Assembly: GCA_002715765.1 (NCBI GenBank)
Contig: PAZY01000046.1
Location: 18,534 to 61,182, forward strand
Direction: 5' to 3'
Origin: Rhodobiaceae bacterium
GTDB taxonomy: Bacteria; Pseudomonadota; Alphaproteobacteria; Parvibaculales; Parvibaculaceae
DNA: 42,649 bases
The notes under the pieces are model-generated. The model had not been told where the DNA came from, did no database searches, and saw nothing but the letters and a program-made list of their open reading frames with translations. Position numbers and translations under genes: made by a program. Below, piece after piece: positions 1-42,649 of the stretch; within the stretch, counting starts at the first letter, position 1, and every line of letters begins with the position of its first letter.

Positions 1-41
1 TCGGTGCCAGTGGGGTGAGGTTTTTCGACGGTGATAGCCAA
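1..41 (-). CDS. Possible start of fixI/ccoI (copper P-type ATPase), cut by window edge
   Basis: Only about 13 codons are in the window. A TTG codon at 41-39 is preceded by GGAG with a 6-base spacer, 41 bases after the fixH stop, and its frame stays open to the edge. In many alphaproteobacteria fixH is followed by fixI, a copper-exporting P-type ATPase needed to assemble cbb3 oxidase, so that identity is inferred from gene order. The few residues visible carry no diagnostic motif. An upstream TTG in the same frame at 53-51 is an alternative start. Confidence 0.35.
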   Translation of the reverse strand, partial: MAITVEKPHPTGT

Positions 42-82
42 AATGGGCTCCAAAACGAAAGAGATCAGGTCAGTTCGTCTGT

Positions 83-616
83 TTATGGCGTAGGGGTAAT
101 CAGAACCCGTTTTTCCTGGAGGAAGGGCGTGCCATTTGGCGCTGTTGTCGTGATGCGTGCAATCCAGTTTCCTGCCTCGGCCAGGGTGATGTCTGCTTCG
201 TAGATGCCCGATGTATGCATGCGCATGGCAGTTGAAGTATCCATGCCTTCAGCGGTTGGACGCCAGAAGCTCAATTCAACCCGTTCAAGGTCAAGGGGTT
301 CACCATCCAGGTCTTTAAAGATTGCAGTGGCCTGTACCTGGTGTCCGTCTTTTCCGCCGCCGGTATCGGCTGTTACGTCCAGCGTTACCGTCCAGCCCAG
401 GGCGGCCTGCGCGGCCTCTGCTTCCAGCACGTGATTGTAGGCACGCCCCTTGCGGTAGGCATTGTCGGTTTCAACACCGTCGAAGGTTGATAAGGCGTAG
501 AAGACCATGATGCCGTTGGCCGCGAAAATGGCAAAGAAGAAGAGACCGAAACCGATCACCGCATGGCGGCCCGTCCACCCGGACTTCTGCTTGCTTCTGT
601 TGCCTTGCTCGTTCAC
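83..616 (-). CDS. fixH: FixH/CcoH cbb3 oxidase assembly protein
   Basis: A 177-residue protein with one N-terminal membrane segment (about residues 19-42, rich in F, A and I) and a C-terminal periplasmic beta-rich domain ending in a GNWIARI-type strand, typical of FixH/CcoH. The family helps insert copper into, and stabilise, cbb3-type cytochrome c oxidase at the inner membrane. Its start overlaps the ccoG stop by four bases (ATGA), so the two are translationally coupled. It sits where fixH is expected in ccoNOQP-fixGHIS clusters. The length fits the family, and no cofactor-binding motif is expected or seen. Confidence 0.9.
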   Translation of the reverse strand: MNEQGNRSKQKSGWTGRHAVIGFGLFFFAIFAANGIMVFYALSTFDGVETDNAYRKGRAYNHVLEAEAAQAALGWTVTLDVTADTGGGKDGHQVQATAIFKDLDGEPLDLERVELSFWRPTAEGMDTSTAMRMHTSGIYEADITLAEAGNWIARITTTAPNGTPFLQEKRVLITPTP

Positions 617-2145
617 CTGTCTGGCCCTCTGAAACTTGTCGTGTTGGAAACCGTTTCCCCGGTCTCGATGTTTTCGACATTGAAGGTAATGTCTGCTTCG
701 CCGCCACTCAACAGGTTGAGGTTGGCCCGAGGCAGTATGACATAAGCTTTGATGTCTTTGAGACTGTCCGGGTCGACTGGGACGGTGAAGCTGATGTCTG
801 GCTCCATGCCCTGACGAACCAGGAGCGCGTTGTCCAGGCCTTCGATGCTGACGCGGAACAATTGCTCGGCATGAAGTTTGTTGATGATCTTGATGGCGTA
901 ACCATTGCGGATGCTTCCGTCGGAAAGCTGGACGAAAATGGGGTTCCGGTCCCGCAGAATATTGAGATCAATGGTCCCGCGTGTGGCGAGAGAGGTCAGC
1001 ATGATGGCGCTGATGATAACCAAGATCGCCATGTAGATGACCGTGCGTGGCCGGAACAGGTGCAGACGCTCCGGCAGCCCCTTTGCACGGCGTTCCATAT
1101 TGGCGGGCGTGTCGTAGCCGATCAGGGCGCGAGGACGACCGACCTTGGCCATGATATCGTCGCATGCGTCAATACACAGGGCACATTGTATGCACTCAAG
1201 CTGCATACCGTCGCGAATGTCGATCCCCATGGGACAGGCTGCAACACATTGGCCGCAATTGATGCAGTCGCCGCGGCCGTCCCAGCTCGTTCCCTTCTTA
1301 TGAGCGCCACGCGGTTCTCCGCGATCATACTTGTAGGTGACGAGCAGGCTTTCATCATCAAACATGGCGCCTTGAATACGAGGCCATGGGCACATGTAGG
1401 TACACACCTGCTCGCGGGCGATGCCGCCCAACAGGTAGGTCGATGCCGCAAACAGCGCGATGAAAAGGTAAGCCGCTGCCGGTGCGGAAAAGGTCAGAAG
1501 TTCAGATGCCAGTCGTGGTGCGTCGTCAAAGTAGAAAACCCAGGCTCCACCTGTTGCGAGCGATACGGCAATCCAGGCGCTGTGTTTAACAACCTTTCGG
1601 ACGAGTTTGCCGAGTGAGAAAGGTGTTTTGTCCAGACGGATGCGCGCGGAGCGATCTCCCTCCACCAGACGTTCAATATAGATGAAGAGGTCGGTCCACA
1701 CCGTCTGGGGGCAGGTGTAGCCACACCAGACGCGCCCGGCGAGCGATGTAACGAGGAAAAGGGCGACAGAGGCCATGATCAGCAGGCCTGTCAGATAGTA
1801 AATCTCCTGCGGCCAGATTTCGATCCAGAAGAAATAGAAACGGCGATGAGGGAAGTCGATCAGGATGGCCTGATCGGGCGCCAATGGTCCGCGATCCCAC
1901 CGCAACCAGGGGGAGATGTAATAGATGGCGAGTGTGATCGCCATGACGACCCATTTGATCAGTCGGTAACGACCATGCACCAGTTTGGGATGGATTTTGA
2001 CGCGGGCAGCATAAAGCGGCCGGTTTTTCTCGGAATTAACCGCTTGCGGCTCGTCCGCGCTACCATGCGGATCGGCAAGCTTTGCCGCTTCGCTGATGAG
2101 GGAAGAAAGCCCATTGGGCGTATCCGCCACGTTGCTCGTCATCAC
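613..2145 (-). CDS. ccoG: CcoG/FixG cbb3 oxidase maturation ferredoxin-like protein
   Basis: A 510-residue membrane protein. Several hydrophobic segments cover roughly residues 65-380. A central cytoplasmic domain carries two four-cysteine ferredoxin motifs, beginning CINCGQCVAACP and CIQCALCIDAC, which bind [4Fe-4S] clusters. Two further cysteine motifs, CGYTCPQ and CTYMCPW, are typical of this family. The C-terminal ~130 residues form the Ig-like FixG domain. Known members reduce Cu(II) for the copper centre of cbb3 oxidase. The gene follows ccoP after a 352-bp spacer and overlaps fixH by four bases. The ATG is the first in frame; an upstream start is unlikely because the spacer looks non-coding. 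Confidence 0.95.
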   Translation of the reverse strand: MMTSNVADTPNGLSSLISEAAKLADPHGSADEPQAVNSEKNRPLYAARVKIHPKLVHGRYRLIKWVVMAITLAIYYISPWLRWDRGPLAPDQAILIDFPHRRFYFFWIEIWPQEIYYLTGLLIMASVALFLVTSLAGRVWCGYTCPQTVWTDLFIYIERLVEGDRSARIRLDKTPFSLGKLVRKVVKHSAWIAVSLATGGAWVFYFDDAPRLASELLTFSAPAAAYLFIALFAASTYLLGGIAREQVCTYMCPWPRIQGAMFDDESLLVTYKYDRGEPRGAHKKGTSWDGRGDCINCGQCVAACPMGIDIRDGMQLECIQCALCIDACDDIMAKVGRPRALIGYDTPANMERRAKGLPERLHLFRPRTVIYMAILVIISAIMLTSLATRGTIDLNILRDRNPIFVQLSDGSIRNGYAIKIINKLHAEQLFRVSIEGLDNALLVRQGMEPDISFTVPVDPDSLKDIKAYVILPRANLNLLSGGEADITFNVENIETGETVSNTTSFRGPDR

Positions 2146-2449
2146 GTCCTCACTTCGTTGCCATGCCTGGCTGCCGTATCAGTGTGGTTGATGATACGGC
2201 GAAACTCATTGTCATTTTGTCACTGGAGCGCCGGTCATGTTGTGGGCTCTGACAGTGGCGTCTGTTGCCTGACGGGGCCTGCCTGAACCAGGCGCTGACG
2301 CACTTTTATCTACGGGTGGGTCGGGCAAAAATCGCCGTGGCGTTGAGCCGCTGCGTCAATTCGCCCAAGCCTTGCTGGCTCTTTGAGCGGGCGTTGCGCG
2401 CTTTCTTTGGACCACCTGATCTACCGTGTTTGCAGATCGCTTCTGTTTT

Positions 2450-2478
2450 ATCCCGGGCAGGGGAAAACTGCCCGGGAT
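2450..2478. other. GC-rich hairpin in the ccoP-ccoG spacer
   Basis: A perfect 11-bp inverted repeat (ATCCCGGGCAG and its complement) with a 7-base loop begins about 20 bases after the ccoP stop. In the direction of the operon it is followed by an A-rich rather than a T-rich stretch, so it is not a classical intrinsic terminator. It may stabilise the 3' end of ccoNOQP mRNA or allow partial read-through into ccoG. Apart from this hairpin, I see no convincing gene or promoter in 2146-2497. Confidence 0.5.
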
Positions 2479-2497
2479 GGTGTCGTGTGCCGGGCCG

Positions 2498-3382
2498 CTA
2501 CTCGCCGCCACCGAGCGAGTGAACGTAGAGCGCGAGTTGTTTCACCGTGACGGGATCAAGGCGATCCCCCCAGGCTGGCATGGCGCCTGCTCTGGCGTTG
2601 GCGATGCTTTCAACGACAGATGCGCGATCTCCACCGTAGAGCCAGATGGCGTCGGTGAGATTTGGGGCTCCCAGTTCGCGGTTACCGGTGCCATCGCTGC
2701 CATGGCAGGCGGCGCACTGGCTCTCAAAGAGAGCTGCCCCGCTTGTGGCGCTTTCCGTCATTTCGGCCTGTCCCGAGATTGCAAGGACAAAGTCTGCAAC
2801 ATTGTAGACCTCGTCTTTAGTCAGAATTTCGTCGGCCAGAAAGCGAGGCATTTCTGACAGGCGTGTGTCGTCGTCACTCTCCCACCGGATGCCGTGCTGG
2901 AGTGTGAGGTGGATATCTTCAATTGATCCTCCCCAAAGCCAGTCATCATCATTCAGATTTGGATAGCCGGTCGAACCTTGTGCGCCGGAACCGTGACAAG
3001 GCGCACAATTGTCACCAAAAGCCGCGCCCCCGCCAGCAAGGGCGATTTCCATCAATTCACCGTTTGAGCGGATTGTATCAAAATCCTGGGCAGCAATCTG
3101 ATCCAGATAGTGCTGACGACCGGCTGTCACTTCCGCGACCTCGTTTTCGACAACCTGGCGCTGTTCATAACCGATAACGCCGCCGGTATAGGTCCAGGCA
3201 CCGTTCATGAAAACGGGCCAGGCCGGCATGACGATCCAATAGACGAATGACCAGACAATACAGGCGTAGAAACTGTAGACCCACCATTTGGGCAGCGGGT
3301 TGTTCAACTCCCGGATCTCATCCCACTCATGACCGGTCGTGTCGATGCCGGTCACATCATCTTTGTGCGGGCTTGCGCTCAT
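2498..3382 (-). CDS. ccoP: CcoP, dihaem cytochrome c subunit of cbb3 oxidase
   Basis: A 294-residue subunit III of cbb3 oxidase. It has an N-terminal anchor (about residues 33-60) followed by two cytochrome c domains with haem motifs CAPCH (126-130) and CAACH (223-227). Methionines in LSEMPRF and in GAMPAWG are the likely axial ligands. It passes electrons from soluble or membrane cytochrome c to CcoO. The ATG overlaps the ccoQ stop (ATGA), so translation is coupled. The size and the order after ccoQ are standard. It is the last gene before the spacer hairpin. Confidence 0.97.
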   Translation of the reverse strand: MSASPHKDDVTGIDTTGHEWDEIRELNNPLPKWWVYSFYACIVWSFVYWIVMPAWPVFMNGAWTYTGGVIGYEQRQVVENEVAEVTAGRQHYLDQIAAQDFDTIRSNGELMEIALAGGGAAFGDNCAPCHGSGAQGSTGYPNLNDDDWLWGGSIEDIHLTLQHGIRWESDDDTRLSEMPRFLADEILTKDEVYNVADFVLAISGQAEMTESATSGAALFESQCAACHGSDGTGNRELGAPNLTDAIWLYGGDRASVVESIANARAGAMPAWGDRLDPVTVKQLALYVHSLGGGE

Positions 3383-3540
3383 GAGTGCTTGTCTCCTTCG
3401 TCGAGCGGCAGGTGCGCCGCGTGTTCGAACTTCTGCTTGTTACCCGGCCAGAATGCATAGCCCATGGATGCAATGAACAGGATGACCAGGAGCACAAGGC
3501 CCCAGGTTCCCGCGAAGTGTGAAAAGGCTTCATAGGTCAT
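3379..3540 (-). CDS. ccoQ: CcoQ, small cbb3 oxidase subunit
   Basis: A 53-codon gene between ccoO and ccoP. From the ATG at 3540 it encodes one membrane helix (about residues 13-30) followed by a short polar tail containing FWPGNKQKFE, the usual CcoQ/FixQ pattern. CcoQ stabilises the cbb3 complex and is not catalytic. Its TGA overlaps the ccoP ATG. A GGAGAG-like ribosome site lies just upstream of the start, in the 11-base gap after ccoO. Confidence 0.92.
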   Translation of the reverse strand: MTYEAFSHFAGTWGLVLLVILFIASMGYAFWPGNKQKFEHAAHLPLDEGDKHS

Positions 3541-3551
3541 TTTTCACTCTC

Positions 3552-4280
3552 CTATTGCGTGATGTTTGCGCGTTCGATGGTGGAGAAGTCCACCAGCGTG
3601 CCGAGCATTTGCATGTAGGCGACAAGTGCATCCAGTTCCGAAATGGTTGCAGGATCGCCGTCAAAATCCCCCACGATGGCACCGGGATAGCGTTCGACCA
3701 TGTCGTCGTAATCCTCGTCCGGGTTCTGCTGGACGAAAACATCTGCAAGGGTCTCTGCGATCATCTCTTCGGTATAAGGGGTGCCGATGAATGCCTGCAC
3801 CTTCAGCGCGTTGACGAGATCGTGGGTCGCCAACGGGGTTTGTGCGAGGAAGGGATAGCCCGGCATGACGGATTCCGGCACGACTGCGCGCGGGTCCGCC
3901 ATGTGGAGCCGGTGCCAGTCATTGGAGTATTTTCCCCCGACGCGGGCAAGGTCCGGTCCGGTTCGTTTTGACCCCCACTGGAAGGGATGGTCGTACTTGC
4001 TTTCGGCTGCGAGAGAGTAGTGGCCGTAACGCTCAACTTCGGAGCGCAGAGAGCGGATCATCTGGCTGTGGCAGGCATAGCAGCCTTCGCGCACATAGAT
4101 GTCCCGCCCTGCCAACTCCAGCGGAGAGTAGGGGCGTACACCTTCCACATCTTCAACCGTGGTTTTGATGAGAAAGGTGGGAACGATCTCGACCAGTCCG
4201 CCGATTGCCACCACCAGCAGGGTGAGGACAAGCAGCAGGATCGAGTTCTTTTCAATAACCGCATGGGTGAATTTTGACAT
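3552..4280 (-). CDS. ccoO: CcoO, monohaem cytochrome c subunit of cbb3 oxidase
   Basis: A 242-residue subunit II. One N-terminal membrane anchor (about residues 13-35) is followed by a periplasmic cytochrome c domain with haem motif CYACH at 67-71. The methionine in [10 protein letters not shown] is the probable sixth ligand. It relays electrons from CcoP to the catalytic subunit CcoN. It lies 12 bases after ccoN and 11 before ccoQ, in the usual operon order. Length is normal. Confidence 0.97.
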
Positions 4281-4292
4281 GATCGTTCCCCC

Positions 4293-5975
4293 TTACTTCG
4301 CGCCGACGGCGATGATTTGACCGTCACCGGCTGGTGCAGGTGCCAGGGCTTCGCCCTCCCGCACATGACCTTTGATTGTCATGTAGACGTTGTAGACCAT
4401 GATCAAAGCACCGATCAGGAAGAGGCCGCCGCCCATGGCTCTGATGACATAGAACGGGTGCATGGCTTCCACAGATTCAACGAAGGAATATTCAAGGAAG
4501 CCGAGGCTGTCATAGGCACGCCACATCAGACCCTGAAGGATGCCGGAAACCCACATCGCGGTGATGTAGAGCACGATGCCCAGGGTTGCGACCCAGAAGT
4601 GCCAGTTGACCAGTGCGAGAGAATAGAGCTGCTTGCGGTTCCACAACCAGGGCACCATGCAGTAGATGGCGCCAAAGGTGACGAAGCCGACCCAGCCCAG
4701 CGCGCCGGAATGCACGTGACCGATGGTCCAGTCTGTGTAGTGGCTCAGTGAGTTTACTGCCTTGATGGACATGACCGGGCCTTCAAAGGTGGACATGCCG
4801 TAAAAGGCGACAGAAACAACGAGCATGCGGATCACCGGGTCAGTGCGCAGCTTGTCCCAGGCACCGGACAGCGTCATCAACCCGTTGATCATGCCGCCCC
4901 ACGAAGGCATCCAAAGCATGATGGAGAAGGTCATGCCGAGTGTCTGTGCCCAGTCGGGCAGGGCTGTGTAGTGCAGGTGGTGTGGTCCCGCCCAGATGTA
5001 GAGAAAGATCAGGGCCCAGAAATGCACGATGGAAAGACGGTATGAGAAGACTGGCCGTTCTGCCCGTTTGGGAACGAAATAATACATCATGCCGAGGAAA
5101 CCGGCGGTAAGGAAGAAGCCGACGGCATTATGACCATACCACCACTGGATCAGCGCATCCTGTACGCCCGACCAGATGATATAGGATTTGGATGAGGTCA
5201 GAGACAGCGGGATGGCTGCATTATTACCCAGATGCAGCATGGCAATCGTTACGATAAACGCGAGATAAAACCAGTTGGCTACATAGATATGCGGTTCACG
5301 GCGTTTGGCCAGCGTTGCCAGGAAGACGATGAGATAGGTCACCCAGACAATGGTCAGCCAGAGATCGACATACCATTCAGGCTCGGCATATTCCTTACCT
5401 TGGGTGACACCCAGCAGGTAGCCCGTTGCCGCCAGTACAATGAAAAGCTGGTAACCCAGAACCACAAACCAGGGCGCGATATCGCCAGCGATACGCGTTT
5501 TGCACGTGCGTTGCACGACATAGAACGAGGTGGCGATAAGCGCGTTCCCGCCAAAGGCAAAAATCACGGCTGATGTGTGCAAAGGACGCAAGCGTCCGAA
5601 ATTGAGGAAAGGCAGATCAAAGTTTAACCATGGAAACGCAAGTTCCAGGGCGATGTAGAGACCGGCGAGGAAGCCTGCGACGCCCCAGAACAGAGCTGCG
5701 AGCGTTGCAAATTTAACTGCCCCGTCATCATAAGCGATGCCGTCTTTTGCTACCGGTGCAGGGCCACCTTCAAGAGCATCAAAATGGCGCTTGCCGATGG
5801 CGAAAATACCCAGGACAAAAAACAGGACAAACAGCGAGGCGTGGAATGCCATGACGCCGTCCAGTGTTTTGGCTGCGATGTAGGTTGATAACAGGGCTCC
5901 GACCACAAAAAGCCCGCCAACGCCGTAGGCCGCTGCGCTTAGTGTGCCTGGGGCCGCTTCACGAGAAGCCGCCAT
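4293..5975 (-). CDS. ccoN: CcoN, catalytic subunit I of cbb3-type cytochrome c oxidase
   Basis: A 560-residue haem-copper oxidase subunit that reduces O2 to water and pumps protons at the inner membrane. There are about 12 or more hydrophobic helices. Visible ligand regions include [20 protein letters not shown], the GPHHLHY segment (Cu-B histidines) and [10 protein letters not shown] (haem histidines). The high-affinity cbb3 type is indicated by these motifs and by the ccoOQP neighbours. It is first in the operon; a FixK/FNR-type box lies about 70 bases upstream of its ATG, so induction at low oxygen is likely. Confidence 0.97.
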
Positions 5976-6038
5976 GTCTTAATCTCCTCAGATTGTTGCC
6001 TTCGCCGGTCGATTTAGACCGACCATCCCCTGCGGGCC

Positions 6039-6052
6039 TTGCCGTAGATCAA
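6039..6052. promoter_or_regulatory. FixK/FNR-type box upstream of ccoN
   Basis: The 14-mer TTGCCGTAGATCAA fits the FixK2-type consensus TTG(A/C)-N6-(T/G)CAA exactly. It is centred about 70 bases upstream of the ccoN start codon, the usual place for an anaerobic activator site of a ccoNOQP operon. The probable cognate regulator is the FnrL-like protein at 10760-11503. No transcription start is visible, so spacing to -35 is untested. Confidence 0.65.
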
Positions 6053-6243
6053 TTGGCCCGCCAATTTCCCAAAAGAATCAAGCTGATAACCCTGTTTCTC
6101 ATAGGTGTTTGTGAAGGATGCCGCAGAGCACATGCCACGACAAGCGTGGGGGGTGCATTTTTCCGAACTTTTGGTGTGGAAAATTGCCGCGCGACCGATT
6201 GTCGTTCGGCAATATTGCCGCAAAGATACGGGCTGGTAATGGT

Positions 6244-7014
6244 TTAGTGGGGTTTTTGTCCCTGCATCAGCGCCTGGATCCGCTCGTCCAGAGACTGGGA
6301 GGCTGCCGCGACGAGTGTGTCGCTCGCCTCGCTCTCATCATCGGACTGCGCTGTGTCGATGTCCGCGTTGTCATCCCCATCTTTTGCGCTGTTTGGCGTG
6401 AGTTGGTGCCCGGGGATGTCCGCTTCTTCAATTGCCGGGTGTTCCGGTTCTTCACGAGCGGGATCTGTTTCCGGTTCGTTGGGCAGGTCCTGCACGGGCT
6501 GGTCGCTCTCCACGGACGGCAGGCCGGTGCTGACAACCAGCGTACGGATGGCGTCTTGGAGAGCCTGGATCCGTTCGTTGCGGGCTGAAAGTGTGTTTTG
6601 CGTCGTGTGAAGGTCTTTTTCGACGGTCGACAGGCGGTTTTCCACGTCTGTCAGGTCTTTTTCGAGTTTTGCCTTGTCAGCGGCGGCTTTTTCCAGCTCG
6701 CGCGCTGCGGAGGTGAGTTGGCGTTTCACTTCGTCCCGTGCCTCGGCTTCACTGACGGCGCGGTCCTGGTTCTGTCTCTCGTTGTCGGATTTCAGGTTTC
6801 GTACCTGCAGGTCACGCTCGCCCAGACGGCGGCGTAATTCCTGCATTTCGGCCAGTGTTTCGGGATCAACGGCATCGGGCGTGGCGCTGTCGGCGACACC
6901 CAGCTTTCGTTTGGTCACGGTGACAGCGCGCCGCCACAGGAGGCTTGCGAATACAGTGCCAAAGAGGCAGGCGATCAAGAATCCCAAAACTGCAAACAGC
7001 AAGCTTTCCGACAT
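6244..7014 (-). CDS. Hypothetical membrane-anchored coiled-coil protein
   Basis: A 256-residue protein that I do not recognise as a named family. One N-terminal membrane helix (about residues 5-27) is followed by a basic stretch (RRAVTVTKRKLG). Residues about 50-165 are a long Lys/Glu/Asp/Arg-rich coiled coil with heptad-like leucines. The last ~80 residues are acidic and low-complexity. The topology suggests a cytoplasmic coiled coil tethered to the inner membrane. It starts 42 bases after the EipA-like gene on the same strand, so it may share its transcript and have an envelope role; that is inference only. Confidence 0.75.
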   Translation of the reverse strand: MSESLLFAVLGFLIACLFGTVFASLLWRRAVTVTKRKLGVADSATPDAVDPETLAEMQELRRRLGERDLQVRNLKSDNERQNQDRAVSEAEARDEVKRQLTSAARELEKAAADKAKLEKDLTDVENRLSTVEKDLHTTQNTLSARNERIQALQDAIRTLVVSTGLPSVESDQPVQDLPNEPETDPAREEPEHPAIEEADIPGHQLTPNSAKDGDDNADIDTAQSDDESEASDTLVAAASQSLDERIQALMQGQKPH

Positions 7015-7056
7015 GGGGGGCCTATTCTTTTTAGTTGGTCACACGACCCGGTCAGG

Positions 7057-7677
7057 TCAGAAGGGGATCCATTCCCGCTCTTTTGTATATTTTAGATAGC
7101 CTATATTGGCGCCTAAACGGAACCCCACACCGGCCCTCATGGGGACCAAAATGATGTTTCCTCTTTGTTGATAGTTAACGCTGATACCACCGATAAAGAA
7201 GGCGCTACCGGAAACACCGGGAAAACGCTGATAAATTTTGTTCGTGTCCGGCAGATTGTAGACCAGTGTGAAAACTTTGGTGCCGTCCCCGCCGAAATCC
7301 CATCCGGCAGAGGGGCCCTGCCAGAAAACGGGCTTGGTTTCCCCGCTTTTCATCACGATTGTCCCATCCCCATAGCGCAGGCCCACCACTACGGCTCCGC
7401 CGCCTTCTTCACCTTTAATGTAGGCGTTGGGGCCGCCATTGTCTGAGAAGATGCGGTGAACAACCTCTGCCATGGTCTCAGCTGTTACGCCGAAAAACTT
7501 GGAGGTTGCTTCGATGACTTCGGCTTCGGAATAGGTGGATTCGCTCGTTGTAGCAGGGGCTTCCTGCCGGGCACCGTCTTCGGCATGAGCGCCAGGGAGG
7601 CTGGCCGCCAGTGTCATTGTGGCGATGAAAAAGGCGCTCAGAGGACGAGCGAGCCGCGTTAGAGGGGTCATCTTCAT
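7057..7677 (-). CDS. eipA: DUF1134 envelope protein, EipA-like
   Basis: About 206 residues from the preferred ATG at 7677, which has GGAG six bases upstream; an in-frame start at 7704 would add nine residues. A signal peptide (hydrophobic stretch ending ASLPGAHA) points to the periplasm. The mature part has the DUF1134 pattern: an N-terminal helix with FFGVTAETMAEVV, then KGEEGGGAVVVGLRYG, FWQGPSAGWDFGGDG, NKIYQRFPGVSGSA and the C-terminal GANIGYLKYT. EipA of Brucella is a conserved alphaproteobacterial periplasmic protein that supports cell envelope integrity. Here it is divergent from the ydbH-ynbE-ydbL envelope operon. Confidence 0.88.
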   Translation of the reverse strand: MKMTPLTRLARPLSAFFIATMTLAASLPGAHAEDGARQEAPATTSESTYSEAEVIEATSKFFGVTAETMAEVVHRIFSDNGGPNAYIKGEEGGGAVVVGLRYGDGTIVMKSGETKPVFWQGPSAGWDFGGDGTKVFTLVYNLPDTNKIYQRFPGVSGSAFFIGGISVNYQQRGNIILVPMRAGVGFRLGANIGYLKYTKEREWIPF

Positions 7678-7855
7678 GTAGCGCTCCAGCATTATTCTAC
7701 GCATCCGACAGATGGGTGCGATTGCCCGATTTATGCCCCTTGCTGTGTGTCATGAGAGGCTCTTGAAATGGGCTCTTCGGCACACCGGCGGGGGGGGCGT
7801 TTGGGGGTCAAATCATATACAAGAGTTATGACACTCTCACAAAGCGGAGTGCATC

Positions 7856-7924
7856 ATGACAGTGTGGCAAAAAATCGACGGCAGGTGGCAGGCCGTGATG
7901 AAACAGGTTGAGGCACAATCGTGA
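7856..7924 (+). CDS. Small 22-codon ORF overlapping the ydbH start
   Basis: An ATG at 7856 has a good ribosome site (GGAG at 7846-7849, six-base spacer) and opens 22 codons ending in TGA at 7922-7924. That stop overlaps the GTG start of ydbH at 7921 in the arrangement GTGA, the classic layout for translational coupling. The peptide is polar, contains two tryptophans, and has no signal or membrane segment. It could be a short regulatory leader that feeds ribosomes to ydbH, or a small protein. I know of no homologue. Confidence 0.5.
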   Translation: MTVWQKIDGRWQAVMKQVEAQS

Positions 7925-9972
7925 CCGAAAAACCAGATCTTCGACCGCGCGTCAGGGGATGGAGACTTGTCCGACCGTTCTTCGCTCTTGTTGCGGGGTG
8001 TGGGCTCATTGGCGTTGGGGTGGCTGTCTACACTTTGTGGCAGGACCGGGTGCGGCAACTGGAAGAACAATTGCTGGCCCTCTTGGCTGCGCAGGAAATC
8101 GTCGTTGCGGATCTTGAGCTGGGTGTAGTTGGCATGGATGGGCTTGAGATTGCACATTTGCGTATCGGGGATGAGGTCCGCCCGGACCTCGCCCTGGAAG
8201 GCGCGCGTGTAAAATACAGTCTGTTTGATCTTTTTGCGGGCGGTGTGCGCGAGATAGAGGCAGACCGGTTGGTCATGCGTGCGCGTTATGAAGCGGGTGC
8301 TTTGCATCTGGGCGCTCTGTCGCCGCTTCTTCAAAACCAGGGAGGTGAGGGCGAGAGCGGTAATATACCGTTCGAGCGCTTGCATGTTGATGCGCTGGAG
8401 GTTGAGCTTGCGAGCCCGCAAGGGCAGGTCGTCCTGTCCACATCGCTGACTGTGTCGGCGGAGGAGAGCGGACTTGCCCTGTCCCTGGGGGACGATTGCG
8501 TTCAGTTTGATACAAGCAGGCTTAACCTTGGTGCGGTGCTGGCGGATGCGCTTGGCGGGCAGATCTGCCTTCGGGACGGCAGCCCCCCGCTCAGGTGGCC
8601 GCTTGCGTTGCCAAGTGCCGGTGTGTCATTGCAGGTGAAATCATCTCCTGTTCATCTTCGTTCTGATAAGCAGGCACTTGTTATGAGCCTGGATGTAACT
8701 GAGATAGATGTTGATGCGAAAGGTCCCTCTTTGTCGGAGGTTGAGCTCGGCCTCTCTTTCGCTGCAATTAACCTGCCCGGCGGGGAGGTTGGTTTGCGCG
8801 ACGTGTCGGCGCAGATCATCTTTCCCGAGCTTGCGCTGCTGCAGGGGCAGTGGGCAGTGGCGCGTGGGCGTCTTGTTGACACAGCCCCCACACAACGTTT
8901 TCAGCCGGTAGCCGTTTCGGGCAAGGGGCAGATGTCGCCTTTGCGTGTCGACTTTGACCTGTTTGCGTCCGATCGGGCGGCGCGGCCGTTGGCGCGTGCA
9001 AACGGTGCGCATGACCTGCTTACCGGTGAGGGGCGTGCGCGGGTTTCTGCGGCCGACTTGCGCTTTGACCCTTCGGGGCTTCAACCGCAAACCCTTTTTC
9101 CCGCGCTTGTCGGGGTTATGACGAATGCGACCGGTGGTGTGTCTGGTGATTTCCAGTTTAACTGGGCGCCGGGACGGCTGAGCAGTGGCGGGCATTTGTC
9201 GTTTGAGCAGTTTGGTTTCAGCACTGCCGCCGCCCGCAGCGAGGGTATTGAGGGGAGTGTTGCGTTCACCAGCCTTGTCCCGCCGCGGACGGCAAAAGGG
9301 CAGACCTTGAACGTCGCTCTTGTGGATGCCGGCTTCCTGCTGGAAGACGGTACGGTGCTTTTTTCGATGCATGAAGACGGTTCTGTTGAAGTGGAAGATG
9401 CTGTCTGGCCGTTCGCTGGTGGTGTTATCCGGCTGACGTCCGGGTCGATTGTTCCTGGTGCAGCTGGTCAGCAGTCATTGCAATTGTCTGTCGAGCGTGT
9501 GGACCTTGGTGAGTTTCTTGATCTTTTTCGTCTTGAAGGCATTAGCGGCACGGGAATTGTCAGCGGTCTTGTGCCGATCATTATCCGGGATGGTGATGTA
9601 TGGATTGACGGAGCGGTGCTTCGCGCGGCGGATCCGGGACACCTGTCGTACAAGAGCGAGACAGGTGATGCTGTCGCCGTAGGCCAAAGCGCGCTTTTGT
9701 TTCAGGCGCTTGAGGATTTTCAATACACAGTGCTTGAAATTTCGTTCGACGGGAATGCACTGGATCGGCTGAATGTGGGTTTGAAACTCCAGGGGGCGAA
9801 CCCGACCTTGTATGATGGGTATCCGTTTTCGATCAACGTAACGACCGAGGCGTCGTTTGCGGAACTGATGCGATCTGCTACGCTTGGGACGAGAGCTTTG
9901 GACCTGGTACGTGAATTTGATTTGCAGCGTGACCTTGACCCCGAAACTGAAAGAGGAGCTATTGTCGAATGA
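7921..9972 (+). CDS. ydbH: YdbH-family AsmA-like envelope protein
   Basis: A 683-residue protein with a GTG start coupled to the preceding small ORF. A single N-terminal membrane segment (about residues 20-42) anchors a long, beta-rich periplasmic part with repeated alternating hydrophobic strands and a C-terminal stretch (VNVTTEASFAELM region) typical of YdbH. In Escherichia coli YdbH is one of three AsmA-like bridges, with TamB and YhdP, that move phospholipids to the outer membrane. The call is strongly supported by the ynbE and ydbL genes that follow immediately. There are no catalytic motifs. The E. coli protein is longer, so this is a shorter family member. Confidence 0.82.
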   Translation: MTEKPDLRPRVRGWRLVRPFFALVAGCGLIGVGVAVYTLWQDRVRQLEEQLLALLAAQEIVVADLELGVVGMDGLEIAHLRIGDEVRPDLALEGARVKYSLFDLFAGGVREIEADRLVMRARYEAGALHLGALSPLLQNQGGEGESGNIPFERLHVDALEVELASPQGQVVLSTSLTVSAEESGLALSLGDDCVQFDTSRLNLGAVLADALGGQICLRDGSPPLRWPLALPSAGVSLQVKSSPVHLRSDKQALVMSLDVTEIDVDAKGPSLSEVELGLSFAAINLPGGEVGLRDVSAQIIFPELALLQGQWAVARGRLVDTAPTQRFQPVAVSGKGQMSPLRVDFDLFASDRAARPLARANGAHDLLTGEGRARVSAADLRFDPSGLQPQTLFPALVGVMTNATGGVSGDFQFNWAPGRLSSGGHLSFEQFGFSTAAARSEGIEGSVAFTSLVPPRTAKGQTLNVALVDAGFLLEDGTVLFSMHEDGSVEVEDAVWPFAGGVIRLTSGSIVPGAAGQQSLQLSVERVDLGEFLDLFRLEGISGTGIVSGLVPIIIRDGDVWIDGAVLRAADPGHLSYKSETGDAVAVGQSALLFQALEDFQYTVLEISFDGNALDRLNVGLKLQGANPTLYDGYPFSINVTTEASFAELMRSATLGTRALDLVREFDLQRDLDPETERGAIVE

Positions 9973-10223
9973 CGAGGCAAACAACGACATCTGCTGTACG
10001 GGCGGGCGGTCATCGGGATGCATGGGCTGTGCCAGGGTTTCTGCAAATGCTTACCCTTGGTCTCGTTTTTCTGATCCTTGCGGGGTGCCAGCCGACGGTC
10101 AAAATTGAAGCTCCCGACAAGCCCATTGAGATTAATCTCAATGTTCGTATTGAGCAGGAAGTCCGGATCAAGGTTGATCGGGACCTTGATGATCTTCTTG
10201 CTTCCAACCCTGATTTGTTCTGA
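9969..10223 (+). CDS. ynbE: YnbE-family outer-membrane lipoprotein
   Basis: An 84-residue protein overlapping the ydbH stop by four bases (ATGA). A hydrophobic segment ends in the lipobox LAGC (about residues 37-40), giving a mature lipoprotein of about 45 residues with the conserved YnbE core PIEINLNVRIEQEVRIKV and a short acidic tail. YnbE partners with YdbH to complete the inner-to-outer membrane bridge. The N-terminal ~25 residues before the signal segment are unusually long and polar, so a later start is possible. ATG codons occur within it, for example near residue 27. Confidence 0.85.
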   Translation: MTRQTTTSAVRAGGHRDAWAVPGFLQMLTLGLVFLILAGCQPTVKIEAPDKPIEINLNVRIEQEVRIKVDRDLDDLLASNPDLF

Positions 10224-10235
10224 GGAGTGTGGTCC

Positions 10236-10595
10236 ATGCAGAAAATGTTACGCGCATTGAAAATGATGCTGGCAGTGGTCACGGTTTCCCTGATGATGGC
10301 GGGCTTGGCACCCGTTGCCCATGCTGACAGTCTTGATGACGCGAAGGCTGCAGGCCTGGTTGGAGAGCAATTGGACGGATATCTGGGGATTGTGTCCGGC
10401 AGTGCGGGCGCTGACGTCCAGCGCTTGGTGCAAGATATCAACTTGCGGCGTAAAGACAGTTATCGCGCGATTGTGGAGAAAACACCGGGCGCAACACTTT
10501 CTGCAGTCGAAGCGCTGGCTGGCCAGAAGCTGATCGGCAAAACCCCGGCCGGGCAATATGTCCAATCGCCGTCGGGTAACTGGGTGCGGAAATAG
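10236..10595 (+). CDS. ydbL: YdbL-family (DUF1318) periplasmic protein
   Basis: About 119 residues from the ATG at 10236, which follows GAGGAG by eight bases; a GTG at 10227 overlaps that ribosome site and is less likely. A signal peptide ends at PVAHA. The mature protein shows the YdbL pattern: DDAKAAGLVGEQLDGYLG, an NLRRKDSYRAI-like segment and the C-terminal PAGQYVQSPSGNWVRK. YdbL is thought to act as a chaperone controlling YnbE assembly with YdbH. It is last in the ydbH-ynbE-ydbL operon, 12 bases after ynbE. Confidence 0.9.
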   Translation: MQKMLRALKMMLAVVTVSLMMAGLAPVAHADSLDDAKAAGLVGEQLDGYLGIVSGSAGADVQRLVQDINLRRKDSYRAIVEKTPGATLSAVEALAGQKLIGKTPAGQYVQSPSGNWVRK

Positions 10596-10676
10596 GCTCT
10601 GTCCCTGTATCTGTTGGCGGCCTGTCTGTATGCGGATAGCTGTGGCCTGTCGTTTGTTATTCACACTTTGTTGCAA

Positions 10677-10690
10677 CCAATTATCATTGG
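10677..10690. promoter_or_regulatory. Inverted repeat CCAAT-N4-ATTGG upstream of fnrL
   Basis: A perfect 5-bp palindrome with a 4-base spacer lies about 70 bases before the fnrL start. It sits between a TTGCAA at 10671-10676 and a TAATGC at 10693-10698, spaced like a weak -35/-10 pair. This could be an operator for an unidentified dimeric regulator. It does not match the FNR consensus TTGAT-N4-ATCAA. I see no terminator after ydbL in 10596-10759. Confidence 0.3.
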
Positions 10691-10759
10691 CGTAATGCAG
10701 GCTTGGACTGCGCGAAAAGCCTCTGCTATTCTATGATGGTCGCAATGGGTGGTCGATTG

Positions 10760-11503
10760 ATGAAAACTGTTTCTCAAATGCAGACTGAAGTTCGCTCCGG
10801 GTGTGGATCCGCGAGTGTTGTGAACGCTTGCTCGGATTGCAGCGTGAGATCACGTGCTATCTGCGCGGTTTTGGATAATTCTGAACTGGCGGAGCTTTCC
10901 AAGGTTAACCGGCATCGATCACTGGGTGCGGGGGATTGCCTTTTTTTTGAGGGAGATCCGACCGAGGCTTATTACGTGGTGACTGATGGTGCGTTGAAGC
11001 TCTACAAGTTGTTGCCCGATGGACGCCGGCAGGTGATCGGATTTTTGTTCAAGGGGGATTTTCTGGGGGCAACCTTCAGTGAAGAGCATGCCTTTACAGT
11101 AGAAGCGCTGACCCCTACGGAATTGTGCCAGATGCCGCGTGAGAAGTTTGAGTTGTTTGTGAATGACTCACAGCCATTGGGGCGCAAACTCTTGCAAGTG
11201 GCGACGAACGGGCTGGCCAGCGCGCAAGAGCAGATGTTGTTGCTGGGGCGTAAAACCGCGCAGGAGCGACTGGCTTCCTTTCTGGTGTGGATGAGTGCAC
11301 GGGCAGAGGAACGGGGAGATGACGGTGACCATCTCGGGGTGCCGATGAGCCGGACAGATATGGGTGATTATCTGGGGCTGACAGTTGAGACCGTCAGCCG
11401 GACCATTACGAAGCTCAAGACCAGTGGTGTTATTTCGCTGGCAGAGCGCGGATATATTGAAATCAGAAACCGTGATCGGCTGGAAGAGATTGCCGAAGGC
11501 TAG
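10760..11503 (+). CDS. fnrL: FnrL-like oxygen-sensing Crp/Fnr regulator
   Basis: About 247 residues from the preferred ATG at 10760; in-frame starts at 10703 and 10745 have weaker ribosome sites. The N-terminal cluster C24-x2-C27-x7-C35 matches the FnrL pattern, and C123 supplies a fourth cysteine, so an oxygen-labile [4Fe-4S] cluster is likely. A cyclic-nucleotide-like beta-barrel domain follows (DGALKLYKLLPDGRRQVIGF), then a dimer helix and a winged HTH whose recognition helix has ETVSR, the E-S-R triad that reads TTGAT half-sites. It probably activates the ccoNOQP operon through the box at 6039-6052. FixK lacks the N-terminal cysteines, which argues for the Fnr branch. Confidence 0.88.
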   Translation: MKTVSQMQTEVRSGCGSASVVNACSDCSVRSRAICAVLDNSELAELSKVNRHRSLGAGDCLFFEGDPTEAYYVVTDGALKLYKLLPDGRRQVIGFLFKGDFLGATFSEEHAFTVEALTPTELCQMPREKFELFVNDSQPLGRKLLQVATNGLASAQEQMLLLGRKTAQERLASFLVWMSARAEERGDDGDHLGVPMSRTDMGDYLGLTVETVSRTITKLKTSGVISLAERGYIEIRNRDRLEEIAEG

Positions 11504-11553
11504 ATTGCTGCCGCCCACGCCCGCCCTGGCTCTTTTTTAGCGGACGGTCAGTT

Positions 11554-12369
11554 TCAACGAACGCCGCCTTTTGCAATGAAGAACGGATTGTCGAGCCCGC
11601 GTTGTGTTTTGCCGTATTTAAGGGGTGTCCCGTCCAGCTCTGTGACAGAACCGCCCGCACCTGCGAGAACGGCATGCCCTGCTGCCGTATCCCATTCCAT
11701 GGTGCGGCCGTGGCGGGGGTAGAGGTCTGCTTCTCCGGCTGCAACCAGGCAGAATTTCAGGGATGAGCCAGCGGCCAGAAAATCCTTCACGTTATACATA
11801 GAGAGATATTCATCTGTCTTGTGGTCGCGATGCGACCGGCTGGCGATAATGGTCAATCCCTCCGGTGAGGGTGTTCGCACTGATATTCTGACGGGCGCAG
11901 GCGCATCCTCCCGCGACCCCTGGTGGTTTACTTTTACTTGTTGCTCATATGCTTCGCCGATGCCCGAGGCATAAAACAAACGGTCTTTGGCTGGTGCGTA
12001 GACGACACCCATTGTGGGTGTGCCATTTTCAACCAGCGCGATGTTGACTGTAAATTCTCCATTCTTGTTGAGAAATTCGCGCGTACCGTCCAGCGGATCA
12101 ACCAGAAAGAATGTATTGCCGAATTCCGGCGTGTTGCCGGCTGCGGCGGCTTCTTCTGAAACAGCGGGAATGCCTGGGGCGGCGTCTGCAAGTGCGGGGA
12201 GGATAATATCCTCCGCGTCCTGGTCTGCAGCTGTAACGGGAGACTTGTCGTCCTTCTCCGAAACAGCCACGTCTGTGTGATAGTGGTCCATGATGGCGGC
12301 GCCGGCCTTGATGGCGATTCGGCACATTGCGTTGATCAATTCGTCACGGTCGCCCTGGAAACTATCCAC
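11554..12369 (-). CDS. cysQ: CysQ-type 3'(2'),5'-bisphosphate nucleotidase
   Basis: A 271-residue member of the lithium-sensitive inositol monophosphatase superfamily. Metal-binding motifs are visible: SEE near residue 71, DPLDGTREF near residue 91, and EWDTAAGHAVL near residue 222. CysQ removes 3'-phosphate from PAP, recycling it during sulfate assimilation and in sulfotransferase reactions. The TREF wording after DPLDG is typical of CysQ rather than SuhB. It converges with fnrL, leaving about 50 bases between stops, and is divergent from chpT across 184 bp. No sulfur genes are nearby. Confidence 0.92.
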   Translation of the reverse strand: MDSFQGDRDELINAMCRIAIKAGAAIMDHYHTDVAVSEKDDKSPVTAADQDAEDIILPALADAAPGIPAVSEEAAAAGNTPEFGNTFFLVDPLDGTREFLNKNGEFTVNIALVENGTPTMGVVYAPAKDRLFYASGIGEAYEQQVKVNHQGSREDAPAPVRISVRTPSPEGLTIIASRSHRDHKTDEYLSMYNVKDFLAAGSSLKFCLVAAGEADLYPRHGRTMEWDTAAGHAVLAGAGGSVTELDGTPLKYGKTQRGLDNPFFIAKGGVR

Positions 12370-12553
12370 GCGGTTTTCTCCTCAATAACAGTCCTCACCC
12401 GGCGTCTGGCCTGAATGTGGCGGGAGAACAGCACTTTAGGGGCCTCAAGGTCAATGTTCTTTGCCGTGAAAAGGGATTGTCCGGCACAGGGTTGGCGCTG
12501 GCTGCCGGGGATGGTATCAGCGGTGGCGGCTGATTTTTGACGAGGGGGCAGAG

Positions 12554-13204
12554 ATGACACAGGTGTTTGACATTGAGGGGCTGGACCTTGCGGCGCTGTT
12601 ATGCAGCCGTGTCTGTCACGATGTGATCAGCCCTGTGGGCGCGATTACCAACGGTCTTGAAGTTCTCGAAGATGACGAGGACGAAGAAATGCAGCGGCAT
12701 GCGATGGAGTTAATCCAGAAGAGCGCGGCTCAGGCATCTTCCAAGTTACAGTTTGCGCGGCTGGCTTTCGGGGCGGCCGGATCTGCCGGGGCGTCGCTCG
12801 ACCTGAATGATGCGCGTTCGGTGGCGGAAGGGTATGTCTCCCACGAGAAAGCGCAGATGCTCTGGGAGGGACCGGCGGCCGTGATCGCGAAGGATCTGGT
12901 GAAGCTTCTTTTGAACATGATCCTTATAGCGCTGGCGGCGATCCCGCGGGGTGGGGATGTGCGTGTTGCCATTTCCGGCGAACCGGAGAAGCCAACATTT
13001 CTGCTGACGTCGGACGGTGTCAATGCGCGTGTACCCACAGAGACAGCTCGTTTCCTCAATGGCCGGGCGCCAGAGGACGTGTTGGATGCGCGGGCTATTC
13101 AGCCGTTTTTTACCGGTCTCGTTGCACGCCAGTGCGAGATGGAGATCACCGCGGAAATGGTGGGGGAGCAGTTTCAGCTGCGCGCTTCACCACGGACGGC
13201 CTAG
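12554..13204 (+). CDS. chpT: ChpT histidine phosphotransferase
   Basis: A 216-residue protein. The N-terminal helix motif LLCSRVCHDVISPVGAITNG contains the phosphorylated histidine (about residue 23); a helical hairpin dimer domain and a degenerate ATPase-like C-terminal domain follow. In Caulobacter ChpT passes phosphate from CckA to CtrA and CpdR, controlling the cell cycle and motility. The ATG follows AGGGGG. Its place directly upstream of the cheA operon and about 7 kb from ctrA is consistent with this role. No CckA or CpdR gene is in the window. Confidence 0.88.
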   Translation: MTQVFDIEGLDLAALLCSRVCHDVISPVGAITNGLEVLEDDEDEEMQRHAMELIQKSAAQASSKLQFARLAFGAAGSAGASLDLNDARSVAEGYVSHEKAQMLWEGPAAVIAKDLVKLLLNMILIALAAIPRGGDVRVAISGEPEKPTFLLTSDGVNARVPTETARFLNGRAPEDVLDARAIQPFFTGLVARQCEMEITAEMVGEQFQLRASPRTA

Positions 13205-13417
13205 CCTTTCTGCCCGGTTTTCCTCGCATTTATGCTCATTTTATCCTGCATATGCGGTTACACCTTATGGTTGTGCCGTTTCATATGCCTGTAAAACTTT
13301 TCAGGGGATTTTAATAAGTTAGCGCCATTATCGCTGTTGGATAAGCCGGAAACCCGTCTGTTGCGGGTTGCTGGTTGGCTGAGTGCTCAAGTGAGCATGC
13401 TGCACAAGGGGCGAAAT

Positions 13418-16213
13418 ATGGACGATCTTCTGAGCGAATTCCTGACTGAAACCAACGAAAGTCTCGACGTTGTTGACGTTGAGCTTGTGAAGTTTGAGCA
13501 GGAACCAAACAATGTGAAGATTTTGGGCAATATTTTCCGGTTGGTTCACACGGTCAAGGGGACGTGCGGCTTTCTGGGACTGCCTCGTTTGGAAGCACTC
13601 GCTCATGCAGCGGAAACCCTGATGGGGAAATACCGCGACGGTCAGGAAGTGACCGGCGAGGGTGTGACCATCATTCTGCACTCAATTGACCGTATTAAAG
13701 AAATTCTGGCGGAGCTGGAAGCAACGGAAGCCGAGCCGGAAGGTGCCGACGCGGATCTGATCGATCAGCTTGTTGTGCTGTCTGAAGGCGGTGGCGCTGC
13801 TGCACCGGAAGCTCCGGTTGCGGAGGCTGCACCTGCGGAGCCGGAACGTGAGCTGCGGCCGGGAGAGGTTTCTCTTGAAGAGCTTGAGCGCGCTTTCCAG
13901 GAGGCTGCGGGGCCGGAGGATGATGACGGTGCTGAGGCGTCTGTCGAAGAAGCGGCTCCTGCTGATGTGGCACCTGTTGAAGCCACACCGGCGGTGGCTG
14001 AGGCGCCTAAAGCGCCTGCTGCAAAACCTGTGGCAGCTGCGTCTTCAGAGGACGAAGGCGGCAAAAAGGAAAGTTCCGTTGCTGCACAATCTATTCGCGT
14101 GAATGTTGATACGCTTGAAAACCTGATGACGATGGTTTCGGAACTGGTGCTGACCAGAAATCAGCTCCTTGAAATGGTACGCCGTCTGGATGAGAGCGAG
14201 TTCAAGGTTCCACTGCAGCGCCTTTCCAATGTGACGGCGGAGTTGCAGGAAGCTGTTATGAAGACGCGGATGCAGCCGATTGGCAATGCCTGGCAGAAGC
14301 TGCCACGTATTATTCGTGATCTGTCGAACGAACTTGATAAGAAGATCGATCTGGAGATGGTCGGGGCGGATACCGAGCTTGACCGACAGGTGCTTGATCT
14401 CATCAAGGACCCGCTGACCCACATGGTCAGAAACTCTGCGGACCATGGTTTAGAGACAACGGCAGATCGTCTGGCCGCCGGTAAATCAGAGAAAGGCCGC
14501 ATTGTTCTGCGCGCCTATCATGAAGGTGGTCATATCATCATCGAGATCGAAGATGATGGCCGTGGCCTCAACCTTGACAAGATCCGCCAAAAAGCCGTTG
14601 CCAATGGTCTGGTTACCGAAGGTGAACTTGAGAAGATGACAGACCAGCAGGTAAGCCGGTTTATCTTCCACGCAGGCCTGTCGACAGCGGCAGAGGTGAC
14701 GAGTGTTTCCGGCCGTGGTGTCGGTATGGATGTTGTCCGCACCAATATCGAACTGATTGGCGGGTCGGTTGACCTGCGTTCAGTGACGGGCAAGGGGACA
14801 ACTTTCACCATCAAAATTCCGCTGACGCTCGCGATTGTGTCGGCTTTGATCGTTGAATCAGCGCACGAGCGCTTCGCTATTCCTCAGCTGGCTGTGGTTG
14901 AACTGGTTCGTGCCAAGGCAGACAGCGAGCATCGGATTGAGCATATCAACAAGACGCCGGTGCTGCGGTTGCGCAACCACTTGCTGCCACTCGTGTTCAT
15001 GGATGATCTTCTGCAATTGACCCGCGAGAACAGACGTCGTGGCAAGGGCAGCGAAGTGTGTGCTGATGAGGCTCTGGAGGCTGAAGCAGCAAACAGTAAT
15101 GCTGAACGGGATCGTCGAACCTCTGAAAATGAGGAAGCCTTCATTGTGGTCACTCGTGTGGGCGATCAGCAGTTTGGTATTGTGGTGGACAGTGTTTTTG
15201 ACACTGAAGAGATTGTTGTTAAGCCTGCTGCCTCCATCCTGCGGGAAATTGCCTTGTTCTCTGGCAATACTATTCTTGGCGATGGCAGCGTCATCATGAT
15301 TATGGACCCCAACGGTGTTGCTCAGTCGATTGCTGGGGAGCTGAATGAAGCCGGTGATGCGGCCAAGAGCCAGGAAGAAGCGTCGGTTGTTGGTGAGGGC
15401 GAAATGTCTCTGCTGGTCTTCCGCGCCGGAACAAACGAACCGAAGGCCGTTCCCCTGTCACTGGTTACACGTCTTGAAGAGTTTGATGTCGAGAATATCG
15501 AGCACTCAAATGGCCAGTCGCTGATTCAGTATCGTGGTCGCCTGATGCCGATCATCAATGTGGTTGAGTCTGCACCGTTGAAGACGGAAGGGCGTCAGCC
15601 TGTTCTGGTCTTTACCGAAGATGATCGTTCTATCGGGCTCGCCGTCGATGAGATTGTCGATATTGTTTCTGACAAGCTCAATGTTGAGCTGCAGTCCGAT
15701 ACGGCAGGCATCATGGGGTCGGCTATTGTGAAGGGTAAAGCCACACAGGTTCTGGATGTGGGGCACTATCTGACGCAGGTTTTTGAGGACTGGTTCCGTA
15801 AGGAAGGGCCGGCCGGTGTGCCCGCTGCTTACGGCAAGAAGGTTCTTCTTGTTGATGACAGTTCCTTCTTCCGTGCGATCGTTCGTCCCATGCTGACGAT
15901 GGCTGGCTATGAGGTGCAGGAAGTCAAGAATGCAACCGACGCGCTGGCACTTCGGGATGAGGGTGTGACCTTCGACGTCATCATCTCGGATATCGAAATG
16001 CCGGGTATGAATGGTTTTGAGTTCGTTACTGAAGCGAAAAGGCATGACACCTGGCGCGATGTACCGATTGTCGCCCTGTCGGCGCACGGCACGACGGCGG
16101 ATCTGGAGCGCGGTCGTGCGGCGGGCTTTGACGATTATGTCGCCAAGTTTGACCGCGAAGGTCTGGTGCAGGTGGTCAATGAAATCGTGAGCTGCAAAGG
16201 AGAGGCGGCATGA
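13418..16213 (+). CDS. cheA: Hybrid chemotaxis histidine kinase CheA with two CheW-like domains and a receiver
   Basis: About 931 residues from the ATG at 13418, which has AGGGG six bases upstream; the frame is open further upstream without a better start. Domains in order: an HPt with LVHTVKGTCGFLG (H44); an Ala/Glu/Pro-rich linker (about 125-225); the dimerisation and HATPase domains with HMVRNSADHGLE, DDGRGLN and GRGVGMDVV; a first CheW-like domain (about 495-645); a second CheW-like domain (about 670-795); and a C-terminal receiver with VLLVDDSSF, ISDIEMPGMNG and a conserved VAK-type lysine. It phosphorylates CheY and CheB in response to receptors. The extra CheW module and fused receiver make it much longer than a classical CheA of ~650 residues. 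Confidence 0.95.
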   Translation: MDDLLSEFLTETNESLDVVDVELVKFEQEPNNVKILGNIFRLVHTVKGTCGFLGLPRLEALAHAAETLMGKYRDGQEVTGEGVTIILHSIDRIKEILAELEATEAEPEGADADLIDQLVVLSEGGGAAAPEAPVAEAAPAEPERELRPGEVSLEELERAFQEAAGPEDDDGAEASVEEAAPADVAPVEATPAVAEAPKAPAAKPVAAASSEDEGGKKESSVAAQSIRVNVDTLENLMTMVSELVLTRNQLLEMVRRLDESEFKVPLQRLSNVTAELQEAVMKTRMQPIGNAWQKLPRIIRDLSNELDKKIDLEMVGADTELDRQVLDLIKDPLTHMVRNSADHGLETTADRLAAGKSEKGRIVLRAYHEGGHIIIEIEDDGRGLNLDKIRQKAVANGLVTEGELEKMTDQQVSRFIFHAGLSTAAEVTSVSGRGVGMDVVRTNIELIGGSVDLRSVTGKGTTFTIKIPLTLAIVSALIVESAHERFAIPQLAVVELVRAKADSEHRIEHINKTPVLRLRNHLLPLVFMDDLLQLTRENRRRGKGSEVCADEALEAEAANSNAERDRRTSENEEAFIVVTRVGDQQFGIVVDSVFDTEEIVVKPAASILREIALFSGNTILGDGSVIMIMDPNGVAQSIAGELNEAGDAAKSQEEASVVGEGEMSLLVFRAGTNEPKAVPLSLVTRLEEFDVENIEHSNGQSLIQYRGRLMPIINVVESAPLKTEGRQPVLVFTEDDRSIGLAVDEIVDIVSDKLNVELQSDTAGIMGSAIVKGKATQVLDVGHYLTQVFEDWFRKEGPAGVPAAYGKKVLLVDDSSFFRAIVRPMLTMAGYEVQEVKNATDALALRDEGVTFDVIISDIEMPGMNGFEFVTEAKRHDTWRDVPIVALSAHGTTADLERGRAAGFDDYVAKFDREGLVQVVNEIVSCKGEAA

Positions 16214-16707
16214 GTACCGGTGAAAATCTGAGAACGAATGTAGACGTAGGACATATTGTTGGGAGTGCCATGTCTGAGTACATCACCGTCATGATTGGCG
16301 ACCAAACTTTTGGTATTTCGGTACCCATGGTGCAGGACGTCTTTATGCCTGAATCTGTGACGCCCGTTCCGATGGCGATGCCGGAAGTCGCCGGGGTTTT
16401 GAACATGCGCGGGCGAATTGTAACCGCCATCGACATGCGCAAACGGCTCGGCTTGCCGCCCCGCACCGACAATCGTCCGGGCCTTGCTGTGGGCGTTGAG
16501 TATCGCGGAGAATCTTACGGTCTCGTGATCGACAATGTCGGAGAGGTTTTGCGCGTTGCGGATGATGAGCTTGAGCGCAACCCGTCCAACCTTGATCCGC
16601 GCTGGCGCTCCATCTCTATGGGTGTGCAGCAATTGGAAAACTCGTTGATGGTGATCATTGACGTGAAGAAAGTATTGGACTTCCAGGGCCGGACGATGGC
16701 GGCCTGA
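16210..16707 (+). CDS. cheW: CheW chemotaxis coupling protein
   Basis: A 165-residue single-domain CheW that couples chemoreceptors to CheA. Visible family features are the strand YITVMIGDQTFGISV, PEVAGVLNMRGRIVTAIDMRKRLG and the C-terminal LMVIIDVKKVL. Its ATG overlaps the cheA stop (ATGA), so translation is coupled. A second in-frame ATG at 16270 would remove a 20-residue polar leader. Length is normal. Confidence 0.95.
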   Translation: MSTGENLRTNVDVGHIVGSAMSEYITVMIGDQTFGISVPMVQDVFMPESVTPVPMAMPEVAGVLNMRGRIVTAIDMRKRLGLPPRTDNRPGLAVGVEYRGESYGLVIDNVGEVLRVADDELERNPSNLDPRWRSISMGVQQLENSLMVIIDVKKVLDFQGRTMAA

Positions 16708-16734
16708 TCGGATTTTTCCGAAGAGGGATACACG

Positions 16735-17100
16735 ATGAAAACTTGTTTGGTAGTTGATGATAGTACGGTCATTCGGAAGGTGGCGCGCCGAATACTGGAA
16801 GAGCTTGAGTTTTCGATCTCGGAAGCCGCGGACGGGAAGCAGGCATTGGACCAATGTGTGTCGACCATGCCAGATGCCGTGCTGCTGGATTGGAACATGC
16901 CCGTAATGGATGGACTGGAATTTCTAAAAGAGCTTCGCAAGCTGGACGGCGGTACATCGCCGGTTGTTGTTTTCTGCACGACAGAGAATGATATGCAGCA
17001 TATTTCCGAAGCGATTTCTGCCGGCGCGAATGAATACATTATGAAGCCGTTTGACCGGGAAATTATTGAATCCAAATTTGCGCAGGCTGGCCTCGTTTAA
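16735..17100 (+). CDS. cheY: CheY single-domain response regulator
   Basis: A 121-residue receiver-only protein. Acidic pocket residues are in TCLVVDDSTV, the phosphorylated aspartate is in VLLDWNMPVMDG (about residue 52), the conserved threonine/serine position is in VVFCTTEND, and the lysine is in YIMKPFD. Phosphorylated CheY binds the flagellar switch (FliM/FliN) and changes motor rotation. GAGG lies a few bases before the ATG. It is placed between cheW and cheB in one operon. Confidence 0.95.
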   Translation: MKTCLVVDDSTVIRKVARRILEELEFSISEAADGKQALDQCVSTMPDAVLLDWNMPVMDGLEFLKELRKLDGGTSPVVVFCTTENDMQHISEAISAGANEYIMKPFDREIIESKFAQAGLV

Positions 17101-17109
17101 TCTGAAAGT

Positions 17110-18285
17110 TTGAGTATCGTGTCCCTTGCCATAAACAATTCACCTACCGCGTCTGATGCGAGCGGAAAAATCAAGATCATGGTTGTCGATGATTCCGTCG
17201 TCATTCGTGGCATGATTTCTCGTTGGCTGGATGCATTGCCGGACATGCAGGTGGTGGCGCGTTGTCGGGACGGCCAGGATGCCGTCAACACGATTTCGCG
17301 TGTTGCAGTAGATGTGGTCATTCTCGATATCGAGATGCCGGTTATGGATGGTTTGACGGCACTGCCGCAGCTTCTGGCTGCTGCGCCGAAAACAAAAATT
17401 CTGATGGCTTCGACGCTTACCAGGCGAAATGCATCTATATCCATCAAAGCGCTGACATTGGGCGCGACGGATTACGTTCCCAAGCCGGAAGCTACAAAGG
17501 ACGGGCACGCGTCAGCCGAGTTTCAGCAGGAGCTGGTTGACAAGATCCGCGCCGTGGCCAGCAAGAGAAAGCCGGCGAGTGCCGCCCCGAGACGCGTTTT
17601 TGCAGCGGAGCGTACAAGCATAGCTGAAGGGCGTCGTCCTCTCGCCTCGCTCACGTCGCCTGTTGCGCCCGCTCTCGTTTTTCAGAAAGCGTCAACGGTG
17701 GTGCCGCGCGTTCTTGCGGTTGGGAGTTCGACCGGCGGCCCTAAAGCGCTGTTTGACTTTTTTGGTAAGGTCTCTCCAGCGCTGGACAAGATTCCAACGG
17801 TTATCACGCAGCATATGCCGCCGACATTTACGGCCATTCTTGCTGAGCATATCAGCAGCTGTTCCAACAGGACCTGTGTGGAAGGTGCTGATGGCATGAA
17901 GCTCGAAGCAGGCAAGATTTATGTTTCGCCGGGTGGAAAGCACATGCTGTTCGACAAGAACGGGACCGAGATTGTGATCCGTCTGGATGATGGTGCGCCG
18001 GTTAATTTCTGTAAGCCAGCTGTAGATCCGATGCTCGACAGCTTGCTCGGGCATTATGGACCGGCGGTTCTGGTCTGCATTCTGACAGGCATGGGCCATG
18101 ATGGCCGGGACGGGTCAAAACGTGTTCAGCAGCAGGGTGGCACAATCCTGGCGCAGGACGAAGCTACAAGTGTGGTGTGGGGTATGCCGGGTGCGGTTGC
18201 ACAGGCTGGCATATGTCACAAAGTATTGCCGCTCGTCGAGCTGCCGGATACGGCATCTCGTCTGATCAAGGGAGGTCGCGCATGA
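17110..18285 (+). CDS. cheB: CheB protein-glutamate methylesterase
   Basis: About 391 residues from a TTG at 17110; a GTG at 17119 is an alternative, since neither has a strong ribosome site. The N-terminal receiver has IKIMVVDDS and VVILDIEMPVMDG. After a linker, the C-terminal methylesterase domain has the catalytic Ser in GSSTGGP, His in ITQHMPPTF and Asp in LTGMGHDGRDG. CheB removes methyl groups from chemoreceptors for adaptation and is activated by CheA. It overlaps cheR by four bases, so the two adaptation enzymes are coupled. Confidence 0.95.
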   Translation: MSIVSLAINNSPTASDASGKIKIMVVDDSVVIRGMISRWLDALPDMQVVARCRDGQDAVNTISRVAVDVVILDIEMPVMDGLTALPQLLAAAPKTKILMASTLTRRNASISIKALTLGATDYVPKPEATKDGHASAEFQQELVDKIRAVASKRKPASAAPRRVFAAERTSIAEGRRPLASLTSPVAPALVFQKASTVVPRVLAVGSSTGGPKALFDFFGKVSPALDKIPTVITQHMPPTFTAILAEHISSCSNRTCVEGADGMKLEAGKIYVSPGGKHMLFDKNGTEIVIRLDDGAPVNFCKPAVDPMLDSLLGHYGPAVLVCILTGMGHDGRDGSKRVQQQGGTILAQDEATSVVWGMPGAVAQAGICHKVLPLVELPDTASRLIKGGRA

Positions 18286-19121
18286 CCCCGGAAGAATTTG
18301 GCTACCTCGCATCCTTTTTGAAAAAAGAGTCAGGTCTCGTTCTGAGCGAGAACAAGGGGTACTTGATCGAGAGTAGATTGTTACCGTTGGCACGGGACAA
18401 TGGGCTGGACAGTATTTCCGCATTGGTTGCGAAGATGCGCGGCGGGGCGTCCAAAACGCTTCTGGATGACGTAACCGAGGCGATGACAACCAATGAGTCA
18501 TTCTTCTTCCGCGATAAAACACCGTTCAACATTCTGGAGGAAACAGTTCTCCCGACGTTGATGAAAAGCCGGAGCACGGCGAAGAAACTGCGTATCTGGT
18601 GTGCTGCGGCCTCAACCGGCCAGGAACCTTATTCCATCGCGATGATTTTGAAGGAATGGTCAGCGAAACTTCCTGGTTGGCGCTTTGAGATTATCGGTAC
18701 AGATTTGTCGGCTGACGTGCTGCGCCGGGCGAAGCTTGGGAAGTACACGCAGTTTGAAGTTCAACGCGGGCTTCCTATCCAGATGCTTGTGAAATATTTC
18801 AAGCAGGATGGCAGTGACTGGGAATTGTCTGCCGATATCCGGAATATGGTTCAGTATCGCAAATTGAACCTGCTGGAAGACTTTTCGGCCCTTGGCAAGT
18901 TTGACATCGTGTTTTGTCGCAATGTTCTGATCTATTTTGACCAGCAGACAAAGGGCGAAATTCTGGAGCGTACAGCGCGTCTTCTGACGGATGATGGCTA
19001 TCTATTCCTGGGAGCGGCTGAAACGGTAATCGGGATCACCGGCAGTTTCAAGCCGATGGCTGGTCAACGCGGGCTCTATGTGCCGGCGGGGCAGGCGGCG
19101 AAGGGTGCCGCCGTCGCCTGA
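18282..19121 (+). CDS. cheR: CheR chemoreceptor methyltransferase
   Basis: About 279 residues from the ATG at 18282, which has GGAGG six bases upstream and overlaps the cheB stop; the frame is open upstream but inside cheB. The N-terminal helical domain contains NESFFFRDKTPF. The SAM-binding domain has IWCAAASTGQEPYSIAM, an acidic GTDLS loop and FDIVFCRNVLIYFD. CheR adds methyl groups to chemoreceptor glutamates, opposing CheB. It is the last gene of the chemotaxis operon and is followed by a strong terminator. Confidence 0.95.
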   Translation: MTPEEFGYLASFLKKESGLVLSENKGYLIESRLLPLARDNGLDSISALVAKMRGGASKTLLDDVTEAMTTNESFFFRDKTPFNILEETVLPTLMKSRSTAKKLRIWCAAASTGQEPYSIAMILKEWSAKLPGWRFEIIGTDLSADVLRRAKLGKYTQFEVQRGLPIQMLVKYFKQDGSDWELSADIRNMVQYRKLNLLEDFSALGKFDIVFCRNVLIYFDQQTKGEILERTARLLTDDGYLFLGAAETVIGITGSFKPMAGQRGLYVPAGQAAKGAAVA

Positions 19122-19147
19122 ACCACAGGCAGTATGTCCACAAATGC

Positions 19148-19180
19148 AAAAAGCCGCCTTTTCTCAAAGGCGGCTTTTTT
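19148..19180 (+). terminator. Intrinsic terminator after cheR
   Basis: A perfect 11-bp stem (AAGCCGCCTTT, loop TCTC, and its complement) is followed by T6, with five A residues before it that extend the pairing. It ends the chpT/che transcript. The A-tract on the other side means it could also act for minus-strand transcription. Confidence 0.93.
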
Positions 19181-19249
19181 GTTTGAAAGCGGGGTTTGTC
19201 TGGCTTGGCTGAACGCTTTATCGACTGGTCGGCCTCAAGTCAGATGCCT

Positions 19250-19288
19250 AAAAAAGTGAAAGGACGCGCTCCCCCCGAAGCAGCGTCC
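19250..19288 (-). terminator. Intrinsic terminator after ctrA
   Basis: On the minus strand GGACGC-T-GCT pairs with AGCGCGTCC across a G-rich loop (stem with one bulged base), followed by a T-rich tail at 19256-19250. It lies about 40 bases after the ctrA stop and faces the cheR terminator. Confidence 0.75.
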
Positions 19289-19330
19289 CTTCGTCTCCCC
19301 CAGATAGCGCAGAGAGAGAAACTTTTTCGT

Positions 19331-20032
19331 TTAGGCCGAAGCTTTCTCTGCTTCGCTGTGCGGATCGCGTAGTACGTATCCGCGGCCCCAAACGGTTTCG
19401 ATATAATGTTCACCGTCGGTCGCCGCTGCAAGCTTTTTACGCAATTTGCAGATGAAAACGTCGATAATTTTCAGTTCAGGCTCGTCCATGCCGCCATAAA
19501 GGTGGTTCAGGAACATTTCCTTGGTGAGGGTTGTGCCCTTGCGGAGCGAAAGCAGCTCCAGCATCTGGTATTCCTTACCGGTCAGGTGAACGCGCTGGCT
19601 GTCCACTTCTACCGTTTTGGTATCCAGATTGACAGTCAGCTTGCCGGTGGTAATGACCGACTGAGAGTGACCTTTGGAACGGCGTACCACAGCGTGAATA
19701 CGGGCGACCAGTTCGTCCTTGTGGAATGGCTTGGTCATGTAGTCGTCTGCCCCGAAGCCAAGACCCCGAACCTTGTTTTCAATGCCGGCCAGGCCTGACA
19801 AGATCAGGATGGGGGTGCCGACTTTACCGGTCCGCAAGGTCTTCAGGACTTCATACCCGCTCATATCCGGCAGGTTAAGGTCGAGAAGGATGATGTCGTA
19901 ATCGTAGAGTTTGCCGAGATCGACACCCTCTTCGCCCAAATCGGTTGTATATACGTTGAAACCTTCGGACTTGAGCATCAAATCGATGCTCTGCGCTGTC
20001 GCGCTATCGTCTTCTATCAGCAAAACTCGCAT
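19331..20032 (-). CDS. ctrA: CtrA cell-cycle master response regulator
   Basis: A 233-residue OmpR-type regulator starting at MRVLLIEDD; the frame is open upstream, but CtrA proteins begin at this methionine. The receiver has acidic residues EDD and the phosphorylated Asp in [17 protein letters not shown]. The winged-helix domain includes [18 protein letters not shown] and the recognition region ending [13 protein letters not shown]. CtrA binds TTAA-N7-TTAA boxes and controls flagellar, chemotaxis and division genes. It is phosphorylated via ChpT and inhibited by SciP, both encoded in this window. It ends in a short Ala/Glu tail, as in Caulobacter. Confidence 0.97.
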
Positions 20033-20112
20033 TGCAAGCCTGACCGGTTTTACGTCGCCGCAAACCCGGCTCCCCTTGGTTAATCCATAGAAAGGAAGAT
20101 AAGCTGATTTGG

Positions 20113-20126
20113 TTAACAAAGGTTAA
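20113..20126. promoter_or_regulatory. TTAA-N6-TTAA pair between ctrA and fliI
   Basis: Two TTAA half-sites separated by six bases lie about 80-95 bp upstream of the ctrA start, in the divergent ctrA/fliI region; a third TTAA lies at 20080-20083. The known CtrA box has seven bases between halves, so this is off by one. Autoregulation of ctrA is established in Caulobacter. Two other inverted repeats lie nearby: CAAGG-N4-CCTTG (20173-20186) and TCCGGG-N-CCCGGA (20201-20213). None is a confirmed operator. Confidence 0.35.
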
Positions 20127-20283
20127 TCAGATCGAAAAAAATAGACAAAATTTTCGACTATTTCGTTCATCTCAAGGTTATCCTTGTAAAAACTGCCCTA
20201 ATCCGGGTCCCGGAACGAGAAAATTCTATCCCCAGGCAATTTGAAGCCAAGGTTTACCAGCTCTTAAAGCCTTTAGGCACATT

Positions 20284-21684
20284 ATGCCTACCTGTCTGAG
20301 GCTCGGTCTGTTCGTGACCAAACGGGGATCTGTTGTCGTGCGCGCATTGCTCGCTGAAATCGAAGATATTCAAGGCGTTAGCTATTATGGCCGGGTCGTG
20401 AGTGTTCAGGGACTGATGGTCGAGATTGCGGGACCCTTGCATGCGATGAGCGTGGGAAGCCGTGTCGAAATTGCTGCGCGGTCGGGAACATCGATCCTTG
20501 CCGAGGTTGTTGGCTTTCGTGCCGATAGAGCTTTGTGTCTACCTTTTGGGCCGTTGGACGGTATCGGGGTCGGGGCTCATGCAATTGTCCGGGCTCAGGC
20601 GCCGATTGTTTACCCCTCCCATGCCTGGCTTGGCCGGGTTGTGAATGCGATGGGAGAGCCGATCGACGGCAAAGGCCCGATCGGTCAGGGGGCCGTACCT
20701 TACAATTTACGCAGCTCCCCGCCTGCCGCTCACCTGCGTAACCGTGTTGGGGGGCCGATTGACCTCGGGGTGCGGGCACTCAACACATTTGCGACTTGTT
20801 GCAAGGGGCAGCGCATGGGGATCTTCGCGGGTTCCGGCGTGGGTAAGTCTGTGCTCCTTTCGATGATGGCGCGTAACACAGCGTGTGATGTGGCTGTGGT
20901 CGGGCTGATTGGTGAGCGTGGTCGCGAGGTTCAGGAATTTATCGAGGATGATCTGGGCCCCGAAGGGTTGGCCCGGTCTGTCGTCGTCGTTGCCACGTCG
21001 GATGAAACAGCGCTCATGCGCCGACAGGCTGCTCTCCTGACACTCACGCTTTCTGAATATTTCCGTGATCGTGATCAGGATGTGCTTTGTCTGATGGATA
21101 GTGTGACGCGGTTTGCCATGGCGCAGCGCGAGATCGGTCTGTCGAGTGGTGAGCCGCCGGCAAGTAAAGGATACACGCCTACGGTTTTTGCCGAGCTTCC
21201 CAAGCTCCTGGAACGTGCGGGGCCGGGCACCGGCCATGGTTCGATTACCGGGCTCTTTACGGTGCTGGTTGATGGGGACGATCATGACGAACCGATTGCT
21301 GACAGTGTTCGCGGCATTCTGGATGGTCACATTGTGATGGAAAGAGCGATTGCCGAACGCGGTCGCTATCCGGCGATAAACATTTTGAAATCAGTCTCGC
21401 GTACAATGCCAGGCTGTAACGAACCGGAGCAGCAGGTGTTGATCCGGGAGGCTCGACAATACATGTCCGCCTATAACGACATGGAAGAGCTAATTCGTCT
21501 GGGCGCATATCGGCCGGGTTCAGACAAGCAAGTAGATGAGGCCATAGAACTACAGCCTGCCCTGGAAGGATTCCTGACGCAGGCCAAGTCCGAACAGACC
21601 GACAGGTCTGCCGGATTTGCTTTGCTGGAAGAGATTTTGCGTGCTCGTCCGGCAGAGGAGGGTGTTGCCCAGGAGGGTGAGTGA
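20284..21684 (+). CDS. fliI: FliI flagellar export ATPase
   Basis: A 466-residue F1-beta-like ATPase that powers type III export of flagellar subunits at the inner membrane base. Motifs: Walker A in [11 protein letters not shown] (about 179-189), the [15 protein letters not shown] segment, and Walker B in [21 protein letters not shown] followed by [11 protein letters not shown]. The ATG at 20284 gives an N-terminus about 17 residues longer than the conserved start; a GTG at 20338 is an alternative. It is divergent from ctrA and overlaps fliJ. CtrA control is possible but not proven by a good box. Confidence 0.96.
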
Positions 21685-22115
21685 TGAAGAATAAAGAGAC
21701 GCTTATTCGCCTTCATCGATTTCAGGTCGATGAACGCCGCCGCCAGGTTGCTGATCTGGAGGCTATGTTGGAAGAGTTTCGTCGCAAAGAAACAGATCTG
21801 AACCGGCAGGTGCAGATTGAGCAGGACAAAGCGGGTATTTCGGATATCGGGCACTATGCCTACCCGATGTTTGCGAAGTCCATGCTGGCGCGGCGTGAAA
21901 ATCTTCTCCATTCAATCGACAATATTTCCCGGCAGTTGGCTGAAGCGAAGGAATATCTCGCTGATAGCTATCGGGATCTGAAGAAATATGAGCTGATTGA
22001 GGAAAACCGGAAGCGTCGGGCGAAAAAGGAAGCTGTTCGTCTGGAGCAGAAGGAATTGGACGAGGTTTCGCTCAATATTCATCGCAAGACCGATATCGCG
22101 GTCGAAAAGCGCTGA
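21684..22115 (+). CDS. fliJ: FliJ flagellar export chaperone
   Basis: About 143 residues, almost entirely charged coiled coil (Arg, Glu, Lys rich; VDERRRQVADLEAMLEEF near the N-terminus), as in FliJ, which associates with FliI and the export gate. The ATG at 21684 overlaps the fliI stop (TGATG) and follows AGGAGG by seven bases; a GTG three bases earlier is less likely. Sequence conservation in this family is low, so the call depends partly on the position after fliI. Confidence 0.85.
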   Translation: MKNKETLIRLHRFQVDERRRQVADLEAMLEEFRRKETDLNRQVQIEQDKAGISDIGHYAYPMFAKSMLARRENLLHSIDNISRQLAEAKEYLADSYRDLKKYELIEENRKRRAKKEAVRLEQKELDEVSLNIHRKTDIAVEKR

Positions 22116-22209
22116 CTTCCCGTATTTCTGACGCGTGACCGGCTTTTCACCGGCGTGTGGATGAGTAGAATGCCCTCTCGTTGTAATATGTTCGAGGGGA
22201 CGATTTGTC

Positions 22210-22695
22210 ATGCCATCATTTGATGTGGTTTCTAAAACCGATCTCGCCGAAGTGGAAAACGCGGTTCAGAACGTAATGCGTGAAATTTCTCAGCGTTATG
22301 ACTTCAAAGGCTCGAAGAGTTCAGTCGAACGCAATGAAGCGGAACTGACGATTGAGGCAGACGACGATCTGAAGTTGAAGCAGGTTCATGAGCTGCTTCA
22401 GGGCCATTTGTCCCGTCGGGGTATTGAGCCCGGTGTTCTTGACTATAAAACAGTTGAGCAAGCTGCCGGGCAGGCGGTCAGGCAGAAGGTCCTGGTCAAG
22501 GAAGGGATCGACAAGGAACTGGCAAAGAAGCTTGTGAAGTCCATCAAAGATACGAAAATGAAGGTTCAGGTCTCCATTCAGGGCGATGAGCTTCGTGTGA
22601 ACGGCAAAAAACGCGATGACTTGCAGGAAGTCATCGCGTTTCTGAAAGAGAAGGGCGGCGAACAGCCCTTGCAGTTTGTCAATTTCAGAGACTGA
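22210..22695 (+). CDS. yajQ: YajQ family (UPF0234) nucleotide-binding protein
   Basis: A 161-residue protein starting MPSFDVVSK, with the family signatures RYDFKGSKSSVE, ADDDLKLKQVHELL and VSIQGDELRVNGKKRDDLQ, ending LQFVNFRD. YajQ proteins bind nucleotides, and some bind cyclic di-GMP and act as effectors; the role here is unknown. Length is standard. It follows fliJ by 94 bases and converges with the small membrane protein gene. No clear terminator separates them. Confidence 0.95.
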   Translation: MPSFDVVSKTDLAEVENAVQNVMREISQRYDFKGSKSSVERNEAELTIEADDDLKLKQVHELLQGHLSRRGIEPGVLDYKTVEQAAGQAVRQKVLVKEGIDKELAKKLVKSIKDTKMKVQVSIQGDELRVNGKKRDDLQEVIAFLKEKGGEQPLQFVNFRD

Positions 22696-22729
22696 TCCGC
22701 TTTGATGCCCGGTCAGCTTCTGCGATCGG

Positions 22730-23053
22730 TCAACGGTTCATCAGCATGCGCCGCACGATGTAAAGTACGGTAATGGCGATGATGTAGCCCAGAAAACGGA
22801 TGCCGATCAGTTTCAGGTCGCCGTCAATGTCTGTCAGATTTGGAAGTGGCGATGCGTCGCCCGCCAGATGACGGCGAACACCACTGACCACTTCATGCAC
22901 GATTGTTGCGACGATGGACCAGACAAGTATCTGCTTGTACTGGCGCATCATGAATGCGGCAATCAGTGCGATGACGAGACCCTGGATAGAGTTGACTGTG
23001 TCGAAGCCTTGCTGAAACAGTGCAAGAGCCTGATTTAGAATATCGCTGGCCAT
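22730..23053 (-). CDS. Hypothetical small membrane protein downstream of flhF
   Basis: About 107 residues from the ATG at 23053, which has AGGGGG just upstream; a GTG at 23152 in frame would add 33 residues. Two or three hydrophobic segments are visible (about 20-35, 40-58 and 84-103) with a polar loop containing GVRRHLAGDASPLPNL. The C-terminus is basic (YIVRRMLMNR). I do not recognise the family. It follows flhF by 161 bases on the same strand, where flhG is common in other bacteria; it is not FlhG, as it has no P-loop. Confidence 0.7.
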   Translation of the reverse strand: MASDILNQALALFQQGFDTVNSIQGLVIALIAAFMMRQYKQILVWSIVATIVHEVVSGVRRHLAGDASPLPNLTDIDGDLKLIGIRFLGYIIAITVLYIVRRMLMNR

Positions 23054-23214
23054 AATTCCCCCTATGGACAATATCCTCAAATGTAGCGCCGCTCCAAATC
23101 CCCGAACGACACCTGATGGATAGAGACTAGCCCAGACTGGCTCATTGATCACGCCCCTAATTTCGTTTGGTTAACGAAGGTGGATGCATCGCTTGAAATG
23201 CGGGGTTTTCGGGG

Positions 23215-24345
23215 CTAATCGAGATCGAGGCGGGGTAGTTCTTGTTGATCGGTGAGGAGAAAACCGGCAAGCCGTCGTGGTGTTGCAGCAACAAGCCCCC
23301 GCGCCAGGTAAGGCGTGTGGCTGATCTGCGCGAAAGCAAGATTGGAGACTTCAGCCGCCGTCAGGACACCGCCCAGGCGACGCGCGACATCTACCTGTGT
23401 GACGATCATGCGACGGACACCCAGGGTGGCGAAAGCTTCCGCCGTCTCGGCCATGTTTCGTGCATCCCCACCGGCTGCCAGAACCAGCACGGGCTCGGCG
23501 GCGGCAAAATGCTGTGCCGCGTCAATCTGTTGTTTAAGTGTCTGAAAACTTTGCGGGTTGAACGGGTTGGTTGCGGGGGTGTCGATGAAGCAGGCTTCGC
23601 GACGGTCGGCCGCTTCGTCTGACAGGCGGTCTGTGCGCCGGTCCAGTATCAGCCCCATTGCATCCAGCGTTTCGACATGTTCGACATTCATCCGGAGGAG
23701 GGTGCCATAGGCGGCAGATTGTGCGGCGGCGCCGGTTCGCTCTGCATCGGTTGAAATCATTTCCGCCCGTACGCCTTCAACGACAGCTCGCGCGGCAAGT
23801 TTGGCAGCCGAGACAGTCTTTCCCGCTCCGGGAAGCCCTGCAAGAAGAATGGGGTGGCGCGGGGCGATCGGCAGGGCATCAAAGTTGAAGCGTTTTTCCA
23901 ATGCGTAAGAAAGGCAATCAACAAGCCGCTCCATGTCCACATCATTGGCGTCTGCGAGAATGGCGTCGATCAGCAGGGGAGGAAGGCTGTGTTTTTTTAA
24001 AGCTCCCATCAACAGGTCTTCGTCGAAAGCCATGGCCTCCACGGGATCGGGCGAGGCAGCCTGCATCCGGGGGTCCTGGTCATCCGTTCTTTCGGCGGGA
24101 TGCGCTGGCTTCTGCGGGGTGCGGCGCGATGTGTTTGTCAACCGATCACGCAGAATATCCTCCAGCGACAGGTTTGCCTCGTTACTCTCATCCGCGCTGC
24201 TGCGGCCATCCACCGTTGCGGTGACCTCAAATCCGCCATTCTCTCCTTCGACGCTTGAAACAATAATGGCGTCGTCGCCCAGTGCGGCGCGTACCTGTTC
24301 CATCGCGTCGAGCATCGAAGTGGCAATGAAGGTGCGAAGCCGCAT
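23215..24345 (-). CDS. flhF: FlhF flagellar SRP-type GTPase
   Basis: A 376-residue member of the SRP GTPase family that sets flagellar position and number. The N-terminus begins MRLRTFIATSMLDAMEQV, typical of FlhF. A variable, charged B region follows, then the NG domain with P-loop LAGLPGAGKT (about 168-177) and an ISTDAERTGAA segment (G2). The G3 element appears in CFIDTPATNPF, where TP replaces the common DTAG. A C-terminal VTQVDVARRLGG matches the specificity motif. It lies 28 bases after flhA in one operon. Confidence 0.9.
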   Translation of the reverse strand: MRLRTFIATSMLDAMEQVRAALGDDAIIVSSVEGENGGFEVTATVDGRSSADESNEANLSLEDILRDRLTNTSRRTPQKPAHPAERTDDQDPRMQAASPDPVEAMAFDEDLLMGALKKHSLPPLLIDAILADANDVDMERLVDCLSYALEKRFNFDALPIAPRHPILLAGLPGAGKTVSAAKLAARAVVEGVRAEMISTDAERTGAAAQSAAYGTLLRMNVEHVETLDAMGLILDRRTDRLSDEAADRREACFIDTPATNPFNPQSFQTLKQQIDAAQHFAAAEPVLVLAAGGDARNMAETAEAFATLGVRRMIVTQVDVARRLGGVLTAAEVSNLAFAQISHTPYLARGLVAATPRRLAGFLLTDQQELPRLDLD

Positions 24346-24373
24346 TGGGCATCTCTTTTCTTTTTATTTGACT

Positions 24374-26503
24374 TCAGACCGTCGAAACGGTGCGCAGGCG
24401 GGCTTTGGGGTGAACTTCGTTCTGTGACATGACAATGGTTTGCGGACGGAAACGCTCGATAATGGAACGCACGTAGGGGCGAACCGCAGGGCTTGTCAGC
24501 AGAACCGGAACCTCTCCATCTTCCGCCGCCCGCTCGAATTTCTCACGGACACCGGCAATGAATTTCTGCAATGTGCTTGGCGCCATGGCAAGTTGTTTTT
24601 CGTCCCCAGCACCAACCAGTGATTCTGCGAAAGCTTGCTCCCATTGTGGCGAGAGGGTGATGAGGGCAAGAGAGCCGTCTTCGCTGGCGTAAGAGGCGCA
24701 GAGCTGCCGGGACAGGCGCATGCGGACATGTTCGCCGATATAGGTGAGCTGCTTGGTATGGACGACAGCTTCGGCGATCCCTTCCATGATGGTTCCCAGA
24801 TCGCGAATGGAGATACGCTCGGCAAGTAGCGTCTGGAGTACACGTTGAATGCCCGAAACCGTGATTTGCGACGGCACGATATCGTCGAGGAGCTTCTTGT
24901 GTTCGTTACCCAATTCGTCGAGAAGTTTCTGTACTTCAGCATATGAGAGAAGTTCCTGCATATTGTCGCGGATCACTTCGGTCAGATGTGTCGTAATGAC
25001 GGTGGGCGGGTCAACAACGGTGTAGCCGCGGAACGAGGCTTCCTCGCGGATCCCGGCATCGATCCATGTTGCAGGCAGGCCGAATGTAGGCTCCTTGGTG
25101 TGGAGGCCTGGCAGGTCGATCTTGCCGCCATATGGATCCATTACCAGCAATTGTCCGACATAGGCTTCACCACGCCCGGCTTCGACTTCTTTCACACGCA
25201 TGACATAGCCATTTGCTTCCAGCTGCATGTTGTCGAGAATACGAACGGGCGGCATGACAAAGCCCATTTCAGATGCAAACTGCCGACGCAGTGCCTTGAT
25301 CTGATCGGTGAGCTTCTGACCGACTGTGTCGTTGATCAATGGCAGCAATCCATAGCCGATTTCAAGGCGTAGCTCGTCAATCTTGAGCGTCTGGGAGATA
25401 GGCTCGTCTTTTGGTGTCTGTTCTTCTTTTTGTTCGCTGGCGATAGAGGCAGCCACTTTTTCTGCGGCGGCTGTCTTGCGCTTTTTGGTGATGGAATAGG
25501 CGAGATAGCCGGTGCCCCCTGACAGGATCAGAAAAGGCAACATCGGGATGCCGGGGAGGAGGGCCATCACCGCCAGCACAAAGGATGACATGCCGAGTGC
25601 CTGAGGATAGCCGGAAAGTTCGTTGAAGAGGGCTTCGTCTGCCGCCCCTTCCACACCCGCTTTGGAGACGAGAAGGCCGGCGGCTGTCGAAACGATCAAT
25701 GCCGGGATCTGGCTGACTAGACCATCGCCGATGGTGAGAAGCGTGTAGTTTGAACTCGCGTCTGCAAAAGACATATCCATCTGGGCGACGCCCACGACGA
25801 TGCCACCGATAATATTGATAAATGTAATGAGCAGGCCCGCGATCGCGTCACCGCGCACAAATTTGGACGCACCGTCCATCGATCCGAAGAAGGCACTTTC
25901 GTTTTCCAGGTTTTTGCGCCGTGTACGGGCTTCGCCTTCGTCGATCAGGCCGGACGATAAATCTGCATCGATAGCCATTTGCTTGCCAGGCATGGCATCA
26001 AGGGTAAAGCGTGCTGCCACTTCGGCGATACGGCCCGAACCCTTGGTGATAACGACAAAGTTCACGATCACCAGGATTGCGAAAACGATAATCCCGATAA
26101 TGAAGTTGCCCTGCATCACGAAGTTGCCGAAAGCTTCAATCACTTTCCCTGCGGCAGCGGTGCCTTCATGCCCTTCGGACAGAATGAGTCGGGTGGAGGC
26201 AAGGTTAAGTGCCAGCCGGATCATCGTCGCGATGAGCAGAATGGTGGGGAAAGATGAAAATTCCAGCGGTCGCTGGATGAAGAGGGCGGTCATGAGCACG
26301 AGAACGGAAAAAGTGATCGAGATCGCAAGCGAGAAATCCAGCATGAAGGCCGGCATTGGCAGAATAAGAACGACAATGATTGTGAGAACGCCAAAGGCGA
26401 GGGCGAGGTCGCCCCGCTTGCCGATTTCGGCAAATATGCCTTTAAGGGTCAGCCCGCCTGGCGAACCGAACGTTCCTGTCTTGCTTGTCCCCACGTCACT
26501 CAT
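24374..26503 (-). CDS. flhA: FlhA flagellar export gate protein
   Basis: A 709-residue protein of the FHIPEP family. The N-terminal half has about eight membrane segments; between them is the conserved cytoplasmic loop with KGSGRIAEVAARFTLDAMPG, KQMAIDADL and GLIDEGEARTRR. The C-terminal half is the cytoplasmic docking domain with PPVRILDNMQL and ITVSGIQRVLQTLLAE. FlhA forms the ring at the export gate and receives chaperone-substrate complexes. It lies 67 bases after flbD. Length is normal. Confidence 0.97.
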   Translation of the reverse strand: MSDVGTSKTGTFGSPGGLTLKGIFAEIGKRGDLALAFGVLTIIVVLILPMPAFMLDFSLAISITFSVLVLMTALFIQRPLEFSSFPTILLIATMIRLALNLASTRLILSEGHEGTAAAGKVIEAFGNFVMQGNFIIGIIVFAILVIVNFVVITKGSGRIAEVAARFTLDAMPGKQMAIDADLSSGLIDEGEARTRRKNLENESAFFGSMDGASKFVRGDAIAGLLITFINIIGGIVVGVAQMDMSFADASSNYTLLTIGDGLVSQIPALIVSTAAGLLVSKAGVEGAADEALFNELSGYPQALGMSSFVLAVMALLPGIPMLPFLILSGGTGYLAYSITKKRKTAAAEKVAASIASEQKEEQTPKDEPISQTLKIDELRLEIGYGLLPLINDTVGQKLTDQIKALRRQFASEMGFVMPPVRILDNMQLEANGYVMRVKEVEAGRGEAYVGQLLVMDPYGGKIDLPGLHTKEPTFGLPATWIDAGIREEASFRGYTVVDPPTVITTHLTEVIRDNMQELLSYAEVQKLLDELGNEHKKLLDDIVPSQITVSGIQRVLQTLLAERISIRDLGTIMEGIAEAVVHTKQLTYIGEHVRMRLSRQLCASYASEDGSLALITLSPQWEQAFAESLVGAGDEKQLAMAPSTLQKFIAGVREKFERAAEDGEVPVLLTSPAVRPYVRSIIERFRPQTIVMSQNEVHPKARLRTVSTV

Positions 26504-26570
26504 GACTTATCCCTTGTGTGGTTCTTTGAGCTGAACCAACTTTTTGCTCCGCCTGCCCGGCAAACCAGCC

Positions 26571-27953
26571 TTATCCGGCCATGCGAACATCGCCGCCCGG
26601 TTGCGGTACATCCACACCCTCGTCGGTATACTGCTTCAGTTTGTTGCGCAGGGTGCGGATGGAGATCCCCAGAATATTTGCTGCGTGTGTCCTGTTGCCG
26701 AGACAGTGACCGAGTGTGTTCAGGATAAGATCCTGCTCAACCTGAGCGACGGTTTGGCCGACGAAAGACTGAGAAACCGCATTTGCGGTTGCCGCAGCCT
26801 GCGCCGCGACGCCTTGCGTTGCATGCGCCGGGTTTGCTGTTGCATCCAGGCGAGACCCGTCGGGCAGACGGATGGCTTCCACATCAATCTCCGGCCCAAC
26901 AGAAAGCAGGACCGCCCGGTGAATAGTGTTTTCCAGTTCACGCACATTGCCTGACCAGCGATGTTTGGCAAGATGTCGGCGTGTCTCAAGCGAGATGGGC
27001 TTGACGGGAAGGGCATTAACCGCCGCATACTTCCGCACGAAATGATCGGCGAGGGCGAGAATGTCCGCCGGGCGTTCTCGCAACGGGGGCAGGTCCAGAT
27101 TAACGACGTTCAGACGATAGAAAAGGTCTTCGCGGAAGCCGCCTTTGCGAACTTCGTCCTGGAGATCACGGTTTGACGTGGCGATAATGCGGATGTTCAC
27201 TTTGACGGGTGACTTGCCGCCAACGCGGTCGATCTCGCGTTCCTGGATTGCGCGCAACAGCTTCGCCTGGAGGCGAACGTCCATCTCGCTGATTTCATCG
27301 AGGAGGAGGGTACCGCCATCTGCTTCTTCAAACTTACCGATGCGGCGTGCCACGGCGCCGGTGAAAGCACCTTTCTCGTGCCCGAACAGTTCTGACTCCA
27401 GAAGGTTCTCCGGGATTGCGGCGCAGTTGACCGAGATAAACGGCTTTTCGGCCCGGTTCGACTTGCGGTGAACGTGCCGCGCCATCACTTCTTTACCGGT
27501 CCCGCTTTCACCGGTGATGAGTATGCTGGCCTCGGATTTGGAAACCTGTTCAGCGAGCGTGATGGTTGCCGCCATTTTTGGATCCTGGAAGATCATCTGG
27601 TGGCTATCGTCGGCGACGGCGGCGAGAACGGCGGCAATCAGGTCGGCATCCGGTGGAAGGGGGATGTATTCTTTTGCACCAGCCTGGATGGCGGTAACGG
27701 CTGCTTTTGCGTCCGTCCCGGTGCCGCATGCGACAACCGGCAGATAGATGCGCTCACTTTCCAACTGGCTGATCAGACGGCCGATATCAATGCCTACATC
27801 CACCATTAACAGATCTGCGCCCCGTCCGGACCGCAGAATTTCAACAGCCTGATCGCCTCGCTCAGCGTGGGTCACTTTTGCCCCTTTTTCCATGGCCATT
27901 TTTGTGGCTGTGGTGAGCTGTCCGTTCAGGGTTCCGACAATGAGAAGCCTCAT
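26571..27953 (-). CDS. flbD: FlbD, sigma-54-dependent flagellar transcription regulator
   Basis: A 460-residue regulator. A degenerate receiver (about 1-115) begins MRLLIVGTLNGQ, lacking the usual acidic pair, although an Asp in LLMVDVG is present. The AAA+ domain has Walker A GESGTGKE (about 149), GAFTGA for sigma-54 contact, and LLLDEISEMD. A C-terminal Fis-type HTH (AANILGISIRTLRNKLKQY) binds DNA. FlbD activates later flagellar genes and represses early ones in Caulobacter, with FliX rather than a kinase controlling it. A good sigma-54 promoter in front of fliK is a likely target. It lies in the fliF operon. Confidence 0.93.
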   Translation of the reverse strand: MRLLIVGTLNGQLTTATKMAMEKGAKVTHAERGDQAVEILRSGRGADLLMVDVGIDIGRLISQLESERIYLPVVACGTGTDAKAAVTAIQAGAKEYIPLPPDADLIAAVLAAVADDSHQMIFQDPKMAATITLAEQVSKSEASILITGESGTGKEVMARHVHRKSNRAEKPFISVNCAAIPENLLESELFGHEKGAFTGAVARRIGKFEEADGGTLLLDEISEMDVRLQAKLLRAIQEREIDRVGGKSPVKVNIRIIATSNRDLQDEVRKGGFREDLFYRLNVVNLDLPPLRERPADILALADHFVRKYAAVNALPVKPISLETRRHLAKHRWSGNVRELENTIHRAVLLSVGPEIDVEAIRLPDGSRLDATANPAHATQGVAAQAAATANAVSQSFVGQTVAQVEQDLILNTLGHCLGNRTHAANILGISIRTLRNKLKQYTDEGVDVPQPGGDVRMAG

Positions 27954-27971
27954 GGGACCAGGTTCCTTTTC

Positions 27972-28739
27972 TTAAGAGTAGACATTGACCTGCTCCGCGG
28001 GTGGGAGCATGGCGTTTACAAGAGTTTGCAGTCGGCGCGGGTTTTCCTTGCGGCTGATCGCGGCGGCACTTGCGGCGAATACGGCCAGATGGATATTCCG
28101 CTCCTGTGCGGTATGGTCGAGTTTGGCGGCGAGGGGAGCTAGGATCATGTTGCCCAGAATGGCGCCATAAAAAGTGGTGATGAGTGCAATGGCCATGGCA
28201 GGCCCGATTTTTGCCGGATCATCCAGGTCTGCGAGCATCTGAACCAGGCCCACCAGTGTGCCGATCAGCCCCATGGCGGGTGCAATTTCTGACGCGCGAC
28301 GGAGAATGGCAGATGATTTGGTGGCGCGGTCGCGCATTACGGCGCGTTCTGCTTCCAGCAGGCGTTCAATTTCCTCCGGTGCCGCACCCTCGATAATCAG
28401 GTTCAGCGCCCGGGTCAGAAAAAGTGATGAACGAACCTCTTTCAACTTGCGTTCCAGGCTATGGACGCCGTCTTTTCGTGCGATCTCGGCATATTGCAGG
28501 AGTTTTTCAACCGTCGCGCGGGCGTTTAGCGGTTCGCCGATCAGTGTGCGCCCGGCCGCCATCATGGCTTCCCAGGTTTCGCTGGAACGAAAAGAGATGA
28601 GCGTGACGGCGATCGTGCCGCCAAAGACGATGAGCAGGGCGCGAAAGTTGAAGAAGGCGCCTGCATCACCGCCCAGCCCAATGGCGAGAGCGACAAGCCC
28701 TAATCCTGCAATCAGTCCGATGATGGCTGCGTTATCCAC
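27972..28739 (-). CDS. motA: MotA-like flagellar stator protein
   Basis: A 255-residue MotA/PomA-type proton or sodium channel subunit. It has four membrane helices (about 5-22, 30-48, 150-170 and 182-205) and a long cytoplasmic loop with FLTRALNLIIEGAAPEEIERLL. The motif GLIGTLVGLVQML is typical of PomA-like members. Stators couple ion flow to FliG for rotation. No motB is adjacent, which is unusual because motA and motB are often paired; MotB must be encoded elsewhere. It sits between fliN and flbD in the operon. Confidence 0.88.
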   Translation of the reverse strand: MDNAAIIGLIAGLGLVALAIGLGGDAGAFFNFRALLIVFGGTIAVTLISFRSSETWEAMMAAGRTLIGEPLNARATVEKLLQYAEIARKDGVHSLERKLKEVRSSLFLTRALNLIIEGAAPEEIERLLEAERAVMRDRATKSSAILRRASEIAPAMGLIGTLVGLVQMLADLDDPAKIGPAMAIALITTFYGAILGNMILAPLAAKLDHTAQERNIHLAVFAASAAAISRKENPRRLQTLVNAMLPPAEQVNVYS

Positions 28740-28751
28740 TTCCGCGCGTCC

Positions 28752-29117
28752 TTAGTTGGCAGAGCTTTTGATGATTTCAGTCATGGTGACGCCCAATTGT
28801 TCGTCCACGATGACCACTTCGCCGCGTGCGACGAGCCGGTCGTTCACGAAAATGTCGATGGCTTCCCCTACTTTTCGATCAAGTTCGACAACGGCACCGG
28901 ATTCGAGCTTGAGGAGATGGCTGATTTCGATCTCAGTTTTGCCGAGCACGGCGGAGACGTTGACGGGAACGTCGAATACGGCGGCAAGGTCTGCGGCTGT
29001 ACGGCTCGCGTCATCATCATCTTCCGGCACGGGAAGCTGGCTGGCGTCGTCGCCCATGTCAGCCGCGTCCTGGTTTGTCAGGTCGGGAAGGTCGATCCCT
29101 TCATCTTGATCAGCCAT
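28752..29117 (-). CDS. fliN: FliN flagellar motor switch protein
   Basis: A 121-residue protein. The N-terminal ~45 residues are acidic and probably disordered; the C-terminal SpoA domain runs from VPVNVSAVLGKTEIEI through GAVVELDRKVGE and VNDRLVARGEVVIVDE. FliN forms the lower C-ring with FliM and binds FliH for export docking. Its start overlaps fliH by eight bases. FliM is not in the window. Confidence 0.95.
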   Translation of the reverse strand: MADQDEGIDLPDLTNQDAADMGDDASQLPVPEDDDDASRTAADLAAVFDVPVNVSAVLGKTEIEISHLLKLESGAVVELDRKVGEAIDIFVNDRLVARGEVVIVDEQLGVTMTEIIKSSAN

Positions 29118-29784
29118 TGTTCATCTCCTGCTCGGTGGATTGTTTGGGTTCACCGGTCAATGTTTCGACATAGCGCAACACAATGTCTGCGGCTTGTTCG
29201 TCGAGTTCTGCTCTGTTGCGGGCTGCGCCACCGTCTGACCATTCAATGTCACAGTCACCCAGCGCGATGTCTGCATCCGCTACAATCATGATCTTGTCGC
29301 CCATACCACGTTCGTGTGCTGCCTGGGTGATAGAGGCTTCCAGCGCGTCGCGCAGTGTATCGTTGACGCGGATCACCAGACGGGGTTCGCGGTTCAGGTG
29401 TGTCAGGCACTCCCGGATGACTGCTTCAATTTCAGCTTCCGGGCGCAAAGAGATCAGAACATCGGCCAGCTTTCGGGCGATAGAGAGGGCAAGCATGGCG
29501 CCATCTGCACGCAATTCGCTTTGAAAAGCCGAGAAAGAGGCGAGGGCGTTTGAGACTTCCTGTGCAATCCGGTTTGCGGCGTCCGTTGTCATGTTGACGC
29601 TCTGGGCTTCATGGGAAGCGAGAGCCTCTGCCATGCCTTCGGCCCTGGCTTCTGCTTTGGCGGTTTCCAGATCTTCATCTGTCCAGCGTTTACGCTTGGG
29701 GGAGGCGCGCATCGCAAGCGTGTTGCTGTCGCCGGCATTGCCGTCGAACATTTCGTCAAAGGTGAATTTGATTGCTTCTGCCAT
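29110..29784 (-). CDS. fliH: FliH-like flagellar assembly protein
   Basis: A 224-residue protein between fliG and fliN. The N-terminus is variable and charged; the middle has an Ala/Glu-rich coiled segment (EDLETAKAEARAEGMAEAL), and the C-terminal part resembles FliH/HrpE ATPase regulators. FliH holds FliI inactive and links it to FliN. Conservation is low in this family, so the name rests mainly on position, size and helical layout. Confidence 0.82.
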   Translation of the reverse strand: MAEAIKFTFDEMFDGNAGDSNTLAMRASPKRKRWTDEDLETAKAEARAEGMAEALASHEAQSVNMTTDAANRIAQEVSNALASFSAFQSELRADGAMLALSIARKLADVLISLRPEAEIEAVIRECLTHLNREPRLVIRVNDTLRDALEASITQAAHERGMGDKIMIVADADIALGDCDIEWSDGGAARNRAELDEQAADIVLRYVETLTGEPKQSTEQEMNNG

Positions 29785-29800
29785 GAGGGTTCACGCTCGT

Positions 29801-30829
29801 TTAGTAAACGAGTTCGTCGTCTCCCTTGCTGTCGGCGAGCATGATTTCACCACGCGCGGCAAGATCCTTGGCAATGTTCACCATCATCATCTGGGCTTCA
29901 TCTACGTCTCGCAGGCGGACGGGGCCCATCACTTCCATATCCTCTTTCAGAATTTTTCCGGCGCGCTCCGACATATTGGAGAAAAACAGGTCACGCAGAG
30001 AATCTGATGCACCTTTGAGCGCCAGACCCAGCTTGTCCTTATCGAAAGCGCGGAGCAGGGTCTGGATGCTGCCCGGATCGAGCTGCGAGAGATCTTCAAA
30101 GGTGAACATCAGCGCTTTGATTTTTTCAGCTGCTTCCCGGTTTCTTTCCTCAAGTGAGGCCATGAACCGGCCTTCGGTCTGGCGATCGAAATTATTGAAG
30201 ATTTCAGCCATCAATTCATGGCTGTCACGACGGTTTGTCCGTGAGAGATTGGACATGAATTCTGCACGCAGGGTTTGTTCAACCTTTTCCAGGATTTCCT
30301 TCTGAACGGCTTCCATACGCAGCATGCGATTGATGACTTCGAGTGCAAAGTCTTCGGGCAGGCTCCCCAGAACGCGGGCGGCATGATCTGACTTGATTTT
30401 CGAGAGGACCACGGCAACGGTTTGCGGGTATTCGTTTTTCAGATAGTTGGCGAGCACCTGTTCGTTTACGTTGCCCAGTTTTTCCCACATGGTGCGGCCG
30501 GCGGGGCCACGAATTTCGTCCATGACGGAGTTCACACGGTCATCGGGAAGAAAGCGTGTGAGTAGCCGTTGTGTGGCCTCGAATGAACCGACGATCGTGC
30601 CGGTGCCTGACATTTTTCCAGCAAATTCGACCAGCAATGTCTCAACGAGAGTTGAGCTCACCTGGCCAAGGTTTGACATTGTGACGGAAACTTCCCGGAT
30701 TTCGTCTTCGTCAAACTGGTCCCATACCGCTGCGGCGGCATCATCTGTCAATGACAGCATGAAGATAGCCGCCTTTTCAGGGCCAGTCAGGGTTTTAATA
30801 TCATCTCTAACAGAAGGTGAGGGTGCCAT
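29801..30829 (-). CDS. fliG: FliG flagellar motor switch protein
   Basis: A 342-residue protein with N-terminal, middle and C-terminal armadillo-type domains. Recognisable stretches are [28 protein letters not shown] (the EHPQ-like motif) and the C-terminal motor segment [20 protein letters not shown] with [17 protein letters not shown]. FliG couples the stator to rotor torque and attaches to FliF. It follows fliF by 11 bases and precedes fliH by 16. Confidence 0.97.
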
Positions 30830-30840
30830 GATGCCTTGTC

Positions 30841-32550
30841 CTACTGAGATTCATGCAGCCAGGAGCGCAGAATGGATATCGTTTCGTCCGGATGATTGGC
30901 GACAAGTTCGCCAACTTTTTTCACAGACGATTCTTTCACTTTCCCTTCCACCTGGGCGATGTCGATCATTTGCTCCACGGCCGATTTTTGTGGGAGTGGC
31001 TCTCCATCCGGCCCGACGGCGGGTTGCCCGGTCTGGTTTGGCCCTGTCAGTTGTGCCTGGCCGGCACCTGCCGGCAAAGCCAGGCCATCAGCGCCAACAT
31101 TACCTGCGCCCGCCAGCGCGAGCTGTTCTGACGACGGGGCCGGGTTGATGATGCCGCGCACCAAAGGACGAACGACGAAGAGGAGTACCAGGAGTGATAC
31201 AAGTGCGAGCAGACCTGTTTCACCCATGCGCATATAGTCTGCCTTTGTGAGGCCGAGGAACGGCTCTTCCATTTCCCCCAAAGGTTCGGGAAGGGTGCGT
31301 GAGGCGAAGCGAATGTTCACCACTTCCACCACGTCGCCACGGGTTTCGTTGAAGCCGATGGCTGAGCGAACCAGGGCTGCAATCTTTGTCAGTTCTTCTT
31401 CTGTGCGCGGTGAGTAGGTAGCGCCTGCCTCATCGTTGCCTGTGTAAATACCATCGACGGCGACGGCTACAGACAGGCGTTTTACAGAACCAGCCTCGAT
31501 AATTTCGGTCTGCGTGGTTCTGGAAATTTCATAGTTGACGGTTTCTTCGAGACGGTTCTGGGCATCGCGTGATCCCGCGCCTTCACCTTCTGCCAGTCCT
31601 GCATTGGGGACGGCATTGCCCACCGTAACAGCGTCATTGGGAACACCGTCGGTGCTGGTACTGGATTCTTCCACCGTCTGTGTGGAGCGAACGACCTGTC
31701 CTTCAGGGTCGAACATATCAGACGTGCGGGTGATCCGATTGAAATCGAGTTCCGCGTTGACCTGAATACGAGAATTGTCGGGACCGACAATGCTTTCGAC
31801 AATCGTCTGGATTTGAGCCTGCAGGCGGCGTTCAAAGGCCACATTGCGTTCATCCAGCGACGAAGAGAGAAGGCCTTCATTCTCATCCTGAGCACCGGAT
31901 GCAAGAAGATTTCCCTGTTCATCGACAATCGAGACATTTCCCGGCGTTAGACCATCAATGGCGGAGGCTGTCAGGTGCTGGATCGAACGAATCTGAGCCC
32001 GGCCCAATGGCTCCCCGCTGACGCGGATAACAATAGAGGCACTGGGTTCGCGCCGCTCGCGTGAAAAAACCTCACGCTCGGGGAGTACGAGATGGACACG
32101 TGCAGCCTTGACGCGGTCGATGGCTTTGATGGTGCGGGAGAGTTCACCCTCGAGCGCGCGAAGATAGTTGAGATTTTGGACAAAGCTGGTCGTACCGAGA
32201 GCGTCCGTATTGTCGAAGATTTCATATCCAACAGCGCCGCCGGATGGCAGGCCTTGTTCGGCCATGTTCATGCGCAGACGGAGCGCCTGGTCACGGGGAA
32301 CGAAGATTTTTGTCCCATCGCCTTGCAATTCGTAAGGAATGGACTGGGTTTCGAGCTGTGTGATGATCTGCGCAGCATCGTCTGACGTGAGATCCGCGTA
32401 TAGAAGCGACATTGGCGCCTCGGAAACCCGAAGACCGACATATGCAAAGAAGCCGAGCAGGCCAATAGCAACCAGGCCCAACGACAAAATGCGCGCCGGC
32501 CCGAGTGATTTTAAAAATTCAGTGAAGCTATCCACGCTACCACCATCCAT
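30841..32550 (-). CDS. fliF: FliF flagellar MS-ring protein
   Basis: A 569-residue protein that forms the MS ring in the inner membrane. Hydrophobic segments lie near residues 20-40 and 435-455. The YscJ/FliF domain contains [31 protein letters not shown] and [17 protein letters not shown]. The C-terminal tail after the second membrane segment binds FliG. It is the first gene of the minus-strand flagellar operon, with a CtrA-like box about 160 bases upstream. Confidence 0.97.
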
Positions 32551-32703
32551 TGTCGCCCTGGCAATTCATCCCCGTTTCTCGGTTCAGTTTTGCATTTTGG
32601 TCGACGGGTGAGAGTGGCTACGTCCTGTTGCTTACTCGTCTGCTGGCGGTGTCTTGTTGGCCGCCATGCCCGTATTCAGTAGGCAAAATTTACCCCGTTA
32701 CCC

Positions 32704-32718
32704 TAAACAGAGGTTTAA
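32704..32718 (-). promoter_or_regulatory. CtrA-like box upstream of fliF
   Basis: The minus strand reads TTAA-N7-TTTA, one mismatch from the CtrA box TTAA-N7-TTAA, about 155-170 bp before the fliF start. In Caulobacter fliF is directly activated by CtrA, so the position is plausible. The rest of the 32551-32866 gap holds the sciP terminator and no clear gene. Confidence 0.45.
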
Positions 32719-32803
32719 CGGGACACGGCTCAGTGGAAAAAAGATGGGTGACTTGTGGATAAGTTTGATGGCTGGGGTGTTTTTGGGGGGTTGTTAAACA
32801 AAT

Positions 32804-32835
32804 ACGGCACCGGTGTCGTGGGACACCGGTGCCGT
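32804..32835 (-). terminator. Intrinsic terminator after sciP
   Basis: A perfect 14-bp stem (ACGGCACCGGTGTC and its complement) with a 4-base loop, followed on the minus strand by the T-rich ATTTGTTT. It begins about 30 bases after the sciP stop. The symmetry is unusually long and GC-rich. Confidence 0.85.
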
Positions 32836-32866
32836 TTGGCAATAAGTACGCAGATACTCTTCTATC

Positions 32867-33142
32867 TCACTGCCGGTATTGTTGAACCCGGGTCGCGCGA
32901 AGGCCTGCGAGGCCATGTTTCTCGATTGAGCGTTGCCAACTCAAAAATTCTTCTACGGTAAGCGTGTATCGTCCACACGCTTCCTCAAGGCTGAGAAGTC
33001 CGCCGCGTACTGCAGCGACAACTTCCGCTTTTCGCCGAATGACCCAACGTTTGGTGTCTGGCGGCGGCAGGTCAGCTATTGTCAAAGGGCTTCCGTCTGG
33101 CCCGATTACGTAGTTGACCCGAGATGACTGGTGCTCGCTCAT
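32867..33142 (-). CDS. sciP: SciP (DUF1153) CtrA inhibitory protein
   Basis: About 91 residues from the ATG at 33142; an in-frame start at 33169 would add nine. The sequence matches the highly conserved SciP core: RVNYVIGPDGSPLTIADLPP, RWVIRRKAEVVAAVRGGL, SLEEACGRYTLTVEEFLSW and GLRATRVQQY. SciP is a small helix-turn-helix protein that binds CtrA and blocks transcription of CtrA-activated genes without removing CtrA from DNA. It lies between the fliF and fliK operons and has a CtrA-like box upstream, so feedback is expected. Confidence 0.95.
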   Translation of the reverse strand: MSEHQSSRVNYVIGPDGSPLTIADLPPPDTKRWVIRRKAEVVAAVRGGLLSLEEACGRYTLTVEEFLSWQRSIEKHGLAGLRATRVQQYRQ

Positions 33143-33193
33143 TGTCGTCCCGATCTCTGTACTCTCCACATGACGCAGAATACGCGGGGCGCT

Positions 33194-33208
33194 TTAAAAA
33201 ATGGCTAA
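33194..33208 (-). promoter_or_regulatory. CtrA-like box upstream of sciP
   Basis: The minus strand reads TTAG-CCATTTT-TTAA, seven of eight bases of TTAA-N7-TTAA with correct spacing, 52-66 bp before the sciP start. CtrA activates sciP in Caulobacter, so this fits an activator site near a -35 region. Confidence 0.6.
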
Positions 33209-33247
33209 GTGTCAGGGTAAATTTTCCACTAAAATCAATGATTTAAG

Positions 33248-33264
33248 TGTGCCACCCCGGCACA
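33248..33264 (-). terminator. Small hairpin after flgD
   Basis: TGTGCC and GGCACA pair across a 5-base loop, a few bases after the flgD stop. The tail is only weakly T-rich, so termination is uncertain. Confidence 0.35.
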
Positions 33265-33272
33265 GGGTGAGG

Positions 33273-33947
33273 TCAGGCACCGTTACTTTTCACTGATGTC
33301 ACGTCAGAAAGGCTGACCGGGATAGAGTTGATGATCAGAACAGGTGGATTTGTTGTAAAATCAACCTCGGTGGGTATGCCGGAAATGCGCGTATCGGTCT
33401 GGACAGGTTCACCTGCGGCATCTTTGGCCTGGAGTGTGAGGAAGTATGTTCCGCCTGCAGCGTCATCGCCGTCGCTTGTTTTGCCGTTCCAGGCAAAGTC
33501 ATGTGTACCGGCCTTGGCCGTCAGTGTTTCCGAGTAGACGGCTGCACCTTTGGAGTCCGCAATCGTCAATACGACTTCACTTGCGTCTTCTGCCAATGAA
33601 TAGCGCCAGTTTGCCGTACCGCCATCTTCGAGTTTTTGCGCTGATGCGAGTGCTTCAACCGTCTTGCCAATATATTCAACGGCCCTGCCGGAGGATTGCG
33701 ACTGGGTAAGGGCAATCAGCTCCTCAAGTTTTGAGTTGGTGGCAATGGTTTGTTCAACAGATGAGAACTGGACGAGCTGTGCCGTCATCTCGCTCGTGTC
33801 TGTCGGGTCCAGTGGATCCTGATTTTGCAGCTGGGTTGTCAGCAGAGACAGGAACAGGTCGAAATTCTTGTTCAGCGATTGTTGTGCTGTGGCCGATCCA
33901 GATGTGCTCTGGGCGGAGGATGGCAGAATTGAAGAAACACCTTCCAT
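33273..33947 (-). CDS. flgD: FlgD flagellar hook-capping protein
   Basis: A 224-residue hook cap protein exported to the growing hook tip. The N-terminal FlgD signature is clear: FDLFLSLLTTQLQNQDPLDP, then EMTAQLVQFSSVEQ. The C-terminal part has the Ig-like/tudor fold, with WNGKTSDGDDAAGGTYFLTL typical of the FLG-D Ig repeat. It lies 21 bases after fliK and probably shares its sigma-54 promoter. Confidence 0.96.
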   Translation of the reverse strand: MEGVSSILPSSAQSTSGSATAQQSLNKNFDLFLSLLTTQLQNQDPLDPTDTSEMTAQLVQFSSVEQTIATNSKLEELIALTQSQSSGRAVEYIGKTVEALASAQKLEDGGTANWRYSLAEDASEVVLTIADSKGAAVYSETLTAKAGTHDFAWNGKTSDGDDAAGGTYFLTLQAKDAAGEPVQTDTRISGIPTEVDFTTNPPVLIINSIPVSLSDVTSVKSNGA

Positions 33948-33968
33948 GATTTTTGTCCGATCGCTCTG

Positions 33969-35558
33969 TTAAATGCTGACGTCAATGCCGCCGCGGGCCG
34001 CAGCTTGAAGCTGGCGGGCTGCGAGTGCAGTCACGCGCGTGGTTTCGGAAGTCTGATCTGCTGATGCATCCTTGTTGTCGCTACGCCCCTCGGATGCATC
34101 GCCCGGCCTGCTGCCATCGGCATTTGCCTGATTGGAACTGCCATCATTGAGGCTGAATTCCAGGCTGGCGTCATCTGTATCCAGGCCGGCATCGCGCAGA
34201 GCCTGTTCCAGTGCCTTGGCGTCACGCTGAAGAAGATCAAGTGTTTCAGGTCTTTCAACGGCCAGATGTGCCGTAACGCGCCCATCTTGTGCAAGTTCAA
34301 GCTTAACGTCCACCCGGCCAAGTTCTGCCGGATCGAGACGAATTTCAAACGTGGAGACTCCTTTTGCCACATGTTTGGCAATTTGCAGGGCGATCGCGGT
34401 ATTGGGCACCTGTGTTGCCTGTGCCTGGCCGGGAAGGACGCCGAAACGGACCAGAACCGGGTTGTTGTTCTGAGGAGTGCTTGATGTCTGGCCAGCCGTT
34501 GACAGGCCGAGTTGCTCGAAATCGAGACCCGCTGGCAACCCACCCGCATTCAAGCCGCTTGTGCTCAAGCCGAGAGAGGCGAGCGACTGGAGAGGGATTG
34601 CAGGCAGGGTGGGAGCTGCACCCGCAGCGGCTGTATTTGTCGTCGTCGGTTTAGCCACATTGCTCGCATTGTCTCCTGCGGCACCGGCCTTGTTCTTGTT
34701 GGCCATGGCCTCTGCTGTTTTTGCGCCGAGGCCTGCCTCACCATCTGCATCGGCACCGGTCTCGAAATCGGAAGCGAGTGCTCCCGGCAAGCCGTCACCG
34801 TCTTCGATTGTTTCACCGATAGACGCGGTTTCCTGCGGGTTGGTGTTGTTGTTTGCTGCGCGCACGTCGACAGGGCGTACGACCTGCGGTGTTGTGGACT
34901 GTGCGGCCTCTGTCGTTGCGTTTTGAGCGCTCGTTGCCTTCGCGGCATTTGCAGCGGCTTGTTCAGCGCTGATGGCGGTATCATTTTTTGTTGCTGAGCT
35001 GGTGAGATTTACCTCGTCAGGAATGTCTTCGAGTTTCACCAGCGCGTCGTCGTCCGTGCCTGCCTGTGTTGCTGACACGGCGGATGCATTTTGATCTTCG
35101 CTATCTGCATTGCTTGAGGCTACAGCCGCGCCGTCTGTTTCAATGGCGGAGCCTGTGTTCTGTTCGTCGGCTGTCAGGTCCGGTGTGTTTTCATCACTTG
35201 TCCCCGCGAACTCTCCCTGGACGCTTTCATCGAATGAGGGATTGTCGTCAAGGTCTACCTTGTCTGTCTCTTCAGCGGCGTTGTCGGTTTTGTCCGTTGC
35301 CCGTGCTTCTTCCGCCGCTTCCCGGTCTCGCGCTTCTTCTGCCCGCTTTCGATCCGATGATCTGGCTTCAGCCGCTGCTGTTTGGCGATCGTCGTTTTCG
35401 CGGCCGGGATCGCGGTCCGGACGGGCCTGCGGCTCCTGCCGCGGGGCGGGGTCATTTTCGAGCAGATGGGATGAAAAACTCTCCGCCGGGAGGCTTCCCT
35501 TGGAGACCTGACCCAGTTTTGGAGTGAATTGGTTCGAATTGCTGCTCGTTACTTCCAT
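33969..35558 (-). CDS. fliK: FliK-type flagellar hook-length control protein
   Basis: About 529 residues from the ATG at 35558, chosen because a sigma-54 promoter lies just upstream; the frame is open to 35885, but that would cover the promoter. The N-terminal ~400 residues are low-complexity (Ala, Asp, Glu, Thr, Ser, Asn), as expected for the ruler region. The C-terminal Flg_hook domain has STFEIRLDPAELGRVDVKLE and GRVTAHLAVERPETLDLL. FliK measures the hook and switches export specificity. The pairing with flgD fits. Confidence 0.88.
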   Translation of the reverse strand: MEVTSSNSNQFTPKLGQVSKGSLPAESFSSHLLENDPAPRQEPQARPDRDPGRENDDRQTAAAEARSSDRKRAEEARDREAAEEARATDKTDNAAEETDKVDLDDNPSFDESVQGEFAGTSDENTPDLTADEQNTGSAIETDGAAVASSNADSEDQNASAVSATQAGTDDDALVKLEDIPDEVNLTSSATKNDTAISAEQAAANAAKATSAQNATTEAAQSTTPQVVRPVDVRAANNNTNPQETASIGETIEDGDGLPGALASDFETGADADGEAGLGAKTAEAMANKNKAGAAGDNASNVAKPTTTNTAAAGAAPTLPAIPLQSLASLGLSTSGLNAGGLPAGLDFEQLGLSTAGQTSSTPQNNNPVLVRFGVLPGQAQATQVPNTAIALQIAKHVAKGVSTFEIRLDPAELGRVDVKLELAQDGRVTAHLAVERPETLDLLQRDAKALEQALRDAGLDTDDASLEFSLNDGSSNQANADGSRPGDASEGRSDNKDASADQTSETTRVTALAARQLQAAARGGIDVSI

Positions 35559-35597
35559 GATGACGCCCTTTGAAGACAGAGATGGTGCGCTGTTATA

Positions 35598-35613
35598 AGC
35601 AAGGTGCACGCCA
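35598..35613 (-). promoter_or_regulatory. Sigma-54 promoter of fliK-flgD
   Basis: The minus strand reads TGGCGTGCACCTTGCT: GG and GC are exactly ten bases apart and most other positions match TGGCACG-N4-TTGCW. The predicted start of transcription is near 35588, leaving a leader of about 30 bases before the fliK ATG. FlbD, encoded in the window, is the likely activator. Confidence 0.7.
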
Positions 35614-35799
35614 GCTATGGAGAGCGTGAAATTCGTATTAAATTCAAAGACTTGTCTGCTTGGGTCGTTGGTTTTGTTTTTCCGGCGGGCCGGTTTGCCC
35701 GGCATAAATTGCCGGACGGGCGGGATTTGCCGGGCGCGGAAGGGAGGGCTTTGGGAGCCTATGATTGCAACCGCTGGCGAAGCGCCTATATTCCCGCTC

Positions 35800-36975
35800 A
35801 TGCGTGACGTGTATGACCCCAAGACGGGCCTGAATAGTTTGGATCTGCCGGGAAAACCGGCTGAGACCCGCGTGGTGGTGGCCATGTCGGGCGGGGTGGA
35901 CTCGTCTGTTACGGCGGCGTTGCTGAAAGAGCAGGGCTATGACGTGGTGGGGATTACGCTTCAGCTTTATGATCATGGTGAAGCGGTGCGCCGGGTCGGG
36001 GCCTGCTGTGCAGGGCAAGACATACACGATGCCCGCGTTGTTGCTGAGCGTATTGGCATTCCGCATTATGTTCTGGACTATGAGCATAATTTTCGCGAGT
36101 CCGTGATGGATGATTTTGCGGATTCTTATCTGGCGGGTGAAACACCTATCCCTTGTGTGCGATGCAATGAGCGGGTGAAGTTTCGCGATATGCTGCAGAC
36201 GGCGCGTGATCTTGGAGCGGCTGCGCTGGCAACCGGGCATTACGTGAATTCCAGGCCGGGTGCTGGCGGGCGCGATCTTTATCGTGGTGCGGACCCGGAC
36301 AAAGACCAATCTTACTTCCTGTTCACGACCAAGCGCGAACAACTTGATTTTCTTCGGTTTCCGCTTGGTGGCCTGTCCAAGGCAGAGACGCGTGCGATTG
36401 CAGAGCGGTTTGGTTTGTCGGTGGCGACCAAGCCGGACAGCCAGGATATCTGTTTCGTGCCCAATGGGCGCTACACAGATGTGATTGAGCGTTTGCGTCC
36501 GGGCTCATCGAAGCCGGGTGATATTGTTGATCTTGATGGCAATGTGCTGGGCACTCATGACGGTATTATCAAATATACAATCGGACAGCGGCGCGGTCTG
36601 GGTATCGCGACGGGGGATCCGTTGTTTGTGGTTCGGCTGGATGCTGAAAAGCGGAAGGTGATTGTGGGGCCGCGCCCGGCGCTTCTGACAGAGCGGATTG
36701 ACCTTGAAGAGGTGAACTGGCTGGGTGATGTTGCGTTCGATAAATTGCCCGCAGATGGAATTGAGCTTCTGGCCAAGGTGCGCTCCACCCGGCCGCCGAG
36801 CCCGGCGCGGTTGATCCCGCTTTCGGGCGGGCGGAGATCGTTCTGCTGGAAGGTGAGGATGGAGTGGCGCCGGGACAGGCTTGTGTTTTTTATGCGCCGG
36901 TTGACGGTGAGGACGAGCGTGTGTTGGGCGGGGGCTGGATCCGGGCGGCGTACAACAAGCTTGGGAATGCCGTGA
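35800..36975 (+). CDS. mnmA: MnmA tRNA 2-thiouridine synthase, C-terminus frameshifted
   Basis: The enzyme thiolates U34 of tRNAs for Lys, Glu and Gln. The PP-loop [14 protein letters not shown] lies near the N-terminus; cysteines in [12 protein letters not shown] and in [10 protein letters not shown] are the catalytic pair; GHYV and DKDQSYFLF are also family motifs. ATG 35800 is preferred; 35761 and 35617 are in frame. After [13 protein letters not shown] (to about 36813) the frame loses similarity, and it stops at 36975. The true C-terminal beta-barrel continues in another frame to 37022. The catalytic domain is intact, but the last ~65 residues are scrambled. A sequencing error is possible. 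Confidence 0.9.
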
Positions 36976-37022
36976 AATCACGAGCGGCGGCAGACGCGTT
37001 TGCGAGTCCTTTGCAGTTCTAG
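36825..37022 (+). pseudogene. mnmA: Out-of-frame 3' end of mnmA
   Basis: Reading from 36825 in the frame one base back gives [18 protein letters not shown], then [10 protein letters not shown] and [13 protein letters not shown], which is the normal MnmA C-terminal domain, ending at TAG 37020-37022. The shift corresponds to the loss of 1 base (or 4) just upstream, in the GC-rich stretch 36815-36832. Two GGGC copies remain at 36825-36832; a third copy would restore the frame. Confidence 0.85.
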
Positions 37023-37225
37023 GGCTGTTTCTTCGGTGCTGCGCCGTATTCCTGCCGTTTTTTCGGGTTTTCGTGACACTAGTGTTTCACGAGGCAAGGT
37101 TCTCGTTTAAAACAGTCAAAAGCTTATGGGCGATGGCCTTTGTTGGCTGGCGCATGCGTACAAGCGCAGTGGGAAGGCGGATCCGCTGCGATAAATCTAT
37201 TCTTCCGCTGAACTGGGAGCCACCA

Positions 37226-37864
37226 TTGACGGCCTCTGCGCGTCTCGACAGATCATCTGTTCTTAAGGCCTATGCCCGTTGGGCCCCGGTCTATGATGTT
37301 ACATTCGGTTTGATTGCTGCCTTTGGGCGGCGAGCAGCCGTGAACGCGATCAATGCACGCAAGGGCGCGTTGCTTGAAGTGGGCGTGGGGACGGGGATTA
37401 CGCTTCCGACCTACGGACCTCAATTGCGTATTACCGGCATCGACCTGTCACCGGAAATGTTGCAGAAGGCGAAAGACAAGGTTCGCAAACAACGGTTGAG
37501 CAATGTGGATGGCATTTACGAGATGGATGCCAGCCAGATGGAATTTGATGCGGGCAAGTTTGATACGGTTGTTGCTATGTATGTAATGACCGTTGTGCCG
37601 GACCCGGAGAAGGTGATGCGTGAGCTTGAGCGTGTGTGCGCGCCGGGTGGGGAGGTGATTGTTGTTAATCATTTTGCGCAAGACCACGGATTTCGCGGCA
37701 CGATAGAACGCTGGATGTCGCCTTTTGCGCGGCTTTTGGGCTGGCACCCGGATTTTAAGATCGAGACCATTACCGGAATTACTAACCTTGAGTTGATTGA
37801 GGCCCGTTCCATGCATCCGATGGGGCTTTTCACGATGCTTCGGTTTCAGAAACCAGACGCTTGA
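37226..37864 (+). CDS. PmtA-like SAM-dependent methyltransferase
   Basis: About 212 residues from a TTG at 37226, which has GGGAG six bases upstream; a GTG at 37073 in frame would add 51 poorly conserved residues. A class I methyltransferase fold is clear: motif I LLEVGVGTGITLP, acidic loop ITGIDLSPEMLQKAK, a VVAMYVMTVVPDP segment, and EVIVVNHFAQDHGFRG. The size, the YARWAPVYD start and the VNHF segment resemble Rhodobacter-type phosphatidylethanolamine N-methyltransferase (PmtA), which makes phosphatidylcholine. Other small-molecule methyltransferases share these motifs, so the substrate is uncertain. Confidence 0.72.
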   Translation: MTASARLDRSSVLKAYARWAPVYDVTFGLIAAFGRRAAVNAINARKGALLEVGVGTGITLPTYGPQLRITGIDLSPEMLQKAKDKVRKQRLSNVDGIYEMDASQMEFDAGKFDTVVAMYVMTVVPDPEKVMRELERVCAPGGEVIVVNHFAQDHGFRGTIERWMSPFARLLGWHPDFKIETITGITNLELIEARSMHPMGLFTMLRFQKPDA

Positions 37865-37926
37865 AGCCCTGATTGTCGCAGATTTGGATTAGTTGAGACA
37901 CCGGGCCGGGAAAGGCCTGAGTTTGC

Positions 37927-37956
37927 TTGACAGGGGGGCATCTGGCCCCTTATATC
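37927..37956 (+). promoter_or_regulatory. Housekeeping promoter of tRNA-Met
   Basis: TTGACA at 37927-37932 and TATATC at 37951-37956 are separated by 18 bases. The tRNA begins about 95 bases downstream. The spacer contains G6 and CCCC runs. No gene is seen in 37865-38050. Confidence 0.55.
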
Positions 37957-38050
37957 CCCTCACTTCCTGACCTGCTTCGCGGGTTTGTGAGGTCGCCGTA
38001 CGGCTTGCCTGTTTCCCGTTAGGGGGCGGTTGCCCGGGCAGCCCTTCTGG

Positions 38051-38127
38051 GGCGGAGTAGCTCAGCTGGTTAGAGCAGCGGAATCATAATCCGCGTGTCG
38101 GGGGTTCGAGTCCCTCCTCCGCTACCA
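38051..38127 (+). tRNA. tRNA-Met (CAT)
   Basis: A 77-base cloverleaf with encoded CCA. The anticodon stem GCGGA/TCCGC (38078-38082, 38090-38094) encloses the loop with CAT at 38085-38087. The T-arm contains GTTCGAG, and the acceptor pairs GGCGGAG with CTCCGCT. The sequence resembles alphaproteobacterial elongator tRNA-Met; tRNA-Ile with lysidine is less likely. Its 3' half overlaps the recombinase gene on the other strand. Confidence 0.95.
38084..38127. other. Putative attachment site in the tRNA-Met 3' half
   Basis: The serine recombinase ORF runs antisense into the tRNA and ends inside its anticodon loop. Such overlap is the mark of an element integrated at the tRNA 3' end, where the attP copy restores the tRNA. 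The exact crossover core cannot be fixed without the other end of the element. Confidence 0.5.
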
Positions 38128-39709
38128 ACTGGACCGCACTTTTTGGTCCTAGTTTGTTCTCCCCGCCCATAATGTTGAGAATGCCAGGCAGGCTGCCAAA
38201 CAGCTGGATATCAAACTGGCCGCGTGCCAGGCGGGGATGTAGCTCGATACGGTCCACCATGTCCCGGATGATCTCGCGGGCCTGGGATTTGTCTGGGCCG
38301 ATACCTTTCAGCGCGCCTGAGAGGTCTTCCATCCGTTTTTTCCACGCTGCGGCCGCCTGTGGATGGAATTCGACCAAGGGATTGTCATCCTCGAGGGCTG
38401 CCAGATCCCGGTCCAGTTGGGCCAGCTCCTGCTCTAATTCAGGTAGCCGCTGTTTGATCGCGTCCGACAGGAGGCCGTCCAGGACCGCCCGAACGCAGGC
38501 ATCAATCTCCCGCTGTACGGCACCTCTGCGCCTGACAAGTTTTTTCTTGTTGCCAAGAGCTTCCTTGCGTAGCCGGGCGCGCTCTTCCTCATAGGCTTTG
38601 AGGGCTTCCTCAACCAGCTCTGGTGCCAGAAGGCGCTGCTGAATGCCGCCTAATACACGCTGTTCCACTGTCTCCAGCTTGATGGTCTGGCCGTTGTTGC
38701 ACACGCCACTTTCGCGGTGACGAGTGCAACCGAGATAGCCGCCACCCTTTGCGGTGTATCCGCCACCACATTTGCCGCATTTGATGAGCCCGGAAAAGAT
38801 GTGGGGTGGTTTGCGGCGCTGCCGGAAGGGTTTTGCGTTGGCGGTTGCCTTGCGCGCCTGAACGGCCTCCCAAACATCGTTCTCGATGATGCGCAGATGA
38901 GGGGCTTCCTCGACCAGCCATTCCTCAGGTGGGTTTGGCCTTGAAATTCTCTTGCCCGTCGCGGGATCCTTCACCATGCGAACACGGTTGTAGATGATGA
39001 AGCCCAGATACCCTTCGTTGTAGAGAATACCACTCCGCCTGGCACGATTGCCGTTGATGCTTGAGGCGTTCCAGTCCCCACCAAAAGGGGAGGGGATGCC
39101 ATCATTGTTCAACCCTTTTGCAATCTCCCGTGCGGTCATGCCGGCCGCATACTCTTTGAAGATACGCCTTACAATCTCTGCCTGTTCGTCGTTGATTGCA
39201 CGCTCGCCTCTTAGCGGTTCACCGCGCGCATCGAGTTGCCGAACAACGTCATAGCCGAAGGCTTTGCCACCAGGCACCTTGCCGGCTTTCACCCGGCCGG
39301 TCTGCCCGCGCCTGATCTTCGCCGCAAGATCGCGGAGGAACACCGCATTCATGGTCCCTTTGAGACCAATATGCAGTTCATCAACTGTGCCTTCAGAAAC
39401 GGTGATCAGCTTCACACCGGCAAAGGTGAGCTGCTTGTAAATGGCGGCAATATGCTCCTGATCGCGGGATAGCCGGTCCAATGCCTCGGCTATCACAATG
39501 TCAAACTTGCCTTCGGCTGCGTCTTCCAGCATGCGTGAGGCAGATGGGCGAGAGGCAAGGTGCGCGCCGGAGATTGCGTAGTCGGCATAGACTTCCGCTG
39601 AGCCGCCGCCAAGCGAGGCCAGGTGTTTTTCGCAGAGAGCTACTTGATCGTCGATTGAGCGTTCGTGCTGGCGATCAGACGAATACCTTGCATAGATGGC
39701 TGCGCGCAT
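38084..39709 (-). CDS. Large serine recombinase (site-specific integrase)
   Basis: A 541-residue protein. The resolvase-type catalytic domain (about 1-150) starts MRAAIYARYSSDRQ with the nucleophilic serine S10; EALDRLSRDQEHI and a FLRDLAAKIRRGQ stretch are conserved. The recombinase domain (about 165-290) is followed by a zinc ribbon (CGKCGGGYTAKGGGYLGCTR with a later VC pair), a long coiled coil (about 370-450) and a C-terminal tail. The last 14 residues, LVAEEGLEPPTRGL, are encoded by the antisense strand of the tRNA-Met gene. It probably integrates and excises the element to its right. It starts after a small ORF and a primase gene on the same strand. Confidence 0.93.
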   Translation of the reverse strand: MRAAIYARYSSDRQHERSIDDQVALCEKHLASLGGGSAEVYADYAISGAHLASRPSASRMLEDAAEGKFDIVIAEALDRLSRDQEHIAAIYKQLTFAGVKLITVSEGTVDELHIGLKGTMNAVFLRDLAAKIRRGQTGRVKAGKVPGGKAFGYDVVRQLDARGEPLRGERAINDEQAEIVRRIFKEYAAGMTAREIAKGLNNDGIPSPFGGDWNASSINGNRARRSGILYNEGYLGFIIYNRVRMVKDPATGKRISRPNPPEEWLVEEAPHLRIIENDVWEAVQARKATANAKPFRQRRKPPHIFSGLIKCGKCGGGYTAKGGGYLGCTRHRESGVCNNGQTIKLETVEQRVLGGIQQRLLAPELVEEALKAYEEERARLRKEALGNKKKLVRRRGAVQREIDACVRAVLDGLLSDAIKQRLPELEQELAQLDRDLAALEDDNPLVEFHPQAAAAWKKRMEDLSGALKGIGPDKSQAREIIRDMVDRIELHPRLARGQFDIQLFGSLPGILNIMGGENKLGPKSAVQLVAEEGLEPPTRGL

Positions 39710-39834
39710 GCTGCCTCACTTCTTTTGCGTTCAGCTTCATGATGCTCCCTCGCCATATCCCGCGCAAGGGCCCTTGCCAGGGCCCGCAAAGGAGCACCTG
39801 ACAGGGGCGGCATATGCGCGGAGCGTCGTTTCAT
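39640..39834 (-). CDS. Small basic hypothetical protein between primase and recombinase
   Basis: A 64-residue ORF whose ATG overlaps the primase stop (ATGA) and whose 3' end overlaps the recombinase start by 70 bases. It is Arg/Ala rich with a predicted helix PLRALARALARDMAREHHEA. The coupling at both ends suggests it is translated as part of a three-gene unit. I do not recognise a family; a small accessory or directionality factor is conceivable but unsupported. Confidence 0.5.
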   Translation of the reverse strand: MKRRSAHMPPLSGAPLRALARALARDMAREHHEAERKRSEAACAQPSMQGIRLIASTNAQSTIK

Positions 39835-42503
39835 GCGCCTGCCTCAAAAACCCAGCATTTGACTGTCCGCCCGTGTTCAAAGCCAAACTGGTCCTGAATG
39901 GCGGTTTTCACGGTTTTCACGTCCTTGAATTTCCGTGTTTTGGAGGTTTTCAGGTGTCGTTTCAAATCGGGCAGGATGGGGATCTGCTGTTTTTGCAGCG
40001 TGGCAACCTTCACGAAATGGTTGAGATTGATTGCAATCTCCTGGTCGTTCTTGCTGTGGTTGAGGATCTGGGCACCATCGTTGCCTGTATTGAGGAAGTC
40101 GAATGTCTCCCAGAATTCCCGCACGATTGGATGGTCGGCGGTGATGGCTTCCTGCCGCTCGATCGCGATATCGCAAACCGTGTGGAAGATCTCTTCCATC
40201 TGCATGTCGGTGAGGGGCACAAGCTCCGCCAGTGCGTCTGCGAGCGCCAAAAGCTGCGCATGGTTCTTGGCGATGCGAACAGACTTGAGACCGTTCAGCG
40301 CCATCAGGCGCTTTTCATGGATGGCGGTTTGCCGGCGCACGGTATCCATCACACGGGCTTCCTGCTTGCAGGCAAGCTCCAGAAAATGGCTCACTTTTGG
40401 AAGCGGCATGCTTTCCAGCTTCTCCGCCGCCGCCTTGGTCGTACCGGTGTGGCGGGAGCGGTCGAAGCCCAGATGAATGATGCGCTGCAAAATGGCCTCG
40501 CTCGCATTCACGTCTGCATTCTGGGAGATGACGATGGAGCCCCGGAAAGGTGGCTCGTAAGTCTCGTTCCCGCCGGTCTTCACACCGCGGGCCCGGCTTG
40601 CCCTGCCATTGTAGGCGGTCTTCAACTCATCCCAGTCAAACTTGCGGGCCTTGGCCGTGTCTTCGTCCCGGTCTGCCTCGATCAGCACAACAGGCAAGTT
40701 GCTCACCTGGGCAAAGTTGCGGGACCGTGCCGCCATGGTGGATTTGGAAGGGTCAAACCCTTCATAATCAAGCCGTCCAACAAGCTTCCACAAAAACTCG
40801 ATGAGTGTGGACTTGCCGGCGCCAGGCTCCCCCACGATTTCCAGAAACGGGTAGGATTTGTGGGCCGTGCGGATCTGCTCTGCAAAGAGGGAACCCAGCC
40901 AAAAGGCAACGGCGATCATGCCTTTTGCCCCAAAGCACTCCCACACAAGCTGCACCCATTCGTCGGAATAGTCGCCCGCGTCGCCAATGTTGAGATGAAC
41001 TGACTGGTTGAGGCTTTTGAGCGAGAGCTTGCCGACCTCGAAATAGTCTTCATCATTGATGGGGGCGACTTGCCCGGCCGCAATTGCCCGGTCGTTGAAC
41101 ACATAGGCCTGATGCTCTTTCGAGTAGCCGATGAAATCGACCGTATCGACCGTTTTGATGGCGTAGAGCTGCTTCTTCAGAAAGCGGTCAAGCTGTGTCT
41201 TGGAGCCGGTGAAGATGGACCCGGCCGCGATGGACAAAAGCCGTTTCTTAAACTCAGTCGGCGCGGAGAGCTGTGCGCCCGTGAACGTGTTTTTGACAGG
41301 TCGGCTCCCGTGCGGAAAGCGAATGCGGGAATAGTACCAGCTCTCATCTGTGAGCTCATTCACCTGAAAATAGAGAAACTCAGGGTAACAATTCGCCATC
41401 TCCACCAGGGAGCCTGACTGTTGCGCAGCCTTAGCCTTCATGTCTGCGTCGCTTGCTTCACCCTCATAGCTTTCTTTCAGGGCATTGAGGGCTTTGGCAT
41501 ATTTCTCGATATCAAGCTCAAACCAGTAGAGCCGGTTATCAAACTCAAAATCGAAGCCGTTGACGTTCTTGGCATTCCAGATGAGAAGTGCCTTGTCGAG
41601 CGCGCTTTCCGCCAGCAACAGCGCCCCGTGATAGCGATAGTCAGCAAGGCTTTTCTCATCCAGCCGGCCAGCCTTGTGTGCGTCGTTATAATCAATCTTG
41701 GTGCGGCCGGTCTGGGGAATGAGAGCACAATAGACCTCATCAAAGCCCGCTTCGCGCATCGTGGCCGCGTGCTTGCGATTGAAGCGCCGTCCGGCCTTGT
41801 CATTGTCGAGCGCCCAAACCCATTTGACGGATTTGTGCAGATAATCGGCAAGCCGCTTCTCCGGATAATTGACGCAGGAGAGTGTGGCAACAGCCTTCAC
41901 CCCGTTGGCCATGAGGGATGCGGCATCTATGCAGCCCTCCACCAGCCATATCGTATCCCCGTCGTCAATCTCCATGCCGGGTGGTTGCCACCACAGCCCG
42001 CGATGAGGCCCTTTGAAATTGGCCTTGCGAGGTTCAACGCTTCCGTCTTGGCCGCGTATGGTCACGGGCTCAATGAGCCGCTCCATGTAGATGTCGTTTG
42101 CCCGGTCAATGTCAAAGCGCACCGTGGCGCTGCCCTTGGGCCCGACGCCGCCTGGATGCCAGAAGTTTTCCTGCCGGTACCAGCCGCCCATGGCCTTGGG
42201 GTTCAGGCCGCGAGACAGCTCCATATAGGCATCAGCCGTGGCATTGGGCTTTTCTCGTGTCGGTTTGTAGCGCTCGTTGAACTTCTCAAAGAGATCAGGA
42301 TAGAGATCCTTGATGCCAAGCTCCGCCCCGCACTTGTTCTGCCGGCCGCAACGCAGCACCCAGGGACCGTCGGCACGGGTGAAAAGCTCCCGGCGGCCGC
42401 AAGCAGGGCATTTGCCCTGTTGCAACCAGTCTCCATTTTCCCTGAAGCCATAGTCAGACTTGAGGCGTGAAACGATCACCTCGTTCAGATGCTGATCTTT
42501 CAT
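39831..42503 (-). CDS. Zinc-finger/TOPRIM primase fused to a P-loop helicase-like domain
   Basis: An 890-residue mobile-element replication protein. Cysteines C32, C35, C52 and C58 form a CHC2-like zinc finger. A TOPRIM domain follows, with E189 in WLVEGCID and the acidic pair in ALDNDKAG (D233, D235), as in DnaG-type primases. The C-terminal half has a Walker A GEPGAGKST (558-566) and an acidic VVLIEADRDE segment, as in phage and plasmid helicase-like ATPases. It could start replication of an excised circle. AGAGGTG lies before the ATG. Close homologues occur in phages and integrative elements, but no family name can be given with certainty. Confidence 0.85.
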   Translation of the reverse strand: MKDQHLNEVIVSRLKSDYGFRENGDWLQQGKCPACGRRELFTRADGPWVLRCGRQNKCGAELGIKDLYPDLFEKFNERYKPTREKPNATADAYMELSRGLNPKAMGGWYRQENFWHPGGVGPKGSATVRFDIDRANDIYMERLIEPVTIRGQDGSVEPRKANFKGPHRGLWWQPPGMEIDDGDTIWLVEGCIDAASLMANGVKAVATLSCVNYPEKRLADYLHKSVKWVWALDNDKAGRRFNRKHAATMREAGFDEVYCALIPQTGRTKIDYNDAHKAGRLDEKSLADYRYHGALLLAESALDKALLIWNAKNVNGFDFEFDNRLYWFELDIEKYAKALNALKESYEGEASDADMKAKAAQQSGSLVEMANCYPEFLYFQVNELTDESWYYSRIRFPHGSRPVKNTFTGAQLSAPTEFKKRLLSIAAGSIFTGSKTQLDRFLKKQLYAIKTVDTVDFIGYSKEHQAYVFNDRAIAAGQVAPINDEDYFEVGKLSLKSLNQSVHLNIGDAGDYSDEWVQLVWECFGAKGMIAVAFWLGSLFAEQIRTAHKSYPFLEIVGEPGAGKSTLIEFLWKLVGRLDYEGFDPSKSTMAARSRNFAQVSNLPVVLIEADRDEDTAKARKFDWDELKTAYNGRASRARGVKTGGNETYEPPFRGSIVISQNADVNASEAILQRIIHLGFDRSRHTGTTKAAAEKLESMPLPKVSHFLELACKQEARVMDTVRRQTAIHEKRLMALNGLKSVRIAKNHAQLLALADALAELVPLTDMQMEEIFHTVCDIAIERQEAITADHPIVREFWETFDFLNTGNDGAQILNHSKNDQEIAINLNHFVKVATLQKQQIPILPDLKRHLKTSKTRKFKDVKTVKTAIQDQFGFEHGRTVKCWVFEAGA

Positions 42504-42550
42504 GACAGCACCTCTTGCGGGAGAGGGGGCTTGTGAGTCAGAGTTTCACT

Positions 42551-42649
42551 ATGAAAACAGATCAACTCGCTTTGGCGCTCACGCTTGTTTCTGCTGCACT
42601 TTTTACATGTGTGCTGGCAATTTTGGTCCTGCAGATCGGCTCGAACTTG
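42551..42649 (+). CDS. Partial ORF at right edge, possible membrane protein
   Basis: From an ATG at 42551 a frame stays open for 33 codons to the edge and encodes one hydrophobic helix (about residues 6-29). It is divergent from the primase gene across about 47 bases. The ribosome site is weak. Too little is visible to name it. Confidence 0.3.
   Translation, partial: MKTDQLALALTLVSAALFTCVLAILVLQIGSNL

Follow-up and report, generated by a model that had tools for sequence, protein, structure and literature searches.

How does the gene of a phage integrase come to end inside a host tRNA gene, and what happens to the end of the enzyme when the element leaves? The question is raised by a recombinase gene in the window, the whole stretch of 42,649 nucleotides that was analysed (G000:C46:18534-61182). 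Based on the comparison of related genomes, the gene very probably encodes the integrase of a P2-like prophage whose attP overlaps the integrase's own 3' end, and crossover at a GG dinucleotide would give the enzyme a host-coded tail read from the antisense strand of the tRNA.

The recombinase gene and its overlap with tRNA-Met

The features of the locus are as follows.

37073-37864, plus strand: methyltransferase gene in the conserved chromosomal flank on the tRNA 5' side (Pfam Methyltransf_11; same region in relatives)
38051-38127, plus strand: tRNA-Met(CAT), hybrid (ARAGORN; attL/attR mapping in relatives and in the own genome)
38072-38115, plus strand: B' half of attB, host DNA of the T-arm and anticodon arm (occupied and element-free tRNA-Met genes of relatives)
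38084-38116, minus strand: host-derived 3' end of the recombinase gene, codons 532-541 (EGLEPPTRGL) and TGA (host-specific variants with one recombinase)
38084-39709, minus strand: large serine recombinase (LSR), 541 aa in the integrated form (Pfam, PHROG 95, AlphaFold model)
38116-38117, minus strand: putative crossover dinucleotide GG (CC on the plus strand), tRNA nt 66/65, boundary of codons 531/532 (centre of the attP inverted repeat, attR junctions, change point)
38118-38162, minus strand: P arm of attP, equal to the left half of attL; it encodes the recombinase linker (inverted-repeat matches to the P' arm on contig C37)
39831-42503, minus strand: phage DNA primase (PHROG 1139), the next prophage gene (PHROG; the contig ends 146 bp beyond)

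The sole tRNA identified by ARAGORN in the window is tRNA-Met(cat) at 38051-38127 (+), and the coordinates confirm the original prediction that the recombinase ORF enters it from the 3' end and that its stop lies opposite the anticodon loop. The TGA at 38086-38084 is the complement of T38084-C38085-A38086, which correspond to U33-C34-A35. The integrated form ends in ...VAEEGLEPPTRGL followed by the stop. The predicted antisense tail was also found, but its length of 14 codons was slightly overstated; codons 529-541 (13 codons) lie wholly inside the tRNA gene and codon 528 overlaps it by two bases. Codons 532-541 and the TGA are antisense to the T-arm, the variable loop, the 3' stem of the anticodon arm and the anticodon loop. 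The tRNA gene is itself a hybrid, in which nt 1-65 are host DNA and the 3'-terminal 12 nt (38116-38127) come from the attP of the element, with the GG shared.

Judged by its domains, active-site residues and att structure, the recombinase is a large serine recombinase. It consists of Resolvase, Recombinase, zinc-ribbon and coiled-coil parts (PF00239, PF07508 and PF13408, each above the cut-off) and matches PHROG 95, 'integrase'. The active-site residues R8, S10, Q22, D78, R79 and R82, for which those of Bxb1 (PMC12884075) were used for comparison, are invariant in 53 homologues. An AlphaFold model built from 53 sequences has an overall pLDDT of 84.7 with secondary structure through residue 515, while residues 519-541 have pLDDT values below 50, so the swapped tail falls in a predicted disordered segment outside the folded domains. 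Elsewhere in the window, an MnmA-like tRNA thiouridylase ORF (35617-36975) has an odd C-terminus over about its last 60 residues, which resembles a frameshift or sequencing error.

To see how common this arrangement is, we collected homologues from 41 genomes, 80 loci from GTDB species genomes and 80 virus contigs; for the latter, an alignment query gave the 80 loci and a single-protein query gave almost nothing. Homologues recur at 40-53% identity. Among the 160 loci from GTDB species genomes and virus contigs, the antisense tail stands beside an intact tRNA-Met or tRNA-fMet in 65, at a contig end in 34 and without the tRNA 5' half in 23, and another tail is present in 31. Elongator-Met targets give the same type of tail as in the window and initiator-fMet targets give ...VAGAGFEPATFRL and a stop, both ending at the same anticodon-loop TGA. 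In this large family of alphaproteobacterial prophages, ending in antisense tRNA-Met or tRNA-fMet is the norm. The expectation that LSRs usually avoid tRNA genes does not hold for the family, in which 122 loci end in these two genes.

Those 122, out of 124 homologous loci reading into tRNA-Met or tRNA-fMet, share the same frame and the same TGA, even though the linker from the last folded strand to the tRNA has 18 different lengths among 53 aligned proteins. Considering that about one third would be expected in frame under free indel drift, the reading frame seems to be kept intact across the att site. The V-A pair and the in-frame stop are likewise invariant over the 53 aligned homologues with their variable linkers.

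Several loci depart from the common pattern. L105/L184 (Thalassobaculum litoreum, ~11588) represent the only lineage out of frame, with the tail VGSGGGT and a stop in the T-loop, and the adjacent tRNA 5' half is missing. L199 (~11639) shows a third tRNA target; the tail of this family member, MAEGGGFEPPIGI, comes from antisense tRNA-Ser(gct). In the fMet elements L277 (G018:C6) and L278 (G020:C6), the recombinase gene is situated at the attR side and runs in the sense direction through the tRNA 3' end; its tail, ...AAAGPRNQ..., runs into the chromosomal flank, again host DNA but on the opposite side.

The crossover site and the structure of attP

The loci with the other tail have a common inverted repeat, GGTTGC-8-GCAACC or GGTAGC-8-GCTACC, and in the genomes of relatives the P' half of this repeat is preceded by chromosomal flank. 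The attR pattern, consisting of flank, TGGT[A/T]GCGG[A/G]GG and P' arm, was found in five genomes, including that of the window at C37:84577. The following elements were delimited in this way.

G020: attR at C2:101180, attL at 153258, 52.1 kb
G024: attR at C1:1085916, attL at 1130626, 44.7 kb
G015: attR at C1:2010403, attL at 1906652, 103.7 kb
G010: attR at C14:7069, attL at 110796, 103.7 kb

Empty sites in relatives, which the original prediction had proposed as a check, were found in the tRNA-Met gene of G022 and the fMet gene of G023. Between the attR flank of G024 and the DNA beside the empty tRNA-Met gene of G022, 7.97 kb align at 81% identity, and the alignment stops at the tRNA. The empty fMet site of G023 is matched by the attR flanks of G015, G010, G021 and G018. 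The elements thereby have an intact tRNA at one end, a displaced 12-nt fragment at the other and empty sites in relatives, as expected of tRNA-targeted elements. In addition, the sequence of the B' half is identical between occupied and element-free tRNA-Met genes of relatives.

Inverted-repeat matches centred on the GG reached a mean of 13.4/22 in 29-30 reconstructed or natural attP sites, compared with 4.2-7.8/22 at other centres within 8 bp and 5.2/22 in 56 attL control sites. The attP is an imperfect palindrome of about 50 bp around the GG and extends over the 3' end of the recombinase gene; this overlap with coding sequence is present in the lineages reconstructed. The contribution of attP to the tRNA is limited to the last 12 nt, and everything beyond comes from the host. 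From this we infer that the GG at tRNA nt 66/65 is the cleaved dinucleotide. Four independent kinds of sequence evidence place the crossover at this position, upstream of the last ten codons, rather than in the anticodon loop: attR and empty sites, the centring of the palindrome, one recombinase in three hosts, and pairs of recombinases with both tails (see below). Separately, a GNAT acetyltransferase gene reading into tRNA-Met has two copies in G012:C4:465411-481034 (L069, L070), where an LSR element seems to be reduced to about 1 kb between its attR-like and attL-like ends.

In the window, the far end of the element lies outside, since the contig stops at the right edge. The exact 12-mer TGGTAGCGGAGG occurs twice in the genome, in the tRNA and at C37:84577, where it is followed by TCCGTAGCAGCCTGGACTGCATTCC, the P' arm (G000:C37:84589 onward). 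The P arm of the window and this P' arm have 14/22 inverted-repeat matches, though they are on separate contigs. The predicted second copy of the tRNA 3' segment therefore exists, but as 12 nt only and not as the tRNA 3' half; searches for a longer repeat of the 3' half failed for LSR elements because these share only the 12 nt. The DNA flanking attR on C37 shows collinearity with the tRNA-Met flank of G024; about 6.7 kb of other sequence separates this conserved part from attR. To the right of attR, C37 encodes a type ISP restriction-modification protein, followed by P2-type portal, terminase and capsid genes and, farther along, by genes for the baseplate and tail fibres. Taken together, the element of the window seems to be a P2-like prophage that measures 39.3 kb or more, with 34.7 kb on C37 and 4.5 kb on C46; its attL and attR lie on separate contigs of a draft assembly in which contamination is 8.2%. 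As the upstream region is conserved in relatives and the downstream region is variable, this tRNA-Met gene is an integration hot spot. Contig C34 had also been considered as the attR contig of this genome, via the native TonB-region flank of G004, and was rejected as there is no tRNA fragment there. The type ISP protein (1629 aa, L290:1134-6023) is cargo adjoining the prophage attR, and a second tRNA-Met(cat), apparently phage-borne, lies inside the G024 element (G024:C1 ~1111567, L064:11568-11642).

Host-coded and free-form tails

These observations suggest the following course of integration. The left half of attP carries the last 12 nt of tRNA-Met, and crossover at the GG would connect the integrase gene to the host tRNA. 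The tRNA is restored from host nt 1-65 and the 3' end of the element, the integrase's own 3' end moves to attR, and the last ten codons and the stop of the integrase now come from the antisense strand of the host tRNA. The att structure, the host origin of the tail and the natural occurrence of both tail states can be read directly from the sequences. Recombinase transcription in the integrated state would also pass antisense through tRNA-Met. Excision would be the reverse, exchanging the integrated tail of the window's recombinase, VAE followed by EGLEPPTRGL and the stop (541 aa), for the one obtained by joining the P and P' arms in silico, VAE followed by VRSSLDCIPPIVVAC and the stop (546 aa).

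The comparison of hosts supports this exchange. In L109 (Chelativorans), L112 (Falsochrobactrum) and L120 (a Rhizobiaceae MAG), the recombinase DNA is 99.6-99.9% identical over 1450 nt up to the GG, and the 32 nt past it differ at 3-4 positions, mostly in the T-stem. Element-free fMet genes with the exact variant of the occupied gene were found, one in Chelativorans and two in Falsochrobactrum, each in the same genome. Because of these host-specific variants, one enzyme ends in VGFEPTTFRL, AGFEPAAFRL or ARFELATFRL depending on its host. Both tail types also occur naturally. L106 and L111 are 100% identical over 500 aa and end in MVAG followed by AGFEPAAFRL and by ACNQRYLRLVERQIPKLAA, respectively, and L099 and L180 are 98.6% identical over 500 aa, yet have both tail types; natural attP-type tails are VAEARYMRNQPSATIIIAC in L180 and VAEERYRRRQPSATITIAC in L321. 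With the last ten codons located downstream of the crossover, excision must change the C-terminus, and the suggestion of the original prediction that it does so gained structural support from the attR sites of five genomes, the host-specific tails and the natural pairs. By inference, both protein forms are made.

An excised circle was not seen, and the virus records with attP-type tails that were checked are all classed as linear. Considering that several attP-type junctions sit in tandem arrays with recombinase-free cassettes, the other tail represents the attP configuration and not necessarily a free circle. In L335 (Acetobacter persici G047:C199), two attP-type sites at 8509 and 18543 are 10 kb apart with near-identical P' arms, and the fetched stretch is without a recombinase of the tRNA-Met/fMet LSR family. 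The fMet att site here seems to gather cassettes that lack a recombinase and that might be mobilised in trans. One virus contig (UViG_3300010220_000126, 42,993 bp) carries two recombinases of this family, L190 and L242, whose attP sites look reverse complementary to each other, with left and right arms swapped.

Whether the exchange acts as a switch is a separate matter. The free-form tail could mark the integrase for proteolysis or alter its directionality, with the host-coded tail removing the signal, an idea with a precedent in the repressor and integrase of BPs, which carry C-terminal degradation signals (PMC4557955). The frame kept despite the varied linkers agrees with it, and A, AA or hydrophobic residues are frequent at the end of free-form tails, with A as the last residue in 15/28 clusters against a background of 13-18%. 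This enrichment was spotted post hoc, so a test on new P' arms was fixed beforehand; among 21 such independent arms, 8/21 were A-ending (p 0.003-0.02) and 7/21 had two small or hydrophobic last residues (p 0.004-0.015). However, the two wrong frames of the same DNA gave A-endings in 7/33 and hydrophobic endings in 9/33, compared with 7/21 in the true frame. As the wrong frames give similar rates, the signal cannot clearly be assigned to the protein, and base composition may explain it. Moreover, the free-form tails are diverse (RVG, ISW, RA, AC, IEI), and in the AlphaFold model the swapped tail is outside the folded domains. We thus consider a regulatory role unlikely. Most likely, the swapped tail is tolerated and not regulatory; even so, the gene stays in frame across attP.

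It is much less probable that the ORF reaches into the tRNA through an annotation error or by chance, with no meaning for the element. The predicted disorder of the last 20 residues and the use of another frame through the tRNA by L105/L184 would fit such a reading, but the invariant V-A pair and stop, together with the overlap of attP with recombinase coding sequence in the reconstructed lineages, argue against it.

A crossover in the anticodon loop, with the element carrying the whole tRNA 3' half and the stop so that excision leaves the C-terminus unchanged, had been suggested by tyrosine-integrase junctions: the 23 homologous loci that lack the tRNA 5' half keep its 3' half through TTATGA before diverging, and TTATGA-type junctions also occur in G016, G020 and G012. 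This reading, now hardly credible, was dropped on the attR evidence, as attR sites of LSR elements hold only 12 nt of tRNA, attP is centred on the GG, identical recombinases have host-specific tRNA halves, and both TTATGA cases checked have tyrosine integrase genes, beside the tRNA in G016:C9 and beside the junction in G024:C2. Phage-related elements with tyrosine integrases are known from rhizobial tRNA-Met/fMet genes (PMC11476347). The TTATGA junctions are best attributed to tyrosine-type elements that entered the tRNA separately, next to an LSR element.

Relation to known systems and implications

With crossover at the GG as the preferred reading, the recombinase resembles serine integrases of the phiC31 and Bxb1 type in its Resolvase, Recombinase and zinc-ribbon domains, coiled coil and catalytic residues, and in a short palindromic attP with a central dinucleotide and short identity between attP and attB. 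Unlike in those systems, attP extends over the 3' end of the recombinase gene, the attB sites are located within tRNA-Met/fMet genes, and the C-terminus of the enzyme is replaced by host-coded residues on integration. The restored tRNA and the displaced fragment at the far end are analogous to tyrosine-integrase islands and prophages of the Islander type (PMC4383910), in which a segment from the anticodon loop or T-loop to the 3' end is restored and displaced (PMC4383910), whereas here a serine recombinase crosses over at nt 66/65 and 12 nt are restored and displaced.

In the integration-dependent immunity of mycobacteriophage BPs (PMC4557955), attP likewise lies inside a phage coding gene and the C-terminus of the product changes. 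There the gene encodes the repressor, which integration truncates, removing an ssrA-like tag, and the function is proven (PMC4557955); here attP is in the integrase gene, the tail is replaced by host sequence and the effect is putative. Archaeal suicidal integrases of the SSV/pTN3/pT26-2 type (PMC8371274) also have attP within the integrase gene itself. These are tyrosine integrases that integration splits into two inactive parts (PMC8371274), in contrast with the integrated serine integrase, which is whole except for its last ten residues and keeps all domains. The recombinase element thus belongs to neither BPs-type immunity nor the suicidal integrases. In the open-access literature, we found no description of an LSR with attP overlapping its own 3' end or with a host-coded C-terminus.

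The family described here is a sizeable addition to the serine integrases whose att sites have been mapped, in this case to essential and conserved tRNA genes, and is useful for genome engineering in alphaproteobacteria. If the switch reading were true, the tail swap would feed back on integrase activity, and the host-coded tail would be a molecular memory of integration, with stability or directionality changed before versus after insertion and between hosts, which we consider improbable. As the end of the integrase gene varies with integration state and host, database proteins of this family ending in ...GLEPPTRGL or ...GFEPATFRL represent the integrated form, and these endings are not the phage's own C-terminus.
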